This document shows, piece by piece, positions 1 to 64,000 of a stretch of 64,000 bases of DNA. The DNA comes from Cryomorphaceae bacterium (GTDB taxonomy: Bacteria > Bacteroidota > Bacteroidia > Flavobacteriales > Schleiferiaceae). Both the position numbers and the translations under genes were made by a program. The first letter of the stretch is position 1. Every line of letters begins with the position of its first letter. Below the pieces are notes generated by a model. The model was given only the letters and a program-made list of their open reading frames with translations, was not told the DNA's origin and did no database searches. The DNA is taken from positions 1 to 64,000 of the forward strand of contig JAHEGI010000002.1 of the NCBI GenBank assembly GCA_024639785.1, read 5' to 3'.

Positions 1-1068
1 AATACCGAGTTTTTTCACCCGATGGAGGAGGGCCGAACCCTTTTTGGCAGCCAAGCCCTCGCCTATTGGCACAGCGGCTACGATCAGAAAACCTATTTGG
101 AACTGGGCGGACTGGCCAACGTCACGTTTGGGGGCAAAACCCAGTTCTATCCACACGTGGCGGTCGTTCACAACATCAACCGCGTGAATGTCTTGCGCTT
201 CGGCACCTTGAGCAATCCAGGACATGATCTGCCCGAGCCTCTCTACAACCCGGCCCGGCGCTACACGCAGCCGGTGGAATACGGCTTCCAGTATATCTCC
301 CCCTACACCGATGCTTGGATCCATTGGGAGCGGGCCACATCCTACGGCAGTTTGCAAAAAGAGTCCTTCACGGTGGGTTGGAACCAAAACAATTTTCGGG
401 GCCAAATTGGATTTGGGCCCTATTCCGAAGGCCCACTGTTGAGCTACCGGTCCCACCTTTATGTCAACTCGCGCTTCTATGCCATCTACCAACATGTGGG
501 GGGTCAGATTGACAATGCGCCACCTCAGCCCACAGGTAACCGTATCCAGACGGGGGTCGATATCTACATTATGCCCGATTTGATCGGGCAAAAACGCGCG
601 CCCAAGGGGCAGCAGTCTGCGGAAGTTTGGCGCCTTTCGCTGCCTACCTACGGGTACACGCTTCTGCGCTACGATGATCCCTTACAGGCATTTGGGCCGG
701 TCAAGGTGGGCTATGGCCAGATGCATAGTCTAGCAGAATACATCATGGGATTCACGGTCAAGGCCGGGTATTGGCAGGGGAATTCGTGGATTTCCCCGCT
801 GGGTCAAGGCCTCTACCAAAGTTTGAATCCGGAGGATGCTGCCGTGCCTTTTCAAGCTAGTCGGCGGATGTTGATGCTTTCTGCGCAAAGAGAGTGGCAA
901 AGCATGGGACTTCGGTACGATGCCTACTACGATGTGGACCTCGGAAAATGGTCCACGGCCTTTACGTTGAATATGGCCCTTAAGGAGCGACGCAAACGCT
1001 TAGTTTCCGCCCACCCGGTACATCAGACCCAGTCCAGCAATGGCGTGGTTGAAATAGAAGCGACCTAG
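1..1068 (+). CDS. Outer-membrane beta-barrel protein, N-terminus outside window
   Basis: The reading frame is open from base 1, so the true start lies upstream and only the last 355 residues are visible. The protein alternates aromatic and polar residues throughout (YxYxW patterns, many Tyr/Trp/Gly), as expected for the strands of an outer-membrane beta-barrel. The first visible part has an EFFxxxEEGxTLFG-like stretch that resembles a conserved Bacteroidota outer-membrane family I remember but cannot name. The barrel appears to end near ALKERRK at position 990; the last 23 codons look like a polar tail and overlap the convergent gene 1000-1614. Function unknown; surface location is an inference from composition. 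Confidence 0.7.
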   Translation, partial: NTEFFHPMEEGRTLFGSQALAYWHSGYDQKTYLELGGLANVTFGGKTQFYPHVAVVHNINRVNVLRFGTLSNPGHDLPEPLYNPARRYTQPVEYGFQYISPYTDAWIHWERATSYGSLQKESFTVGWNQNNFRGQIGFGPYSEGPLLSYRSHLYVNSRFYAIYQHVGGQIDNAPPQPTGNRIQTGVDIYIMPDLIGQKRAPKGQQSAEVWRLSLPTYGYTLLRYDDPLQAFGPVKVGYGQMHSLAEYIMGFTVKAGYWQGNSWISPLGQGLYQSLNPEDAAVPFQASRRMLMLSAQREWQSMGLRYDAYYDVDLGKWSTAFTLNMALKERRKRLVSAHPVHQTQSSNGVVEIEAT

Positions 1069-1614
1069 CCAATTTGGAGTGATCGCATACGTAAGTGTGT
1101 AATTCCCCCCAAGAATCACGCCTCCTTCCGAGCCGTCAATGGGATGGAGCCAGGCCCCCGTGAGTTCATTTATTCCTTGGTACCCACTGAGCATGCCAAT
1201 TTGCAGCCCAGAGGTCCACTTTTCGGAATGGTGGTAGGCCCATTCACCCCCGAGCATGAAGGAAAGCTGATGCCAAGAATTGGCCATGAGGGCTTGGATG
1301 AGCTGCACCTCGGATTGGCCACCAGGCCCTTCATATAAGGTGATGCGCGAAGTGAAAATAGGATGCCGGCTGTTGAAGCGGTAGGTCCACGTGGTATCGC
1401 GGAACCGGTGTGAATGCTCGCTCTGCCCTGGGAAACTCTGCCCATTCTGCCACGTGCCTGGGACTTCAATCCAGGCCGAACGCTCCACAGTGGGATGGCT
1501 GTGCCAACTCTGAAAATAGCCCAGCTCGAGCTGAATTTTGGGTTGAAATTGACCCCAAGTGGGAAAGCTAGCAGCCACGAAAACGGCGGCAAAAAGAAGG
1601 ATTCGTGCTTTCAT
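1000..1614 (-). CDS. Secreted protein, probable small outer-membrane barrel
   Basis: This 204-residue protein starts with a clear signal peptide (MKARILLFAAVFVAASF, cleavage probably after TWG). The mature part is rich in Trp, Tyr, His and Gly with alternating hydrophobic residues, and ends in strand-like stretches (FYFNHAIAGLGLMY), which suggests a small beta-barrel exported to the outer membrane. No catalytic motif or known family is recognisable. Its 3' end overlaps the convergent upstream gene by 69 bases, in a region where it still encodes its last strands. The start is supported by a -7-like box (TAGATTTA) four bases upstream. Confidence 0.7.
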   Translation of the reverse strand: MKARILLFAAVFVAASFPTWGQFQPKIQLELGYFQSWHSHPTVERSAWIEVPGTWQNGQSFPGQSEHSHRFRDTTWTYRFNSRHPIFTSRITLYEGPGGQSEVQLIQALMANSWHQLSFMLGGEWAYHHSEKWTSGLQIGMLSGYQGINELTGAWLHPIDGSEGGVILGGNYTLTYAITPNWLGRFYFNHAIAGLGLMYRVGGN

Positions 1615-1618
1615 GGTA

Positions 1619-1626
1619 TAAATCTA
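1619..1626 (-). promoter_or_regulatory. -7 promoter element (TAGATTTA), 4 bp before start
   Basis: On the minus strand this reads TAGATTTA, one base off the Bacteroidota TAnnTTTG box, and lies four bases before the ATG of the 1000-1614 gene. Transcription would begin at or next to the start codon. Confidence 0.45.
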
Positions 1627-1647
1627 CGCGCTCCTGAGGATGGATTG

Positions 1648-1655
1648 TATCTTCG
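1648..1655 (+). promoter_or_regulatory. -7-like element (TATCTTCG), 6 bp before start
   Basis: TATCTTCG differs by one base from TAnnTTTG and ends six bases before the ATG at 1662. With the divergent box at 1619-1626 it makes a compact back-to-back promoter region. Confidence 0.35.
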
Positions 1656-1661
1656 GCCACT

Positions 1662-1934
1662 ATGCAGCCTGACTTGAGAATTCTTGCCGTGTATTTCCGC
1701 GGTCTATTTTATCGCTACGCCAATCCTAAAGGGGGCGTGTCCAATCGTCCCGATTTATTGACCCAAACCTTGGTCAGCCGTCGGATGCTCGCCCCCCACC
1801 CTGGGAATGAACAGCGGTTGATTTTAACCCTTCGTGGGGAGCGATATGCCAAAGATGTCGTACATAAAATTGTTCGTCCAGTGATTTGGGTAATCGTTTC
1901 TTGGTTGCTCATTATTCTCTACTATCGCCCATGA
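1662..1934 (+). CDS. Small basic protein with C-terminal membrane anchor
   Basis: A 90-residue protein that I do not recognise. Residues 1-70 are soluble and basic (many Arg/Lys), and residues 72-88 form one hydrophobic helix (VIWVIVSWLLIILYY) that ends at the C-terminus, the layout of a tail-anchored inner-membrane protein. There is no signal peptide. It shares an ATGA stop/start overlap with the next gene, so the two are probably translated together. Reality is supported by the -7-like box just upstream, the coupling and a plausible topology, not by homology. Confidence 0.6.
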   Translation: MQPDLRILAVYFRGLFYRYANPKGGVSNRPDLLTQTLVSRRMLAPHPGNEQRLILTLRGERYAKDVVHKIVRPVIWVIVSWLLIILYYRP

Positions 1935-2536
1935 AGAACGGGCTTTTGGCCGTTTTTATCGCGGTCTCATGGATGGCTCACGGCCAAGTTCTTTGGCTGG
2001 AGTCCGGATATAAGCAGGAGCTTACAAAACACAACGACCTTTCGGTAGATATCGCTTGGCGGGGTCGTCCATCTGAACAAGGTCGCGCTTTTGTAGATGT
2101 GGAATTGGACCGAACATTCGGCAAACACTTTTTTGGATTTTATGAATGCCGGGTCAACCTATGGGGCACCCAGGCCCGAAATACCTACGGTTTTGGCGCT
2201 GAGGAAACCTTTAAGTGGAAAGGCACCAAACTATTCACCATAGATTATTCTTGGCGCTATCACGATGATGATCGAGAGTTTCGCCAGTCGTTGGGAGTGG
2301 ATCGGAAATTTGACCGGTGGAAGCCAAAATTAGAAATAGAAACGTGGCACCGCCCGGGGGATTCTGGGAGAATTCTTCGAAAAATCCGCTCATCTGGGGG
2401 ATTGCAATACAATGCCAAGGGACCGCACAAATGGGAAGCGGGCCTACTTCATCAATCGAGTTACAGCAGAAAGGGGAATTTTCAATCTTCGGAATGGGCT
2501 GTTTACCTAGAGTTTCAATGGCGTTTGCCCGGCTAA
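1931..2536 (+). CDS. Secreted DUF2490-like outer-membrane barrel protein
   Basis: The start chosen is the ATG that overlaps the preceding stop (ATGA), because it opens a normal signal peptide (MKNGLLAVFIAVSWMAHG, cleavage before QVLW). An upstream in-frame ATG at 1886 would put 15 unneeded residues ahead of it. The 201-residue product has repeated amphipathic strands (FFGFYECRVNLWG, LFTIDYSWRYH, WAVYLEFQWRLPG) and ends in an aromatic/Arg-rich last strand. The pattern and length are like DUF2490 proteins of Bacteroidota, which are predicted outer-membrane barrels; the family assignment is from memory. Role unknown. Confidence 0.65.
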   Translation: MKNGLLAVFIAVSWMAHGQVLWLESGYKQELTKHNDLSVDIAWRGRPSEQGRAFVDVELDRTFGKHFFGFYECRVNLWGTQARNTYGFGAEETFKWKGTKLFTIDYSWRYHDDDREFRQSLGVDRKFDRWKPKLEIETWHRPGDSGRILRKIRSSGGLQYNAKGPHKWEAGLLHQSSYSRKGNFQSSEWAVYLEFQWRLPG

Positions 2537-2564
2537 AAGCGCCGCCAGTCCCGAGAGTACGCCC

Positions 2565-2572
2565 TATCTTTA
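2565..2572 (+). promoter_or_regulatory. -7 promoter element (TATCTTTA), 4 bp before amylase start
   Basis: TATCTTTA matches TAnnTTTG at all but the last base and ends four bases before the ATG at 2577, so the amylase mRNA would have almost no leader. Confidence 0.45.
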
Positions 2573-2576
2573 GGGC

Positions 2577-5312
2577 ATGATTTTACGCCTTACCGCCTTG
2601 TTTTTTCTGATGAGTTTAGCCACTCAAGGTCAGATTCTTTCCATTGACCCTCCTTTTCCCACCCAAACGGATACGGTCACCATTTTGTACAACGCGACTC
2701 AAGGCAATGGCGCCCTTGTGGGCGTCACCCCAGTCTATGCCCACGCCGGCGTGATTACCACGGCCAGCACCTCCGCAACGGATTGGAAGTTTGTCCAAGG
2801 GCAATGGGGGCAGCCCACCCCTTCTGTCCTCATGACAGACCTGGGCAACAACGTGCACAAGATTGAGTACCACATGCCCACGTTTTACGGCTATCCATTG
2901 GCCTCTACCACCGTGCTTCAAATGGCCTTTGTTTTTCGCAATGCCGCGGGAAATGTCGTGGGCCGCTCTACGGATGGTTCGGACATCTACTACCCCGTGT
3001 ATCCGGCAAACGCGGGTTTACTTGGGGCCTTTTTCACCCCCGACGACCACCGCATCACCAATCCAGGTGATACCTTGGCCATCCACGCTGCGGCCAATGC
3101 CAACGCGACCTTGACGCTATATGACAATGGGGTGTTGGTGGCTTCGGATACGGCCGCCAAGCACCTCTACCATGACTTGGTGGTGACGGGAAATGGACAG
3201 CACATGCTGGAGTTTGTGGCTTTTGACGGCACCTCTACGGCACGCGATACGGTCTACTACTTTGGCAATCCCAGCCAATTGATCCAAAATCCACCCGCAG
3301 GTATGGTGGATGGCATCAATGCGTTAAACGACTCCACCGTGTTGCTTCAGTTGCATGCGCCGGATAAGGATTATGTGTATGTCTTAGGCGACTTCAATGG
3401 GTATTTGCCGGATTCGGCCCACTTCATGCACAAGTCCATCAATGGAGAGAAGTTTTGGGTGGTTCTAGACCTCCAAGCGGGCCAAACGTATACCTACCAA
3501 TATTGGATTGACGGACTGATCAAGGTGGCGGATCCTTATTCAGAATTGATTTTGGACCCCTACAACGACGGCAGTATTCCAGCCGCCACGTGGCCCAATT
3601 TGCCGAGCTATCCCACGGGCCTGACTACGGGGCATTGTACGCTTCTGCAACCAGGCAAGCCAGAATACTCCTGGAAGAACAGCGCTTTCCAAGCTCCTGT
3701 GCAAACCGATTTGCGCATCTACGAATTGCTCATCCGTGACTTTAGCAGCCAGCGTAACTACCAAATGGTACTGGATACGCTGGACTACTTGGAGCGTTTG
3801 GGCATCAACGCCATCGAATTCATGCCTAATAACGAGTTCGAAAACAACGAAAGCTGGGGCTACAACCCCTCCTTCCATATGGCTCTGGACAAGTACTACG
3901 GCACACCCGAGAAATACAAAGAGCTCATTGATAGCTGTCACAGCCGCGGTATCGCTGTCATCATGGACATGGTGTTTAATCATGCCTATGGCCAAAGTCC
4001 ACTCGTGCAGATGTACTGGGATGCGGGTCAGGGAAAGCCTGCGAGCAACAACCCGTGGTTTAATGCGGATTGCCCGCACCCTCCCTATTGCTGGGGCAAT
4101 GATTTTAATCATTTGGCCGCGGCCACCCAGCATTTCATGGACCGCGTAAACACGTATTGGTTCCAGGAATTCAAGATTGACGGTATTCGCTTCGATTACA
4201 CCAAAGGCTTCACCAACAACGGCAATGCGGGTTGGGACGTAACGCGCCAAAATTTACTCAAGCGCATGGCCGACACGATTTGGGCGGTCAACCCCAATGC
4301 GTACGTCATTTTGGAGCACTGGGGCGACAACAATGAAGAAAAACTCTTGTCGGACTATGGCATGATGCTTTGGGGAAATTCGACGTATAATTTCCGTCAA
4401 GGTGCGCAAGGCTATCTTCCCGGAAGTAACATAGCCTATGGGATTCACAAGCAACGTGGATGGAATGATGCCCATTTGATCAGCTACACGGAGAGCCACG
4501 ACGAGGAGCGGTTGATGTATGACGTCCTGACCTATGGGAATTCATCGCCTCAAGGCTACAAGACCTATGTCCTTAATACCGCGCTGAGACGCTCTGAATT
4601 GGCTAACGTATTTGCCTTCACCATCCCAGGTCCCAAAATGATTTACATGTTCAATGAGTTGGGCTATGATCAATCCATTGACAACCCTTGCCGCGTGTGT
4701 AATAAGCCACCGAAGTGGGGCTACCAGCAGGTGCCCGAGCGCCGTCGCCTCTATGATGTTACCTCGGCGGTCATGCAGCTTCGGAAGCAAGCCCCCGCAA
4801 GTTTTGATGGGAGTAATTTCACCTACAACCTTGGTGCTGCCGTGAAGCGCATCAACCTGCAAGATTCCACGATGAATGTCAACGTGATTGGCAATTGGGA
4901 TGTGGTGCCCCAAAACGGGATTCCAAATTTCCCGCATACAGGCACCTGGTATGAGTACTTCACCGCTGACTCGGTGGAAGTACTGGATCCATTCATGAGT
5001 TTTGCGCTGGAACCCGGTGAGTACCGCATTTATACGGATGTGAAACTGCAGCAGCCCAGCATCACCTTGGGCGAGGAGGAAATTGGGGCGCATGCGGGAC
5101 TTCGCGTATACCCGAACCCAGCGATAGACCAGGCCTTGGTGCATTCGTCTATTTCTGGAGATTTGCAGGTCATGGACCTTCAGGGTCAGATCCTGTTTCA
5201 CCAAAAGGTGGAGGCGTATGTTCCCCAAGAGATTGATTTGACCAGTTTAGCGCAAGGCATGTATGTGCTTCGCGTCGCAGATTTCTTCCAACGTATCCAA
5301 GTCCTCCGATGA
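2577..5312 (+). CDS. Secreted GH13 alpha-amylase-family enzyme with T9SS sorting domain
   Basis: A 911-residue secreted glycoside hydrolase. After a signal peptide (residues 1-18) come about 220 residues of beta-sandwich, then a CBM48/isoamylase-N-like domain (about 255-330, around YVYVLGDFNGY), then the GH13 barrel (about 375-740). The four GH13 regions are visible: DMVFNH at 464-469, GIRFDY with nucleophile D540, acid/base E580 in VILEHW, and SHDE with H641 and transition-state Asp D642. The C-terminal 75 residues (YPNPAIDQALVH..., ending QGMYVLRVADFFQRIQVLR) are a type A T9SS sorting domain, so the enzyme should be exported by type IX secretion and attached to or released from the surface. 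Substrate is probably an alpha-1,4/1,6-glucan, by family. The stop overlaps the next start (ATGA). Confidence 0.93.
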   Translation: MILRLTALFFLMSLATQGQILSIDPPFPTQTDTVTILYNATQGNGALVGVTPVYAHAGVITTASTSATDWKFVQGQWGQPTPSVLMTDLGNNVHKIEYHMPTFYGYPLASTTVLQMAFVFRNAAGNVVGRSTDGSDIYYPVYPANAGLLGAFFTPDDHRITNPGDTLAIHAAANANATLTLYDNGVLVASDTAAKHLYHDLVVTGNGQHMLEFVAFDGTSTARDTVYYFGNPSQLIQNPPAGMVDGINALNDSTVLLQLHAPDKDYVYVLGDFNGYLPDSAHFMHKSINGEKFWVVLDLQAGQTYTYQYWIDGLIKVADPYSELILDPYNDGSIPAATWPNLPSYPTGLTTGHCTLLQPGKPEYSWKNSAFQAPVQTDLRIYELLIRDFSSQRNYQMVLDTLDYLERLGINAIEFMPNNEFENNESWGYNPSFHMALDKYYGTPEKYKELIDSCHSRGIAVIMDMVFNHAYGQSPLVQMYWDAGQGKPASNNPWFNADCPHPPYCWGNDFNHLAAATQHFMDRVNTYWFQEFKIDGIRFDYTKGFTNNGNAGWDVTRQNLLKRMADTIWAVNPNAYVILEHWGDNNEEKLLSDYGMMLWGNSTYNFRQGAQGYLPGSNIAYGIHKQRGWNDAHLISYTESHDEERLMYDVLTYGNSSPQGYKTYVLNTALRRSELANVFAFTIPGPKMIYMFNELGYDQSIDNPCRVCNKPPKWGYQQVPERRRLYDVTSAVMQLRKQAPASFDGSNFTYNLGAAVKRINLQDSTMNVNVIGNWDVVPQNGIPNFPHTGTWYEYFTADSVEVLDPFMSFALEPGEYRIYTDVKLQQPSITLGEEEIGAHAGLRVYPNPAIDQALVHSSISGDLQVMDLQGQILFHQKVEAYVPQEIDLTSLAQGMYVLRVADFFQRIQVLR

Positions 5313-6049
5313 AATTATTCCGCTTCCTTCTTTGCTTGACCATTGGACTGACTGCCACAGCTGCCTATGCTCAGCCGAATTATATGCTGAGCACGAAGAA
5401 AGAGGGTACAGTGGCCCTAAGTCTTGGGGCCATGGCGCTTGGGAACCTCTGGTCGAGCCAACAGTTACAAGGCTTTACAGAAGCGGAATTGATGGCCTTG
5501 GATGCATCGAGCGTGCCCGCATTTGACCGGTGGTCACTGCAACGCTGGAATGAAGGGGCGGGGCATCGCTCTGATCTTCTCTTTTACGGAGCAGCAGCCT
5601 GGTCCTCTACGGCCGTGTTGATCCCCGCTTGGCAAGAGAAAAATGTATGGGCATCGTTGCCGGCAGCGGTCATGTGGGTGGAAATGAATTCCCTCACCTT
5701 GATGGCTACCGATTTGACCAAGAATCTGGTTAGTCGGCCTCGACCTTTTACCTATTATAATGCGGCCCCCTTGGCGGATCGCATGGATTCAGATGCGCGG
5801 AAGTCCTTCTTCTCTGGGCATACCAGCATGACGGCGGCCAATAGTTTTTATGCGGCCAAGATGTATAGCGACCTGTATCCAGATTCTCGATGGAAGCCCT
5901 GGGTATGGACCGCCGCGGCGGTGTTGCCCGCGATAACAGCACAACAGCGAATGGCGGCAGGAAAACATTTTCTAAGTGATGTCCTGGTGGGCTATGTCGT
6001 TGGTGGATTCATCGGGTACATGGTCCCAGAGTTTCATCGCCGGCGTTAA
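5309..6049 (+). CDS. Secreted/periplasmic PAP2-family phosphatase
   Basis: A 246-residue phosphatidic-acid-phosphatase type 2 protein. All three motifs are present: KNLVSRPRP at 138-146, SGHTS at 169-173 and H220xxxD224 in KHFLSDVLVG. It opens with a signal peptide (MKLFRFLLCLTIGLTATAAYAQ) and has hydrophobic helices around 95-135 and 195-240, so the active site faces the periplasm. Family members remove phosphate from undecaprenyl pyrophosphate, phosphatidate or lipid A; which one applies here cannot be told. It overlaps the amylase stop by four bases and its stop overlaps the convergent gene at 6046. Confidence 0.88.
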   Translation: MKLFRFLLCLTIGLTATAAYAQPNYMLSTKKEGTVALSLGAMALGNLWSSQQLQGFTEAELMALDASSVPAFDRWSLQRWNEGAGHRSDLLFYGAAAWSSTAVLIPAWQEKNVWASLPAAVMWVEMNSLTLMATDLTKNLVSRPRPFTYYNAAPLADRMDSDARKSFFSGHTSMTAANSFYAAKMYSDLYPDSRWKPWVWTAAAVLPAITAQQRMAAGKHFLSDVLVGYVVGGFIGYMVPEFHRRR

Positions 6050-7284
6050 AGCCAGTGCACGTCTTTTTCTTTTTGCTGGATGTGGATCTGCAGATGGCTG
6101 ACTTTGCCGGGCTCCAAGTGAAAAATCCCTTCAGACAAGTTTAAGTCCCAACCAGGGTGGGCATGCTGCTGCCCTGGTTTCCAATGGTATTCCCCCGGGG
6201 CTAAATGCCATTTCCATTGATCATTCCCGCGGAGGATATGGATGATGTAGCTACGGCCTTCCATGTCCAGTAGGGTAAGCGGAAAAGGTTCGTGATCCAC
6301 CTGTCCGGTGCATGCAATATGTAATTGTGGGGCCACAGGCAACCTTGCTTCGTCGATCTCATAGTGCGCTTTTCGATTCCATGTCGCGGTGTGCTGAAGG
6401 CGTGCAGTCCACATCCCAGGGCGGCCTTGTACGCTAAATCGCGGATGCTGTAGTCGAAGAGACCAGCCAGCATAGGTTTGATCCCAAGCAATCGACCACG
6501 GGGTGTTCGGCCGGCGAAATTGCACGCTAAATCGGCGCAAGTAGGGAGCGTCGCTCCAAGCAATCTGTCCATTAATGGGGAACTTGGGTCGGTAATCCCA
6601 AACCATGCGCCACGGACTTGAGGAGGAACTCCAGCTTAAGAAAAGTTGATGTCTTTGCACAGGTATGCGAGCCATGAGTTGCGCAGTAAGCCCATGATGA
6701 CTGTGTGTTTCAAAGAATTCAAGACTTTTTCCTTGGTAGTCAAATCGCAGTTGGCTGCTTTCCCAAGTGGATTGTCCCTGAAGCCGGAGACTCGCCCTGG
6801 AGAGCTTAGCAAAGGCCTCCCAATGATTTGAACTTTGACGCCATCGCCATTGGAGGAGGTCTCCTTTCCACGCAATTTGTTTTAAGCCGCGCGAAGACAA
6901 GGCATAGGACCAGCGCCCTTGGAGGCCTTCAGTCTGGATTCCTTGTGGGCCTATATTGAAACGGGTTAGGCCCAAAGGACCTTGGCCCAGCCATTGAAAC
7001 CAAGCATAGTGATCATGGAGAAATAACCTATAGCTCATAGAATTCCGCTGAAGTTGAAGACTATGCCCTGGCCCAAAGTCACTTTGACCCCATTGAAGGC
7101 GTATGAAAGGGCTGTGAAATTGGATTCCCGAGCGTTGCCCCACCATGCCCCACACCTCCTTGGGGATGAACTGTCCGCGAAGCGCATAGGCGCCTATGGG
7201 CGCTTGGATTCCCAGTCCGTAATGCATAGAGCCCGCCAATGCCCACGCTTGGGCCCAGCTGGTAAGGCTAATCGGGCCGGGCAT
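6046..7284 (-). CDS. Trp-rich outer-membrane barrel with C-terminal beta domain (usher-like?)
   Basis: About 412 residues. Residues 15-320 are a run of short amphipathic strands very rich in Trp, Gln and Arg, typical of an outer-membrane barrel. The last 90 residues (around LLDMEGRSYIIHIL and LAPGEYHWKPG) look like a small prealbumin/carboxypeptidase-regulatory-type beta-sandwich. The start is uncertain: ATG 7284 gives a 17-base overlap with the upstream gene, ATG 7320 or 7374 would overlap more, and no candidate gives a textbook signal peptide. Position after a chaperone-like gene suggests an usher or anchor for the secreted protein encoded at 7936-8490. This role is inference; classical ushers are about twice as long. 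Confidence 0.6.
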   Translation of the reverse strand: MPGPISLTSWAQAWALAGSMHYGLGIQAPIGAYALRGQFIPKEVWGMVGQRSGIQFHSPFIRLQWGQSDFGPGHSLQLQRNSMSYRLFLHDHYAWFQWLGQGPLGLTRFNIGPQGIQTEGLQGRWSYALSSRGLKQIAWKGDLLQWRWRQSSNHWEAFAKLSRASLRLQGQSTWESSQLRFDYQGKSLEFFETHSHHGLTAQLMARIPVQRHQLFLSWSSSSSPWRMVWDYRPKFPINGQIAWSDAPYLRRFSVQFRRPNTPWSIAWDQTYAGWSLRLQHPRFSVQGRPGMWTARLQHTATWNRKAHYEIDEARLPVAPQLHIACTGQVDHEPFPLTLLDMEGRSYIIHILRGNDQWKWHLAPGEYHWKPGQQHAHPGWDLNLSEGIFHLEPGKVSHLQIHIQQKEKDVHWL

Positions 7285-7936
7285 GACGTCGAATACCGAT
7301 GTGGTTCCCTTTCTCGTCATAGGCGATGACGTAGGCTGCGTCGCTCGGGGGCAGTTGTTTGACGGACTGGCCAAAGGGTGCTAGAAATAAATCCTCCGCC
7401 GGCCCTAGCGCACGGCCATCTTGATGGTAGGCTTGGCTTTTGGCGATCCAATAGTGCTTGGTGGAAGGCTGCCAATCCAGACCATCCGTCCAATGTGCTT
7501 GAATATCAACTTCAGGTTGGCTACAAAGACACCCATAATAAAGTCGCACGGCAAAGCGAATCTGCGTCTGAATTGCCCAACCAGAAGCATGCTGTACAGC
7601 TGGAGGATTTTGTTCATAGATCAGAAGGTTTGCAAAGTGAGCTAAACTGTCCGGCGTCCATTGAAAAGGGATGTTTTTCCGTTCTCTGGCTTGGACAACT
7701 ACCTCCGAAGGGATTGACAAGAAGGCTTCAGGGCGATCCGTAGTATCCATCTCAATGAACACGATACATGCGCTGTCCGAAGCATTGTACACCGTGATGA
7801 ATTGGGGCGATGGGTCCATGCATGGACTAAAGTGCGATAAGCCATTAAGTACAGACACCTGGCCAAAACTGGGCATAGAAAAATGGAGAAGGATAAGGAG
7901 GGCGCGATAGCGCCCTCCTATGTTTGTCCCGGTCAT
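7268..7936 (-). CDS. PapD-like periplasmic chaperone, divergent
   Basis: A 222-residue protein with a signal peptide (hydrophobic RALLILLHFSMPSFG, cleavage before QVSV). Residues 40-145 resemble the N-terminal immunoglobulin domain of pilus chaperones: a PSEVVVQARERKNIPF strand pair where these chaperones have PxxxxLxPGxxQxxR, and a final strand IQTQIRFAVRLYYG like the G1 strand (ixxxikLfYRP) that donates to subunits. The second domain is weaker. The start codon shares bases with the upstream stop (TAATG), so it is translationally coupled to the putative subunit gene, and it overlaps the barrel gene downstream. The family call rests on pattern only. Confidence 0.55.
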   Translation of the reverse strand: MTGTNIGGRYRALLILLHFSMPSFGQVSVLNGLSHFSPCMDPSPQFITVYNASDSACIVFIEMDTTDRPEAFLSIPSEVVVQARERKNIPFQWTPDSLAHFANLLIYEQNPPAVQHASGWAIQTQIRFAVRLYYGCLCSQPEVDIQAHWTDGLDWQPSTKHYWIAKSQAYHQDGRALGPAEDLFLAPFGQSVKQLPPSDAAYVIAYDEKGNHIGIRRHARPD

Positions 7937-8490
7937 TAGCTATTAGAAATTGTATAGCGCAAGGTGATCAAGCCCGAACTCGCGGCGTCCAAATTTTGCG
8001 TGGCGAAATTCAAGGCATAATTCAAGATCACACCTTCTCCCGCGCCATCCCCCGTGTACGCGCTTTGAATCCCAGAGATCAAGGTTCCCGAGCCGTTGGT
8101 GGCCGACAAGGTAATAGGGGCTGCGACGCCCAGAACACCGGTTCCATTGAGGTTGGGGCTAATCGTAAGCTGAATGCCACTCGGAAGTGCGCCACCAATT
8201 AAATCGACATCTACTTGGCGCACGTTATCTGGGCTAGCCCCCTTCACAGAGGTGAATTGTAGGTAGCTGTTTTGACTTGCTACGCTCGGAAAGCCCTGGC
8301 CCGGTATTGCGGGCGCTTGCACATGGAAGTTCATGACGGTGGCAGGTCCTGCGGATCCGTCCACCAGGCGTATCATGGCCGCTTCATCAATGGTAAAATC
8401 CACATCATGATTGGCATTAGTTTGACCCCAGGCCGAGAGGCTCAAGGCCATGGGGAGGCCCAAAAAGATGGGCAAAAAAGACGTTTTCAT
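7936..8490 (-). CDS. Secreted beta-sandwich protein, possible surface subunit
   Basis: A 184-residue protein with a signal peptide (MKTSFLPIFLGLPMALSLSAWG). The mature part is all-beta: Ser/Thr/Gly/Asn rich, no Cys, with alternating hydrophobics, ending in a strand LITLRYTISNS. It resembles a group of Bacteroidota exported proteins that I remember, with a common N-terminal VDFTIxEAAxI segment, LxFTS..., PSGIQL and YTGDGxGxGVxLNYAL elements; some are multi-copy. As first gene of a coupled operon with a chaperone-like and a barrel gene it is the natural candidate for the secreted subunit. No TAnnTTTG box lies before it; two inverted repeats do (8523-8568), so expression may need an activator. 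Confidence 0.6.
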   Translation of the reverse strand: MKTSFLPIFLGLPMALSLSAWGQTNANHDVDFTIDEAAMIRLVDGSAGPATVMNFHVQAPAIPGQGFPSVASQNSYLQFTSVKGASPDNVRQVDVDLIGGALPSGIQLTISPNLNGTGVLGVAAPITLSATNGSGTLISGIQSAYTGDGAGEGVILNYALNFATQNLDAASSGLITLRYTISNS

Positions 8491-8522
8491 TGTTTTTGGA
8501 ATTTGTTAGGATAAAAATTGAC

Positions 8523-8537
8523 TGCTTGGCCAAAGCA
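8523..8537. promoter_or_regulatory. Inverted repeat TGCTT-N5-AAGCA, candidate operator
   Basis: Perfect five-base arms with a five-base centre that itself contains the palindrome TTGGCCAA (8526-8533). It lies 33-47 bases upstream of the putative subunit gene and downstream of two Crp/Fnr-type regulators. Confidence 0.35.
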
Positions 8538-8552
8538 TGACAAATCTCATCC

Positions 8553-8568
8553 GCTTGAGGACTCAAGC
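8553..8568. promoter_or_regulatory. Inverted repeat GCTTGAG-GA-CTCAAGC, candidate operator
   Basis: Perfect seven-base arms around a two-base centre, 63-78 bases upstream of the ATG at 8490. No T-run follows on either strand, which argues against an intrinsic terminator and for a protein-binding site. The dimeric Crp/Fnr-type proteins encoded just upstream are natural candidates to bind it. Confidence 0.4.
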
Positions 8569-8616
8569 CGGTTAGAAACGAATCCCAAATGGATTTAAAT
8601 AGGAAAAAGTGCTAGC

Positions 8617-9204
8617 CTAAAGCTTCTCTAAGATTCGAAAGAAGGTGGCTCGACTAATACCGAGATAGGCAGCCATGTGATTTCGAGTCAGCGATGAACA
8701 GAGCTCGGGGGAGTGAGCCAATAACCATGTGTAATGGTCAAGTGGCTTTTGATGAAGCAGGTGAATGAAGTGTTCACGTGTGTTTTTCAACATGACTTGA
8801 CAAACCACGAAAAATAGCTCATCAAAATGCGCTTCTTTGTGAAATTCTTCCAGGGTGAGTTGATCCAGGCAAATCACGGTGCTCGGACGGCTCACAATGT
8901 ATCGGGTGTCTGCAGGACGGCCGGTAGTGAATCTATGGTGGTTAAAGACGAAGTCGTTGGACGTGTAGGCCTGTGGAATGCTAGGTGGTCCTCCATCTCG
9001 TTCCGAAAGTTCATATACGCAGCCTTCGATAATGAAATAGAGATGCGTGGATGCATCATCACGGACGATGATCTCGTGATTCTTCGCGAGCGAAATCGGA
9101 GCAGAAAATGCGTTGATGAAACGCGTCATGAGTTCTTCTAGGCCGGGGTGTAGCTCATGGAATTGAGCCATTAGCACCTGACTCAACGCATTACTAGGCA
9201 TCAT
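8617..9204 (-). CDS. Crp/Fnr-family transcriptional regulator (copy 1)
   Basis: A 195-residue protein with an N-terminal cyclic-nucleotide-binding-type beta-roll (about residues 25-120, with HLYFIIEGCVYELSERDGG), a helical dimerisation segment, and a C-terminal winged-helix reader whose recognition helix is NHMAAYLGISRATFFRILEKL-like (about 172-195). The usual phosphate-binding cassette for cAMP is not evident, as in many Bacteroidota members that sense other or no ligands, and there are no Fnr-type cysteine clusters. It overlaps copy 2 by 11 bases and precedes the putative surface operon, so it may control it. Confidence 0.85.
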   Translation of the reverse strand: MMPSNALSQVLMAQFHELHPGLEELMTRFINAFSAPISLAKNHEIIVRDDASTHLYFIIEGCVYELSERDGGPPSIPQAYTSNDFVFNHHRFTTGRPADTRYIVSRPSTVICLDQLTLEEFHKEAHFDELFFVVCQVMLKNTREHFIHLLHQKPLDHYTWLLAHSPELCSSLTRNHMAAYLGISRATFFRILEKL

Positions 9205-9784
9205 GAAGGGTATTTATGGCTCGGAATAATGAGGATCTTGACAGGCCTAAATACTTGGCTAATTCCTCTCTCGAAATTTGAGATAGAATTTGGTGATTGC
9301 TATCAAGCGTTTTTTGGAGGCGATCAGTTGGTTTTAAAAGACATAAGTCCGTTGACCGTTTGCGGTAATTACCTATATCTCTAGCGGTCAAATTAATAGC
9401 CATACGGAACCCCATGCCGAAACGCTCTGTGATATGTTTGACTTGCTCCCCTGAAATTCCATAAATGGTCCCTGCTTGTTTGCATAGCATCTTGGTGTCG
9501 CAGGTATTGCCGAGGATGAAAGACGACTCGGACCAAAACAACGTCATCGGAGGGATGATTCGATGGCAAACAGTCGTCCCAAAGTGATCGCTATATTCAG
9601 CCAAAGTGGCGTTGGAATTGAAGTACAATACAGGCTTAGACTCGCCAAGGTCCCATACTTTTTGACCAGCGGCTAAATTTCCGATTATTTCAAACTGCAG
9701 AGACCACGCGCTTATGCCATTCTTGAAGTGAGATGATCTCGCTCCAAATAACTTGACTAACTGTTCGGTGATGTGTGCATTCAT
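9194..9784 (-). CDS. Crp/Fnr-like transcriptional regulator (copy 2, divergent)
   Basis: A 196-residue paralogue-like partner of the next gene. The C-terminus has the same reader pattern (SREELAKYLGLSRSSLFRAIN, about 167-190). The N-terminal two thirds are expected to be a cupin/beta-roll sensory domain but have drifted far from the consensus, with several Cys residues (in GNTCDTKMLCK, and elsewhere) not arranged like an Fnr iron-sulfur site. It overlaps copy 1 by 11 bases, so the two are probably made together and could form heterodimers (inference). A -7-like box (TAGCTTTC) lies six bases before the start. Confidence 0.75.
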   Translation of the reverse strand: MNAHITEQLVKLFGARSSHFKNGISAWSLQFEIIGNLAAGQKVWDLGESKPVLYFNSNATLAEYSDHFGTTVCHRIIPPMTLFWSESSFILGNTCDTKMLCKQAGTIYGISGEQVKHITERFGMGFRMAINLTARDIGNYRKRSTDLCLLKPTDRLQKTLDSNHQILSQISREELAKYLGLSRSSLFRAINTLHDA

Positions 9785-9790
9785 CCATGC

Positions 9791-9798
9791 GAAAGCTA
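9791..9798 (-). promoter_or_regulatory. -7-like element (TAGCTTTC), 6 bp before regulator start
   Basis: TAGCTTTC on the minus strand differs from TAnnTTTG only at the last base and ends six bases before the ATG at 9784. Confidence 0.4.
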
Positions 9799-9855
9799 AT
9801 TTTTTTCCACAGCAGACTTATCACTTTTTTTGAGCAAAGAACTTGCTATTCGCTT

Positions 9856-10629
9856 CTAATCCATCCCATTATCTAAATTCATAGGAACGGGGCCCGTTAA
9901 GCGCTCCCTCAAATGCCAGCGATTAAAGCGATAAAAATCCAGCATGCCTTGCTCAACGTCTTGGATGATTCTTGGGGCTGAAACTCTCAAGTCCACTTCA
10001 ATCACAGGATGTTTTAATGCGTTCCATAAATGCTTGAATAAGTGGGGTAAAAAACCCGCTTTTAAATCATGGAAATAGGGTATTTCAGGGGAGTGGTAGC
10101 GGATAGAATAGAAGACGACGGGGACTTCATTTCGCATCGCCTCGACGAATAGGCCTGGCTTGACGGGGTAGATGTCATGCGTGCCCGATGTACGGCCTTC
10201 TGGGCAAACAAAAATGCTGAGGCCTTTCCGAATGCGCTCCACAATCTCTTTGCGAATTTTCTTCCCGGCTTCGGGACAATGCCGACGTACCCAAATAGTA
10301 TTCAATCCTTGTCCGAGCCAACCGATTAGTGGCCAGTTCTTGAATTGATCGGCAACAATCATGACAGCGGGCCGATGTCCTATATTGAAAAAGATGTCAT
10401 AATACGAAGGATGATTGCACATAATTAATGCGGGATCCTTCGGCAAATCACCGATAATATTGAGTCGAATTCCCAGGACTTTGTGAATGATAAACATGCC
10501 CTTGCGATGCACATTGAAGGCTGCTTGACCCCCCAAAAGTCCACGAGTCAGCGGAATAGCCACGCTGATGGCGGTCATTAGTAGAGTGAAGAAAAATATC
10601 CTCACGAAGGCGCGCAGGTGCAATAGCAT
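9856..10629 (-). CDS. plsC: 1-acyl-sn-glycerol-3-phosphate acyltransferase
   Basis: A 257-residue PlsC-family acyltransferase that would transfer a second acyl chain to lysophosphatidate or a related acceptor. The catalytic NHxxxxD motif is NHPSYYD (H73, D78) and the acceptor-phosphate motif is CPEGRTSG (E144-G145-R146). One membrane helix near residues 8-30 anchors it in the inner membrane. It lies downstream of an acyl-carrier-protein hydrolase-like gene and pssA, fitting a lipid-synthesis group. It has its own -7-like box four bases before the start. PlsC paralogues with other acceptors (ornithine lipids, for example) cannot be excluded. Confidence 0.87.
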   Translation of the reverse strand: MLLHLRAFVRIFFFTLLMTAISVAIPLTRGLLGGQAAFNVHRKGMFIIHKVLGIRLNIIGDLPKDPALIMCNHPSYYDIFFNIGHRPAVMIVADQFKNWPLIGWLGQGLNTIWVRRHCPEAGKKIRKEIVERIRKGLSIFVCPEGRTSGTHDIYPVKPGLFVEAMRNEVPVVFYSIRYHSPEIPYFHDLKAGFLPHLFKHLWNALKHPVIEVDLRVSAPRIIQDVEQGMLDFYRFNRWHLRERLTGPVPMNLDNGMD

Positions 10630-10633
10630 GAAG

Positions 10634-10641
10634 GAAATTTA
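10634..10641 (-). promoter_or_regulatory. -7-like element (TAAATTTC), 4 bp before plsC
   Basis: TAAATTTC on the minus strand, one base off TAnnTTTG, four bases before the plsC ATG at 10629, inside the short gap after the acpH-like gene. Confidence 0.4.
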
Positions 10642-10663
10642 GTTTTTTCCTTTGAATCTCACA

Positions 10664-11248
10664 CTATCTGAGGGAGTAAAGTCCAAATTCTTCTTTGAGA
10701 TCTGGCCAAAATCCCGCGAAGGTCTCTTCCAATTCGGTATAGGCGCTCTCTAGAGCCTTCGCCCCATGAGCCATTGGGTTGTTATGGGGAAATCGCTGCG
10801 CCATCTGCTTAAGGACGCGATCAACTCCTGCAATTTCAGCATAGCCGAGAAGCCAATTGCCCCGTTCCATGGCCTGCACTATATGACCTGCCTGGGGATG
10901 AAATACTAGGGCATGCGCGCTTAACACACGATGGGCATCTTGCGCGAAATGAACGGGATCCAAGCCTTCGGTGTACAGGGCGAAATCTCGAGCAAGAAAA
11001 TGATCCCAAAACACATCCAGCAAAACACCTCGGAACAGGCCATAGGATGGATCCAAAAGCTGTTTGGCCGCTTTCACCCGTAGGTGGGAATCTGTGAACG
11101 AATCAATACGACGATGAAGTAAAACGCCTGCAGCATAGGAAGGCTCTAGGGTTTTCCATAGATTTCCCTTCACTCGATCGGCGAAGAAATTGCCCGCCAT
11201 GATTTTTTCTCCGCCAGGAGAAAGGACCAGGTGGGCGAGGAAGTTCAC
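10664..11248 (-). CDS. ACP phosphodiesterase-like protein (DUF479/AcpH)
   Basis: A 194-residue helical protein of the AcpH (acyl-carrier-protein phosphodiesterase) family, which removes phosphopantetheine from ACP. The family's N-terminal MNFLAHLxLS, the GNFFADxVKG segment, HRRIDxFTDxH (residues 45-55) and the DVFWDHFLARDF segment are all present; the conserved His/Asp residues in these form an HD-like metal site. Length is normal. It overlaps purS by four bases and is followed by plsC. Many Bacteroidota DUF479 proteins have not been tested for the ACP reaction, so the activity is by family only. Confidence 0.82.
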   Translation of the reverse strand: MNFLAHLVLSPGGEKIMAGNFFADRVKGNLWKTLEPSYAAGVLLHRRIDSFTDSHLRVKAAKQLLDPSYGLFRGVLLDVFWDHFLARDFALYTEGLDPVHFAQDAHRVLSAHALVFHPQAGHIVQAMERGNWLLGYAEIAGVDRVLKQMAQRFPHNNPMAHGAKALESAYTELEETFAGFWPDLKEEFGLYSLR

Positions 11249-11499
11249 GCTTGATTGAAGAGCTCGAATGTGTAGCTCTCCATGATTTGATTTGCCAGCA
11301 TTTTTTGGCAGGCAATATCTACTTTTTCAGTCGCCTCCTCTTTGCTTGTGGCTTCAATTTCTAGGGTAATGTGCTTGCCAATGCGCACATTGCTAATTTC
11401 GGACAAACCAATGTTGGCCATGCTTTGGCCTACTGTTTTTCCTTGTGGGTCTAACAGAGCTTTCAGGGGCATTACGTCAATTTCGGCGCGGAATTTCAT
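11245..11499 (-). CDS. purS: Phosphoribosylformylglycinamidine synthase, PurS subunit
   Basis: An 84-residue PurS protein, the small subunit that joins PurL and PurQ in the fourth step of purine synthesis. The segments MKFRAEIDVMPLKALLDPQGKTV and GLSEISNVRIGKHITLEIE are typical of the family, as is the length. It overlaps pssA (before) and the acpH-like gene (after) by four bases each. purL and purQ are not in the window; many Bacteroidota encode one large PurL, so the presence of a separate PurS is worth noting and implies a small PurL and PurQ elsewhere in this genome. Confidence 0.85.
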   Translation of the reverse strand: MKFRAEIDVMPLKALLDPQGKTVGQSMANIGLSEISNVRIGKHITLEIEATSKEEATEKVDIACQKMLANQIMESYTFELFNQA

Positions 11500-12188
11500 G
11501 AGGCAGTAGGTTTGAACACTTGTTCTTCAAGTGCGGAAAATACAAGGAGCAAAGGTATGATGAATGCAAAAGCCGCCATCTTAAAAATTATCAACAAACT
11601 CACGGAAATGACGGCGAAAACGATCCGGCTTACCAAGGCTGGGCCGCTTTTGGGCATGTCTTTGAAGCTCATGACTGGCCACGAACAATTTAAAGTGTAG
11701 GTGCTCCAGAGGGTTATGAGCCCGAAAACCACAAATCCGGCGCTGCCCTCAGGTATGGGCCAAACGTCGAGGAATATCCCCCAAACGACGCCAAGAATAA
11801 AAAGAGCATTCGCAGGCGTGGGCATGCCAATGAAGCCTTTGCCCCCCGCCATGCCCAAATTAAATCGAGCCAGTCGGTAGATGGAGGCCAAGGTCGGGGC
11901 CAAGGCAATCAAGGCAAACCACCATGGAAGAAATGTGCGTCCAGCATTGAACCATAGCAGGCCAGGAACCACCCCGAAGGTAATGGCGTCGGCCAAGCTA
12001 TCCAGCTGAACCCCCATAGGACCGTCGGTGCCTAATTTTCGGGCAGCCCATCCGTCCAATAAATCGAAGAGCAAAGCGAGTCCGATACAATAGGAAAGAG
12101 ACTCTAAATCCATGAGGCTCAAAAAAATCAAAGCCAAGCAACCCATCAAGGCATTGCCGAGGGTAAAGGCATTAGGGATCCATCGCAT
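11496..12188 (-). CDS. pssA: CDP-diacylglycerol--serine O-phosphatidyltransferase
   Basis: A 230-residue integral membrane enzyme that makes phosphatidylserine, precursor of phosphatidylethanolamine. The CDP-alcohol phosphotransferase motif is complete: D45-G46-W-A-A49-R50 ... G59 ... D63 ... D67. There are six to seven hydrophobic helices. I chose ATG 12188 (MRWIPNAFTLGNALMG), which matches the usual start of the family and has a perfect TACCTTTG box five bases upstream. An upstream ATG at 12224 would overlap the divergent lnt start by two bases and give 12 extra residues. It is the first gene of the pssA-purS-acpH-plsC group. Confidence 0.92.
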   Translation of the reverse strand: MRWIPNAFTLGNALMGCLALIFLSLMDLESLSYCIGLALLFDLLDGWAARKLGTDGPMGVQLDSLADAITFGVVPGLLWFNAGRTFLPWWFALIALAPTLASIYRLARFNLGMAGGKGFIGMPTPANALFILGVVWGIFLDVWPIPEGSAGFVVFGLITLWSTYTLNCSWPVMSFKDMPKSGPALVSRIVFAVISVSLLIIFKMAAFAFIIPLLLVFSALEEQVFKPTAS

Positions 12189-12193
12189 AAATC

Positions 12194-12201
12194 CAAAGGT
12201 A
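12194..12201 (-). promoter_or_regulatory. -7 promoter element (TACCTTTG), 5 bp before pssA
   Basis: Perfect TAnnTTTG on the minus strand, five bases before the pssA ATG. The whole divergent gap to lnt is only 34 bases, so pssA must start transcription at or near its start codon. Confidence 0.6.
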
Positions 12202-12222
12202 GCCGTACTTTTAACTCCATCC

Positions 12223-13884
12223 ATGAAGAAGATCATTTTTGCCATCGCGACGGCCGTTTTGCTGAGTGTTTTTTGGCCCGGCGTGTGGGGTGTGGAGACG
12301 CAGCCCTTCACTATTACTTGGCTCTTTGCCCTGGCCCCCTTGTTGGCGCTGGAGCGTTCCATTCGCTACGATGCCTTTGGGAAGAAGGGATGGCGGACGT
12401 TTGGGTTTGCTTGGTTGAGCATGGGTTTGTTTAATGCGGGCACGACGTTTTGGGTGTGGAATGCACATTGGTCGGGGGTGGTCGCCACGGTGCTGATCAA
12501 TGGCGGCCTCATGGCAGCGGTTTGGGCCTTGTACGCATGGGTGGCCCGCGTGCATTCCCAACGCTTGGGCTATTGGGCCTTGGTCAGCGGATGGTTGGCG
12601 CTGGAGGTATTCCACGAGAATTGGGCCTTTAGCTTCCCTTGGTTGGATTTAGGCCATGCGTTTGCGGCGACTCCAGGCGCTGTTCAATGGTATGAATACA
12701 CGGGCCACCGCGGGGGCACCCTTTGGTTGCTCATTTCTAACATTGTTTTTATCGAAACCTGGTACAAGACCAAGGATGCGGAAGGCCGAATCGGCTGGTC
12801 CTCATGGAAATCCATGCTCCGTTCGCCGCTTCCCTATGTCTGGGGGCTCCCCTTGGTGCTGAGTTTGGGCATTTGGGCAGGGCTAAACACCGAGGATGAA
12901 CGCCAGATTTGGGCCACCTACGTGCAGCCCAACGTGGATCCCTACACGGATAAATTCTCCACGCCGGACCTGCGGCAGGCGCATGTCTGGGTCGATAGTT
13001 TGCTTACAGACTTTGGGGGGATAAAACCCTCGGAAAACCCTCGGATTCAGCGTGTGCCCTCCGCCTTGGTGGTCTTTCCCGAAACCTTTCTCCACGAAGG
13101 CATTCAAGAGCGCTATGGTAATGCCTTCAAGCCCATTCATGCCTTGGATACGGTGCTTCAAGCATATCCGGGCACGTCTTTACTCATAGGGGCTTCCACC
13201 TACGAGCTCTACAATGCAGGTGAAGAAACCCCTACGTCTCGCCCCATTGACACACAGGGCCGTCGCTTCTATGACAGTTACAACACGGCGATTGAGCTGA
13301 CCAACAGCCAGCCGATGGAATTCTATCACAAGTCCAAGCTGGTAGTTGGGGTAGAGTACATGCCTTTTGCGAGTACCCTGAAATCCCTGATTGGCGATGC
13401 AACGATTGCTCTGGGCGGAACGACGGGCACTTTGGGCACCCAGGAAAAACGTGAAGTGTTTGCCTTATCGGACACCACCATTAAAGTGGCTCCTATCATA
13501 TGCTGGGAACAGGATTATGGCAGCTATGTGCGAGAATACGCTCAGCAAGGCGCCAACCTTTTTGCCATCATGACCAACGATGGATGGTGGGGCAACACCT
13601 TGGGGCACGTCAGCCATTTCCACTATGCCCGTTTGCGTGCGATTGAGAACCGCCGGGCCGTGGTACGCGCGGCAAATACGGGGATTTCAGGATTTATTAT
13701 GCCAGGTGGGCAGGCCTACAGCTGCAAAACCTGGGATGAAAAGGGCCTGGCATCTGCGCGGGTGACTTTAATGAACAAGAAGACCTTTTTTACACAGTAT
13801 GGCGACTTAATCGGCCGGGGAGGAGCGTTGCTTTTTCCCCTGCTTTTACTGAGTGTTTTGGTCCGTCAGCGCGTCCAGCGTTAA
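12223..13884 (+). CDS. lnt: Apolipoprotein N-acyltransferase
   Basis: A 553-residue inner-membrane enzyme that adds the third acyl chain to the N-terminal Cys of lipoproteins. The N-terminal half has six or so membrane helices; the rest is a periplasmic nitrilase-type domain with the catalytic triad visible: E287 in VVFPETF, K370 in YHKSKLV and C427 in IICWEQDYG. The SFPWLDLGHAFA and TNDGWWGNTLG segments are also family hallmarks. The start is the ATG at 12223 (MKKIIFAIATAVLL); the frame runs upstream to 12112 but that part only antisenses pssA. Many lipoproteins in the window (SusD, OmpH-like) would be its substrates. Confidence 0.93.
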   Translation: MKKIIFAIATAVLLSVFWPGVWGVETQPFTITWLFALAPLLALERSIRYDAFGKKGWRTFGFAWLSMGLFNAGTTFWVWNAHWSGVVATVLINGGLMAAVWALYAWVARVHSQRLGYWALVSGWLALEVFHENWAFSFPWLDLGHAFAATPGAVQWYEYTGHRGGTLWLLISNIVFIETWYKTKDAEGRIGWSSWKSMLRSPLPYVWGLPLVLSLGIWAGLNTEDERQIWATYVQPNVDPYTDKFSTPDLRQAHVWVDSLLTDFGGIKPSENPRIQRVPSALVVFPETFLHEGIQERYGNAFKPIHALDTVLQAYPGTSLLIGASTYELYNAGEETPTSRPIDTQGRRFYDSYNTAIELTNSQPMEFYHKSKLVVGVEYMPFASTLKSLIGDATIALGGTTGTLGTQEKREVFALSDTTIKVAPIICWEQDYGSYVREYAQQGANLFAIMTNDGWWGNTLGHVSHFHYARLRAIENRRAVVRAANTGISGFIMPGGQAYSCKTWDEKGLASARVTLMNKKTFFTQYGDLIGRGGALLFPLLLLSVLVRQRVQR

Positions 13885-13909
13885 GCACCTCTATCCGCAA
13901 GGCGTGAAT

Positions 13910-13917
13910 TACCTTTG
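13910..13917 (+). promoter_or_regulatory. -7 promoter element (TACCTTTG) of lpd
   Basis: Perfect TAnnTTTG, 25 bases before the lpd ATG at 13943. It would give a real 5' leader of about 20 bases, unlike most genes in the window. Confidence 0.5.
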
Positions 13918-13942
13918 TGGTCCTATTTAAAAACTTCAAGTG

Positions 13943-15337
13943 ATGCAGTACGACGTCGTAGTTATTGGTTCCGGTCCCGGTGGATATGTTAGCGCTATTC
14001 GCTGTGCGCAATTGGGCATGAAAACCGCCATTGTTGAGAAGTATTCAACCTTGGGTGGAACCTGCTTGAATGTGGGCTGCATTCCTTCCAAAGCGCTTTT
14101 GGATTCTTCCGAACATTACCACAACGCCGTTCACAGTTTTGCAGAGCACGGCATCGACGGCGCCGCCCCAGTGGTCAATATGGAAAAGATGATTGCCCGA
14201 AAGCAATCCGTCATCGACGTCACCTGCCAAGGCATTGACTTCTTGATGAAGAAAAACAACATTGACGTGCACCATGGTGTCGGCAGTTTTAAGGATGCTC
14301 ACACCATCACGGTGGCTGGCGAAAAATCGACCGAAATCACCGCCAAAAACGTCATCATCGCCACGGGCTCGAAGCCCATTGAATTGCCCTTTGCCACCTT
14401 CGACAAGGAGCGCGTCATTTCCTCCACGGAGGCCTTGAAATTGACGGAAGTTCCCAAGCACCTGATCGTCATTGGCGGCGGTGTCATCGGCTTGGAATTG
14501 GGCTCGGTCTACAAGCGTTTGGGCGCTGACGTTTCGGTAGTCGAATACGCCGACAGCTTGATTCCCGCTATGGATGCCGCCTGTGGCAAAGAACTCCAGC
14601 GCACCCTGCGCAAATTGGGCATGAACTTCCACATGAGCACCAAAGTGGAAAAGGTGAGCCGTAAAGGCGAAACCGTTACGGTGGAGGCGGTCGACAAAAA
14701 AGGCGCTCCCGTGAAACTGGAGGGGGATTATGTGCTCGTCGCGGTAGGACGCAAGCCCTACACCGCAGGCTTGAACCTTGAAGCCGCCGGTCTAAGCACC
14801 GACGAGCGCGGTCGCATCGCCGTCAACGACCACTTGCAAACGGCCGTTTCCCATATCTATGCCATCGGCGACGTCGTTCGCGGTGCCATGTTGGCCCACA
14901 AAGCGGAAGAAGAAGGCGTGGCGGTCGCTGAGACCTTGGCCGGCCAAAAGCCCCACATCGATTACAACTTGGTTCCGAACATCGTGTACACCTGGCCTGA
15001 AGTGGCGGGTGTGGGCCGAACGGAAGCCCAACTCAAAGAAGAAGGCCGCGCCTACAAGGTGGGTTCCTTCCCCATGCGCGCCTTGGGCCGTGCCCGTGCC
15101 TCTATGGACATCGACGGCATGGTGAAAATCTTGGCGGATGCCCAAACGGACGAAGTATTGGGCGTGCACATGGTCGCTGCCCGTGCGGCAGACCTCATCA
15201 TGGAAGCCGTGGTCGCCATGGAATTCCGTGCCTCAGCCGAAGACATCGCCCGTATTTGCCACGGACACCCTACCTACACGGAGGCCATCAAGGAAGCTGC
15301 TTTGGACGCTACCGGTAAACGCGCCATACACGCCTAA
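13943..15337 (+). CDS. lpdA: Dihydrolipoyl dehydrogenase
   Basis: A 464-residue FAD/NAD disulfide oxidoreductase, the E3 subunit of 2-oxoacid dehydrogenase and glycine-cleavage complexes. Visible are the FAD motif GSGPGG (9-14), the redox pair C41-LNVG-C46 in GGTCLNVGCIPSK, the NAD motif GGGVIGLELGSVYKRLG, and the C-terminal HGHPTYTEA with the active-site His and Glu. The start is ATG 13943; a GTG directly before it is in frame but unlikely. No E1 or E2 genes are next to it, so this E3 is probably shared among complexes. pabB starts two bases after its stop codon. Confidence 0.95.
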   Translation: MQYDVVVIGSGPGGYVSAIRCAQLGMKTAIVEKYSTLGGTCLNVGCIPSKALLDSSEHYHNAVHSFAEHGIDGAAPVVNMEKMIARKQSVIDVTCQGIDFLMKKNNIDVHHGVGSFKDAHTITVAGEKSTEITAKNVIIATGSKPIELPFATFDKERVISSTEALKLTEVPKHLIVIGGGVIGLELGSVYKRLGADVSVVEYADSLIPAMDAACGKELQRTLRKLGMNFHMSTKVEKVSRKGETVTVEAVDKKGAPVKLEGDYVLVAVGRKPYTAGLNLEAAGLSTDERGRIAVNDHLQTAVSHIYAIGDVVRGAMLAHKAEEEGVAVAETLAGQKPHIDYNLVPNIVYTWPEVAGVGRTEAQLKEEGRAYKVGSFPMRALGRARASMDIDGMVKILADAQTDEVLGVHMVAARAADLIMEAVVAMEFRASAEDIARICHGHPTYTEAIKEAALDATGKRAIHA

Positions 15338-15338
15338 G

Positions 15339-16667
15339 ATGCCCTATACGGCGCAGGTTTTACACGCTGCGCCCGCTGAGGTTCAGACGGGCTTGCGCCG
15401 CGCTGCGCCCAGTTTTTCTCATTTCACGCTGCTTGAAACTGGCCGAGCGCATGGCGCTTTCCAAGAGCCATTAGATCGTTATGACTGGCTGGCGGCTGGC
15501 GGTTGTCTTCGTCGGCATCGGGTGGATGTAGCCACACCCGAGGCCTGGTCTGAATTGGCAGCGGCCTGGCGTGCCAAACCTACCTGGTGGTTTGGCGTCA
15601 TGGCGTATGATGCAAAAAACGCCCTAGAGTCAACCATTCAAAGCCGGCACGCCGCCATCCATGGTCAGCCAGATTGGGATTTTTATGAACCAGAATGGGT
15701 GTTAGAATGCCAGGGAGAGGTGTTGACGTTGCATCTTTCCCATGCCTCAGATCAAACGGCTTCCACGTGGTGGGCTGATATCCAGCGGCGCTCGAGCGAA
15801 GGGCAAACCGTTCCGACAGGCCAAGAAAAGAGGTCCTCTGCTTCGGTGTATTTGCACTCCGATCAGCGCAAAGAAGACTACCTCGACAAAGCGCGCTCCT
15901 TGCAGGCCTTCATGGTGGAAGGGGATGTGTACGAAGCGAATTTATGCGTCCGTTGGCAAGGTCAGGGTTGGGCAGAGCCTGTGCATACTTACCGGGCTTT
16001 GCAAGCCAAAGCGGATGCCCCCATGGCAGGGCTGCACAAAAGCCCCGAGGCCTGGCTATTGTCTGCGTCCCCGGAACGGTATCTCTGTATTCGAACGGAG
16101 GGAAGCGAGCAAGTAGCTTACAGTCAACCCATTAAAGGAACCGCAGATCGCCATACCGATGTCGCGGACTTACTTTCTTCCGAAAAAGAGCGGGCAGAAA
16201 ACACCATGATTGTAGATCTCGTTCGCAACGATTTGAGCCGGGTGGCGCGTCTCTCCACGGTCACGGTGCCACGCTATCTGCAAGTGCGCTCCTTGCCCAC
16301 AGTACATCACCTCGTTTCGACCGTACGTGCAGTATTGCGACCAGAAGTCGATTGGATTTCAGTGCTTCAAGCGAGTTTTCCCATGGGCAGCATGACAGGC
16401 GCACCCAAAATCCGCGCCATGCAACGCATCGAGGAACATGAAAGCGCTCGCCGAGGGTGGTATAGCGGGGCATTGGGTTACGTCCGGCCGGATGGTGAAT
16501 GTGATTTCAATGTCATAATCCGAAGTCTTTTATCCAACGCTGCCTGCGATGAGTGGATGGCTTGGGCGGGTTCTGCCTTGACCGTTTTGGCAGACCCAGC
16601 GTTAGAATGGGAAGAATTGAAGCTCAAAATGAAAGCGCCCATGGAGGCATTACAATCCCATGAATAA
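15339..16667 (+). CDS. pabB: Aminodeoxychorismate synthase component I
   Basis: A 442-residue chorismate-binding enzyme that makes 4-amino-4-deoxychorismate for folate. The PIKGT motif with K266 identifies PabB as against anthranilate synthase, which has PIAGT. Further landmarks are ERAENTMIVDLVRNDL and the SFPMGSMTGAPKIRAM segment. The start at 15339 is one base after the lpd stop; the frame is open upstream only over lpd. Its stop overlaps the tilS start by eight bases. No PabA or PabC is adjacent; folC at 24471 belongs to the same pathway. Confidence 0.92.
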   Translation: MPYTAQVLHAAPAEVQTGLRRAAPSFSHFTLLETGRAHGAFQEPLDRYDWLAAGGCLRRHRVDVATPEAWSELAAAWRAKPTWWFGVMAYDAKNALESTIQSRHAAIHGQPDWDFYEPEWVLECQGEVLTLHLSHASDQTASTWWADIQRRSSEGQTVPTGQEKRSSASVYLHSDQRKEDYLDKARSLQAFMVEGDVYEANLCVRWQGQGWAEPVHTYRALQAKADAPMAGLHKSPEAWLLSASPERYLCIRTEGSEQVAYSQPIKGTADRHTDVADLLSSEKERAENTMIVDLVRNDLSRVARLSTVTVPRYLQVRSLPTVHHLVSTVRAVLRPEVDWISVLQASFPMGSMTGAPKIRAMQRIEEHESARRGWYSGALGYVRPDGECDFNVIIRSLLSNAACDEWMAWAGSALTVLADPALEWEELKLKMKAPMEALQSHE

Positions 16668-18027
16668 GCTGGAGTATCGCATTCATGAGCGCCTGCTTGG
16701 TGGCGGTGAGGATGGCCGAGGCTTCTTGCTTCTTTGTTCTGGTGGGCAAGATTCCATGGTGCTCGCGCATACGCTTCATGCTCTAGAAATGTCTTTTGAA
16801 ATTCTTCACGTGCACTATGGTTTGCGCGGGGAGGATTCTGACGGGGATTCCGCCTTTGTAACGCAATGGGCGGCCGACCATGAGGTCCTCTGTCATGTGC
16901 GTCATGCCCCCAAAGATTTTGGGGATGCGGCGAACCTTCAATCCAGAGCTCGCCAATTCCGCTATGACGCAGGGCGCGAACTCCTTCGCGCAGGTGCACT
17001 GAAAGCCATGCTGACAGCGCACCATGCCGATGACGCCGCGGAGACCTTCCTGTTTCATGCGGCACGGGGCACGGGCCTAGATGGACTCGTGGCATTAGCG
17101 CCGCGCCATGAAGATATCCTTCGGCCGATGTCCGATTTGTCCAAGTCAGCCATTGCGGACTATGCCGCGAAAAACGGCGTAATCTGGCGGGAAGATGCGA
17201 GTAATGCCCTAGATAAATACACGCGGAACCACCTAAGGCACCACGCCATGCCGGCGCTGAGGGAGGCGATTCCTCAGGCGAATGAAGGTTTGCAGACGAC
17301 CCTTCAAAACTTGAGAGAATTGCAATCCTTCGTAGACGCCTCCATCAAGCGTGAAAGTGTATTGTATCTCGGTGCTTCAAAATCAGTCCCTGGTGCGAAG
17401 GTTCTATATCGAGATGTGTTGGATCACCCACACGCGTCAGTTATCGTTTGGTATATCCTGCGGGAGTATGGTGGGTTTGATTTTGAGGCAATTTGTGCTT
17501 TGAGTCAATCCCAAGTAGGTGCGATGTTGGAACGAGGAGGCTGGCAGCTTTGGGCTGAGCGCGAAGGACTCCTCTTGCATCCAGTAGTCTCGGCCGATGG
17601 GCTTCCTCCCCAGCAAATCTCGATGGATCGTGCAGCTTATTTAAAGGGCCCATTTTGGGATGGGAATCAATGGCATTCGAGCTATTCCTGGACATTGACG
17701 CCGCAGGTGCTTCGGGAAGGAGAAAATTTAGGTAGCCTGCGGGCACCAGTGCTTTCCGATAAGCGGTGTACAACCTGGCATTGGAGGCCTTGGCAAGAAG
17801 GTGATTTCATCTATCCTTTGGGTATGAAAGGCCGGAAAAAACTTTCTGATGTCCTGACCGAGGGTAAGCTCCCTGCGATGTGCCGCAAAGCGTTTTGTGT
17901 CCTCGCCAAAGATGCTGGGCCAGGAGAAGTTTACTGGGTCCCAGGACTTCGACTTTCCCGCCATGTCGCGGTGGACAATTCAGATTCTTCTGCTTGGAGG
18001 ATGGAAGAGGATGCCTCGGAAGCATAG
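16660..18027 (+). CDS. tilS: tRNA(Ile)-lysidine synthase
   Basis: A 455-residue enzyme that converts C34 of the AUA-reading tRNA-Ile to lysidine. The N-type ATP pyrophosphatase motif is SGGQDS (27-32), with HYGLRGEDSDGD and HHADDAAETFLFHAARGTG as later family blocks. The C-terminal part (about 340-455) carries the TilS substrate-binding domain (WRPWQEGDFIYPLGMKGRKKLSD). Length is normal for Bacteroidota. It overlaps pabB by eight bases. Confidence 0.93.
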   Translation: MNKLEYRIHERLLGGGEDGRGFLLLCSGGQDSMVLAHTLHALEMSFEILHVHYGLRGEDSDGDSAFVTQWAADHEVLCHVRHAPKDFGDAANLQSRARQFRYDAGRELLRAGALKAMLTAHHADDAAETFLFHAARGTGLDGLVALAPRHEDILRPMSDLSKSAIADYAAKNGVIWREDASNALDKYTRNHLRHHAMPALREAIPQANEGLQTTLQNLRELQSFVDASIKRESVLYLGASKSVPGAKVLYRDVLDHPHASVIVWYILREYGGFDFEAICALSQSQVGAMLERGGWQLWAEREGLLLHPVVSADGLPPQQISMDRAAYLKGPFWDGNQWHSSYSWTLTPQVLREGENLGSLRAPVLSDKRCTTWHWRPWQEGDFIYPLGMKGRKKLSDVLTEGKLPAMCRKAFCVLAKDAGPGEVYWVPGLRLSRHVAVDNSDSSAWRMEEDASEA

Positions 18028-18033
18028 AAGGGT

Positions 18034-18041
18034 TATTTTTG
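18034..18041 (+). promoter_or_regulatory. -7 promoter element (TATTTTTG), 5 bp before dsbD-like gene
   Basis: Perfect TAnnTTTG, ending five bases before the ATG at 18047, in the 19-base gap after tilS. It decides the start of the next gene. Confidence 0.55.
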
Positions 18042-18046
18042 TCCAT

Positions 18047-20119
18047 ATGAAGACATTCCTTCGCTGGGCCCTTTTGGCCTGCATGGCCTGGTTGCCTATC
18101 AATCTTTCGGCCCAAATCATCGAGCCCGTCAAGTGGAAGACCTCCACGGAACGCCAAGCGGATGGCACCGTTAAGCTAATTGCTCAGGCAACTATTGAGG
18201 GTTCATGGCATATGTATTCTCAAAAATCGGGGGAAGATGGCCCTCTAGCCACCACGTTTGTCCTTACATCCAATCCAAGACTGACACTTTCTGGAGGTTT
18301 TGTAGAACCCGCGGCTCACAGTGAATTCAGCAAGCAATTCAACATGGAGCTGGCCTACTTTGAGCATTCAGCCCGTTTTGTGCAGACGGCAAACATTACA
18401 GGCCCGGGACCACTTACCGTCGAAGCCGAAGTGTCTTTCCAAGTCTGCAACGATGAAATGTGCCTCTTCCCCGAGTACATCCCCTTGACCTTTAAAATCC
18501 CAGCCCAAAAGAACGCCGCCCCCACCGATGAGGGCCTCGTCGCTACCGAGGCGCAAATTCAAGCGGACGGGGATGCCAGCGCACCTTCTGAGGAGGCGGA
18601 GGGATCTGACGTCGATACCGTGGCTACAGCTAGTACGGACAGCACCCCCGCGGACGTCAGCCCAGTTCCTGCAGCGGACGAAACCGAAATGAAGCAAGGC
18701 CACTGGGGCGTGTTTTTGGAAGGTATGGGTTGGGGCTTTTTGGCTCTTTTGATGCCCTGCATCTTCCCCATGATTCCCTTGACCGTGAGTTTCTTCATTA
18801 AGCAAAGCAAAACACGCGCAGAGGGCATTTCTAAAGCCATTACCTACGGTATCAGCATCAACGTGATCTACGTGGCGCTCGGTTTGCTCATCACGGTGGT
18901 TGCGGGCCCCGACGCCCTCAATGCCATGGCGACGGACCCCTGGTTCAACCTCTTCTTCTTTGGGCTCTTTGTGATTTTCGCCATCAGTTTCTTTGGTGCC
19001 TTCGAAATCACCTTGCCCAGCAAGTGGGTAGACGGCTCGGACAACCTGTCGCAGCGCGGCGGCTTGATCGGCATCTTCTTTATGGCCTTCACGCTGGCCT
19101 TGGTCTCCTTTAGCTGCACGGGTCCGCTTATTGGCTCCTTGTTAGTGCGCGCGAGCAATTCCGGCGAGTTGCTCGGTCCAGCCATGGGCATGTTCGGCTT
19201 CTCCTTCGCGTTGAGCTTGCCCTTTATGCTTTTTGCCGCCTTCCCCGGATGGCTCCAGTCCTTGCCCAAATCTGGAGGCTGGATGAACACGGTGAAAGTG
19301 GTCTTGGGCTTCTTGGAGCTAGCCTTCGCCATGAAGTTCCTCTCCACGGCCGATATGGTGTGGCAGGCCCATTGGGTGAGCCGTGAGCTCTTCTTGGCCA
19401 TTTGGACCGGCTTGACCTTCTTGATCGCACTCTACCTTTTTGGCGCGTTCCGAATGCCCCATGATGACAAAGTCGAAGCCATCAGTGTTCCCCGTATGCT
19501 CTTTGGTACGACGTTTTTCATTCTTGGATTCTACTTGCTTCCTGGCACTTTTGGTGCCCCCGTCCGCCTCGTTGCGGGCTTCCCACCCCCCGCCCACTAC
19601 GCAGAGGCGCCCGGTGGTGCCTACCTCGGCGGAGGCGGTAGCGAACAGGCCTTGAACTACACCGGCACCGCATGTCCGGACGGCCTTCCCTGCTTCAACA
19701 CGTTGGACGATGCCAAGGCCTATGCCAAGCAGGTCAACAAGCCCATCATGATTGACTTTACGGGCTGGGGCTGTGTGAACTGTCGCAAAATGGAGGAGCA
19801 AGTTTGGGTAGACCCTGAAGTGCACCGCATCCTCAAGGAGGAGGTCGTTTTGGTCTCTCTCTATGTCGACGAGAAAGTAGCCCTCCCTGAATCTGAACAG
19901 TACACCACCCCCGCAGGCAAGAAAATCAAGTACGTAGGTCAGAAATGGAGCGACTTTGAAGCCAGCACTTATGGCGCCAACGCCCAGCCCTACTACGTCA
20001 TTTTGGATCCCCACGGTGATTGGACGCCTTTGAACGGCTTTGCTGCATGGGATCCGGATGTGCCTAAGTTCTTGAACTGGCTCAATGCCGGCATTGCTGA
20101 ATACCGCAAGCGCCACTGA
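18047..20119 (+). CDS. dsbD: DsbD-type thiol:disulfide interchange protein
   Basis: A 690-residue membrane protein that passes electrons from cytoplasmic thioredoxin to periplasmic partners. Order of parts: signal peptide (MKTFLRWALLACMAWLPINLSA), an N-terminal DsbD-alpha-like domain with VCNDEMCLFPEY, an acidic Ala/Ser/Asp linker (about 165-215), eight membrane helices (about 230-510, with the conserved LMPCIFPMIPLT and SFSCTGPLIG cysteine segments), and a C-terminal thioredoxin-like domain with the C576-VN-C579 pair. The start is ATG 18047, because it gives the signal peptide and sits just after a perfect -7 box. It may feed cytochrome c maturation or disulfide repair. Confidence 0.93.
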   Translation: MKTFLRWALLACMAWLPINLSAQIIEPVKWKTSTERQADGTVKLIAQATIEGSWHMYSQKSGEDGPLATTFVLTSNPRLTLSGGFVEPAAHSEFSKQFNMELAYFEHSARFVQTANITGPGPLTVEAEVSFQVCNDEMCLFPEYIPLTFKIPAQKNAAPTDEGLVATEAQIQADGDASAPSEEAEGSDVDTVATASTDSTPADVSPVPAADETEMKQGHWGVFLEGMGWGFLALLMPCIFPMIPLTVSFFIKQSKTRAEGISKAITYGISINVIYVALGLLITVVAGPDALNAMATDPWFNLFFFGLFVIFAISFFGAFEITLPSKWVDGSDNLSQRGGLIGIFFMAFTLALVSFSCTGPLIGSLLVRASNSGELLGPAMGMFGFSFALSLPFMLFAAFPGWLQSLPKSGGWMNTVKVVLGFLELAFAMKFLSTADMVWQAHWVSRELFLAIWTGLTFLIALYLFGAFRMPHDDKVEAISVPRMLFGTTFFILGFYLLPGTFGAPVRLVAGFPPPAHYAEAPGGAYLGGGGSEQALNYTGTACPDGLPCFNTLDDAKAYAKQVNKPIMIDFTGWGCVNCRKMEEQVWVDPEVHRILKEEVVLVSLYVDEKVALPESEQYTTPAGKKIKYVGQKWSDFEASTYGANAQPYYVILDPHGDWTPLNGFAAWDPDVPKFLNWLNAGIAEYRKRH

Positions 20120-20121
20120 GC

Positions 20122-20709
20122 ATGAAGGCTGCCGCTGCTACGCAAGCTTTTCAGCGCGCCATTGCGGCCTACCATGCCCAATCGGACTTAGATCCTGCGT
20201 GCCCGGAATCGGCTGCCCATCTGGAGAGTCAACTCTTCCAAAAGGCTTGGATCGATACGGTACAGTGGCATCTAGAAGATGAAATTCGTCGTTCAGACCT
20301 GAAAGGGCCAGAAGTACTTGCCTTGAAACGCCGGATCGACGGCCTGAATCAAGCGCGTACGGATGCTGTGGAAGCATTAGACCGCGATCTCCAAGCAGAA
20401 CTGCAACCCATTGCTCCGGTAGAAATGACCGCCTTGCGAACGGAATCCTTGGGCTGGGCACTTGATCGCCTATGCATCTTGCAACTCAAGCGCTATCATA
20501 TGGCCGAAGAAGTGGCACGCGGAGGGGAGCATGCTCAACGCGTAGCGCCACGCCTGGAGGTACTGGATCGCCAGTCGGCCCACTTAGAAGCCGCGGTCGA
20601 TACGTTGGTAGCTGACCTGTGTGCTGGAACCGTGCGCTATGCACGCTACGAGCAGCACAAACTCTACAACGACCCGGACACGAATCCCGCGCTCTACCGC
20701 GTTAAATAG
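20122..20709 (+). CDS. DUF4254 protein
   Basis: A 195-residue all-helical soluble protein of the DUF4254 family. It has no signal peptide or membrane segment, and is rich in Ala, Glu, Arg and His with long amphipathic helices. The C-terminal YARYEQHKLYNDPDTNPALY is the most family-like segment. It lies two bases after the dsbD-like gene and two bases before a GT9 glycosyltransferase. I remember DUF4254 genes commonly standing next to heptosyltransferase-like genes in Bacteroidota, so a role in envelope glycan assembly is plausible but untested. Confidence 0.75.
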   Translation: MKAAAATQAFQRAIAAYHAQSDLDPACPESAAHLESQLFQKAWIDTVQWHLEDEIRRSDLKGPEVLALKRRIDGLNQARTDAVEALDRDLQAELQPIAPVEMTALRTESLGWALDRLCILQLKRYHMAEEVARGGEHAQRVAPRLEVLDRQSAHLEAAVDTLVADLCAGTVRYARYEQHKLYNDPDTNPALYRVK

Positions 20710-20711
20710 AC

Positions 20712-21686
20712 ATGAAAATGACCAAGCTAGCTGTGGTGCGTTTCTCCGCTTTGGGAGATGTACTGTTGCTGTGGCCCGTCATGTGTCGTGTAGCACAGGA
20801 ATATCCTGAGATGCGCATTACGTTTTTCACCCGGAATACTTTTGAGGCGCATCTGCCTGCCCACCCGAGCATCCAAGTGGTAGGGCTGGACATCGCCGGA
20901 GTTTACCGCAATCCAATGGCACTAAATCTATTTTTTTACGGCTGGATTCGGAGTCATAACCCGGTCGCCTGGGTGGATGCCCATGCCCATCTTCGAAGTC
21001 GAATAGGAACACTGATTGCCGGTCTTTTAGGGGCGCGAATCGGACGATTGAATAAACATCGGGAAGAACGCAGGGCATTTCTTCGGAAGCGAATCGGATC
21101 ACTTCGGCCTGTGCAAACCCTCTATGCCGAGGCCTTTGAGCAAGCAGGACTGCCTGTAACGTGGCCAAATTCAGAACCGTTGGATGAGCGCAGACCGAGT
21201 CGAGTCATGATTTTGGCACCATTTTCGGCACAAAAGAGCAAATCCATGCGGCTCACTTTGGCTGAAAGCATCGCCCAACGATGGATTCAACAGGGAGGGC
21301 AGGTTGTTTTGATGGCGTCGGTTGCGGAAGCCTTGCAATGGGGCGGTCCCGAGGTCATACAACCCGCTATCGAAGAAGAACTAGGGTTTTGGCAAACGGC
21401 AGCCGTGGCTTTGGTCACGGATTCAGCCAATCAGCATCTGGCCGCCCTGCATGGCACCCCAAGTGTTACACTCTGGATGGGTACTTCGCCCCAAGCGGGA
21501 TTTGCACCGCATCAACACAGTCTGCATCGAGATTTGATGCCTAGCCAGTTGGCCTGCTTCCCTTGCAGTATTTATGGGAAGCCGACCTGTATACGGACCG
21601 ACTTTGCCTGTAAAAACCACTCAGAAGAGGAGATTTGGCAGGCCATCCAAGAGGTGGCGGCGGTGGCGCCGAATTCCTTTTTCTGA
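20712..21686 (+). CDS. Glycosyltransferase family 9 (ADP-heptose:LPS-like)
   Basis: A 324-residue GT9 protein, the family of ADP-heptose:lipopolysaccharide heptosyltransferases. The N-terminal VVRFSALGDVLLLWPV matches the family's RxxxlGDvlLxtPv block; the C-terminal domain has VALVTDSANQHLAALHGTPSV, where the family usually has TxDTGpxHlAaAlgxPxv. A C-terminal PCSIYGKPTC segment with several Cys is also typical. Soluble, acting at the inner face of the inner membrane on lipid A-core. Start: ATG 20712; ATG 20718 is an equal alternative. Confidence 0.85.
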   Translation: MKMTKLAVVRFSALGDVLLLWPVMCRVAQEYPEMRITFFTRNTFEAHLPAHPSIQVVGLDIAGVYRNPMALNLFFYGWIRSHNPVAWVDAHAHLRSRIGTLIAGLLGARIGRLNKHREERRAFLRKRIGSLRPVQTLYAEAFEQAGLPVTWPNSEPLDERRPSRVMILAPFSAQKSKSMRLTLAESIAQRWIQQGGQVVLMASVAEALQWGGPEVIQPAIEEELGFWQTAAVALVTDSANQHLAALHGTPSVTLWMGTSPQAGFAPHQHSLHRDLMPSQLACFPCSIYGKPTCIRTDFACKNHSEEEIWQAIQEVAAVAPNSFF

Positions 21687-21760
21687 GTATCCTAGCCCTA
21701 AGTTCCAGGGTATAGTCGTTTAGGCCCGGTTAAATAGCCTAAAGCCCGGACCTTGCTTGC

Positions 21761-23104
21761 ATGATTCATGAAGTTTGGACCCATGCGGCGGGGGATTCTA
21801 TGTGCATACAGCTACAGGTGGCCGTTCAGCCAGGGTATAGCTTTCAATTATCTGGGCGGAAGGATCCGAGAAGCAGAGAATGGCCTCAGCGCTTGCATGC
21901 GGCCTTTCGGAATTTTGGCTGGAAATGGCCAGGGAAGCGGGTGACTGCGTTGGTGACTCCGTCAAGTGGGGCATGTCTGGGGCCCGAAGTAGATCTCGCC
22001 TTAGCCGTCGCCGTACTTCTAGGTTCCAAACAATGGGGAGCTTGCCGTCCTGGGGGCTTTTTTATGATGGGGCGGTTGGACTTGCGCGGAGCCGTTTTGG
22101 GGGATGCCCATAGTCCTTTGCCCATGCTACCTGATTCCGTGGGATGGGGCTGCGTGCCGCTTCGAGTAAAGGAGGCCTATTTTTCTGCACATCCCACTAT
22201 TGTAGGAGTTAAAAACCTTCAAGAGGTTGAAGCTTATGTGGTTCATGGGTTACCTCCTATATTCCACGGTCATTCCCAAGTGAAAGCGACTCAGACCTTT
22301 CCAGTCCTTCGACTTTCATCCGAGGTGCAACAGCTCCTCGAAGTAGTCGCTTCCGGCGGGCATCCAGTTTTTTGGATGGGACCACCGGGGACGGGAAAAA
22401 CACAGCTTGCACGCGCGCTTTGGCAAGTGGACCAAGAACTCTCCAAGGCGGATGTGCCCTTCGTGGAACCCATAGCTCCGAGAGCAAGCGCTACTGCGCT
22501 AGAACGCTACTTTCAAGCGGCGAAAGGAGGTCATTTATTCCTGGATGAAGTCGGAGAGTGGCCCCTCAAAGCGCTTGAAGCCTTGCGGAAGCCCTTAGAG
22601 CGGTCGATTCATACGCTCTACTATAGTGCAGCGACGAACCCCTGTCCATGTGGCTTTGCAGGGCATAGAAGCCGTTCGTGTCAATGCAGTGCGGGTCGGA
22701 TAGAGGCCTATCAACGTCGATTTTCTCCACCTTGGTTAGAGCGATTCCACGTAGTAGGGCATGTGCATGCCGAAGAGGAGGATAGCCTGGTAATCTGGCC
22801 TGAATTTCTCCAGCGGATCCGTTGGGCTAGAGAACGACAAATCCGGCGGGCAGGTCGACTGAACGCTCAGTTAGAGGACGAAATCCTTTGGTCTAGCTTG
22901 CAATTGCAGACAAAAGCGGCCATGGATGTCCGCGAGTGGCAGCAACGACGGGGGATGGGCGAACGAGCGGTTCAATCCGTGTGCAAAGTGGCCCGTACGA
23001 TGGCCGACCTAGATGGTCTACAGTGGGTGCAGCCCCGACATATCCATCAGGCGGTGCATTACCACTGGTCTAGTCAAGGCATTACTTCCAAGTCCGATCC
23101 TTAG
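21761..23104 (+). CDS. comM: Shortened ComM/YifB-type Mg-chelatase-like ATPase
   Basis: A 447-residue member of the ComM/YifB family, hexameric DNA helicases that extend branch migration during natural transformation. Residues 1-165 are the Lon-protease-like domain (GPEVDLALAVAVLLG), then Walker A GPPGTGKT (207-214), Walker B LFLDE (259-263), the diagnostic NPCPCG (293-298) with further Cys, and a C-terminal helical domain. It is shorter than usual (about 510): the segment between Walker A and B lacks the usual RPFRxPHHTxS insert, and the ISGPLLDRID segment is reduced to SPPWLERF. The 3' end overlaps the convergent gene by 23 bases. Confidence 0.82.
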   Translation: MIHEVWTHAAGDSMCIQLQVAVQPGYSFQLSGRKDPRSREWPQRLHAAFRNFGWKWPGKRVTALVTPSSGACLGPEVDLALAVAVLLGSKQWGACRPGGFFMMGRLDLRGAVLGDAHSPLPMLPDSVGWGCVPLRVKEAYFSAHPTIVGVKNLQEVEAYVVHGLPPIFHGHSQVKATQTFPVLRLSSEVQQLLEVVASGGHPVFWMGPPGTGKTQLARALWQVDQELSKADVPFVEPIAPRASATALERYFQAAKGGHLFLDEVGEWPLKALEALRKPLERSIHTLYYSAATNPCPCGFAGHRSRSCQCSAGRIEAYQRRFSPPWLERFHVVGHVHAEEEDSLVIWPEFLQRIRWARERQIRRAGRLNAQLEDEILWSSLQLQTKAAMDVREWQQRRGMGERAVQSVCKVARTMADLDGLQWVQPRHIHQAVHYHWSSQGITSKSDP

Positions 23105-23669
23105 GGTCTGGGGGGTTTTTAGACCACATCAGGGGCCCTTCGCAGCCGGCAACTTCAATCATGACGGCGCTAGGACTGCCGAAATAGGTCAACAATTTGC
23201 TCCGCCAATCCCTAAAAGAACTAACTGAAAACTGCTGGCAGGGTAAGGTCATGACCGTGATGGTCGTCCCATCAATCACTACAATGCTCGGATCCACATG
23301 GGGGACTGACCGGCTATCTCTTCCGGGACGAATACTCGAACCATCAATGAAGTCGGCAAGCCAACGCTTCATGGCCCAGTTTAAATCATCTGTTTCAGAA
23401 AAGTGAAAAACATGCACATACACATCATAGCGGACATTGCGCTCGAGGTTGTCCAATTGCTTTTCAAGGCCTTCGAGTTTAAAATCAGTGCGGTAATCGG
23501 GGCTCTCATTTTCAAGCGCACCCAGAGACTCGCCCCCTAAATTCAACGTTTTCACTCTGTAGACACTGGCTAAATCCTGTTGAAAGGCCTCAATGCGTTG
23601 GAGCAAATCACTGGGTTGTGCATGAGCCACCCATGGCAAGAACATCAAAAGTAGGAGTGATCTTTTCAT
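23082..23669 (-). CDS. Secreted protein of unknown function
   Basis: A 195-residue protein with a signal peptide (MKRSLLLLMFLPWVAHA, cleavage before QPSD). The start is ATG 23669, not 23687, since it opens the signal peptide and lies four bases after TACCTTTT. The mature part begins with a helical, coiled-coil-prone stretch (DLLQRIEAFQQDLASVY) and continues as mixed alpha/beta with two Cys. I do not recognise it. It could be periplasmic. The 3' end overlaps comM by 23 bases. Confidence 0.65.
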   Translation of the reverse strand: MKRSLLLLMFLPWVAHAQPSDLLQRIEAFQQDLASVYRVKTLNLGGESLGALENESPDYRTDFKLEGLEKQLDNLERNVRYDVYVHVFHFSETDDLNWAMKRWLADFIDGSSIRPGRDSRSVPHVDPSIVVIDGTTITVMTLPCQQFSVSSFRDWRSKLLTYFGSPSAVMIEVAGCEGPLMWSKNPPDPKDRTWK

Positions 23670-23673
23670 GCTA

Positions 23674-23681
23674 AAAAGGTA
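23674..23681 (-). promoter_or_regulatory. -7-like element (TACCTTTT), 4 bp before start
   Basis: TACCTTTT on the minus strand, one base off TAnnTTTG, four bases before ATG 23669. Paired with a divergent perfect box at 23701-23708. Confidence 0.45.
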
Positions 23682-23700
23682 CGCCAAAGCCGCTTCCCAT

Positions 23701-23708
23701 TACATTTG
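23701..23708 (+). promoter_or_regulatory. -7 promoter element (TACATTTG), 4 bp before start
   Basis: Perfect TAnnTTTG, four bases before ATG 23713. It fixes the start of the DUF481-like gene. Confidence 0.55.
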
Positions 23709-23712
23709 CGCT

Positions 23713-24474
23713 ATGCTCCGTCGAATCCTTGTCATTTTGGCCCTCCTCAGTGGGAGTGTGCAAGCCCAAGTGGTTAATGTAGAAGCCATGCGAGGGCTTA
23801 CGGGCAGCGAGCCAGGTACCCATGGGGTTTTGGATGGAAGCTTCTACTTTGGCGGGACCCAAGCACTGCTATTGCGCTTGAGCACTTCGGCGAATTTCAG
23901 AAAAACCCTGGGCAAAGAATCATACTATGCGATTTTTAACGGCAATTTGAGCACGCGGGTCGGCGGGGATGCCTTGCTCTTCGAGCAAAATGGATTCGTC
24001 CACGGACGCTACAATGTCGAATGGACAGACGAATGGACAGGCGAAGTATTTTTCCAATGGCAATCCAATAAACCGATGCGTATCGCCCAGCGTTTCAATT
24101 TTGGGGCGGGGCCACGTTTTCGGGCCATCGATAGTAAAACGGTGAATTTCTTCCTCAGTCCGTTAGTGATGTATGAATTGGATATCGAGTCTGTCACGGG
24201 GGTCTATGAATCTGTAGCGCGGATGAGTACCTATATGAGTTTGGACGTGCTGCTCAAAGAAAAATACCGCCTAAATACCATTGCGTATTACCAGCCACAA
24301 GTGCTTCAATGGGATGATGTGCGAGTGGTCATCAATAGCCGATTTAGCACGCCGATTTCACCCAAATTGAACCTGACGATTTCGGGAAATTTGAATTATG
24401 ATGCCTACCCTGCAGGTACGGATGTGCCCAATTTTACCTACGGAATCAATTCGGGTTTGAGCTGGCGCTTCTAG
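23713..24474 (+). CDS. DUF481-like outer-membrane barrel protein
   Basis: A 253-residue exported protein. The start is ATG 23713 (MLRRILVILALLSGSVQA, cleavage before QVVN), which opens the signal peptide and follows a perfect -7 box. The mature protein has a regular series of amphipathic strands (NTIAYYQPQVLQW, LNLTISGNLNYDAY) and ends with SGLSWRF, a C-terminal Phe as in many barrel proteins. It resembles DUF481 proteins (predicted barrels). Function unknown. It overlaps convergent folC by four bases. Confidence 0.7.
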   Translation: MLRRILVILALLSGSVQAQVVNVEAMRGLTGSEPGTHGVLDGSFYFGGTQALLLRLSTSANFRKTLGKESYYAIFNGNLSTRVGGDALLFEQNGFVHGRYNVEWTDEWTGEVFFQWQSNKPMRIAQRFNFGAGPRFRAIDSKTVNFFLSPLVMYELDIESVTGVYESVARMSTYMSLDVLLKEKYRLNTIAYYQPQVLQWDDVRVVINSRFSTPISPKLNLTISGNLNYDAYPAGTDVPNFTYGINSGLSWRF

Positions 24475-25715
24475 GCCTGCACTTCATGGAGATACCCCAG
24501 TGCATCGGCCACTACAAAGGTGCTTCCTCCCAAATAAATTCGGTCTTCTTTGTTGGCTTTCGCCAAGGCCGCCAACCATGCCTGGGCTACAGAATCATAT
24601 GCTTCGCCCTGAAAACCTTTGGCTTCCGCGTTTTCTTGGAGTTCGTGGACAGGCAGCGCGCGAGGAATGCTGGGGGCACAGAAATAATAGCGTGCATCTT
24701 GGGGCAAGCAATCCAGAGCGGAACGCACATCTTTGTCCCCGACCATCCCTAAAACGATGTGCATTTTACCTTTTCCTAGGCGCATGAACTGCCGCATCGT
24801 GGCCCGCAATCCTTGCGGATTGTGGGCAGTGTCAAAAATGGCAAGCGGTCCCTCTTGGACCACTTGCCAACGTCCTTGAAGTCCCGTGCTGGAAGCTACT
24901 TGGCGAAGTCCTTCTTGAATCGTGGCTTCACTGAGTGGAAATTGCTGTTGGGCCGCCAACATTGCCCGAGCCACCCGTTGATTGCTGGCCTGGTAATCGC
25001 CTAAGAGATCACATGGGCTCAAGTCTGTCACCGTTTCTTCTGCCCATACGAGTGGGCAAGCGGTTTCCGCGGCATGTCGAATAAAGACCTCTTCGGTTTC
25101 GCTATCGCGCACGCCGATAATCGCTGGAATTCCCGGTTTGAAAATGCCCGCTTTTTCGCGCGCGATGAGCGCGCGGTGTTCACCTAAAAAGGCCTGATGA
25201 TCCAGGTCTATCGTGGTGATCCCCGTAACAATGGGTTCGATGATATTGGTGCTGTCGAGTCGTCCACCCATCCCCACTTCGATGACAGCCACATCTACCT
25301 GGGCCTCTGCAAAAGTTTGATAGGCCATGCCGACACTCATTTCAAAAAAACTCAATCGCAAATCAACCAAGAGCGGCTTCCATTGGTCCACAAACTCCAC
25401 CACGGCCTCTTCAGAGATAGCCTGCCCTTGGATGCGAATGCGTTCGGTATAAGAGACGAGGTGCGGAGAGGTGTAGAGCCCAACGCGATATCCACCGGCC
25501 TGAAGGCAGCTGGCCAACATATGGGAAGTGGATCCCTTGCCATTCGTGCCGGCGACATGAAAAGCAGGGAAATGACGATAGGGATGTCCGAGGGCTTCCA
25601 TGAAAGCCTCCGTTTTTTTCAAATCCAGTTTATACGAAGATTGTTGTCCCCCCGTGTGTTGAAACACCGGGAGTTGAGCATACAGCCATTCCAGTGTCTC
25701 TTGGTAGCGGCTCAC
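24471..25715 (-). CDS. folC: Folylpolyglutamate synthase / dihydrofolate synthase
   Basis: A 414-residue Mur-ligase-type enzyme that adds Glu to dihydropteroate and then to folates. The ATP P-loop is GTNGKGS (56-62), followed by YTSPHLVSYTERIRI, the AVIEVGMGGRLDSTN block and the C-terminal FDTAHNPQG block, all typical of FolC. It overlaps tonB by four bases. The exbB-exbD-tonB-folC order recurs in Flavobacteriia as I remember it. Confidence 0.94.
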   Translation of the reverse strand: MSRYQETLEWLYAQLPVFQHTGGQQSSYKLDLKKTEAFMEALGHPYRHFPAFHVAGTNGKGSTSHMLASCLQAGGYRVGLYTSPHLVSYTERIRIQGQAISEEAVVEFVDQWKPLLVDLRLSFFEMSVGMAYQTFAEAQVDVAVIEVGMGGRLDSTNIIEPIVTGITTIDLDHQAFLGEHRALIAREKAGIFKPGIPAIIGVRDSETEEVFIRHAAETACPLVWAEETVTDLSPCDLLGDYQASNQRVARAMLAAQQQFPLSEATIQEGLRQVASSTGLQGRWQVVQEGPLAIFDTAHNPQGLRATMRQFMRLGKGKMHIVLGMVGDKDVRSALDCLPQDARYYFCAPSIPRALPVHELQENAEAKGFQGEAYDSVAQAWLAALAKANKEDRIYLGGSTFVVADALGYLHEVQA

Positions 25716-26515
25716 TGACGAGTGAATCGGTATTTGATGGTTCCGATTTGCAAATCTGTCGCGGAAGGGTCTCCCTCCCAGCGGGTTTTGCGTGCGGCTT
25801 CTTCCGCCCGAGCAATCAAACAGGATTGAGAAGTGGTAGATCCGCTCACCCCGCCTTCAACGCGTTGAACTACGCCATTGCGGTTAACCCAAATTTTGAC
25901 CACCACCACGCCATCTCCTTCACAGTCGTAGATGGGCTTGGGCCGCTCAAGCGCTCGACGGCTACCGAGCTGGTAATCGCCGCTGTTGCCAGTGCCGCCA
26001 TTCCCGAGGCCGTTTCCTTGGGCATCGCCTGTCGGTTTGCCTTGGTCGCCTCCTCCGGTTGTATTTCCTTGACCGCTTCCAGTTCCTGGAGTGGTGCTGG
26101 ATTGACTAAACCCACCCTTTAAGCGGTTGTTTAAAGCGTCTGAAACCTTGGGCTTCTCGGGCTCCTTAGGTTTAGTTTCTTCCGATTCCTTAGGCTTAGT
26201 CGTCTCTGTCTTTGGCTGGTCCTTAGGTTTCTCAGGTATGGCCATTGCATCCACCAGATCTTGGGTTACCGCTGCTTCCGTCGGTTCGCTGGTCGAACTC
26301 GAAGGACTCGTCACCGCTTCGGCCGGTGCGGCCGAGGTTTCCCCTTGACCATCCTCTTCATAGCCAAAGTTGACCGGTATACCCATTTCGGGCGGCGGAT
26401 CTTGGTAGGTTAAACCAAAAAAAGCGAAAAGCACAAGAAGCACAGCGTGCACGGAAAGGGTGGTGGCCCATCCCCGACGACGATCATTCTTTTCGTGATT
26501 TTCTAACTGACTCAT
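25712..26515 (-). CDS. tonB: TonB-family energy transducer
   Basis: A 267-residue protein with one N-terminal membrane helix (residues 18-37, WATTLSVHAVLLVLFAFFGL), a long periplasmic linker of Pro/Lys/Glu then Gly/Asn/Gln-rich low-complexity repeats (about 60-175), and a C-terminal TonB-like domain (VVVVKIWVNRNGVVQRVEGG and a final YRFTRQ). It passes the proton-motive force from ExbB/ExbD to outer-membrane receptors, probably including SusC at 43218. The C-terminal domain carries a Cys pair (YDCEGDG, SQSCLIA). It is one base apart from exbD, and overlaps folC by four bases. Confidence 0.88.
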   Translation of the reverse strand: MSQLENHEKNDRRRGWATTLSVHAVLLVLFAFFGLTYQDPPPEMGIPVNFGYEEDGQGETSAAPAEAVTSPSSSTSEPTEAAVTQDLVDAMAIPEKPKDQPKTETTKPKESEETKPKEPEKPKVSDALNNRLKGGFSQSSTTPGTGSGQGNTTGGGDQGKPTGDAQGNGLGNGGTGNSGDYQLGSRRALERPKPIYDCEGDGVVVVKIWVNRNGVVQRVEGGVSGSTTSQSCLIARAEEAARKTRWEGDPSATDLQIGTIKYRFTRQ

Positions 26516-26908
26516 TTACGAGGGGTCGGTAGCAAGCACCATTTTAATTCGGTTACGGTAGGCAATGTCCATGACTCGTACCGTCTCGCCCGTTGGGACA
26601 GACTCATCGGCACGTAAAATGATGACCGCTTCCGGATCACTTGCCGCAGCTTCAAGAATGGCCATTTCCAACTGACTCAGGTCAACAATATCACTGTTCA
26701 CTGAGACTTGCAGGTCTGGGTTGATCGTGACCGTCACGGTAGATTTCTTGACCGTTTGCGCCTTGCTTTTGGGCAAAATGACGTCCAAAGCACTGGTCGT
26801 TACCAAGGTGGAGGTCAGCATGAAAAAGATCAGCAATAGAAACACCATGTCCGTCATAGAGGACATGTTGAATTCAGCTGAAACTTTACTTCTGTTTTTG
26901 AGGTTCAT
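26516..26908 (-). CDS. exbD: ExbD/TolR-family biopolymer transporter
   Basis: A 130-residue ExbD protein: a short cytoplasmic N-terminus (KNRSKVSAEFNMSSMTDM), one membrane helix (about 20-42) with the essential membrane Asp of the MTDMVFLLLIFFML segment, and a periplasmic domain (about 45-130) with VIILRADESVPTG. It forms the proton channel with ExbB. Ten bases separate it from exbB, and it directly abuts tonB. TolR is the alternative, but the neighbouring tonB favours ExbD. Confidence 0.92.
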   Translation of the reverse strand: MNLKNRSKVSAEFNMSSMTDMVFLLLIFFMLTSTLVTTSALDVILPKSKAQTVKKSTVTVTINPDLQVSVNSDIVDLSQLEMAILEAAASDPEAVIILRADESVPTGETVRVMDIAYRNRIKMVLATDPS

Positions 26909-26918
26909 GCGATGCGAA

Positions 26919-27629
26919 TCAAACGGGTTCGTCCAAAAGGTCCAAAAACTCCGTGCTCGAAGTCTCCATTTTATAGATCACCGATTCTACGCGCGTGACC
27001 AGAAAGTTATATCCGAAATAGGCAAAGATGCCCACGACTAGACCTGCTGCGGTAGTCGTCATGGCAACATAAATCCCCTCGGCAAGCATGTCGATTTGGA
27101 CGCCACCTCCGGCATTTGCCATTTCTTTAAATGCCAAAATCATTCCGATGACCGTACCAAGAAGTCCTAGCATCGGAGCGCCTCCAGCGATCGTAGCCAA
27201 ATAGGGAAGATTGCGCTCCAAGCGCTGAATCTCGAGCTTACCTTGATTCTCAATAGAGGCAGAAATGTCTTGAAGGGGCTTGCCAATGCGGGTCAAACCT
27301 TTGAGGATCATCCGTGCGACGGGGCTATCTGAACGCTCGCACAAATTGATGGCGGATTGCACATTGCCTGAAGCGACATGGTCCTTGATGTCCTTCATGA
27401 ACTGGGGATCAATTTTGTTGGCCCGCTTAATCGCGCCCATTCGACTGACGAAGATGTAGACCATCGCAATGGACAAAAGGACCATGAGGGTCATGATAAT
27501 CTGGCCACCAATGCCGCCAGACAGCATCAAATCCATGATGCTTAACGTTTCTTGGTTTGGGGTCGCCTCTGCGGGCAGGGCCGCTGCAGCGTCTCCGGGA
27601 AGTTCAATTTGTAAAAAGGACATCGACAT
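26919..27629 (-). CDS. exbB: ExbB/TolQ/MotA-family proton channel protein
   Basis: A 236-residue membrane protein: helix 1 near residues 40-62, a cytoplasmic loop, then helices 2 and 3 (about 145-170 and 190-215) with the family core TIAGGAPMLGLLGTVIGMI and MTTTAAGLVVGIFAYFGYNFL. It pairs with ExbD. The start may be ATG 27629 or ATG 27623; nothing decides. A TAATTTTA box on the minus strand at 27706-27713 is a possible promoter with a leader of about 70 bases. Confidence 0.92.
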   Translation of the reverse strand: MSMSFLQIELPGDAAAALPAEATPNQETLSIMDLMLSGGIGGQIIMTLMVLLSIAMVYIFVSRMGAIKRANKIDPQFMKDIKDHVASGNVQSAINLCERSDSPVARMILKGLTRIGKPLQDISASIENQGKLEIQRLERNLPYLATIAGGAPMLGLLGTVIGMILAFKEMANAGGGVQIDMLAEGIYVAMTTTAAGLVVGIFAYFGYNFLVTRVESVIYKMETSSTEFLDLLDEPV

Positions 27630-27735
27630 GTCTGAGGGTTTATTTAGACTAACGTGTTGAAATCAAATTTGGTGCCGTGTCACGTACGAGGGTGCCATGC
27701 GGGACTAAAATTACGGGCTTTCAGTGGGATTTGGC

Positions 27736-29046
27736 CTAGCCAAAAATGATCCAACGCTGAAGAATGTACATGCCAATGCCTGCGACGTACCCGATGAGGG
27801 CTAAAAAGCTGATTTTCTTGAGGTACCACCCGAAGGGTATACGCTCTAAACCCATGACGGCTACCCCGGCTGCGGAGCCTATGATCAGCAAGGAGCCACC
27901 TGTTCCGGCGCAATAGGCGAGAAATTTCCAGAACAAATCATCATGCGCAAAATAGGTGCCCGGGATCATTTCGTACATACCCATGGAAGCGGCCACTAAA
28001 GGCACATTGTCCACAATGGCTGAGAGCACACCAATGATGGAGCCAATGAAGTAAATACCCGTTTGGGTAGAGGTCCCAATACTTGCATCGAGTGCAGCGG
28101 CCAAATCGATGAGTTGTCCACCTGTTTGAAGACTGGCTACGGCCAATAGAATACCCAAGAAAAAGAGCACGGAAGGGGTGTCTACCTTTCGGAGAACCCC
28201 CAGAACGCCAATGCTTCGACGAACATCGGGGGTCTTGTCGCGGTGCATCACATCCGTGATTAGCCACAAGGCGCCCAAGCTGAACATCATGCCCATAAAT
28301 GGGGGAAGATGGGTGACCGTTTTGAAGATGGGCACAAAAAGCAAACCGGCGACGCCCGCAATGAGCACGGTAATTTGTTCTTTGCGACTGATCGGGTGAT
28401 TCGAACTTTGGAGCTCATCCTCTTCTGGGCGAGTTACTTCGCCTTTGAGTGTAAAAGTGAGGTAAATCAATGGGGCCAAGAGGCAGGCTACGGAGGGTAA
28501 AAAGATGAAGGCTATGATGTTTTCGGCGGACACTTGGCCACCAATCCACAACATGGTGGTAGTTACATCTCCAATAGGCGAAAAAGCACCTCCGGCATTC
28601 GCGGAGATGACGACCATTCCCGCAAAAAGCCATCGGGTAGGTTGATCTTTAATCAGTTTTCGCAAAAGGGAAATCATCACAATGGACGTGGTGAGGTTAT
28701 CCAAAATGGCTGAAAAGAAGAATGTTAAAATGGCAATGATCCACAGTAGGCTTCGGATGCTGTTGGTCGAAATTTTATCCGTAACGACCGCAAATCCTTC
28801 GTGAGAATCCACGACTTCGACGATGGTCATGGCGCCCAAAAGGAAGAATAGAATGCCTGAAATTTCACTTAGGTGTTCGAGTAAATGATGTTCGGCATCA
28901 TGGATGTCCGCCCCGCCAAAAACGTAAATGGTCCAACACAATACCCCAGTCACCAGCGCGGCTGCGGCCTTATCAATCTTGAGACTGTGTTCAAATGCAA
29001 TAGCCGCATAGCCTAAGACAAAAACGGCAATCATGAGAAAATACAT
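27736..29046 (-). CDS. nhaD: NhaD-type sodium/proton antiporter
   Basis: A 436-residue transporter with about 12 hydrophobic helices. Segments HLSEISGILFFLLGAMTIVEVVDSH, LDNLTTSIVMISLLRKL and SANAGGAFSPIGDVTTTMLW are characteristic of NhaD, which exports sodium in exchange for protons. The presence of an NhaD fits a marine or saline habitat. A -7-like box (TACATTTA) lies 24 bases upstream of the start. Confidence 0.92.
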   Translation of the reverse strand: MYFLMIAVFVLGYAAIAFEHSLKIDKAAAALVTGVLCWTIYVFGGADIHDAEHHLLEHLSEISGILFFLLGAMTIVEVVDSHEGFAVVTDKISTNSIRSLLWIIAILTFFFSAILDNLTTSIVMISLLRKLIKDQPTRWLFAGMVVISANAGGAFSPIGDVTTTMLWIGGQVSAENIIAFIFLPSVACLLAPLIYLTFTLKGEVTRPEEDELQSSNHPISRKEQITVLIAGVAGLLFVPIFKTVTHLPPFMGMMFSLGALWLITDVMHRDKTPDVRRSIGVLGVLRKVDTPSVLFFLGILLAVASLQTGGQLIDLAAALDASIGTSTQTGIYFIGSIIGVLSAIVDNVPLVAASMGMYEMIPGTYFAHDDLFWKFLAYCAGTGGSLLIIGSAAGVAVMGLERIPFGWYLKKISFLALIGYVAGIGMYILQRWIIFG

Positions 29047-29070
29047 AGGGTCACTTTTAAGGTTGGGTCG

Positions 29071-29078
29071 TAAATGTA
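29071..29078 (-). promoter_or_regulatory. -7-like element (TACATTTA) of nhaD
   Basis: TACATTTA on the minus strand, one base off TAnnTTTG, 24 bases before ATG 29046; would give a short leader. Confidence 0.35.
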
Positions 29079-29112
29079 AGGGGGATTTGGTCGTTCCTAG
29101 TTCATCCCCGTA

Positions 29113-30216
29113 TTAAGGTTGAGCGAAGATTGTGCCATCGCATCCGTCGGCCTTCGCTCCAGTCACGGAGGACCAGACATTCACCTCGCCACGAAGCTTC
29201 CGGAGTCCTAAAAAGGCAAAGCACAGGGCTTCTTTGAAATCTCTTTCTTCGGCCCCCGGGATGTGCCATGTGCGGGAGGATCCAGCGCGGAGCAGGGTCA
29301 AGAGGTAGTCGTTCTGCGCTCCGCCGCCGGTGACGAGGACATCCCCCTCGGGGGCCGTCGCAATTCCGTGCAGAATGGCCCACGCAGCGTGTTCTGTCGC
29401 GGTGGCGATCGCTTGTTGCGGGCTCAAATGGGATAGGCAGGGCATCCATTCTTGCTCCACCCATTCACGTCCCAAGCTTTTTGGGAAGTCTTGCGCATAA
29501 AAGGGGAGTGCTTGAAGACGTTGAAGGCAGTCGGCGTCGGCCTGGTGCTGCCTAGCCAAAGCGCCTCCGGCATCAAAGGCGAATCCCAATTGCTGAGCGA
29601 AGTGGTTGAGGACAAAATTGACTGGGCCCAAGTCCCCGGCATGCCGTATTCCTTGAAGGCTCCAGCTGGCATTGCTGAATCCACCCAGGTTGAGGCACAC
29701 CGCATGATCCGTATACAGAAAGGCATCGGCCAAAGGAACCAGCGGGGCTCCTTGTCCCCCGCGGGCCACATCCGCACGACGAAAATCACCCACCACGGGA
29801 ATTCCTTCAAATCCCGCTGCCAAAGGAGCGTCATTTCCAATTTGAATGGTCATGCCGAGTTGTGGCTGGTGTACCGCGGTGTGCCCGTGACTCGCAATGG
29901 CATCCACGGATAATGCATCAAAAAAACTGTGGAATGCGCGATTGAGCCAGCGACTGTAGTCTTGGGAAATGGCTTCGCGATCCGTTGGGAGGGCATGATA
30001 ACTGGCCTGGAGTCGCTGGGCCCATTCCGTGCCTTCATAGGGGATGAACTGGCTCGCTATGATTCGATGCTGCCAGCGATTTGTTCGGTCGTGGAACTCA
30101 AATTCTACGGCGACCAAATCCAATCCATCCAGCGAGGTGCCGGACATAGCTCCCCCAATTCGGTGTGGTCCGGGACCTGCGAATTTGGAGGAATAGGAAT
30201 TCTGAGGGAGGGACAT
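29113..30216 (-). CDS. anmK: Anhydro-N-acetylmuramic acid kinase
   Basis: A 367-residue enzyme that opens and phosphorylates 1,6-anhydro-MurNAc during peptidoglycan recycling. The N-terminal GAMSGTSLDGLDLVAVEF is the family ATP-binding signature (G26-T27-S28-L29-D30-G31), followed by HGHTAVHQPQ, GDFRRADVARGGQGAPLVP, LNLGGFSN and the GGGAQNDYLL blocks. A CATCTTTG box (one base off) lies seven bases before the start. The GH73 hydrolase at 34338 acts on the same polymer. Divergent from the acyl-CoA dehydrogenase gene. Confidence 0.93.
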   Translation of the reverse strand: MSLPQNSYSSKFAGPGPHRIGGAMSGTSLDGLDLVAVEFEFHDRTNRWQHRIIASQFIPYEGTEWAQRLQASYHALPTDREAISQDYSRWLNRAFHSFFDALSVDAIASHGHTAVHQPQLGMTIQIGNDAPLAAGFEGIPVVGDFRRADVARGGQGAPLVPLADAFLYTDHAVCLNLGGFSNASWSLQGIRHAGDLGPVNFVLNHFAQQLGFAFDAGGALARQHQADADCLQRLQALPFYAQDFPKSLGREWVEQEWMPCLSHLSPQQAIATATEHAAWAILHGIATAPEGDVLVTGGGAQNDYLLTLLRAGSSRTWHIPGAEERDFKEALCFAFLGLRKLRGEVNVWSSVTGAKADGCDGTIFAQP

Positions 30217-30223
30217 CTACCAA

Positions 30224-30231
30224 CAAAGATG
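30224..30231 (-). promoter_or_regulatory. -7-like element (CATCTTTG), 7 bp before anmK
   Basis: CATCTTTG on the minus strand; only the first base differs from TAnnTTTG. It ends seven bases before ATG 30216. Confidence 0.35.
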
Positions 30232-30303
30232 GGGCAGGGAGGTCATCCAACGAGAGGGCATCGGGCCGTAAATTCGCCGCAGACTCAGAAATCAACTTTT
30301 ACT

Positions 30304-31458
30304 ATGCATTTTCAACTCACCGAAGAGCACGAGATGATCCGCGAAGCGGCTCGTGACTTTGCCCATTCCGAACTGCTGCCCGGCGTTATTGAACGTGACA
30401 ATGAGCAAAAATTCCCCAGCGAGGGCGTTCGTAAAATGGGAGAGCTTGGCTTTCTCGGTATGATGACGTCCCCAGAGTACATGGGGGGAGGTATGGATAC
30501 CATTTCTTACGTGTTGGCCATGGAGGAAATTTCCAAAATTGATGCATCGGCTTCCGTGATCATGTCCGTGAACAACTCGCTAGTATGCTGGGGCCTAGAA
30601 AAGTTTGGCAATGAGGCCCAAAAGAAAAAATACCTCACCCGCTTGGCGAGTGGAGAAATCATTGGTGCATTCTGCTTAAGCGAGCCTGAAGCCGGTTCGG
30701 ATGCGACGAGTCAGCGCACTACAGCGTTGGATCATGGCGACCACTATGTGCTCAACGGGACCAAAAACTGGATTACCAATGGCCATAGTGCTTCCGTATA
30801 CCTCGTGATTGCGCAAACCGATGTGGCCAAGGGCCACCGGGGCATCAACTGCTTGATTGTGGAAAAGGGGATGGAAGGCTTTGTCGTTGGAAAGAAAGAA
30901 GACAAATTGGGTATCCGTGGTAGTGATACGCACTCGCTCATGTTTACGGACGTGAAGGTGCCCAAAGAGAATCGGATTGGCGAAGATGGCTTCGGTTTCA
31001 AGTTTGCCATGAAAACCCTCTCGGGGGGGCGTATCGGCATCGCAGCGCAAGCATTGGGTATTGCCTCAGGCGCGCTGGAATTTGCCGCGAAGTATGCTAC
31101 CGAGCGAAAGGCATTTGGCAAAGCCATTGCCGAGCATCAAGCCATTGCATTTAAATTGGCCGACATGGCGACTAAGGTGGAAGCCGCGCGCCTATTGGTG
31201 CTCAAGGCCGCTTGGTTAAAGGACCAGGGCTTGCCTTTTGACAAGGAATCTGCGATGGCCAAATTGTATGCTTCGGAAGTGGCCATGGAAGCCACAGTGG
31301 AGGCGGTTCAAATCCATGGAGGCTATGGTTTTGTGAAGGAGTACCACGTGGAGCGTTTGATGCGTGACGCGAAAATTACCCAGATTTATGAGGGCACAAG
31401 TGAGATTCAACGCATCGTGATTTCACGGGCGATTTTGGATGAAATCTCTACACAATAA
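30304..31458 (+). CDS. Acyl-CoA dehydrogenase
   Basis: A 384-residue flavoenzyme that introduces the alpha-beta double bond in an acyl-CoA. Visible are the FAD-contact segment FCLSEPEAGSDATSQRT, GTKNWITNG, LGIRGSDTHSL, the helical C-terminal domain with AVQIHGGYGFVKEYHVERL, and IYEGTSEIQR with catalytic E363. The pattern is closest to short-chain or butyryl-CoA-type enzymes; the exact chain length cannot be read. The start is ATG 30304 (MHFQLTEEHEM); the frame extends upstream only through antisense of anmK. Confidence 0.92.
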   Translation: MHFQLTEEHEMIREAARDFAHSELLPGVIERDNEQKFPSEGVRKMGELGFLGMMTSPEYMGGGMDTISYVLAMEEISKIDASASVIMSVNNSLVCWGLEKFGNEAQKKKYLTRLASGEIIGAFCLSEPEAGSDATSQRTTALDHGDHYVLNGTKNWITNGHSASVYLVIAQTDVAKGHRGINCLIVEKGMEGFVVGKKEDKLGIRGSDTHSLMFTDVKVPKENRIGEDGFGFKFAMKTLSGGRIGIAAQALGIASGALEFAAKYATERKAFGKAIAEHQAIAFKLADMATKVEAARLLVLKAAWLKDQGLPFDKESAMAKLYASEVAMEATVEAVQIHGGYGFVKEYHVERLMRDAKITQIYEGTSEIQRIVISRAILDEISTQ

Positions 31459-31485
31459 TTCCGCGATCCGGAAGGTCTGAAATGC

Positions 31486-31515
31486 AAAAGCGCGGCCCTT
31501 GGGCCGCGCTTTTTT
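31486..31515. terminator. Bidirectional intrinsic terminator
   Basis: The arms AAAAGCGCGGCCC and GGGCCGCGCTTTT form a near-perfect GC-rich hairpin, followed by TT on the plus strand, with an A-run on the other side that serves the minus strand. It sits between the convergent acyl-CoA dehydrogenase and OmpH-like genes and can end both. Confidence 0.85.
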
Positions 31516-31533
31516 GTTGGGCTGTACCCAGGA

Positions 31534-32097
31534 TTATTCTTGGTCTCCTTCGGCGGAAGGCTTTTCTAGTTTATTCAAGTACTCAGCCAATTTGCTCGTC
31601 AGATCCATGGCTTCACTCCCGAAAAGCAAATTGGATTCGTAGACAAAAATCAAATCCAATCCAAGATCTGCTTGCAATTGCGCAATGGCCTTGTCGACTT
31701 GTTGTTTGACGATGGCGTTCATTTTGGCCTCTTCTTGAGCCAACTCGCCTGAGCGCTGCTGCTCTAAGGATTGATACTGCTGATTAATGCGCTGAAAGTC
31801 CATTTGCGCGCGCTCCAACTCCAATTTGGATAAGTTCGGGGCTGCTTTTTGAAGCACTTCATATTCCGTCTGAAGGTTTTGCTGACTGCGGATTAATTCA
31901 GCTTCCATTTTCTTGGCGGTAGCCTCAAACTGACCAACCAATTCGCTGTGATAGTCATAGAGCTGGGTCAATGAATCCAAGCGTACATAGCCTATGTTCA
32001 TGCCTTCAGCGGAACTAACAGAACTGCTTCCTGAGTTGCACGATGCGGCCATCATGACAGCGGCACCGGCTAAAATGAGATTTTTCACGGTTTTCAT
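31534..32097 (-). CDS. OmpH/Skp-like periplasmic chaperone lipoprotein
   Basis: A 187-residue protein starting at ATG 32097 with a lipoprotein signal (MKTVKNLILAGAAVMMAASC, Cys20). The mature part starts with IGYVRLDSL, the OmpH family opening, and continues as a long coiled coil (about 50-140, rich in Gln/Glu/Leu/Ala) with a C-terminal strand (LDLIFVYESNLLFG). Family members hold unfolded outer-membrane proteins in the periplasm; here it would be tethered by lipid. It lies 14 bases after hutU. Confidence 0.85.
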   Translation of the reverse strand: MKTVKNLILAGAAVMMAASCNSGSSSVSSAEGMNIGYVRLDSLTQLYDYHSELVGQFEATAKKMEAELIRSQQNLQTEYEVLQKAAPNLSKLELERAQMDFQRINQQYQSLEQQRSGELAQEEAKMNAIVKQQVDKAIAQLQADLGLDLIFVYESNLLFGSEAMDLTSKLAEYLNKLEKPSAEGDQE

Positions 32098-32111
32098 GCC
32101 GCCGAAAATAA

Positions 32112-34118
32112 TCAAAAGACTTGGGCTATCGTGTCTTCGACTAAGGAATCTGAAGCAATTTCTGCTTGAGTGACCCGCAAGGCAGGGCTGCGCTTCAATT
32201 CTCGGCCAATAGCAATCATGGCTTCGCTGTTTCGGGCCCAAGCGCGTCGGGCTATGCCATTGTTGACATCGTAAAAGAGCATACTCTCCAGGCGGCGGTC
32301 CGCTTCCGGGCTGCCATCGAGAAGCATGCCAAACCCTCCATTAATCACTTCTCCCCAGCCGACGCCCCCTCCATTGTGAAGGCTGACCCACGTTGCGCCG
32401 CGGAAACTATCCCCAATGGCGTTGTGCACAGCCATGTCAGCGGTGAAGCGCGATCCGTCATAAATATTGGAAGTTTCGCGGTAGGGTGAATCCGTGCCGC
32501 TGACGTCATGGTGGTCGCGGCCTAGCACGATGGCTCCGATTTCCCCGCGGGCAATCGCCTCGTTGAAAGCGCGGGCAATCGCAATACGTCCCACCGAATC
32601 TGCGTAGAGGATCCGGGCTTGCGAGCCCACGACGAGTCGATTTTCCTCAGCTTGCTCAATCCAGCGGACATTGTCTTCCATTTGCAGCCGAATGTCCTCA
32701 GGAGCTTGGGAAGCGAGTTCGCGGAGCACTGCCGCAGCAATTTGGTCACTCTTGCGGAGATCCTCGGCTTTACCCGAACTACACACCCAGCGGAAAGGTC
32801 CGAATCCATAGTCAAAGCAAAGGGGGCCAAGAATGTCTTGAACATAGCTTGGATAGGCAAAATCTAGCCCATTTTCAGCCATGATATTTGCACCGGCACG
32901 GCTGGATTCAAGAAGGAATGCATTGCCATAATCAAAGAAGTACATGCCTCGGGCATGCAGGGTATTGATGGCCTCCACATGGCGTCGAAGCGTGGATTGG
33001 ATTTCCGTTCGGAAGCGCTCGGGATCCGCAACCATGAGTGCATTGGCCTCTTCATAGCTGTATCCTTGAGGATAGTAGCCTCCTGCCCATGGGTTGTGCA
33101 GGGACGTCTGATCGCTTCCCAGGTCAACCGATATATTTCGTTCCGCCAATCGCTGCCAGAGGTCGACCGTATTTCCTACAAATGCGATGGAGCGATTGCC
33201 CCCTTTCGATTGACTTTCCAAGGCCGAATCGATGGCTTCGTCTGCCGTATAAAACAGGGCATCCACCCAGCCCTGGGCATGGCGCTTCTCCGCTGCGTTG
33301 GAATTGATTTCGGCCGTAATGCTCACCATGCCGGCAATAGAGGCGGCTTTGGGTTGGGCGCCACTCATTCCACCGAGTCCAGCAGTGACAAAAAGTTTGC
33401 CTTCCAGCGGACCGCGGGTGAATTTTCGAGCGGCATTCATGACCGTAATGGTGGTCCCGTGGACAATGCCCTGCGGCCCAATGTACATATAGGAGCCTGC
33501 GGTCATTTGACCGTATTGAGACACGCCCAAGGCATTCATGCGTTCCCAATCATCTGGTTTAGAGTAGTTCGGTATGACCATGCCATTGGTTACAACCACT
33601 CGCGGGGCCTCCTTGGAGGAAGGGAAGAGCCCTTGGGGATGTCCACTGTGCATGTGCAAGGTTTGCTCATCGGTCATCGTGGCTAGGTACTGCATGGTGA
33701 GTCGGTACTGCGCCCAATTTTGAAATACGGCCCCATTTCCGCCGTAGGTAATTAACTCTTCAGGGTGCTGTGCCACAGCGGGATCCAAGTTATTTTGGAT
33801 CATAAGCATGATGGCAGCGGCTTGGGCACAGATTGCCGGATATGCCTCAATTGGTCGTGCATACATGGCATAGCTCGGTCGATAGCGGTACATGTAGATG
33901 CGACCATAGTCCTTAAGCTCTTGAGCAAATTCAGAGGCCAATGTGGCATGTAAGGAGGCCGGAATATAGCGCAAGGCATTTTTCAGAGCCAAGGCTTTCT
34001 CTTTTGCACTCAACACATCCTTTCGGACTGGGGCATGAGAAATCGAAGCATCCAATCCTGGGTGTTCGGGGAGGTGCTTCGGGATGCCCTCCAAAATGGC
34101 GAGTTGAAATTCAGTCAT
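32112..34118 (-). CDS. hutU: Urocanate hydratase
   Basis: A 668-residue urocanase, second step of histidine degradation (urocanate to imidazolone propionate). The NAD-binding core has GLGGMSGAQPKAASIAG, and the substrate region SSGKAEDLRKSD and GRDHHDVSGTDSPYRETSNI. It is longer than the about 555-residue proteobacterial enzyme, but I remember about 660-residue versions as normal in Bacteroidota. No hutH, hutI or hutG lies in the window, so the pathway is scattered or partial. It begins five bases after the small DUF5522 gene, so they likely share one transcript. Confidence 0.94.
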   Translation of the reverse strand: MTEFQLAILEGIPKHLPEHPGLDASISHAPVRKDVLSAKEKALALKNALRYIPASLHATLASEFAQELKDYGRIYMYRYRPSYAMYARPIEAYPAICAQAAAIMLMIQNNLDPAVAQHPEELITYGGNGAVFQNWAQYRLTMQYLATMTDEQTLHMHSGHPQGLFPSSKEAPRVVVTNGMVIPNYSKPDDWERMNALGVSQYGQMTAGSYMYIGPQGIVHGTTITVMNAARKFTRGPLEGKLFVTAGLGGMSGAQPKAASIAGMVSITAEINSNAAEKRHAQGWVDALFYTADEAIDSALESQSKGGNRSIAFVGNTVDLWQRLAERNISVDLGSDQTSLHNPWAGGYYPQGYSYEEANALMVADPERFRTEIQSTLRRHVEAINTLHARGMYFFDYGNAFLLESSRAGANIMAENGLDFAYPSYVQDILGPLCFDYGFGPFRWVCSSGKAEDLRKSDQIAAAVLRELASQAPEDIRLQMEDNVRWIEQAEENRLVVGSQARILYADSVGRIAIARAFNEAIARGEIGAIVLGRDHHDVSGTDSPYRETSNIYDGSRFTADMAVHNAIGDSFRGATWVSLHNGGGVGWGEVINGGFGMLLDGSPEADRRLESMLFYDVNNGIARRAWARNSEAMIAIGRELKRSPALRVTQAEIASDSLVEDTIAQVF

Positions 34119-34123
34119 GAACG

Positions 34124-34279
34124 CTACTTTTTAAATTGTCCACTGCGTTTGTCAAATCCGTAGGGACAATGTTTGCAACCGCTTTGACAACAATGGCCTC
34201 GCTTGAGGTGATAGGCCTCCGTGAATACGATATACCCTTCGGGGCTGTGATAAAAATCTTCGGGGTCCAGTGCTTTCAT
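34124..34279 (-). CDS. Small Cys-rich DUF5522 protein
   Basis: A 51-residue gene directly upstream of hutU. The product has the conserved pattern of DUF5522: YIVFTEAYHLKRGHCC, then SGCKHCPYGFDKR. Cys30, Cys31, Cys35 and Cys38 could bind a metal. There is no signal peptide. It ends five bases before the hutU ATG. I remember similar small proteins throughout Bacteroidota and a related domain in eukaryotes; no function is known to me. Confidence 0.82.
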   Translation of the reverse strand: MKALDPEDFYHSPEGYIVFTEAYHLKRGHCCQSGCKHCPYGFDKRSGQFKK

Positions 34280-34325
34280 TGCGTTGTGCTACCACAAAAG
34301 TCGGCCATAAAAGTCAAAAAGAAAC

Positions 34326-34333
34326 GACCTTTA
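34326..34333 (+). promoter_or_regulatory. -7-like element (GACCTTTA), 4 bp before start
   Basis: GACCTTTA, a weaker version of TAnnTTTG, four bases before ATG 34338, at the same spacing as the better examples. Confidence 0.3.
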
Positions 34334-34337
34334 TCCC

Positions 34338-35258
34338 ATGAGAAAGCTCTTCCTCTGGGCAAGTGCCCTGTTATTTATCTCCTTGCCTTCGTTGCATGCG
34401 CAGAGTCCTTCGCCCCGAAAAGCCTACATCGAAACCTACGCGAAAACGGCAGTGAAAGAGATGAAGCGCAGCGGGGTTCCAGCCTCCATAACCCTCGCTC
34501 AGGGTATTTTGGAAAGTGGAAATGGGCAAAGCCGATTGGCCACAGAAGGAAACAACCACTTCGGGATAAAATGCCACGATGGCTGGAATGGAAAGACCAT
34601 GTTTGCCGACGACGATCAACTCGATGAATGCTTCCGAGTCTATCGAAACCCTATTCAGAGCTACAAAGACCACAGTTTCTTTTTGGCCAGCCGAAGTCGA
34701 TACGATGCCTTATTTGCTTTGGATCCCCGCGATTATGCCGGATGGGCAAGGGGGCTGAAAGCGGCAGGTTATGCCACGAGTCCAACCTACGCGGAGAAGC
34801 TGATCAAAATCATCGAAGAGGAAGAACTATTCCGCTTTGATCAACAGGTCATCAAGCCAGCGACTCGTGGAATAAAAGCCCATTTGAGGTATAAAATGAC
34901 ACCCAATGGTGTCGGATATGTGCTCCTCGAAGAGGGGGAAAGCCTAGAGTCATTGGCCTTCGAATTTGGTCTCCATTTGCCCAAGATTCTCGCGTTTAAT
35001 GAGGCGAATTTTCAATGGAAGCCGCGAGTAGGCGACCGGATTTACATCAGTAAAAAGAAAAATGAACTCAAGCGAAAATTGCGCGAGATCACCACGTGCC
35101 GCATGAACGAAGGCGAAAGCACCTGGGATGTAGCTCAGCGCTATGGGGTCCGATTGGAGGCACTCTACAAAATCAACGCGTGGCCTGTGGGCTATCAGCC
35201 TGGGGTAGGAGAGCTTATACGACTAGAGGGGGCAAGATTAGGCATGCAGACACCTTAA
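34338..35258 (+). CDS. Secreted GH73 glucosaminidase with two LysM domains
   Basis: A 306-residue peptidoglycan hydrolase. After a signal peptide (MRKLFLWASALLFISLPSLHA) comes a GH73/mannosyl-glycoprotein endo-beta-N-acetylglucosaminidase domain (about 28-165) with catalytic E59 in TLAQGILESGNGQS, plus NNHFGIKCH and SYKDHSFFL. Two LysM modules follow (about 195-240, LEEGESLESLAFEFGL; and 253-300, NEGESTWDVAQRYGV), which bind glycan. It would cleave the GlcNAc-MurNAc bond in the periplasm, for division or remodelling. The stop overlaps the convergent gene by four bases. Confidence 0.92.
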   Translation: MRKLFLWASALLFISLPSLHAQSPSPRKAYIETYAKTAVKEMKRSGVPASITLAQGILESGNGQSRLATEGNNHFGIKCHDGWNGKTMFADDDQLDECFRVYRNPIQSYKDHSFFLASRSRYDALFALDPRDYAGWARGLKAAGYATSPTYAEKLIKIIEEEELFRFDQQVIKPATRGIKAHLRYKMTPNGVGYVLLEEGESLESLAFEFGLHLPKILAFNEANFQWKPRVGDRIYISKKKNELKRKLREITTCRMNEGESTWDVAQRYGVRLEALYKINAWPVGYQPGVGELIRLEGARLGMQTP

Positions 35259-36562
35259 GGTTTCTGTCCTGAGGCCGACCAGTAGGCTTCTTCGCCTTGA
35301 GCTCGATAGGTCAGGCCAGACCATGGGGCAGCAGGATCGCCTCCTCGAGACAACCACCACATGTGGCCTTCACTCGGTTGGCTGCGCAACCACCGAATGG
35401 CCATTTGATAGTCCGCCTCTTCACTGCTGTCTCGTTGATCTGAGATATAACCTGCATATCGGTTAATCGCCGCGGTATCTGCTGCTTCAGCGCTCAAAAT
35501 ATAGGGCCCTTGCGTCTTGACAAATGAAAGAACGGGCAGGGCCTTCTTTAAGTGGAGACTATTTTCTGCGACCAGTTCTCCTGAAGGGCGCCAATAGGGG
35601 ATAGTGAGTCCCGCACTTTCGCTAAACCACATGGATATCCTGTGTTCATCTTTGGATCGGCGTCCACGAAAACTGCTCATTCCTTGCGCCTGGACCGCAA
35701 AAGGATGGCCCTGGTAGTTCACTCGGCCATCAACGGCAATCCATTGACTCCATAGCAAGCGCTCCCGCATCCAGCGCCAACCTGGAAAGGCACGTGCCTC
35801 CGTACTATCACTAAAGGCCAAAGTCTCACTGCGCAGCTGGGGGTTGGAAACGGCGATCTGAGCCGAACTATCCGCCGCATAGCGGACAGTCCAAGCTTGG
35901 CTGCCTTCTTGCAAAAAGCGCCAGGAACGAAGATCATCCGGCAGGCCATGCTTGCTGTCCATAGGGTAGATGGGCCATTGGCTCGCTAAAGCCGTAGAAC
36001 CCTCTCGGTACAGGGTTACAAACGCCGAAGAGGAAAGTTGACTCGCCAATTCTGGGTAGTTGGTGTAGGCTGCCCCGCCGCCACCAGCCTCCAACTGACG
36101 GATGGCCTCTTCAGCCAAAATATCTGAGCTGCTGAGCATGAGCCACTCACTCGTTTCCGATAGCGCCCAAGAATGGCCATCCTTGGACCATTCCCAAATG
36201 GTCCCGGAGGAGTAACTCCTCCGTGCTGGAGCGTAGTCCGCTAGGTTTGAGGGGTGAAATGCACTAAAGCCACGACGCATAGAAAGCACCCAGTGCATGG
36301 GGCCAGCGCCCACGGGATGCAGGCTCAACAGCGCTTCGTTCCCTGTATTCAGTGGGAGGATATCCAGGGCAAGCTGCAATAGCTCCGCATCTTGAATCCA
36401 CTCCGTTTCTGCGAGGAGCTCCTTTACCGCTTGGGCATCGCGCACGGGGACCATCACGACGGCATTCATCGGACAGGCTTGGATCAGATCCAAGTTTGCC
36501 ACATCTTCAGTACATCCCCAACCAGCGGTCAGAGCAATCAGAATAAGGAGGAAGCGACGCAT
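35255..36562 (-). CDS. Exported protein of unknown function, 435 residues
   Basis: I do not recognise this protein. It begins with a hydrophobic signal (MRRFLLILIALTAGWGC) whose Cys17 could be a lipoprotein Cys, although the lipobox (AGWGC) is weak. The rest is soluble, Trp- and Ser-rich, and of mixed alpha/beta character, with an all-beta look in the second half. Only a few Cys and no known catalytic motif are seen. Early segments such as NAVVMVPVRDAQAVKELLAE and SMRRGFSAF recall the DUF3352-like layout of large exported Bacteroidota proteins, but this is weak. It lies 21 bases after rnhB. Confidence 0.65.
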   Translation of the reverse strand: MRRFLLILIALTAGWGCTEDVANLDLIQACPMNAVVMVPVRDAQAVKELLAETEWIQDAELLQLALDILPLNTGNEALLSLHPVGAGPMHWVLSMRRGFSAFHPSNLADYAPARRSYSSGTIWEWSKDGHSWALSETSEWLMLSSSDILAEEAIRQLEAGGGGAAYTNYPELASQLSSSAFVTLYREGSTALASQWPIYPMDSKHGLPDDLRSWRFLQEGSQAWTVRYAADSSAQIAVSNPQLRSETLAFSDSTEARAFPGWRWMRERLLWSQWIAVDGRVNYQGHPFAVQAQGMSSFRGRRSKDEHRISMWFSESAGLTIPYWRPSGELVAENSLHLKKALPVLSFVKTQGPYILSAEAADTAAINRYAGYISDQRDSSEEADYQMAIRWLRSQPSEGHMWWLSRGGDPAAPWSGLTYRAQGEEAYWSASGQKP

Positions 36563-36583
36563 GGTTCTAAGTTCGGTCTTATT

Positions 36584-37174
36584 TCAGGAATCTTGGCGGT
36601 CAAAATCCAATTGCATTTGGCTTGCTTTCCATTTGAAACTCTTCCGATGCCAACTGCAGGCCCCATGAAGCTCGAGGGCTTGGCGGTGGCCCACGGAGGG
36701 GTAGCCCTTGTTGCGGTCCCATCCGTAGTGAGGGAATTGCGCATGTCCTTCGAGCATGAGGCGGTCGCGTTCAGTTTTGGCAAAAATGCTCGCCGCGGAA
36801 ATGGCCTGAAATCGAGCGTCCCCCTTGACTTCACATTGGTGTGCTATGTCCGGGTAGGGCTTAAAGCGGTTGCCATCTATAAGCAAGAGCTCTGGTGCCG
36901 GTTGAAGCGCTGCGATAGCGCGGTGCATGGCTAAATAGGTCGCCTGCAGGATATTGATGCGGTCAATTTCCGCGGGGCTCGCCATGCCAATGGCCCAATG
37001 TCCTGAAGGCAGGAGTACTTCGAGTGCTGCCCGCAGGTCTTCGCGTTGGGTCTCACTCAGTTTTTTGGAGTCCGTAAGTCCAGGGAGTGTTTGCCCAACG
37101 GGCCAGAGCACGGCGGCAGCTACGACTGGGCCGGCGAGGCATCCTCGGCCGGCCTCGTCCACCCCCGCTAGCAT
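36584..37174 (-). CDS. rnhB: Ribonuclease HII
   Basis: A 196-residue enzyme that cuts RNA in RNA/DNA hybrids and single ribonucleotides in DNA. The start at ATG 37174 opens with AGVDEAGRGCLAGPVVAAAV, carrying the catalytic Asp-Glu pair; LTDSKKLS, LLIDGNRF and the KGDARFQAISAASIFAK block follow. It overlaps the glycosyltransferase stop by seven bases. An in-frame ATG at 37216 would lie within that gene and is not needed. Confidence 0.94.
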   Translation of the reverse strand: MLAGVDEAGRGCLAGPVVAAAVLWPVGQTLPGLTDSKKLSETQREDLRAALEVLLPSGHWAIGMASPAEIDRINILQATYLAMHRAIAALQPAPELLLIDGNRFKPYPDIAHQCEVKGDARFQAISAASIFAKTERDRLMLEGHAQFPHYGWDRNKGYPSVGHRQALELHGACSWHRKSFKWKASQMQLDFDRQDS

Positions 37175-38337
37175 GGTTGGAGGGCCTTCCAGACAACGGC
37201 CGCCGACTGGGTCCATGAAAAGTCTTTGGCGCGAATCAGCCCGCGCTGGCGGTAGGATGCCAGGGCATCAGGATCCTGGGCGAGGCGGCCCAAAGCGTCG
37301 GTCCATGCCGGTACATCGTCAGGATCCACGAGCAGGCCAGCGGTGCCGACAATTTCGGGCATGCAGGAAGCTGAACTGGAGATCACAGGACAGCCCGAGG
37401 CCATGGCCTCCACCAGGGGAATGCCAAAACCTTCAAAGCGACTTGGAAAGCAGAAAGCCTCGGCGCCACCATAGAGTGCAGCGAGGGCATCTCCGGGAAT
37501 ATGGCCTAAGGTGCGGACGCGGTCGCCGGCCTGAGCCAAAGCCTGGGTTAGGGCGGGGTCGCGGTGCAGGCTGCTGCCGGCAAGTACCAGGCGGTGCGGC
37601 GTATCGGGGTGTAGCTGGCGAAAGGCGAGAAAGGCTTCGACGAGCGTTCGGACATTTTTGCGCGGCGTAAAAGCGCCCACGAAGCAGAAATAGGGCTGCC
37701 CTTGGGCAAAACGCTCCCGGGCCTCCTGCTTCTGCACCTCCGTCAAAGGTTGGTACGCATGGGCGGGTGCGTTGTAGGATACATCTACCTGCGCGTCCGT
37801 CAGGTGGAAGGTATGTAGTACGTCCTCCTTGGTCTTCTGCGAAACGGTTAAAATCGCATCCGCGCGACGGGCCGAATGGGCCACCACCCGGCGGTAGTAG
37901 GCCCCCACCCGGGCAGGTATGCCTTCGGGCTGATGGACAAAATTGAGATCGTGAATCGTCGTCACAAGGCGACCATTCCATCCTCGAATCCGCTTAGGTA
38001 ATAAACCATCAGGCGACCAATACACCGCTATGCGGTGCTGCTTGAGGGCGCGTGGAATGAGGATATTGTTCCAGTACTCCCATAGCCATGGATGCCGTGC
38101 AGGAGGGCCTAGGACATGGCGGTAAACTTGCGCGCCGGAAGTCGAAAAAGTGAATTCTTCCCCGGGCGACCGGTCAAAAATGAGATGCCATTCCACATTG
38201 GGATGCCGAGCGATGAGCTCTTCCAGGAGGCGAAAGGTATACCACCCCGTACCCTCCAACTTGCCCGCAACAAGCCATCGCGTATTGACCGCGATGCGCA
38301 AGGTGGATTCAGGGAACGAGGCATGTGAGGTGGGCAT
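37168..38337 (-). CDS. GT4-family glycosyltransferase
   Basis: A 389-residue GT-B enzyme. The acceptor half starts with LRIAVNTRWLVAGKLEGTGWYTFRLLEEL; the donor half has FVGAFTPRKNVRTLVEAF and the E-x7-E motif region FPSRFEGFGIPLVEAMASG, as in retaining GT4 transferases using nucleotide sugars. The start is ATG 38337, five bases after a perfect TACTTTTG box; a GTG at 38340 is in frame. It is divergent from the flippase of the polysaccharide locus and probably belongs to it. Confidence 0.9.
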   Translation of the reverse strand: MPTSHASFPESTLRIAVNTRWLVAGKLEGTGWYTFRLLEELIARHPNVEWHLIFDRSPGEEFTFSTSGAQVYRHVLGPPARHPWLWEYWNNILIPRALKQHRIAVYWSPDGLLPKRIRGWNGRLVTTIHDLNFVHQPEGIPARVGAYYRRVVAHSARRADAILTVSQKTKEDVLHTFHLTDAQVDVSYNAPAHAYQPLTEVQKQEARERFAQGQPYFCFVGAFTPRKNVRTLVEAFLAFRQLHPDTPHRLVLAGSSLHRDPALTQALAQAGDRVRTLGHIPGDALAALYGGAEAFCFPSRFEGFGIPLVEAMASGCPVISSSASCMPEIVGTAGLLVDPDDVPAWTDALGRLAQDPDALASYRQRGLIRAKDFSWTQSAAVVWKALQPC

Positions 38338-38342
38338 CACTC

Positions 38343-38350
38343 CAAAAGTA
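38343..38350 (-). promoter_or_regulatory. -7 promoter element (TACTTTTG), 5 bp before GT4 gene
   Basis: Perfect TAnnTTTG on the minus strand, five bases before ATG 38337 and directly adjoining the divergent flippase promoter (38352-38359). Confidence 0.55.
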
Positions 38351-38351
38351 T

Positions 38352-38359
38352 GACCTTTG
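38352..38359 (+). promoter_or_regulatory. -7-like element (GACCTTTG), 4 bp before flippase gene
   Basis: GACCTTTG, a one-base variant of TAnnTTTG, four bases before ATG 38364. It is back to back with the GT4 promoter with a one-base gap. Confidence 0.4.
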
Positions 38360-38363
38360 CGCT

Positions 38364-39665
38364 ATGGCCACGCCCCTTCCCACCAATCCATGGTCCAGCT
38401 TAATGCGCAGCTCCGCGCTCGTTCTTGCCCTCAAGGTGGCAGGAGCCTTGGGAGGCTATGCCTTTGTGTGGGTTGCCGTTCGGCAGTTTGGGGCTGAGGG
38501 CTATGGTCGATTTGAACTAGCCTTCACCTTTCTAAGTTTGCTTTCGGTGGTCGCCAAATGGGGCTTCGAAGGAGTTTTGCTTCGAGAGCTTCCAGTGCAG
38601 TCACCCGAATCAAACAAGGCATTGACCCGAGGCGTCTTGGCGTTCTCAGGGGGGCTTGCCGCCCTCCTTATGCTCCTTCTTTATGCGCTGCGCCATCTCA
38701 TTGCCACCTTTTTTAATGAACCTGGCTTGGCGGATGACCTAACATGGATTTCTTTGGCCTTGGTTCCTTGGACGCTTTTCCAAGTTTGGGCAGAACACCT
38801 CCGAGCCCGCGAGCAATGGATAGGGTATGGGCTCCTACAGTCCAGTGTGCTTTTGGGGATCACGGCCATTTTCATGGCGGTCTATCCGTCTGCGAAGGAA
38901 GGCAGCCCAAGCCTCTTTGTCTATGCGGTCGTGGCTCTGGCCTTGTTCTTTTGGCTACCCGACTTTTTACGCTCCGATCGCCGCGTGGGCAAACCCGTGT
39001 CCATCCGCGAAGGGTTGCAGGCACTTAAGCCACTGCGCAGCGTGGCGACATCCATGTTTCTCACCGGGACACTTTTTATGGTCATGACCTGGTCTGACAC
39101 GCTGATGGTGGGGTATTTTTTGGATACCGAAAGCGTTGGCTTGTATCGTGTCGCCTTCAAAATCGCCACACTCATCACTTTCGCCCAATTTGCGGTCAAC
39201 GCTCAAATTGCGCCCCAAATCTCCGCTGCCTGGAAGGCTAACGACCAAGTGGGCCTTCAAGCCAATGTGCATCGGGTTGCCTTGTTAAACGCGGCCCTTG
39301 GACTACCCGCCTTCATCGTCTTAACGGGTTGGGGTGACTTTTTTCTCTCCTTTTTCTCTGAAAATTCTTCGGAAATTCTCGCACAAACAGGCCTACTCCG
39401 CATCTTGTGTGTGGGCCAAATCGTCAACGCCCTCTGCGGCCCCGTAATGTATCTCCTCAACATGACCGGCCATGAAGGTTCGGCACGGAATACGATGCTA
39501 CTGGCCGTATTGGTCAATATTGTGGCCAACGCAGGGTTGATTCCAAGCTTAGGATTGGAGGGGGCCGCATGGGCGACCACGCTCACGATGTCGCTTTGGA
39601 ATATATGGGCCTTAGTGGCGGTCTACCGCAAAACGGGTATACGAACCCTCTTGTTTTGGCGTTGA
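38364..39665 (+). CDS. Polysaccharide flippase (Wzx-like)
   Basis: A 433-residue membrane protein with 12 or so hydrophobic helices, of the oligosaccharide flippase family (MATE/MVF clan). The N-terminal RSSALVLALKVAGALGGYAFVWVA and FGAEGYGRFELAFTFLSLL segments are typical. It would turn lipid-linked repeat units across the inner membrane. The start at 38364 follows a -7-like box; an in-frame ATG at 38325 lies in the opposite gene. Two bases separate it from the sulfotransferase gene. Confidence 0.88.
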   Translation: MATPLPTNPWSSLMRSSALVLALKVAGALGGYAFVWVAVRQFGAEGYGRFELAFTFLSLLSVVAKWGFEGVLLRELPVQSPESNKALTRGVLAFSGGLAALLMLLLYALRHLIATFFNEPGLADDLTWISLALVPWTLFQVWAEHLRAREQWIGYGLLQSSVLLGITAIFMAVYPSAKEGSPSLFVYAVVALALFFWLPDFLRSDRRVGKPVSIREGLQALKPLRSVATSMFLTGTLFMVMTWSDTLMVGYFLDTESVGLYRVAFKIATLITFAQFAVNAQIAPQISAAWKANDQVGLQANVHRVALLNAALGLPAFIVLTGWGDFFLSFFSENSSEILAQTGLLRILCVGQIVNALCGPVMYLLNMTGHEGSARNTMLLAVLVNIVANAGLIPSLGLEGAAWATTLTMSLWNIWALVAVYRKTGIRTLLFWR

Positions 39666-39666
39666 T

Positions 39667-40596
39667 ATGAATGTGCACCCAGACATAGCTCTCATCGGCG
39701 TCGCAAAAGGCGGAACTACTGCCCTCGCAACCTGGTTTGAGGCGCACGCCCAAGTGGCGGTCTCTCGGATCAAGGAACCCAACTTTTTCAGCACAGATAT
39801 TCAGCCTGAGTTCTTTTCATCCGCCTACCGGCACATGAGCCCGGTCCTCCCAGAATCCTATTGGGCGCAGGATACGTTAGGCCCTGCACACCAAGATTTT
39901 GTGCGTGATGCATCACGTTATGCGCGCCTCTTTGCACATGCCCAGCAAGGTCAAAAAAGCCTGGAAGCTTCCACTTCGTACTTTTTTTCAAGCCAGGCAC
40001 CAGAGCGTTTATTCGAAGCGAACCCCAAGGCTGACATCGTCCTCTTGCTCCGTCACCCCGTGGAGCGGGCGTTCTCGCATTACCGTATGGCACGCAAGTA
40101 CGGGATGGTGCAAGGCAGTTTTTTGGAGGCCCTGTCTGAAGACGTCAATCAACCGGCAGTCTGGGGAAAATCTGAAAATTTTGTTCACCTCAGTCGCTAT
40201 GCGGAAGGACTAGAGCGCTGGATGAAGATTTGGCCAAGCGCGCAATTCCACGTGCGGATCTATGAGGAGTTTTTCCAGAACGAATCAGAATCCTGGGCGG
40301 AACTCTGTCAGGCACTGAAACTAACACAGGAGCCGCTTCCCGAGCGAACAAAAGTGTTCGAAGGCCAAGACCCGGCATTTCCCGGTTTACAGCGTTGGAT
40401 CATGCAATCTCCTTTGGGTCACGCCTTAAAATCCATGCTGCCAGAATGGGCGAGGGGAGGCGCTAAAAAAGCCCTAACCGCCAAAGAGCCGCTGCGACTA
40501 AGTGACCACGAACGCAAGGCAGCATGGAACTACTTTGAAGCTGATCGAATTAAATGCGAAAGCCTCTTAGGCCGACCGCTATCTTTGTGGACTTAA
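39667..40596 (+). CDS. PAPS-dependent sulfotransferase
   Basis: A 309-residue sulfotransferase. The 5'-phosphosulfate-binding loop is GVAKGGTTAL (11-20), with the Lys at 14, and the 3'-phosphate contact is the LLRHPVERAFSHYRMARK block (around 117-134). KEPNFFS and EASTSYFF are also typical of the heparan-sulfate-type/bacterial group. It would transfer sulfate from PAPS to a sugar hydroxyl. Being between the flippase and chain-length genes, it probably modifies the polysaccharide made by this locus. A coiled, PAPS-supply operon is not in the window. Confidence 0.85.
   Translation: MNVHPDIALIGVAKGGTTALATWFEAHAQVAVSRIKEPNFFSTDIQPEFFSSAYRHMSPVLPESYWAQDTLGPAHQDFVRDASRYARLFAHAQQGQKSLEASTSYFFSSQAPERLFEANPKADIVLLLRHPVERAFSHYRMARKYGMVQGSFLEALSEDVNQPAVWGKSENFVHLSRYAEGLERWMKIWPSAQFHVRIYEEFFQNESESWAELCQALKLTQEPLPERTKVFEGQDPAFPGLQRWIMQSPLGHALKSMLPEWARGGAKKALTAKEPLRLSDHERKAAWNYFEADRIKCESLLGRPLSLWT
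40580..40587 (+). promoter_or_regulatory. Possible internal -7 element (TATCTTTG)
   Basis: A perfect TAnnTTTG match inside the last codons of the sulfotransferase gene, 20 bases before the chain-length gene. It could be coincidence. Confidence 0.3.
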
Positions 40597-40607
40597 GCTC
40601 TCTTCCT

Positions 40608-41618
40608 ATGGATGCACAATCACAGACTCTCCTCCGATTCCTCTATCAATGGCGCAAGCCCCTGTTCATTGCTCCAGTAATTGCAGGTCTCGTCGCGGCC
40701 ATTGCCTCGATGCCGATTTTTATTGATCCATTGTATGAATCCGTAGTGACCGTTTTCCCTGCGACCACGAATTCACCTTCCAAGGCTTTGTTGCCTCAGA
40801 ATTCCTACCAAGATGAAGACTTTTTGGAATTTGGCGCCGAAGAACAGGCAGAACAGTTGATTCAGATTCTAAATTCTGACGCCATCTTTGATACCATTGT
40901 GGATCGGTTCGAGCTGATTCGACACTATGACTTGGACAGCACCTCCAAAACACTTCGCACAGATCTATGGGAAGAGTTTTCCGATAAAATCAGTTTCCAG
41001 CGCACCCAATTCATGTCGGTAGAAATCAAAGTACTCGATACAGACCCTCAGATGGCTGCGGACATAGCAAATGCCATCACCGATTTGTTGGATCGTGCCA
41101 AAAGCCGAATTCAACGCAGTCGCGCCCAAGTCGGTTTGCGCATCGTTCAGCACGAATACGACAAGACCCGTGAAGACATGCGCCGCATGGAAGACGAAAT
41201 CAAGAACCTACGCAAGAAGGGCGTTCATGAATATGAAGGCCAATCCATGGTGATCAGTGATCAGCTCGCCACAGCGATCGCTGAAGGCCGTCGCCCATCA
41301 GCGATTCAAGAATTGCGCAATACCCTAGACACCTTGGCCAAATATGGCGGCCGCTACGTCTCCCTACGCGATGAACTGCGCCTGCGCAAAGAAGAGGAGG
41401 TCAAGCTTCGCACCAAATTGGATCAGGTTCGTGTAGACGCCCAAGTGGTGCTACCTGCGACACAGCGCGTCAATGCCGCCCGCCCAGCGGACAAGAAGAA
41501 ATACCCCATTCGCTGGCTCATCTGTGCAGTTAGTGCCATCGCGGCATTTGTTTCTACACTCATGGCCATTTTGCTTGCCAACACATGGAAGGACCTGCGC
41601 AGTCAGCTTCCTTCCTAA
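40608..41618 (+). CDS. Wzz-family chain-length determinant protein
   Basis: A 336-residue polysaccharide co-polymerase. There is one membrane helix near residues 20-40 (IAPVIAGLVAAIASMPIFI) and one near 302-325, with a periplasmic region between them that contains a long coiled coil (about 170-285, many Arg/Lys/Glu/Leu). This two-helix plan is typical of Wzz. No kinase domain is attached. The start is ATG 40608; the frame extends upstream into the sulfotransferase gene. It sets the chain length of the polymer made by the following Wzy-like protein, and its end overlaps that gene by 34 bases. Confidence 0.85.
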   Translation: MDAQSQTLLRFLYQWRKPLFIAPVIAGLVAAIASMPIFIDPLYESVVTVFPATTNSPSKALLPQNSYQDEDFLEFGAEEQAEQLIQILNSDAIFDTIVDRFELIRHYDLDSTSKTLRTDLWEEFSDKISFQRTQFMSVEIKVLDTDPQMAADIANAITDLLDRAKSRIQRSRAQVGLRIVQHEYDKTREDMRRMEDEIKNLRKKGVHEYEGQSMVISDQLATAIAEGRRPSAIQELRNTLDTLAKYGGRYVSLRDELRLRKEEEVKLRTKLDQVRVDAQVVLPATQRVNAARPADKKKYPIRWLICAVSAIAAFVSTLMAILLANTWKDLRSQLPS

Positions 41619-43051
41619 GCGGAAGAAGCGGTCTTTACTGGGCGATAGCCCTAGCTGCAGTGACGGCTGGGGTTGTGCTGTCAGAAACCTATGTTCTGGC
41701 CGCATTGCCTTTTGCCTTGCTTATGGTGGCCTGGGCCTTCTACTCTTTAGAAAGTCTCTTGCTCTGTCTCGTAGCCATCACGCCCCTCTCCATTACGTTG
41801 AAGGACCAAGGATTTAATGTGGGATTGAGTCTGCCCTCGGAGTTGATTCTTGCAGGCATTACCCTCTTTCTATTCCTGCGTTTTTTACAAAATGGTCAGT
41901 TGCCGTGGAAAGCGCTCAAGCATCCCGTGGGGATGGCGATTCTGCTCCAGTTGGGTTGGATGGGTTTTACCATCTTGACTTCGGAGATGCCCTTAGTATC
42001 ATTTAAGGCCTGGATTTCAAGGATATGGTTCATTGTTCCGCTCTTTTTCGCGATGCTAGAAGTATTCAAATCGTCTAAATCTCGCGACTGGTTTTTCCCT
42101 TTGTATGCCTTCTCGCTGGCGGCAGCGAGTGTGTACACAATGTATGTCCACAGTCAGTATGGATTTTCCAAAGAGACCTCAACGTGGGTGATGTTTCCAT
42201 TTTATAAAGAACACACGGTGTATGGAATGGCCTTAGCATTTGTCTATCCATTTGCATGCTATCGAGCGTTTAGACGCCAAAGTCTTTTATCGCATTTTAT
42301 CTTTTCTGGACTCCTACTTGTTCTAACGGCTGCCATCATCCTCAGTTATACCCGAGCCGCATGGCTTAGCGTGGTGGCCGCGGCAGGAGTGTATGGATTG
42401 ATCCGGCTCAAGATTTCCTTGAGAATTTTCCTCGCCGCGGTAATTTTTGTGGGGGTGAGCCTTTGGGCAACCCAAGATCAATGGGTTCGAATTTTCACGA
42501 AGAATGATACCGTTTCTTCAGACAATTTCACGGAACACGTGCAGTCCGTCTCGAATGTGAGCACAGACGCCTCGAATTTGGAGCGTATCAATCGCTGGAT
42601 GTCTGCGCTGCGCATGTTTGCTGAACGGCCTCATACCGGCTGGGGAGCGGGGACCTACCAGTTCCAATACGCACCCTTCCAGCACTCCTCGGAAATGACC
42701 ATCATTTCAACCAATGAAGGCACCATGGGAAATGCGCATAGCGAGTACATTGGACCATTGGCAGAACAAGGCTGGCCGGGCTTTCTCGCGGTGATCGTAT
42801 TCATGTGGGCCCTATTTACAACTGGTTTTCGGGTGGTGCATCGACTCCCGGAAGGTCAGGATCGAAGTCTAGCGCTCATGGCCTTGCTTGGCCTTGTTAC
42901 CTATTACACGCATGGCGTGCTAAATAACTTTCTGGATTCAGACAAAGCGGCCGTACTTGTGTGGGGGGCCGCAGCCATTTTGGTCTATTTGGATCTCTCA
43001 TCGAGCGATTCAACCAAAACACCCGGAGGACGGCGCGAAAAAATCGCGTGA
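41585..43051 (+). CDS. O-antigen ligase / polymerase family protein (Wzy_C)
   Basis: A 488-residue membrane protein with about 11-12 helices and a large periplasmic loop (around 290-385). The Wzy_C-type loop contains RINRWMSALRMFAERPHTGWGAGTYQ, where the family places its conserved Arg, and a later HSEYIGPLAEQGWPGFLAV block. Such proteins polymerise or ligate lipid-linked glycans in the periplasm; polymerase and ligase cannot be told apart here. Start: ATG 41585, in the chain-length gene (34-base overlap); a later start is possible. Confidence 0.85.
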   Translation: MEGPAQSASFLSGRSGLYWAIALAAVTAGVVLSETYVLAALPFALLMVAWAFYSLESLLLCLVAITPLSITLKDQGFNVGLSLPSELILAGITLFLFLRFLQNGQLPWKALKHPVGMAILLQLGWMGFTILTSEMPLVSFKAWISRIWFIVPLFFAMLEVFKSSKSRDWFFPLYAFSLAAASVYTMYVHSQYGFSKETSTWVMFPFYKEHTVYGMALAFVYPFACYRAFRRQSLLSHFIFSGLLLVLTAAIILSYTRAAWLSVVAAAGVYGLIRLKISLRIFLAAVIFVGVSLWATQDQWVRIFTKNDTVSSDNFTEHVQSVSNVSTDASNLERINRWMSALRMFAERPHTGWGAGTYQFQYAPFQHSSEMTIISTNEGTMGNAHSEYIGPLAEQGWPGFLAVIVFMWALFTTGFRVVHRLPEGQDRSLALMALLGLVTYYTHGVLNNFLDSDKAAVLVWGAAAILVYLDLSSSDSTKTPGGRREKIA

Positions 43052-43156
43052 AAGTGTAGAATTTACGCTTAGTTTCATTTATCAGGTAATTCGGGGCTTC
43101 CAATCACAAGCCGGGAGGAAATGTAGTCGTGTAGCGCGTTTATGAGAATATTTTTT

Positions 43157-43189
43157 TTGATTCTTAATCTACATTTTACTTTACCTTAG
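43157..43189 (+). promoter_or_regulatory. Promoter of SusC/SusD operon (-33 TTG, -7 TACCTTAG)
   Basis: A T-run ending in TTG (43157-43159) is followed after 22 bases by TACCTTAG (43182-43189), one base off TAnnTTTG; the spacing fits Bacteroidota -33/-7 pairs. The leader would be about 25 bases. The region 43140-43217 is strongly AT-rich, as expected of a strong promoter. Confidence 0.55.
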
Positions 43190-43217
43190 GCCTGTTTAAC
43201 ATTCAAATAACACCTAA

Positions 43218-46200
43218 ATGAAACGCAGAGCAAATCTTTTTGCCCTAGTTGCGTCTGCATTTTTGTCTATTTCTGCTTTTGCGCAGAACGTGACAGGAGT
43301 GGTTAGTGATGCATCTTCGGGCGAGCCTCTACCTTCCGTATCCGTGAAGGTCAAAGGCTCAGACAATGCAGCGATCACCAACTTTGATGGTAAGTACACC
43401 ATTAAGGCTGGCAATGGCGCTGTATTGGTATTCTCTTCTATGGGATATGCATCCCAGGAAGCATCTGTATCGGGTAACACCTTGAACGTGTCGCTTGCAT
43501 CTTCAACCAACAAGTTGGATGAAGTTGTAGTGACCGCTTTGGGCATTTCTCGAGACAAGAAATCCGTTGGTTACGCCATCCAAGAGGTTGGTGGAGCCGA
43601 AGTAAGCAAAGTGAAGGACGCCAACTTCATGAGCTCTCTCTCTGGTAAAGTGGCTGGTGTGAACATCCGCCAATCTGGTACCATGGGAGGTTCAGCGAAC
43701 GTGGTAATTCGTGGTTACAAATCTTTGACCGGGAACAACCAAGCTTTATTCGTTGTAGATGGTATCCCCATCTCAAACCAAATCAATAACACGGGCAACC
43801 AACAAACAGGTCGCGGTGGATATGACTACGGAAACGCAGCCATGGACATCAACCCTGAGGACATCGATAAAGTGTCTGTTTTGAAGGGTGCTGCGGCAAC
43901 CGCACTTTACGGTGCTCGCGCTGCAAACGGAGTCATTTTGATCACCACGAAGAAAGGTACCAAGCGCAATGGTTTGGGAGTTTCTGTAACGAGCGGTTAC
44001 ACCGTTGGTTCGGTAAACCCTGACACCTATGTGCGTTACCAGAACAGCTATGGTGAGGGTTACGGTCAATACTACGGTCCTGACACAATCGCTGGCTATC
44101 CCACAAACGGTTACATGGTAGCCTATGACGTGGACGGCGACGGAATCGACGATCCTTGCACGCCTACCACGGAAGACGCTTCTTTCGGTTTGGCATTCGA
44201 CCCTAACTTCATGGTGTACACTTGGGAGTCTTTGTACCCCGAATTGTCTACCTACGGCCAGAAGAGCCCACACGTGGCAGGTGCAAACAATCCTTTGTAC
44301 TTCTTCGAGCAAGCGGCTACCATGAACAACTCTGTGGCTATTGACGGCGGTAACGACAACGGTTCTTTCCGCTTGAGTGCTACCCAGTTCTCTACCAAGG
44401 GCATCGTTCCAGGTTCAAGCCTGAAGCGTAACAACTTCTCCTTCTCTGGCAACTTGAAGGCGAGTGATCGTCTCACCGTCTCTACTACGGCGCAGTTCAT
44501 CCAGCAAGCGGGTAATGGTCGTTTTGGAACGGGATATGACTCACGCAACCCCAACCAATCCTTCCGTCAGTGGTTCAACGTCGGTGTCGATATGGCCAAG
44601 CAAAAGGCAGCCTATGAAGCAACGGGTAAGAACATCACTTGGAACCCATTTGGTTATGGATATGGCGATGACGCTACCAAGCCAATCTATTTTGACAACC
44701 CGTATTTCTCAGTTTTGGAAAACCGTCAGTCTGACACGCGTAACCGTTTGATCGGAAATATGATGGCTTCCTACAAGATCAACGATTGGTTGGATTTTAT
44801 GGGTCGCGCTTCTGTCGATACATACTCTGAATTGCAAGAAGAGCGCACCGCGGTGGGTTCGGTAGAGATTCCCGGATACCTCCGTCGCAATCGCAATGTA
44901 ACAGAGACAAACATCGACATGATCTTGACGGCAAACAAAACGTTTGGTGCCAATGACGAGTACTCTTTGAATGCTCGCTTGGGTTCTAACATTCGCCGCA
45001 ATTCTGTTGAAGCAATCGCTGCGTCTACCAACGGTGGCTTGGTTGTTCCTGGAGTTTATGCCTTGAGCAACTCTGTAAACACACCAAATGCTCCGAGTGA
45101 GACAGCATATCAAATTGGTGTGAACGGTATGTTTGCTGCAGCCTCTTTGGGTTATAAGAACTTCTTGTATGTGGATTTGACTGGCCGTCAGGACGTTTCA
45201 TCTACGTTGCCTACCGTAAACAACACGTTCTTCTATCCATCAGCGACCATGAGCTTGGTATTCTCTGAATTGCTGGATGTAGACGCGATCAGCTTCGGTA
45301 AGTTCCGCGTGAACTATGCTCAAGTAGGTTCGGATGCCCCTGCGCAAGCGCTGGCAGATGCCTACAACATGGGCACGGCCTTCGGAAGCACTTCTTTGGC
45401 TTCGGCTCCAAGTACCTCAAACAATCCAGGACTTCTTCCAGAGAGCACGGTTTCTCAAGAGGCTGGTTTGGAGATGATGTTCTTAAACAATCGCGTAGGA
45501 TTTGATGTGTCGGTGTACAACCAGACGTCATTCAATCAAATCATGCCAGCGAAGGTTTCCTCTACTTCTGGAACCATCTTTAAGTATGTCAATGCGGGTG
45601 AGATCAACAACCAAGGTGTTGAATTGAGCTTGAATGCAACCCCAATTCAATCTGCTGACTTCACTTGGTCAACCAACTTGAACTGGACTAAGAACAAGAA
45701 CATGGTAGTTTCTCTCTTCGAAGGAGCTGAGAACCTACAGTTGGCTAGTGTTCAAGGTGGCATCACCATCGAGGCACGTCCTGGTCAGGCATACGGTACC
45801 ATCTACGGTACAACATTCATCAAAGACGCTGAAGGTCGCCCGATCGTTTGGGACATGCCTGCTTCGTATGGTGGTGTGCGCTACCTCCGCGGTGGAGTTG
45901 ATATGGGATCGAAAGATGTCATTGGCAACATCAACCCAGATTGGTATGCAGGATGGAGCAACTCATTCCGTTATAAGAACTGGACTGCTTCCGCCTTGTT
46001 GGATATGCAAATGGGTGGCAACTTCTTCTCTTTGGATACTTGGTATGGTTATGCTACAGGTGTTTATGACTTGTCAGCAGGTACCAACGACATGGGCAAC
46101 CCTGTTCGCGACCTTGTGAATGATGGTGGTGGCTACAAAATCACGAATGTGGCTTATTGGGATGGTTCAACGGTAGACGGTGACGGAAACCCAAGCGGTT

Positions 46201-46532
46201 TGACTGTTGGCGACTACTACGCAGACATGCACTACTATGGCAACTCATTGGGATACGCTCGTAACGCGAACGAATACCACGTTTGGGATGCCTCTTACTT
46301 GAAGCTTCGTGAAGTTGCTTTGAACTACTCTGTACCTTCTAGCATGTTGGGTTCTACTGGAATCAAAGGCTTGGACGTAGCATTGACTGGTCGCAACTTG
46401 GCCATCTTGTGGAAAAACAACCCTTACTCTGATCCAGAGGCTGGTTTGTCTGCAGGTAACGTACAAGGTTATCAGTCGGGTGCATACCCAGCGGTACGCG
46501 AAGTAGGTGTTAACGTGAAATTGAAATTCTAA
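43218..46532 (+). CDS. SusC/RagA-family TonB-dependent outer-membrane transporter
   Basis: A 1104-residue outer-membrane transporter. After a signal peptide (MKRRANLFALVASAFLSISAFA) comes a carboxypeptidase-regulatory-like domain (about 24-98, VTGVVSDASSGEPLPSVSVKVKG), the TonB-box segment DEVVVTALGI (101-110), a plug domain (about 115-230) and a 22-strand barrel ending in VREVGVNVKLKF. It imports a substrate bound by the downstream SusD lipoprotein, using TonB-ExbB-ExbD. There is no adjacent glycoside hydrolase or peptidase, so the substrate cannot be read from context. Compared with neighbours, codon use favours T- and A-ending codons, which may reflect high expression. Confidence 0.95.
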   Translation: MKRRANLFALVASAFLSISAFAQNVTGVVSDASSGEPLPSVSVKVKGSDNAAITNFDGKYTIKAGNGAVLVFSSMGYASQEASVSGNTLNVSLASSTNKLDEVVVTALGISRDKKSVGYAIQEVGGAEVSKVKDANFMSSLSGKVAGVNIRQSGTMGGSANVVIRGYKSLTGNNQALFVVDGIPISNQINNTGNQQTGRGGYDYGNAAMDINPEDIDKVSVLKGAAATALYGARAANGVILITTKKGTKRNGLGVSVTSGYTVGSVNPDTYVRYQNSYGEGYGQYYGPDTIAGYPTNGYMVAYDVDGDGIDDPCTPTTEDASFGLAFDPNFMVYTWESLYPELSTYGQKSPHVAGANNPLYFFEQAATMNNSVAIDGGNDNGSFRLSATQFSTKGIVPGSSLKRNNFSFSGNLKASDRLTVSTTAQFIQQAGNGRFGTGYDSRNPNQSFRQWFNVGVDMAKQKAAYEATGKNITWNPFGYGYGDDATKPIYFDNPYFSVLENRQSDTRNRLIGNMMASYKINDWLDFMGRASVDTYSELQEERTAVGSVEIPGYLRRNRNVTETNIDMILTANKTFGANDEYSLNARLGSNIRRNSVEAIAASTNGGLVVPGVYALSNSVNTPNAPSETAYQIGVNGMFAAASLGYKNFLYVDLTGRQDVSSTLPTVNNTFFYPSATMSLVFSELLDVDAISFGKFRVNYAQVGSDAPAQALADAYNMGTAFGSTSLASAPSTSNNPGLLPESTVSQEAGLEMMFLNNRVGFDVSVYNQTSFNQIMPAKVSSTSGTIFKYVNAGEINNQGVELSLNATPIQSADFTWSTNLNWTKNKNMVVSLFEGAENLQLASVQGGITIEARPGQAYGTIYGTTFIKDAEGRPIVWDMPASYGGVRYLRGGVDMGSKDVIGNINPDWYAGWSNSFRYKNWTASALLDMQMGGNFFSLDTWYGYATGVYDLSAGTNDMGNPVRDLVNDGGGYKITNVAYWDGSTVDGDGNPSGLTVGDYYADMHYYGNSLGYARNANEYHVWDASYLKLREVALNYSVPSSMLGSTGIKGLDVALTGRNLAILWKNNPYSDPEAGLSAGNVQGYQSGAYPAVREVGVNVKLKF

Positions 46533-46546
46533 TACCTTAAGAAGCG

Positions 46547-47956
46547 ATGAAAAAGATTTTTACAGCAGCAGCAGCTGCCCTCGTGATCGCCTCTTGTACT
46601 TCGGACTTGAGCTCTTTGAACGTGAATTCAAAGGCTCCAGAACAAGTACCCGCAGGTGCGTTAATCGCCAATTCTACGGTGACTTTAACGGACTACTTGA
46701 CCAGTGTGAACGTCAACTTGAACAACTTCATTTTGTGGTCACAACACTGGACTCAAACGACCTATACGGACGAGTCTAACTTCAACTACAACAATCGTGA
46801 CGTAAACGGTAACACGTTTGACGCCATGTATGCCACCGTTTTGCGTGATTTGAACGACGCGAGCAAGTTCATCGAAGCTGATGACAAAATGCTTGAAGAG
46901 CACAAACGCAATCAGTTGGCTTTGATTGAAGTAATGGAAGTCTACACGTACCACGTTTTGGTAGACATTTTTGGCGATGTTCCTTATTCTGAGGCGATCG
47001 GTGATGATGTCACTCCAAAATATGACAACGATGCAGAGATCTATTCTTCCTTGGTTACTCGCTTGTTGGCTGCCCATGGCAACCTCGGCGGTGACAATGG
47101 ACTAGGTAATTATGACCTCCTCTATGGTGGTGATGCAAACGCATGGAAGAAATTTGCTGCCTCTTTGGCGTTGAAGTTGGCTGTTCGCGCTGCGGACGTC
47201 AACCCTTCGGCTTCGAGTGTAGCAGAAGCAGCTGCAGCAGCAGGTGTGTTTACTTCCTCTGCAGACGGCGCCATTTTGGGTTACACGTCTTCACCACCTA
47301 ACACGAACCCATTGTGGGATGACTTGGTGCAGTCTGGACGTGCTGACTTCTGTGCGGCCAACACATTTGCAGACATCTTGAACGGTTTGTCTGACCCACG
47401 TCGTGGAACGTTCTTCCGCAACTTGGATGCAAATGGGGATGTAATTGGCGCTCCTTACGGATTGGCCTCTTCATACGCTTTGAATTCACAGCCTGGTGAC
47501 GCCTTGGAAGATCCTTCAAAAGCTGCGTCCTTAATGGATTATGCTGAAGTGGAGTTCTTGTTAGCCGATGCAGCAGCACGTGGATGGAACGTTGGCGGTA
47601 GCGCTGCGGACCACTATGCTGCGGCGGTGACAGCTTCTATCGAAGATTGGGGCGGTTCTGCTTCAGATGCGGCGACGTATTTGGCTCAAACCGACGTTGC
47701 TTGGGATGCTACCATGTGGAAGCAGCGCATCGGCGTTCAAAAGTGGATTGCTATGTACACGCGTGGTAACGAAGCTTGGGCAACCCAGCGTTTGTATGAT
47801 TACCCTGCGATGAATGTGGCAGTAGAAGCGTTGATTGTTACGCCTTACCGTATGTCTTACGGAATTGATGAGTACTCATTGAACGGTACGAACGTTGCAG
47901 CTGCTCGCGGTGGCAACGACGACCAGATGAGCAAAGTCTTCTGGGACGCGAATTAA
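46547..47956 (+). CDS. SusD/RagB-family nutrient-binding lipoprotein
   Basis: A 469-residue surface lipoprotein (signal MKKIFTAAAAALVIASC, Cys17). The body is a TPR-like helical fold: WSQHWTQTTYTDESNFNY, YTYHVLVDIFGDVPYSEAI and the C-terminal NEAWATQRLYDYP block are typical of the SusD-like_2 branch. It caps the SusC barrel and presents substrate. It follows SusC by 14 bases and ends before a strong terminator, so the pair forms a two-gene operon. Confidence 0.93.
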   Translation: MKKIFTAAAAALVIASCTSDLSSLNVNSKAPEQVPAGALIANSTVTLTDYLTSVNVNLNNFILWSQHWTQTTYTDESNFNYNNRDVNGNTFDAMYATVLRDLNDASKFIEADDKMLEEHKRNQLALIEVMEVYTYHVLVDIFGDVPYSEAIGDDVTPKYDNDAEIYSSLVTRLLAAHGNLGGDNGLGNYDLLYGGDANAWKKFAASLALKLAVRAADVNPSASSVAEAAAAAGVFTSSADGAILGYTSSPPNTNPLWDDLVQSGRADFCAANTFADILNGLSDPRRGTFFRNLDANGDVIGAPYGLASSYALNSQPGDALEDPSKAASLMDYAEVEFLLADAAARGWNVGGSAADHYAAAVTASIEDWGGSASDAATYLAQTDVAWDATMWKQRIGVQKWIAMYTRGNEAWATQRLYDYPAMNVAVEALIVTPYRMSYGIDEYSLNGTNVAAARGGNDDQMSKVFWDAN

Positions 47957-47978
47957 GTAGCGAACCAAAAATTCTTGA

Positions 47979-48009
47979 AGCCGCCCCGGAAACGGGGCGG
48001 CTTTTTTTT
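47979..48009 (+). terminator. Intrinsic terminator of SusC/SusD operon
   Basis: Perfect ten-base arms AGCCGCCCCG and CGGGGCGGCT around a GAAA tetraloop, followed by eight T. It starts 23 bases after the SusD stop. Confidence 0.95.
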
Positions 48010-48049
48010 ATCTAGTTTTTCCCTCTTCTGAAGCAAGAGGATGGGCAAT

Positions 48050-48079
48050 AAAAAACCCGCGAGGCAGGGCCCCACGGGT
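48050..48079 (-). terminator. Intrinsic terminator downstream of efp
   Basis: On the minus strand: an 11-base stem with two G-T pairs (ACCCGTGGGGC / GCCTCGCGGGT) around a CCT loop, followed by T6. It lies 24 bases after the efp stop. Confidence 0.75.
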
Positions 48080-48102
48080 ATAGGTTCAAAGTGTTTGCGG
48101 AA

Positions 48103-48666
48103 TTACTTCGCGCGCTCTTTGTACGTTCCGTCAGCGGTGTTGATGACAATCTTCTCGCCGATCTCGATGAATAAAGGAACGCGAATTTCTTCTCCGCTTT
48201 CCACGGTGGCAGGCTTCAAGGTGTTCGTCGCTGTATTGCCTTTCATGCCGGGTTCTGTGTAAGTGACTTCCATCACGACGGTCTGAGGCACTTCGACACT
48301 CAATGCACGATCTTCATCCGCATGGAAGAGCACCATGCACTCCATTCCATCTTTCAAAAACCCAGGGGCATTGATGAGTTCCTTCCCCATAGGAATTTGC
48401 TCATAGGACTCCATGTTCATGAAGTGGTAGCCATCGGCATCGTTGTAAAGGAACTGGTATGTCCGATACTCAATGCGGATGTCGTCCAATTTAGCGCCGC
48501 TAGGGAAGGTGTGTTCTAAAACGCGCCCGTCATTTAGGTTGCGCATTTTGGTACGCACGAAGGCAGCTCCTTTACCGGGCTTGACGTGCAAAAATTCAAT
48601 GATTTGGTACGGCGCGTGGTTATGCGTGATGCACAGGCCGTTCTTAATGTCGGAAGTTGATGCCAT
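48103..48666 (-). CDS. efp: Elongation factor P
   Basis: A 187-residue three-domain translation factor that relieves stalling at polyproline. Domain 1 carries HVKPGKGAAF with the loop-tip K32, the residue that is modified in some bacteria. Domains 2 and 3 (from about 68 and 130) have the usual VTYTEPGMKGNTAT and EEIRVPLFIEIGEKIVINT. The TonB linker, which is Pro-rich, and other such proteins would depend on it. A perfect TACCTTTG lies 26 bases upstream, inside the end of the ABC gene, so efp has its own promoter. Confidence 0.96.
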   Translation of the reverse strand: MASTSDIKNGLCITHNHAPYQIIEFLHVKPGKGAAFVRTKMRNLNDGRVLEHTFPSGAKLDDIRIEYRTYQFLYNDADGYHFMNMESYEQIPMGKELINAPGFLKDGMECMVLFHADEDRALSVEVPQTVVMEVTYTEPGMKGNTATNTLKPATVESGEEIRVPLFIEIGEKIVINTADGTYKERAK

Positions 48667-48689
48667 ATCGAATATTCGTTAAAATGGGA

Positions 48690-49319
48690 TTACAAAGGTA
48701 CGACCGCTTCTCCACTGGGATGGTAGGTCTGATCACAATGACCTATCTCTTCCTTTTTGTGATTAGAGGCGACCCAAAGCATGCGATGGGCGTAGCGCTC
48801 TGTGGGTTTTAGCGAAGCACCCAAAAGCTGATGGAACCATTCTACCCCAGCTTGATCAAGATGCGAGCAAGGTTCATCCAAGAGCAACAAAGGAGCTTCT
48901 GTCCAAATGGCAAGAGCCAACTTCACGCGCTGCTTCATGCCGCTGGAGAGCCGTGCCATCGGACGCGCTAAGGCTTCCTCAGTTAATGGTACAGAGGCGA
49001 GGTTGGCTTCTGGACGCAGCGGACGCAACCGTTGGTGATGGGCAAAGAGCTCCCGTGGACTGAAGGCATCAAATAAGTCGACATGCGGTCCAGTGTATGA
49101 AATGCATTGGCTCCATTGGTCTTCAGGGATTTCAGGACAACGTAGGCGCCCCGAGCTCGGACTGACTTGTCCGCTCAAAAGCTTTAGTAGGGTGCTTTTG
49201 CCTGAACCGTTCCCGCCCAACACAGCGATACGATCTTCTGCATCAAATTGGGCATTCCACGCGGGAATGATTATTTGACCTTGATAGCTCTTGCTTAGAT
49301 TTTCGAGGGTGAGCCCCAT
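48690..49319 (-). CDS. ABC transporter ATP-binding protein
   Basis: A 209-residue stand-alone ATPase: Walker A GGNGSGKST (35-43), signature LSSGMKQRVKLA (about 118-129) and Walker B LLLLDEP. The partner permease is not in the window. The short form and the Q-loop/signature spacing resemble CcmA-like single-domain ATPases. It lies two bases before lpxA on the same strand (downstream of it), between lpxA and efp, an order I recall in other Bacteroidota. Transport of a lipid or envelope component is a guess. Confidence 0.85.
   Translation of the reverse strand: MGLTLENLSKSYQGQIIIPAWNAQFDAEDRIAVLGGNGSGKSTLLKLLSGQVSPSSGRLRCPEIPEDQWSQCISYTGPHVDLFDAFSPRELFAHHQRLRPLRPEANLASVPLTEEALARPMARLSSGMKQRVKLALAIWTEAPLLLLDEPCSHLDQAGVEWFHQLLGASLKPTERYAHRMLWVASNHKKEEIGHCDQTYHPSGEAVVPL
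48693..48700 (-). promoter_or_regulatory. -7 promoter element (TACCTTTG) of efp
   Basis: Perfect TAnnTTTG on the minus strand, 26 bases before the efp ATG; it lies in the last codons of the ABC gene. Confidence 0.5.
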
Positions 49320-49321
49320 AG

Positions 49322-50095
49322 CTAGGCGTTTTTCACGATGCCTCGATCGGAGGCGAGCAGAAAGCGCAATACCTCGGCACGCTCTGGGCTATCGGGCACT
49401 TCGAGTTCAATCTGGCTAATGGCCTGGGACGTATTGAATCCAGACTGATAGACCAATCGATAGGCATGATGAATTTCTTCGATACGGGCGTTTTTAAAGC
49501 CTCTACGGCGCAAGCCCAAGGCATTCACTCCCTCATAAGCGAGTGGTTCGCGGGCTACGGTGATATAGGGAGGCACATCCTTCCGAACCAAAGATCCGCC
49601 ACCAACCATGACATGAGCGCCAACTTTGACAAATTGATGGACTGCAGAAAGGCCACCAATAATGGACCAATCGCCAATCTCTACATGGCCAGCCAAGGCT
49701 ACATTGTTGACGAGGATGACATGATCGCCAATTTGACAATCATGGGCTACGTGCGCATAGGCCATGACAAGGCATTCGCGACCGAGGACTGTTTTCCCTA
49801 AGGCTTTCGTGCCTCGGTTAATGGTGGCGCACTCGCGCACAGTGCAACCATCTCCTAGGATTACTTGAGAATACTCCCCTTCGAATTTGAGGTCTTGCGG
49901 GATGCCTCCAACAACGGCACCGTGAAAAACGCGGCAATTTTTGCCCATGCGCGTCCCCGCTAGGATATACGCGCCGCTGGCAATCCAGGATCCTTCGCCA
50001 ATTTCAACATCGGCTTCAATCACTGCGAAGGCTTCCACCGTGATGTTTCCGGCCAGCTTGGCTTTGGGATGAATCGAGGCTAGGGGAGAAATCAC
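49322..50095 (-). CDS. lpxA: UDP-N-acetylglucosamine acyltransferase
   Basis: A 257-residue left-handed beta-helix acyltransferase, first step of lipid A. Hexapeptide repeats run through residues 3-185 (SIHPKAKLAGNITVEAF, IGEGSWIASGAYILAG), with the catalytic-His segment AYAHVAHDCQIGDH and QVILGDGCTVRECATINRGT. The last 70 residues form the helical trimer domain (VNALGLRRRGF). It is two bases after lpxC/fabZ in the lpxD-lpxC/fabZ-lpxA order. Confidence 0.95.
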   Translation of the reverse strand: MISPLASIHPKAKLAGNITVEAFAVIEADVEIGEGSWIASGAYILAGTRMGKNCRVFHGAVVGGIPQDLKFEGEYSQVILGDGCTVRECATINRGTKALGKTVLGRECLVMAYAHVAHDCQIGDHVILVNNVALAGHVEIGDWSIIGGLSAVHQFVKVGAHVMVGGGSLVRKDVPPYITVAREPLAYEGVNALGLRRRGFKNARIEEIHHAYRLVYQSGFNTSQAISQIELEVPDSPERAEVLRFLLASDRGIVKNA

Positions 50096-50097
50096 GG

Positions 50098-51474
50098 CTA
50101 TTTGTCTTTGGTAATCATCGCGGTGAAAAAGCCTTCAGAAACCAATTTGGATCCGACATAGGCTTTGCCTCGCATTTGGACAATCCCACGACGAATAGGT
50201 TCGGTGAAGACCAAATGGAAGATTAAGTTATCTCCGGGAGACACTTTATGCTTGAATTTGACCTGGTCCATTTTAAGGAAGTAGGTCAGGTAGTTTTCTG
50301 GGTCAGGCACGGTGCTCAATGCCAGAATTCCGCCGACTTGGGCCATAGCCTCTAGTTGCAATACGCCAGGCATCACCGGAGCGCCGGGGAAGTGCCCGGT
50401 AAAAAAAGGTTCGTTCATGGTGACCGCCTTCATTCCAACAATTTCATCACTCGTCATTTCTAAGATCTTGTCTACCAACAAGAAGGGAGGACGATGCGGA
50501 ATAATGGACATGATTTTAGCGACATCCATCAGCGGCGTTTGGTCGGGGTGGTAGGAGGGAATTCCTTGGCTGTTTGCTTCTTCCATGATTTTCTGTGCGA
50601 GTAGGGTATTGGTTTTGTGTCCTGGTTTAAAAGTACGAATATGTGCTCGGACAGGTTGCCCAAGTAAAGCGATATCCCCTATGAGATCCAGCAACTTATG
50701 GCTGGCGGGCTCATTGTCCATGCGAAAGGGCGTAAGGGGTAAGGGACCCACATCGTCCCGGCGTTCAAGGGTTTGGCCGACAAAATCGTCTAGTGCGAGC
50801 CAATCAGCATCGCTTAGAGCGTCATCGACAATAAGTATTCCTGATCCAGGTTGGGCTCCCTTGAGTAATCCACGATGAATCAATGGGGTAATGTGCGTGG
50901 CCAAGGTGAACGTTCGGGCGGGCGCAATGGCCTGACCGTAGTCGTCCGAGGGCATGAGCTTCGCGGAAACGGGTCCCACAGCTTGCGCATCGTGACTCAA
51001 TGAAACTTCGAAAGAAGGATAAGCCGCGGGGATGGCTTCGGCCCAAGATCCGGTATCTGGATCTTCGACGCGAATGCTACGGCGTAGGGTAATTCCATGG
51101 GCCAGATGCGAGGAGGTCACCACGCCTGCGGCAACAATGGCATCATGCCAAGGTTTGGCGGAACCATCTAAGATGGGCACTTCGTCGGCGTTTAATTCAA
51201 TGCGCACGTGGTAAATGTGAGCGGCATAGAGCGCTGAGAGCAAGTGTTCTGCGGTGTGTACGATGGTTGAACCATTCGACAAGGTGGTTCGGCGATCTGT
51301 GTCAGTAACCGTGGCAGGACTAACACGAAGTGGACTGGCCTCCGGGCAGTCCAATCGATGAAAAACATAGCCATGTCCTTGGTCTGCAGGATGCACAGTC
51401 ACCGTGCACGGGACGCCGGTGTGGATGCCAAATCCCGAAAGGCTAAAGGAGCGTTGAAGTTGGTTGGAGGTCAC
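50098..51474 (-). CDS. lpxC/fabZ: Bifunctional LpxC deacetylase / FabZ dehydratase
   Basis: A 458-residue fusion. Residues 1-300 are LpxC, the zinc deacetylase that commits to lipid [12 protein letters not shown] (H73, E76, H77), [11 protein letters not shown] and the FKPGHKTN segment. Residues about 310-458 are FabZ, 3-hydroxyacyl-ACP dehydratase: [11 protein letters not shown] with catalytic His, and [20 protein letters not shown] with catalytic Glu. The fusion is a known Bacteroidota trait and joins the two fates of 3-hydroxyacyl-ACP. It overlaps lpxD by four bases. Confidence 0.96.
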
Positions 51475-52418
51475 TTAGATGGCTTCATGTTGGAAGCGGC
51501 AAATTTCCGACGAAAAACGGAAGCTTCGACGGCAGGGTATCCAAGTATCTCAAGATCACTACCAAAGCTCTTTGTAACACCACTTTTTCCACCAATACGA
51601 ACGCGATCTCCAATTTTTAAATGACCGGCAATACCAACCTGACCGCCAATTTGGACACTATGCCCGATCGTGGTACTGCCGGCGATACCGACTTGCCCTG
51701 AAAGAACACAGCTATGGCCGATGCGAACGTTGTGGCCAATTTGGCATAAGTTGTCCAACTTGGATCCATGGCCAATGACCGTGGCCCCCACAACAGCGCG
51801 ATCCACGCAACTATTGGCGCCAATTTCAACTTGATCCTCAATAATAACTTGACCTATGTGCTTGATTTTACGCAAGCCTTCCCCTTTCTTTTTGGGAGGT
51901 ACAAAACCAAACCCATCGGCGCCAATGACCACGCCGGCATGCAAAATACAGTGGGAACCAATCTGGCTGTTGGCATAAATCGTCACATTGGGATGGAGTA
52001 CCGTACCCTCGCCAATTCGCACGTGGGCGCCAATCTGAACCCCGGCAGCTACCTGAACGCTTGGATGAATGTCAGCACTTGGATCAATGGTAGTCGGGCC
52101 CCAATGGGGATGTATGCCACAGGAATCCAGCGCTTGGGCCCATGCCCCGTAGGGATAGTCCACGCGAAGCAAACATCCTGTGAAGCCATCTGGCCGCTCT
52201 TGATCTCGGCTAACGATGACGGCAGCAGCCTGGGTTTCTGCTAAGTGCTTCGCATAAGTACCTTGGGCAAGGAAACTTAAGCCCCCTGCTACCCCAGGTT
52301 CAAGCGTGCACAAGGCCTCTATGGAGAAGTCGCATTCCCCTTCAAGGGTGGCGCCAAGCAACTCGGCCAATTCTGTCAGTGGCTGGGAGGGGATAGGGGT
52401 TGCGTTCAGTCGATCCAT
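51471..52418 (-). CDS. lpxD: UDP-3-O-acylglucosamine N-acyltransferase
   Basis: A 315-residue left-handed beta-helix enzyme, third step of lipid A. An N-terminal uridine-binding domain (about 1-95) is followed by hexapeptide repeats ([20 protein letters not shown]) with the catalytic region [15 protein letters not shown] and [19 protein letters not shown]. It overlaps both neighbours: lpxC/fabZ by four bases, and the HD-domain gene upstream by 13. Confidence 0.95.
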
Positions 52419-53659
52419 TCGATGCCTTTAGGCCAGCACACGAAAGGACGTGTGATGGTATGACTATAAACGCTTAAAGGAAGGATTTCGGATGCTTCCG
52501 ACAAAGGAATTACTCTTCCGCTCTTTTTTAAAATCTTAATTTCCTGTTTATCAGACTTATAGGTCGCATTGCTTGCGGTTCCTTCGAGAACAAAATGGCG
52601 ACAGTCTGCGGCGTGAATGCCGAATTCGCTTTGCACTTTGGCCTCTAATTCGGCGCGTTGCGCAGGGCTAAGTGCCGTGGGTAAGAACTTAATTCGGAAT
52701 AGGCGACGGTTCAATAGCCTGTCAGAAAGATCTGCCAACACAGGGTCAGAATGTTTCGTCCATTGTTTCATCGCCCCCAGAATGTCGGCGTCATCGAGGC
52801 GTGTGAAGGCGAGTAAAACGGCGGGATCATCTTGAAAATCTCCCATGGTTGGTCGCTTTTGAAGAAAAAGCTGCAATTCATCTCCAGCAAAAAGGGGTTC
52901 GCCGCGCTGTACGAGCTCATGGGCCCGTCGCAAAACTTGCACGAGCATGTATTCGGCACTTAAAACCGCCTTGTGCATGTAAACCTGCCAATACATGAGG
53001 CTTCGGCTCACCAAAAACTTCTCTATGGAGCTAATGCCTTTGCCATCCAGCACCAATTCTCCGTCGGCCACATTGAGCATGGAAAGTAGGCGCTCCGAAT
53101 TGATCGCCCCTTCCACAACCCCCGTATAAAAGGCATCTCGGCGCAAATAATCCATGCGGTCCATGTCCAGCTGAGATGAAATCAACTGGTGTAAGAAGCG
53201 CTTGGGGTGTTGGTTGTGAAAAATGGCGATGGCTTCGGTCAAAGCCCCATCCATTTCCTCGTTCAGGCGCTGCATGAGCAGGGTGGAAAGAGACTCGTGC
53301 GAGACGCCCGAAACCAACGTGTGTTCTAAGGCATGTGAAAATGGCCCATGGCCAATATCATGGAGCAGAATCGCGATTTGGACGGATTCGGCTTCAGATT
53401 TGGAGATGGCATGGCCCTTGCTTTGTAATACGGCAACGGCCTTCTGCATCAAATGCATCGCGCCGAGCGCATGGTGAAATCGGGTGTGGTACGCTCCTGG
53501 ATAGACCAATGAACTAAGGCCAAGTTGACCGATCCTCCGCAGACGTTGGAAATAAGGATGTTCTATGAGGTCAAAAATTCGCTCGGACGGGATCGCAATG
53601 AAACCGTAGATCGGATCGTTGAATAGTTTGAACTTATTGGTTTCGATGCCTTCAGCCAT
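52406..53659 (-). CDS. HD-domain phosphohydrolase, SAMHD1/dGTPase-like
   Basis: A 417-residue metal-dependent phosphohydrolase. The HD metal site is visible as HTRFHHALG (H62/H63), [16 protein letters not shown] (H100-D101, H104) and [14 protein letters not shown] with a later Asp. This layout is that of the SAMHD1/dNTP triphosphohydrolase branch. It may regulate dNTP levels, but many members of this branch have other or unknown substrates. It precedes lpxD by a 13-base overlap. A palindromic -7-like box 19 bases upstream is shared with porX. Confidence 0.88.
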
Positions 53660-53678
53660 GTACGTCGGATAGGAGCCG

Positions 53679-53686
53679 TAAATTTA
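53679..53686. promoter_or_regulatory. Palindromic -7-like element (TAAATTTA), shared by divergent genes
   Basis: TAAATTTA reads the same on both strands and is one base off TAnnTTTG in each. It lies 11 bases before porX and 19 bases before the HD-domain gene, so the same eight bases could drive either direction but not both at once. Confidence 0.4.
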
Positions 53687-53697
53687 ACCCATATCAT

Positions 53698-55257
53698 ATG
53701 GATAAATCACGCATTCTTTGGGTCGACGATGAGGTGGATAGCCTCACCCCACATGTCATGTATCTGGAAGGCAAAGGTTTCCACGTTTCGGTGGCCACCA
53801 ATGCAGCGGATGCGCTTCGTCAAATGGCAGATCAGCCCGTGGATTGCGTCTTGCTCGACGAACACATGCCCGGTCGATCTGGCTTGGATGCCCTACCTGA
53901 TTTCAAAGCCTTACGCCCGAGCACTCCGGTGATCATGGTGACAAAAAGCGAAGAGGAAGGGGTCATGGAACAGGCCATTGGAGAAGACATTGCCGATTAC
54001 CTCCTCAAGCCGGTCCAACCGCGCCAGGTTCTCTCCTCCCTCACGCGGGTGTTAGGCGCTAGGCAATTGATCGCAGATCGGAACCTGAACAAATACCAAA
54101 CTCAGTTCCGCGATTTGACCATGCGGATTTCGGAAGCCGATTCATGGGAGGCTTGGACGTCGATTTATACCTCCCTCATGGCATTTGACCATGGCCTGAC
54201 GGGGTCAGAGGCGGAGGGCATGCGGCCCATGCTAGATCACCAAAAGGAAGAGGCTAACCGGTTATTTACCCGCTGGTGGGCAGAGGTCTATCCCGATTGG
54301 CTGTTTGATCCTGCGGCGCCTTGCTCCTTTTCTCACCAAATGTTGAGCAAGCACGTTGCTCCATCCGTCCGAGCGGGTAATAAGGCGGTTTTACTGGTTT
54401 TTGACAACTTGCGACTGGACCAATGGAATGAGTTGCAGTCCTTCTTCATGAATAATTTCAGACTCGTCCAAAACGAACATTATGCGAGTATTCTCCCGAC
54501 GGCCACGCAATATGCTCGAAATGCACTACTCGCCGGAGCTTTGCCTGATGAAATTGCCCACCGCTATCCCAAAGATTGGGTGCCGGACACTTTGGATGCG
54601 GAAGGACGACGCAATGGTTTTGAAGAACAACTCGTAAAAGACTGGGCCCAAAAAGAGGAAATCCATTCCGTAGAATACGGCAAATTGACCCATTTGGGGT
54701 CCGAACAAAAGTGGGTGCGCCACTGGCCACAAGTCAAAAACAAAGACCTCGTCGTGGTCGTGGTGAATTTCATTGATATGATTTCGCACGCGAAGACGGA
54801 GCAAAGCATTGTGCGCGATATTGCAAGTGATGACCGGGGATTCCGTGCCTTGACGCATAGTTGGTGGAAGAACTCCCCCTTGCGCCCGTGGGTGGATGGT
54901 TTGGCTGCCGAGGGATATGATCTCTTTGTCACCACCGACCACGGAACCATCTCGGTGAAAAAGCCCATCCAAATCAAAGGGTCACGCGACCTAACAGCCA
55001 ATATGCGATACAAAGTGGGCCGCGGACTGGAATATTCCCCGAAAGACGTGGCGCTCGTGCGTGAGCCAAAGGAGCTGGGTCTTCCTTCCGTTGCGCTTGG
55101 GGATAAAATGGTCCTCGCTGGAGAAGCAGGTTATTTCATTTACCCAAATGACTACCATCGCTTTGCGGGGCGGTTTGAGGGTTCCTACCAGCATGGGGGA
55201 ATCAGCATGGAAGAAATCATCATCCCATTTGCTCACATGAAGCCCCGAGGAAAGTAA
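53698..55257 (+). CDS. porX: T9SS response regulator PorX (REC-PglZ)
   Basis: A 519-residue response regulator. Residues 1-120 are a REC domain: acidic D10-D11-E12, phospho-acceptor D54 in VLLDEHMPG, T-loop VTKSEEEG and the switch Lys in LLKPVQPRQ. A helical linker follows, then a PglZ/alkaline-phosphatase-fold domain (about 190-519) with VFDNLRLDQW (D236) and TTDHGT (D414, H415). This architecture is PorX, which with the sensor PorY and sigma factor SigP controls type IX secretion genes and also cleaves nucleotide phosphodiesters. PorY and T9SS structural genes are elsewhere. The amylase at 2577 is a likely dependent cargo. Confidence 0.93.
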   Translation: MDKSRILWVDDEVDSLTPHVMYLEGKGFHVSVATNAADALRQMADQPVDCVLLDEHMPGRSGLDALPDFKALRPSTPVIMVTKSEEEGVMEQAIGEDIADYLLKPVQPRQVLSSLTRVLGARQLIADRNLNKYQTQFRDLTMRISEADSWEAWTSIYTSLMAFDHGLTGSEAEGMRPMLDHQKEEANRLFTRWWAEVYPDWLFDPAAPCSFSHQMLSKHVAPSVRAGNKAVLLVFDNLRLDQWNELQSFFMNNFRLVQNEHYASILPTATQYARNALLAGALPDEIAHRYPKDWVPDTLDAEGRRNGFEEQLVKDWAQKEEIHSVEYGKLTHLGSEQKWVRHWPQVKNKDLVVVVVNFIDMISHAKTEQSIVRDIASDDRGFRALTHSWWKNSPLRPWVDGLAAEGYDLFVTTDHGTISVKKPIQIKGSRDLTANMRYKVGRGLEYSPKDVALVREPKELGLPSVALGDKMVLAGEAGYFIYPNDYHRFAGRFEGSYQHGGISMEEIIIPFAHMKPRGK

Positions 55258-55264
55258 AGGCGGC

Positions 55265-55272
55265 TACCTTTG
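55265..55272 (+). promoter_or_regulatory. -7 promoter element (TACCTTTG), 5 bp before tsaE
   Basis: Perfect TAnnTTTG, ending five bases before ATG 55278, in the 20-base gap after porX. Confidence 0.6.
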
Positions 55273-55277
55273 CCTAG

Positions 55278-55700
55278 ATGGAACACGTGGAGCTTATTTG
55301 TACAGCTGAGGAATGGCTGCCTTGGGCGGAGCGCCACAAAGCCAAACTCCAAGGGCCCGTGGCTATTCTTGGTGCCATGGGTGCAGGCAAAACGACAGCG
55401 GTCAAACGTTGGCTGAAAGCACTGGGCTCATTGGATGCCGGAAGCAGTCCAACCTTCACGCTCATCCAAGGCTATGATAGTCCTGATGGGCTCATTTATC
55501 ACGCGGATTTTTACCGAATCGAGCATGAAGAGGAGGCCGAACATTTGGGTTTAGACGAAATTTTTGACTCTGGGCGTCCCATTTGGATGGAATGGCCCCA
55601 TAAAATCCCGAACTTATTGCCGGAAGAAACGGTCGTCGTACACATTGAGGTACAAGAAGATGGCTGCCGAAAAGTGACATTGCACCCGGAAATAAACTGA
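55278..55700 (+). CDS. tsaE: tRNA threonylcarbamoyladenosine biosynthesis ATPase TsaE
   Basis: A 140-residue ATPase that acts with TsaB and TsaD to make t6A37 in ANN-decoding tRNAs. Walker A is GAMGAGKT (32-39), followed by SPTFTLIQGY (family SPTF.l...Y), HADFYRIE and the WMEWPHKIPNLLP block. tsaE precedes the alanine-dehydrogenase-like gene by five bases. It has its own -7 element. Confidence 0.95.
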   Translation: MEHVELICTAEEWLPWAERHKAKLQGPVAILGAMGAGKTTAVKRWLKALGSLDAGSSPTFTLIQGYDSPDGLIYHADFYRIEHEEEAEHLGLDEIFDSGRPIWMEWPHKIPNLLPEETVVVHIEVQEDGCRKVTLHPEIN

Positions 55701-55705
55701 GTCTC

Positions 55706-56884
55706 ATGGATCAACCTGCCTACATCCCGCAAGAAGAACGCTTGATGGTCGCCTCTAAGCGCCAATCGTTGCGCATTGGCTTACCCTTGGAGTCCACATG
55801 GGCGGAAAATCGGGTCGCCTTAACGCCGGAAGGTGTGCATCTCCTGGTACAGCAAGGACATGAAATCTTGGTGGAGCGCGGTGCTGGATTGGCAGCGCGC
55901 TACACGGACCATGAATACGCTGAAGCCGGCGCCCAAATCACGGAAGATCGCGCCCAAGTATTCCAATGTCCAGTGCTTGTCAAAGTGGAAGCACCGGGTC
56001 CAAAGGAATGGCCCTTGATGGTTCCAAATCAGCTTTTGTTGTCCGTTCTCCAACCCAACACGGTCACCGCGGCATACATCCAAGCCTTGCAGGCCAAAAA
56101 AATCACCGCGCTCAGCTATGGCCGAATCCTCGATGAGGATGGACGCGCTCCTTTCGTTCGCAGTATGGCCGAAATTGGGGGCTCTCAAGCCATCACGGTC
56201 GCTATGGAATATCTCAGTACCTGGGCAGACGGAAAAGGCTATGCTATGGGGGCCGTCACGGGAGTGCCTCCCACGGAAGTGGTCATTTTAGGGGCAGGCA
56301 CCGTGGGCACCGTAGCAGCCCGTCTTGCCATGGCGATGGGAGCTACGGTCAAAGTATTTGATTCTTCTTTGACGCGAATACAGCGATTGCGCGAAGTCCT
56401 GGGCCAAGATGTGTATACATGCACGCTACAGCCACAAATTTTGTCAAAGGCCCTCAGCCGCTGCGATGTCGCCATTGGCGCCTTACGGCCTGTTGCTGGC
56501 CGCACCCCGGTCATCGTGAGTGAAGAGATGGTCGCCCAGATGAAACCACGCACGGTCATCGTCGATGTCAGCATTGATCATGGCGGCTGCTTCGAGACCA
56601 GCGAAGTGACCACTTGGGATGCTCCGGTCTATACCAAGCACGGAGTGACCCATTTTTGCGTGCCCAATTTGGCCTCCCGTGTGGCACGCACCGCTTCTTT
56701 CGCATTGAATAATCTCACCAGTCCCTTCCTTCAAAATCTTGCCGATGACGGCGGAGTCGAAGAGTCCTTGCTTCGCCGTGCCCACTGGCGCGCTGGCGTT
56801 TATATGCATCGGGGGATTCTCACCCACCGAGAATTGGCGGAACCGTTCGATCTCCCATTCACTGATCTTGACCTTCTTTTATGA
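55706..56884 (+). CDS. ald: Alanine dehydrogenase / PNT-family protein
   Basis: A 392-residue member of the alanine dehydrogenase/transhydrogenase-alpha family. The NAD motif is VVILGAGTVGTVAARLA, and IGALRPVAGRTPVIV and DVSIDHGGCFETSEVTTW are the late family blocks. It carries the substrate Lys segment (VKVEAPG), but where classical enzymes have a catalytic His (YLHLA) it has SVLQPN, as in the other Bacteroidota versions I remember. The deamination of alanine is therefore by annotation only. It is co-directional with tsaE and a DUF4258-like gene, which it overlaps by four bases. Confidence 0.82.
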   Translation: MDQPAYIPQEERLMVASKRQSLRIGLPLESTWAENRVALTPEGVHLLVQQGHEILVERGAGLAARYTDHEYAEAGAQITEDRAQVFQCPVLVKVEAPGPKEWPLMVPNQLLLSVLQPNTVTAAYIQALQAKKITALSYGRILDEDGRAPFVRSMAEIGGSQAITVAMEYLSTWADGKGYAMGAVTGVPPTEVVILGAGTVGTVAARLAMAMGATVKVFDSSLTRIQRLREVLGQDVYTCTLQPQILSKALSRCDVAIGALRPVAGRTPVIVSEEMVAQMKPRTVIVDVSIDHGGCFETSEVTTWDAPVYTKHGVTHFCVPNLASRVARTASFALNNLTSPFLQNLADDGGVEESLLRRAHWRAGVYMHRGILTHRELAEPFDLPFTDLDLLL

Positions 56885-57276
56885 ATTTTTGGCAGCGTTT
56901 CAGCTGGTATGCCCTGGGCCTTGGCTTGGGAACCGTCCTAGTAATATTCTTTTTTTCAGATCGGGATTTTCAGTGCACGTATCTGCCAAATAACCGCGTT
57001 TTAGTCGACATGCACGACCAGGGCACCCACTTTGTCGCGGACCCCGCTCGCGGGCTTTGGGAACAACAATGCGCGGGTGATTCAGCTATGCTTGAGGCGT
57101 TCTTGATGCGCGGAGAAATTGACTTTCAACGCGCTCAAGTGACGACCAGGTTAGAGAGCCTCCGCCATTCTCAATATCCCATCGAATTGGAGTGGAAGGG
57201 GGCCTGGTATGAAGGCATTTGGGAACGCCGAGAGGATAGCGCTGTCCTTGTCTCCCTCCGCACGATCGAGGAGTAA
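56881..57276 (+). CDS. DUF4258-like membrane-anchored protein
   Basis: A 131-residue protein with one N-terminal helix (residues 8-25, WYALGLGLGTVLVIFFF) and a small domain (about 30-131) facing the periplasm or cytoplasm. It resembles the DUF4258 proteins that I remember following the ald gene in Flavobacteriia. One Cys follows the helix (FQCTYLPNNRVL) and one is in QQCAGD. It shares an ATGA overlap with ald. Function unknown. Confidence 0.7.
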   Translation: MNFWQRFSWYALGLGLGTVLVIFFFSDRDFQCTYLPNNRVLVDMHDQGTHFVADPARGLWEQQCAGDSAMLEAFLMRGEIDFQRAQVTTRLESLRHSQYPIELEWKGAWYEGIWERREDSAVLVSLRTIEE

Positions 57277-57279
57277 GAC

Positions 57280-58476
57280 TTAAAGATTCTTTGCGCGTCG
57301 ACGTCGTTGGCGCTCCGCTAAAATCAAGCCTAATTCACGTCCTGTTTGCCCTTTGACCGAAGTGTTTTCTTCCGCTCGGCGAAAGAGGTAGGGCATGACT
57401 TTATCGATGGGTCCAAAAGGCAAGTATTTGGCCACCCTAAATCCATGGTGTGCCAGAACGAAGCTGATATGATCGGACATGCCAAAAAGTTGTGCAAACC
57501 AAACGGGAGCTTCGCTAGGTTCCCAACCCTGCTCTGTGAGTAAACGTGCAGCCAATTCAGCACTGTCTTCATTGTGCGAGCCAATGATCAAGGCGAAGGC
57601 TCTAGATGCCTCGGGACGCCCCAGAGCACGAAGCATGGTTTCCACGCAGGCATTGAATTCGGCATCCGTTGCCGCTTTCGTAGGCTGAATTGGCGAAGGA
57701 TAGCCCATAGACTGAGCGCGAGCACGTTCTTTTTCCATGTAGGCCCCACGAACAAATTTGATTCCGAGTCCGTACCCTGCTTGTTCCGACGTTTGCATCG
57801 CGGCGTTTAGTGCCACAAGGCGTTCTGTTCGGTAGCACTGAATGGTGTTGAATACGATGATGCGATCCCGATTGTATCGCGACATAGCTTCGTAGGCCAA
57901 GCGATCAATGGCGTCTTGAATCCAGGTCTCCTCAGCATCGATCATGACGGGAACCCCGATAGCATGGGCATAGTGGCAGATGCGGTCGACGCGGCCCTGC
58001 GTGCGCTCCCAAGCGAGTGCTTCCGAGGCATTTAATTCCAGCCCTTGGCTCACTTTTTCAAGCATTCCTGTATCCGCAATTCCCGTCACTTTGAACACGC
58101 CCATGGGGACGCCTTCCTCCTGTGCCGCGAGTGCGAGGGTTTGCAACGTCATTTCTGTACTGTGATCGTAGGCGGCTTGGTCTGTCTGACCTTCCACGGA
58201 ATAGTCCAAGATACTCCCCACGCCGAGCGTCCAATGGTGTTGGGCGACGGCTTTGCAATCCGCTACGGTCTCTCCACCACAAAATTGTCGGAAGACCGTG
58301 GCACGGATAAGGCCTTTGATAGGCAATTTCCATGCAAGGGCCCAAAGGGTTAGCGCCTTACCTATTTTAACCAATGATGGCGAGGCTAAGGTCTTGAAAA
58401 GCAAATAACTGCGATTCAATGAGGCATCTGAGTGGGATTGGAATGCAATGGCAGTATCGCGAAAATTCAAGGGCAT
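57280..58476 (-). CDS. Proline dehydrogenase
   Basis: A 398-residue FAD-linked proline oxidase, first step of proline to glutamate. The TIM-barrel segments EETWIQDAIDRLAYEAM, NTIQCYRTER, KFVRGAYMEKERARAQ and the C-terminal YLPFGPIDKVMPYLFRRAEEN (with the Arg pair that binds proline) are diagnostic. It is the monofunctional type, without the P5C dehydrogenase half. A perfect TATCTTTG lies 22 bases upstream. Divergent from aroB. Confidence 0.93.
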   Translation of the reverse strand: MPLNFRDTAIAFQSHSDASLNRSYLLFKTLASPSLVKIGKALTLWALAWKLPIKGLIRATVFRQFCGGETVADCKAVAQHHWTLGVGSILDYSVEGQTDQAAYDHSTEMTLQTLALAAQEEGVPMGVFKVTGIADTGMLEKVSQGLELNASEALAWERTQGRVDRICHYAHAIGVPVMIDAEETWIQDAIDRLAYEAMSRYNRDRIIVFNTIQCYRTERLVALNAAMQTSEQAGYGLGIKFVRGAYMEKERARAQSMGYPSPIQPTKAATDAEFNACVETMLRALGRPEASRAFALIIGSHNEDSAELAARLLTEQGWEPSEAPVWFAQLFGMSDHISFVLAHHGFRVAKYLPFGPIDKVMPYLFRRAEENTSVKGQTGRELGLILAERQRRRRAKNL

Positions 58477-58498
58477 CAGCAGGTGCTTTAACGAAGGT

Positions 58499-58506
58499 CA
58501 AAGATA
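58499..58506 (-). promoter_or_regulatory. -7 promoter element (TATCTTTG) of proline dehydrogenase
   Basis: Perfect TAnnTTTG on the minus strand, 22 bases before ATG 58476. Confidence 0.5.
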
Positions 58507-58547
58507 GTAGAGGAGCCGCCCGACGAGGTCATGCCAAGTAATTTTCC

Positions 58548-58555
58548 GACCTTTG
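58548..58555 (+). promoter_or_regulatory. -7-like element (GACCTTTG), 5 bp before aroB
   Basis: GACCTTTG, the same sequence found four bases before the flippase gene, lies five bases before ATG 58561. It decides the aroB start, since an upstream in-frame ATG (58531) would precede the promoter. Confidence 0.4.
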
Positions 58556-58560
58556 GATTA

Positions 58561-59610
58561 ATGCGCAATTGGGAGACGCCGTTTGGACCCGTTTATGCCG
58601 GGCAAGAGGCCTTCCAGGCTTTGGATGCCTGGTTGTTAGAACATCGTGAATCCTATAGTCAGGTGCTCATTCTCACGGATGAACAAGTGCATGAAGCCTG
58701 CATTCCATTCATCCTTGGAAATTTAGCCCACCTCGGTGAGTCATCCATTTTAGAAATCGAATCGGGTGAATCTAGTAAATCGCTCGACCTCTTAGGTCAA
58801 CTGTATCTTGCGTTGCTGGACTATGGAGCTGACCGCCAAAGCTTAGTCCTGTCTATTGGCGGTGGTGTTGTGACGGATTTAGGGGGGATGTTGGCTTCAA
58901 CCTTTATGCGTGGCGTGGATCATGTCTTAATTCCTACCAGTCTTCTGGGAATGGTGGATGCCAGTATCGGTGGAAAGAACGGCGTAAATGTGGGAAGCTT
59001 CAAAAATTTAGCTGGGACCTTCGCTCCTTCTTGCGGCGTATATGTGCAACCTGATTTACTGACTAGCCTCCCCGAAGCTCACTGGCGGGCTGGGTGGGCT
59101 GAGTGCCTTAAGCATGCCTACCTCATGGGCTCCCACGTATGGGAAGAAGCCATCGCATTGAGGGAGTTAGCCCATCTTCGCCCCTTGCTTCCCCATTTGA
59201 TGGAAGCAAAAATCCAGCGCATCCAAACAGATCCATTTGAGCAGGGACTTGAGCGTAAGGCGCTCAATCTGGGCCACTCTATGGCCCATGCCGCCGAAGC
59301 CCATCTCGGGCCCGATCTACTTCATGGCGACGCGGTGGCTGCCGGAATGTGGCTGGAATTTGACATTGCCGAGTCTATGGGCCTTTGTGCGGCGGAGGAT
59401 GTCGCTGCCATGAAGAACATCATTGACCATTGGTGGCCCGAACGGCTTCGGCTGGATGACCAGGTCATCGATCGCCTCCGAGGCGATAAAAAAAACCACG
59501 CGGGTGCCGTGAGAATGGCTTTGCCAGGCGCCCCCGGAGCTCCAGTCACGTTGACTGAAGTCTCGGAATTTAATATCAAAAAAGCTCTCGCATCGTATGC
59601 GTCTAATTGA
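58561..59610 (+). CDS. aroB: 3-dehydroquinate synthase
   Basis: A 349-residue zinc/NAD enzyme, second step of the shikimate pathway. The NAD/metal core reads GGGVVTDLGGMLASTFMRG, then PTSLLGMVDASIGGKNGVN, with metal ligands in AECLKHAYLMG, NLGHSMAHAAEAH and LHGDAVAAGM. I chose ATG 58561 because a -7-like box lies five bases before it; ATG 58531 would add ten residues. It overlaps aroA by 14 bases. Confidence 0.93.
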   Translation: MRNWETPFGPVYAGQEAFQALDAWLLEHRESYSQVLILTDEQVHEACIPFILGNLAHLGESSILEIESGESSKSLDLLGQLYLALLDYGADRQSLVLSIGGGVVTDLGGMLASTFMRGVDHVLIPTSLLGMVDASIGGKNGVNVGSFKNLAGTFAPSCGVYVQPDLLTSLPEAHWRAGWAECLKHAYLMGSHVWEEAIALRELAHLRPLLPHLMEAKIQRIQTDPFEQGLERKALNLGHSMAHAAEAHLGPDLLHGDAVAAGMWLEFDIAESMGLCAAEDVAAMKNIIDHWWPERLRLDDQVIDRLRGDKKNHAGAVRMALPGAPGAPVTLTEVSEFNIKKALASYASN

Positions 59611-60685
59611 ATTACCCCCTTCCAAAAGTCTAGCGAATCGTACCCTTACCGCCTTAGCGGTCCGGGGCAAAGCACTTCCAGAACCAGACGAAAGTTGGTC
59701 CGATGATATGCGAGCCATGTATCGGGTGCTTCAAGGCGATGGCGATGCTGGCGCGGCGGGTACGGCTTTTCGCTTTGGCATGGCGTACTGGGCAGCAAAT
59801 GAGGGGGCAAGCATTCATTTGCGCGGAAGCGAACGTCTGCTCCAACGCCCCATAGAGGGATTGGTGGATGGGCTGCGCAGTCTTGGGGCAGATCTAAGTA
59901 AACAGAACGATGGATCTTGGAAGATTCATGGTAAAAAACTTACTGGAGGTCCACTGAGCATGGATGCCACGGTGAGTTCACAATTCATTTCGGCGCTGTA
60001 CCTCGTGGAACCTCGCATGGCGAAGAAGCTCAAACTCAAGCTTGAAGGACACGTGGTAAGTGCTCCCTACATCGCCATGACGCAGCGCGTCATGGAAGAT
60101 GGGGAATGGCCAGTTGAAGCGGATTGGAGTGCTGGGATTGTGTGGGCCCTCCGGGCTTCGTGCATGGGCGAATCGATCTGCCTGCAAGGCTTAGGCCGTC
60201 GGTCCATCCAAGGCGATTCGATCTGGTCTCGCTGGGGTTTGCCTTTGGGCTTCAGCGCCTCGTACGAAGCACAAGGCCTGGTCATTCGCGGCCTCCCGAG
60301 CCGACCTAAAGAAGACATGCACTTGGATTTAAAGGATTGCCCAGATCTCGCTCAACCTATTGCCGCCGCGGGGGTGCTGATGCGTCGAAAAGTGCATTTA
60401 ACCGGACTCGAAACGTTGAACGGCAAGGAGATTCCCCGCTTGGATGCCTTGAAGGCAGCCATGTCCTCCTTGGGGATCTCCGTCGAAGCGGGCGAATCCT
60501 CGGAACTCATTTTTGATTCTTCCTCGTGGAATCCGAGTGAGGCCATCCTCTCCGTGGATCCTGAAGAAGATCACCGCATGGCCTTCTTCTGGGCATTGAT
60601 TGGATTGGAGCAGCCCACGGAATGGACAGGTGAAGCTACGGTGTCCAAGAGTTACCCTCATTTTTGGTCTGACTGGAACGAGTAG
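59597..60685 (+). CDS. aroA: 3-phosphoshikimate 1-carboxyvinyltransferase (EPSP synthase), short form
   Basis: A 362-residue EPSP synthase, noticeably shorter than the usual about 410-430. The active-site segments are still present: PPSKSLANR (Lys, Ser, Arg), GTAFRF, SSQFISALYL, DLKDCPDLAQ, LNGKEIPRLDAL (Glu and Arg), DHRMAFF (His and Arg) and a final KSYPHFW. The loss is distributed over loops in the first and middle domains. It overlaps aroB by 14 bases and the convergent barrel gene by 28. Presumably functional, since it is in an aroB-aroA pair. Confidence 0.9.
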   Translation: MRLIELPPSKSLANRTLTALAVRGKALPEPDESWSDDMRAMYRVLQGDGDAGAAGTAFRFGMAYWAANEGASIHLRGSERLLQRPIEGLVDGLRSLGADLSKQNDGSWKIHGKKLTGGPLSMDATVSSQFISALYLVEPRMAKKLKLKLEGHVVSAPYIAMTQRVMEDGEWPVEADWSAGIVWALRASCMGESICLQGLGRRSIQGDSIWSRWGLPLGFSASYEAQGLVIRGLPSRPKEDMHLDLKDCPDLAQPIAAAGVLMRRKVHLTGLETLNGKEIPRLDALKAAMSSLGISVEAGESSELIFDSSSWNPSEAILSVDPEEDHRMAFFWALIGLEQPTEWTGEATVSKSYPHFWSDWNE

Positions 60686-61998
60686 CGCACACTGAGTTGG
60701 CCTTCCCCGGGCCGCAGTCGAACAGTACATTCCAAGCGCCCGGACTCCATGGGGCCAATTCGAAGGCGCTCGGTGGGGCCCAGATGCCCATCGTGCACCC
60801 AATACAAGCTGAGATAGGCTCCCGCCTGGCTCATTCGGAGGGTAGAAGTCCCATAGGCATAGGGCATGCCCGTCCCCATGTAACCTGCTTGGACGCGCAT
60901 AGTTGACTTAGGGCTGGCATGGGACCATGCGAGGGCAAAGGCCTCTGGAACGGAGGGATGGACGGAGCCATAGAACCGCCAACAAAGTGTAGGACTGAGG
61001 TCTAAAGCGGTGGCAAGCCGCCACATTCCATCCCATTGCTCAAGGCTCCATGATTGCCTCTGATTGGAAAAGCGAAGCCAGGATTGTCGACCTCGGTGAG
61101 CGATTTCTATGCTTCCACGTTGCCAGGGAAGTCTGAAGGTGACGCCTTGCGTGAGCGGAAAGGGCAGCCAGGCTTGGCTTAGTTCGGGTCGGGGATGTCG
61201 AAAGCTCCATTCCCATTGCATGCCATTAGCCCATGTCCACTTGCAATGCAGCCCGAAGGAATGCCTGCCAAATACCTGGGCGCGAAGGAAACCATGCGTG
61301 TGGGTCCACTGGCTGGCGAAGAGCATTTGGTCCTTTATGTGACCCATTCCCAGCATCCATGAAGAACTCACGTCTTGGAGATAATACCCTCCATGCATTG
61401 GGGCCCATGCCCAGATCCGATGAAGTTCTCGGGCGTGAAGCCATGGACCCGAAGGTTGATGCCCATTCCACACATAAGGATCCAGTCGGAACTGGTTCCG
61501 CCGACTCCAACGTATTCCATGGCCGATTACATAGGGTTGCCAACCCGAGGAATTCAGCTGCAGGCCCCATCGATGAATGCGGCGTAGGCTCTGAATATTG
61601 GAGGCAGGGAATCCCACGTCAAACATGGACTGAAGGCAAAGCCTTTCAATGGAGTCGAGCGCTATGGCCGCCCATTCATTTGGGTCAATGAGATATCCGA
61701 GTTCGGCAATGTACCGCCCAAGCTGAAAACTGGACTTTGGACTTAAAAAGGGAATATCATCTAGCCGATCTCTCGGCCATCGGTTGATAAAGCAAGGAGC
61801 CGAAATCCAGGACTGCATGAGCGCCAGGACGGAATCCTGCTCCGCCAGTGTGGCCATTGGATGCAAGGATTGAAATCGATCCATGGCGGTCTGTATTAGT
61901 GAATTGGGCTGGGCCTGTAAAGTCCCAAGAAGGCATAAGGATAAGGTCCAGATCCCAAGAAAACGCGTCCAAAACGTCCCTCCCAATGTACTCTCCAT
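60658..61998 (-). CDS. Exported helix-hairpin-helix-like outer-membrane protein
   Basis: A 446-residue exported protein. ATG 61998 opens a signal peptide (hydrophobic FLGIWTLSLCLLGTLQA, cleavage before QPNS). Residues 70-130 (CFINRWPRDRLDDIPFLSP, then LGRYIAELGYLIDPNEWAAI) keep the pattern of the ComEA-like helix-hairpin-helix modules in a Bacteroidota family of large exported HHH proteins, but degenerate. From about 140 on it is a Trp/His/Arg-rich barrel. Its start region overlaps the preceding gene by 103 bases in another frame, and its end overlaps aroA by 28. The frame runs back to 62625 but no signal peptide is found there. Confidence 0.65.
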   Translation of the reverse strand: MESTLGGTFWTRFLGIWTLSLCLLGTLQAQPNSLIQTAMDRFQSLHPMATLAEQDSVLALMQSWISAPCFINRWPRDRLDDIPFLSPKSSFQLGRYIAELGYLIDPNEWAAIALDSIERLCLQSMFDVGFPASNIQSLRRIHRWGLQLNSSGWQPYVIGHGIRWSRRNQFRLDPYVWNGHQPSGPWLHARELHRIWAWAPMHGGYYLQDVSSSWMLGMGHIKDQMLFASQWTHTHGFLRAQVFGRHSFGLHCKWTWANGMQWEWSFRHPRPELSQAWLPFPLTQGVTFRLPWQRGSIEIAHRGRQSWLRFSNQRQSWSLEQWDGMWRLATALDLSPTLCWRFYGSVHPSVPEAFALAWSHASPKSTMRVQAGYMGTGMPYAYGTSTLRMSQAGAYLSLYWVHDGHLGPTERLRIGPMESGRLECTVRLRPGEGQLSVRYSFQSDQK

Positions 61999-62522
61999 TG
62001 GCCGTGGGTGCTGACATACATTCCTTTGAGATGAGGATGGCCTCCTGGTGCTGCGCCCACGTAGAAATCGACTTCGCCCGAACTCGCCCGATGGGAAGCA
62101 AGGATGACATTCCAGCCCCATTCCGTTTGCTGTTGAAGCCAAGCAAAACTCTCCCAATCCCTCCAATGGCTGAATCGAACGCGCAGATGTGCGCCTTTGG
62201 ATGGGCTCCACTCCTGTTGGTACTCCGCGCATAGGGTGGGTCGGTTCATGTGGATGCCCCACCCGAACAGAAGGGTAGTATGGGTCGCGAATTGAATCGG
62301 GATGAGTGCCGCGATACTGATCAGGCCCCGTCCGCCCCAAAGTCCGTGGACACTCCCCTTGGGGTGCATCCACTGGACTCCGAGTGCATGCCATCCGGGT
62401 GCAGGTCCGCTTTGTTCCATAAACACACATTGGCTTGGTCGGGACTGGTGCCAAGCATACCAAGGGGCAAGTTGAAGCTGCGCCAGCAGCGGAAGGGGAA
62501 AACACAGGAATAGCCATCGCAC
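61896..62522 (-). CDS. Exported outer-membrane protein of unknown family (GTG start)
   Basis: A 208-residue product. The chosen start is GTG 62522, because it directly precedes a signal peptide (VRWLFLCFPLPLLAQLQ) with a GGCCTTTG box four bases upstream; an ATG at 62606 would add 28 residues of poor signal character. The mature protein is Trp/His/Gly-rich with amphipathic strands (THTTLLFGWGIHMN, AEYQQEW, YPYAFLGLYRPSPIH). I do not recognise it. It is followed, with overlap, by the HHH-like protein, and the two are likely functionally linked. Confidence 0.6.
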   Translation of the reverse strand: MRWLFLCFPLPLLAQLQLAPWYAWHQSRPSQCVFMEQSGPAPGWHALGVQWMHPKGSVHGLWGGRGLISIAALIPIQFATHTTLLFGWGIHMNRPTLCAEYQQEWSPSKGAHLRVRFSHWRDWESFAWLQQQTEWGWNVILASHRASSGEVDFYVGAAPGGHPHLKGMYVSTHGQWRVHWEGRFGRVFLGSGPYPYAFLGLYRPSPIH

Positions 62523-62526
62523 AGAA

Positions 62527-62534
62527 CAAAGGCC
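62527..62534 (-). promoter_or_regulatory. -7-like element (GGCCTTTG), 4 bp before GTG start
   Basis: GGCCTTTG on the minus strand keeps the CTTTG half of the box and sits four bases before the GTG at 62522. Weak match. Confidence 0.25.
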
Positions 62535-62616
62535 GGATATTCCGACCGCCAAGTCGGGAGTAAACGACACTAAATGGGTGCGACCGCTCGAACTCCATCC
62601 ATCCAAAAAAAGGCGG

Positions 62617-62624
62617 TATTTTCA
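62617..62624 (+). promoter_or_regulatory. -7-like element (TATTTTCA), 4 bp before sensor gene
   Basis: TATTTTCA, two bases off TAnnTTTG at the end, four bases before ATG 62629. Confidence 0.3.
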
Positions 62625-62628
62625 CCCG

Positions 62629-64000
62629 ATGCTTCGTCTAGTCGGCTTTATTCTCCTTTTTCACCTTTCGGTTTCGGGCTATGCCCAGTCGCCCATGTAT
62701 GCGGTGGTCACGGAATCTATGCTCCCTTCTTCCGATGGGCATCTCATTACGGACATGGCGCTGGATACGAATGGCCTCCTATGGGTAACGACCGAAAATG
62801 AAGGCATCCTTCGCTATGATGGAGAGCGTTTTGTGCGCATGGATGCGGTGCCGAGTAACCCGGATGATGAAATATACTATACGGCTTTGTGCATGTTGCG
62901 GCCTAAACTTTGGCTGGCTGCAGGTGCAGGCGTCTATGAATGGAATGGAAAAGATTGGCGCATTACCCAATATCCTGAGACGCACTGTGTGGACTTATTG
63001 AATACTGGAATGGGAAGAATTTATGCCCTAAGCCAAACCCATTTGTATTACCGAGGATTGTTGGATGATGTGTGGACCGAGGAATCTGTGCCGGGCCTAT
63101 TTGGGGCCTACCAGCTCACCCAGAAGGAGGGACTTTTACTCATTGCCTCCGAAAGTGGATTGTGGATGCGCACGCCGAGTGGACTATGGACGCAGCTATT
63201 GGATGAACCGGTGGCTTCAGCCATGCCCTTGGGCGACCAATGGATGGCCGTCACCGAATCAGGTTTAAAAGTGCTGGGTGACCAAGGCTGGGCAATTATG
63301 GCGCCACAGATCAAGGGCTATCACAGCCATGTAGTGACGGCGGATGGTCAAAACACTTGGCTGATTGGCGAGTCGGGCCTTTGGTATGTTCGGCAAGATG
63401 GGTTGACCGCTCGTCTCTATACACATGGAGGTTTGGAATTGGACGCCTTGCGCCTGGGGATTCCATCAGATGCTGGGGGTTTATTTGTCGCTACGGAAAA
63501 GGGATTGCTGCGCATGGATAGTCCAGAACGCTGGTTTGACTTGCGGACCCTGCCTTTTCGCATTGGCCCCATAGACCATATAGCTTCCAGGGGAAGCGAT
63601 TCTTGTTGGGTATCCACCAATCTAGGCATCTTCTCCATGGGTCCTCATGGAATTCGCTCCCATGGCCGGCCTGGAGTGGGGCTTGTATCAGGTATCCAAT
63701 TGCAGCAGGGTGCTTGGAGTTTCGGAGAATTTGGCTTGCGCCGATTCACCCAAGGTAAATGGCAAGCCTTTGGCCCAAAACAGTGGATTTCTGAGCTGCA
63801 GTGGAAGGGGGATAGTCTCTACGTGCATTTGCCCCATGGATGGGAAAAGGCCTATTGGACGGGCAGTTCGACCTCAAAATTCAGCCCCTGTTCCGCTGGT
63901 CCTGCCCAAGTCCAGTCCATTCCTGACATCCAATGGGTGCAGGACGTCTACGGCTTGGCCATAGAATCCAAGGATCGATCCATCGGACAAGGCATGGTGC
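62629..64000 (+). CDS. Two-component-regulator propeller sensor protein, C-terminus outside window
   Basis: The frame is open from ATG 62629 to the window end (457 codons), with a signal peptide (MLRLVGFILLFHLSVSGYAQ). The mature part consists of repeated about 40-residue blades: LITDMALDTNGLLWVTTENEGILRYDGERF is the first, and later GLWMRTPSGLW, GLWYVRQDG and GLLRMDSPERW repeat the pattern. This is the two-component regulator propeller (Reg_prop) found in periplasmic sensor domains of hybrid and LuxR-type sensors. A membrane helix and a cytoplasmic signalling domain are expected past the end. Divergent from the outer-membrane pair. Confidence 0.8.
   Translation, partial: MLRLVGFILLFHLSVSGYAQSPMYAVVTESMLPSSDGHLITDMALDTNGLLWVTTENEGILRYDGERFVRMDAVPSNPDDEIYYTALCMLRPKLWLAAGAGVYEWNGKDWRITQYPETHCVDLLNTGMGRIYALSQTHLYYRGLLDDVWTEESVPGLFGAYQLTQKEGLLLIASESGLWMRTPSGLWTQLLDEPVASAMPLGDQWMAVTESGLKVLGDQGWAIMAPQIKGYHSHVVTADGQNTWLIGESGLWYVRQDGLTARLYTHGGLELDALRLGIPSDAGGLFVATEKGLLRMDSPERWFDLRTLPFRIGPIDHIASRGSDSCWVSTNLGIFSMGPHGIRSHGRPGVGLVSGIQLQQGAWSFGEFGLRRFTQGKWQAFGPKQWISELQWKGDSLYVHLPHGWEKAYWTGSSTSKFSPCSAGPAQVQSIPDIQWVQDVYGLAIESKDRSIGQGMV

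Follow-up and report, generated by a model that had tools for sequence, protein, structure and literature searches.

The three overlapping minus-strand genes at positions 8490 to 6046 of the window (the whole 64,000-nucleotide stretch of contig JAHEGI010000002.1 that was analysed) are best read as a minimal chaperone-usher-type surface-assembly unit, and we put the probability of this reading, with the whole mechanism proposed below, at roughly two in three. Most likely, the unit is a reduced chaperone-usher variant from an apparently undescribed branch in Bacteroidota. The barrel protein fails usher membership and the chaperone fails the strict chaperone-usher signatures, yet the unit as a whole would, as far as the evidence goes, function as a chaperone-usher system. 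As we found no such system of Bacteroidota described in the open-access literature, we propose a new variant with a possible deeper link between chaperone-usher and WxL systems.

The window's host is an aquatic, small-genome member of the Bacteroidota (1.82 Mb). The first gene of the unit encodes a pilin-like subunit of 184 aa (7936..8490, minus strand), the second a two-domain, PapD/WxLIP-like periplasmic chaperone of 222 aa with a shortened C-terminal domain (7268..7936, minus), and the third a compact usher-like outer-membrane barrel protein of 412 aa (6046..7284, minus); subunit and chaperone carry signal peptides. The stop codon of the subunit gene and the ATG of the chaperone gene have one base in common, and the end of the chaperone gene runs 17 bp into the barrel gene, which together with their joint conservation bears out the coupling of the three genes claimed in the original prediction. 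A barrel start at the TTG at 7374, given by the mechanical open reading frame, was rejected in favour of the ATG at 7284, because the N-terminus conserved in relatives begins at the equivalent of this ATG. As had been noted before, the locus holds no adhesin gene, and no second subunit gene was found in the window's genome. Pfam and NCBIfam scans of the three proteins gave no useful match, and the Usher, PapD and pilin models of Pfam did not match the window proteins.

The relationship of the chaperone to PapD/FimC was traced by a chain of profile comparisons, with FimC, SfmC, ElfD, YcbF, YraI and EcpB of E. coli K-12 as the reference set. The chaperones of the genus matched the larger Bacteroidota chaperones with an E-value of 6e-17 (hhalign), the Flavobacteriales chaperone set matched a third Bacteroidota set (L132-L134, L137) with 4e-28, and this third set matched the E. 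coli proteins over the full length with 2e-9. Direct comparison of the genus set with the E. coli set gave 7e-4, the best of 30 column shuffles reaching 6e-2. Along this chain, the window chaperone is predicted to consist of two Ig-like domains homologous to PapD/FimC. Its residues 120-133 (WAIQTQIRFAVRLY; 7538..7579, minus) show the hydrophobic/polar alternation of a G1-type donor strand: positions 120, 122, 128, 130 and 132 are hydrophobic in 12 of 12 sequences and positions 124 and 126 in half of them, and the alternate positions 121-131 are mostly or wholly polar or small. A hydrophobic alternating G1 donor strand is thus the probable role of this segment, and the stretch IRFAVRLYYG, in which a PapD-like strand ending had been recognised earlier, indeed aligns with the end of the PapD-family G1 strand (IKLYYRP).

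PapD-type chaperones have an invariant proline in strand D1 and a carboxylate anchor, which is R8/K112 in classical and R89 in archaic or alternative members. In the alignment of the genus chaperones, a proline occupies the D1 place in only about half of the sequences, the K112 place holds R, Q, S, K or D, and the R8 place has no arginine, with no conserved basic counterpart of R8 or K112. The window chaperone also fails strict membership of Pfam PapD_N, and PDB sequence searches with genus-only alignments returned only noise.

The same larger Bacteroidota chaperones matched the WxLIP models of Pfam (PF11797, 2e-9; PF06030, 1e-6) and EfmWxLIP1 (PDB 9i25, 9i1y) with an E-value of 2e-14, or 2e-17 with a broader set, over both domains. 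Through these relatives the window chaperone can be linked to WxLIP domains as a probable homologue, and judged by profile similarity the family stands no further from the WxLIP proteins of Gram-positive bacteria than from FimC/PapD. PapD and WxLIP did not match directly (E 0.05); since the Bacteroidota chaperones match both families and these two do not match each other, the Bacteroidota proteins bridge them.

For the subunit, the AlphaFold2 model (pLDDT 86, pTM 0.73) predicts a beta sandwich whose strands lie at residues 37-43 and 73-183. Foldseek against the PDB placed CFA/I-class pilins at ranks 1-5, with CfaB (4y2n/4y2l) first and the leading matches covering CFA/I and CS17 pili, followed at lower ranks by CupB6, the PapG pilin, Caf1, FimG and many other chaperone-usher pilins. 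The TM-scores of the Foldseek matches of both subunit and barrel are low (0.24-0.40), and both fold matches therefore lean on Foldseek statistics and constitute support, not proof. Residues 24-36 (8383..8421, minus) lie outside the folded core of the model, and V30-x-F32-x-I34, whose hydrophobic residues alternate with polar ones, immediately precedes the first strand. Columns 32 and 34 are hydrophobic in all 29 sequences and column 30 in 69%, with polar adjacent columns. Taken together, the model and this pattern fit a chaperone-usher-type pilin whose Ig-like fold may be incomplete and whose N-terminal extension is a putative donor strand; the earlier description of a secreted all-beta protein holds. 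The subunit profile also matches subunits of other Flavobacteriales.

We also considered whether the subunit might be a WxL protein, which is unsupported for the window's set: the mature subunit has no W-x-L motif, the genus subunit set gave no profile match to WxL, and no Pfam WxL model matched. The WxL/WxLIP (DUF916-DUF3324) clusters of Bacillota nevertheless resemble the unit in having a homologue of the chaperone whose gene can be directly preceded by that of a partner of ~160-190 aa, and two plasmid loci of Gram-positive bacteria have the WxL gene immediately before the WxLIP gene, an order like that of subunit and chaperone. AlphaFold2 predicts that a strand of WxLIP fills a gap in WxL in the complexes of the two (PMC10599100). 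These likenesses, the strength of the WxLIP matches and the presence of one highly conserved subunit with no adhesin would fit a static platform, in which the chaperone homologue stays permanently bound to the subunit, as WxLIP to WxL, while the barrel does no more than hold or anchor the two in the outer membrane, no fibre being formed. Such an arrangement appears unlikely to us, since WxLIP has a C-terminal transmembrane helix which the window chaperone lacks, the subunit model matches chaperone-usher pilins, the hydrophobic alternation kept in the subunit's N-terminal extension suggests strand exchange, and a marginal WxL match (E 3e-4) is limited to one distant subunit set and does not extend to that of the window. 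The WxL/WxLIP clusters also differ from the unit in that WxLIP is located on the peptidoglycan of one-membrane cells and is accompanied by no outer-membrane barrel.

The AlphaFold2 model of the 412-aa protein (pLDDT 87.5, pTM 0.55) comprises ~26 short beta strands, about 8 residues each on average, and a C-terminal beta domain. The strands form a predicted pore at residues 5-302 (6379..7272, minus) into which no domain-size insertion is placed, and the C-terminal domain (residues 320-404; 6073..6327, minus) matches the last domain of relatives of ~905 aa, to which it is related (hhalign E 1e-3 to 1e-4; at least 0.2 with shuffled columns). With tryptophan making up 7% of residues 1-302, the model agrees with the Trp-rich barrel and C-terminal beta domain originally proposed. 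In Foldseek, FimD structures took ranks 1-5 and PapC ranks 11-12, with TM-scores of at most 0.39, and the in/out alternation of the strands exceeded that in all 2000 within-strand shuffles. The model contains neither an usher N-terminal domain, the first strand starting at residue 5, nor a plug, no loop between strands exceeding ~13 residues, and it shows one C-terminal domain, the second being absent. The Usher profile (Pfam PF00577; TCDB 1.B.11) had no match genome-wide, nor did hmmscan of the barrel find it.

That the protein is instead a common porin of the outer membrane, or a periplasmic protein rich in beta structure, with neighbours serving another envelope function, seems improbable, even more so than the static platform. 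Porins do appear between and below FimD and PapC in the Foldseek list (OprD/Occ and others, E 2e-5 and weaker), rhamnogalacturonan lyases also score, the pTM is only 0.55, and the N-terminus lacks the basic residue typical of classical signal peptides. Against this, five FimD structures lead the list, ahead of the porins by one to two orders of E-value, the strand amphipathicity is strong, the overlapping genes for this protein, a pilin-like subunit and a chaperone stay together in every complete locus seen, and in relatives the place of the barrel is filled by a large usher-like protein whose last domain is related.

The wider family supports the chaperone-usher reading. Profile searches found subunit homologues in 60 of 348 Flavobacteriales genomes and chaperone homologues in 55 of 393 Bacteroidota genomes. 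Most of the Bacteroidota loci that were read contain, in the same order, one or more subunits, a chaperone of ~265-290 aa and an outer-membrane protein of ~900-1340 aa, and plasmid 2 of Deinococcus deserti carries the bare trio, again in this order, with an 840-aa protein in the barrel place and a chaperone 32% identical to one from Flavobacteriales. The claim that the gene order is that of chaperone-usher loci therefore extends from the genus to other Bacteroidota and to D. deserti. The large loci share homologous subunits and chaperones with the window; they differ in that their outer-membrane protein (~840-1340 aa) is at least twice as long and carries Ig-like domains at its N-terminus and two domains at its C-terminus, and in that extra subunits are often present. 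One of them adds a 2655-aa Calx-beta protein with a weak match to a T9SS tail, and one annotated record names the genes hypothetical, 'FimB/Mfa2' and carboxypeptidase regulatory-like. The profile comparison with PapD and FimD suggested earlier thus succeeded for the chaperone, but the match of the large outer-membrane relatives to FimD was weak (E 2e-4), a TonB receptor control for shared domains being equally strong. The compact barrel (~405-430 aa) was seen in only two genera, with genomes of 1.3-1.8 Mb; its half length is a reduction in these small-genome genera, whereas most lineages have a full system that is not small.

Within the genus (Schleiferiaceae), the chaperone is present in 14 of 22 genomes, the window's own included, and a fifteenth (G021) has an apparent barrel end at a contig edge, so that the trio occurs in about 15 of the 22. 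All complete loci have the identical order subunit-chaperone-barrel with ends overlapping or almost touching, the synteny of the cassette holds throughout the genus, and its named carriers are Schleiferiaceae/Cryomorphaceae metagenome-assembled genomes. In five cassette-free genomes, the PAP2 gene and the acyltransferase gene that flank the block 6046-9784 elsewhere lie ~15 bp apart, and from this clean empty site we conclude that 6046-9784, the exact stretch singled out in the original prediction, is one present-or-absent unit. The three genes are under purifying selection, as pN/pS is 0.08-0.37 in all within-genus pairs for each gene and dN/dS about 0.03-0.22 in those pairs whose dS is unsaturated. 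The subunit is the best conserved of the three proteins, the opposite of what we would expect for pilins. Apart from the missing Pfam matches of the window proteins, nothing favours three unrelated envelope genes that are neighbours by chance, and with the trio kept in order across many genera and the block present or absent as a whole, conservation already contradicts this idea, whose probability is negligible. A predicted Ig-type chaperone and a predicted barrel were both recovered, and the homologues occur together throughout the genus and, with a larger barrel protein, across Bacteroidota and in D. deserti. The outcomes that were to refute the original prediction thus did not arise, and its interpretation is largely supported.

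The loci of the genus fall into two clades, and only clade A, to which the window belongs, has the Crp/Fnr-like pair. The two regulators predicted upstream of the trio are present, regulator A with a cNMP-binding-like domain and an HTH (8617..9204, minus; PF00027 5e-4, PF13545 6e-4) and regulator B with an HTH and a divergent sensor domain (9194..9784, minus; PF13545 4.5e-5), but their Pfam scores are under the cut-off and the pair is restricted to clade A, where homologues of both occupy the same place. Upstream of the subunit start lies a conserved near-palindrome, TGCTTTGGCCAAGCA (8523..8537, minus), which is a candidate operator or promoter element. It belongs to the one strong block, TTTGT-C-TGCTTTGGCCAA, that the intergenic regions ahead of the subunit gene share in six of six clade-A loci, and TGCTTTGGCCAAGCA occurs exactly in three genomes, in those at the pre-subunit place only, with a single exact copy in the window's own genome. 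A perfect inverted repeat upstream of the subunit, GCTTGAG-TC-CTCAAGC, was discarded as the operator because it is absent in relatives, and the near-palindrome was preferred. The Crp-like pair may bind this near-palindrome, through which the two regulators probably control the unit in clade A.

On these grounds we propose the following mechanism. Subunit and chaperone would reach the periplasm by Sec, where the G1 strand of the chaperone (residues ~120-133) would complete the incomplete Ig-like fold of the subunit by donor-strand complementation. The complex would then dock at the outer-membrane barrel, a predicted usher-like pore of 24-26 strands, most likely via the C-terminal beta domain, because the N-terminal domain is absent. 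At the barrel, the N-terminal extension (V-x-F-x-I) of the next subunit would displace the chaperone strand, and after translocation the single subunit would emerge on the surface as a homopolymer or short fibre. In donor-strand complementation and exchange, the G1 strands of chaperones and the N-terminal extensions of pilins work by such alternating patterns (PMC4654587).

Among known systems, the unit resembles the alternative and archaic chaperone-usher pili (CFA/I-CS1, Ecp, Csu) in its predicted pilin-like subunit fold, CfaB being the top Foldseek match, its putative N-terminal donor strand, its PapD-family chaperone, its predicted usher-like barrel and the usual gene order. It differs in that the window proteins have no Pfam-detectable membership and the barrel lacks plug and N-terminal domain and has, as stated in the original prediction, about half the length of an usher (412 aa against 830 +/- 32 aa; PMC4827864). 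Published lists place chaperone-usher systems in Proteobacteria, Cyanobacteria and Deinococcus-Thermus (PMC4654587) and add Spirochaetae for ushers (PMC4827864), but neither names Bacteroidota. A small, undescribed assembly unit had been predicted; we found no description of a Bacteroidota usher pathway in the open-access literature, though a report elsewhere is possible, and smallness holds for the two small-genome genera only. Type V (FimA/Mfa1) pili of Bacteroidales are likewise donor-strand fibres of Bacteroidota, but are built from protease-processed lipoprotein precursors and have no PapD-type chaperone or usher.

More tentatively, and with somewhat less than even odds in our estimate, chaperone-usher pili and the WxL complexes of Gram-positive bacteria may be branches of one donor-strand chaperone superfamily, connected by an undescribed usher-type branch that comprises the Bacteroidota systems and the Deinococcus plasmid and that, in the genus studied here, would be reduced to three genes, one of them encoding a plugless pore of ~300 residues, to our knowledge the smallest usher-like pore known. 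If the proposed reading is true, a large part of the Bacteroidota has an unrecognised surface-assembly pathway, and the bridge between PapD and WxLIP offers a testable idea on the origin of donor-strand assembly. The three-gene version would have to function with neither N-terminal domain nor plug, and could provide a minimal model for finding out which parts of an usher are essential.

The PAP2 and acyltransferase genes that flank the five-gene block in the window (5309-6049 and 9856-10629) adjoin each other in five of the genus's genomes (L154-L158), where only about 15 bp separate them, and the block at 6046-9784, comprising the subunit, chaperone and barrel genes together with the two Crp/Fnr-like regulator genes, is therefore a present-or-absent unit. 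Upstream of the subunit gene lies a near-palindrome, TGCTTTGGCCAAGCA (window 8523-8537), which is conserved only in clade A, the loci that carry the regulator pair, and has a single exact match in the genome. Among the three proteins of the cassette, the subunit (window 7936-8490) is the best conserved, with 87-94% identity versus 62-94% for the chaperone and the barrel in the same pairs, which we would not expect for a pilin.

The trio is complete on plasmid 2 of Deinococcus deserti (L169, NC_012529.1), a locus that may have been acquired from Bacteroidota by transfer; its chaperone is annotated as 'FimB/Mfa2 family fimbrial subunit', probably a misnomer.

Near the compact cassette of the second small-genome genus, a protein (L094:7788-8522) resembles proteorhodopsin as judged by eye. 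At L135, a DUF4402 subunit adjoins a chaperone, which has weak matches to both PapD_N and WxLIP, and an outer-membrane protein that contains SPOR domains. A Calx-beta protein of 2655 aa with a weak T9SS-tail match is encoded within a subunit/chaperone/usher-like locus (L083:9999-17966), an arrangement suggesting that the T9SS and the usher-like pathway cooperate in some relatives.
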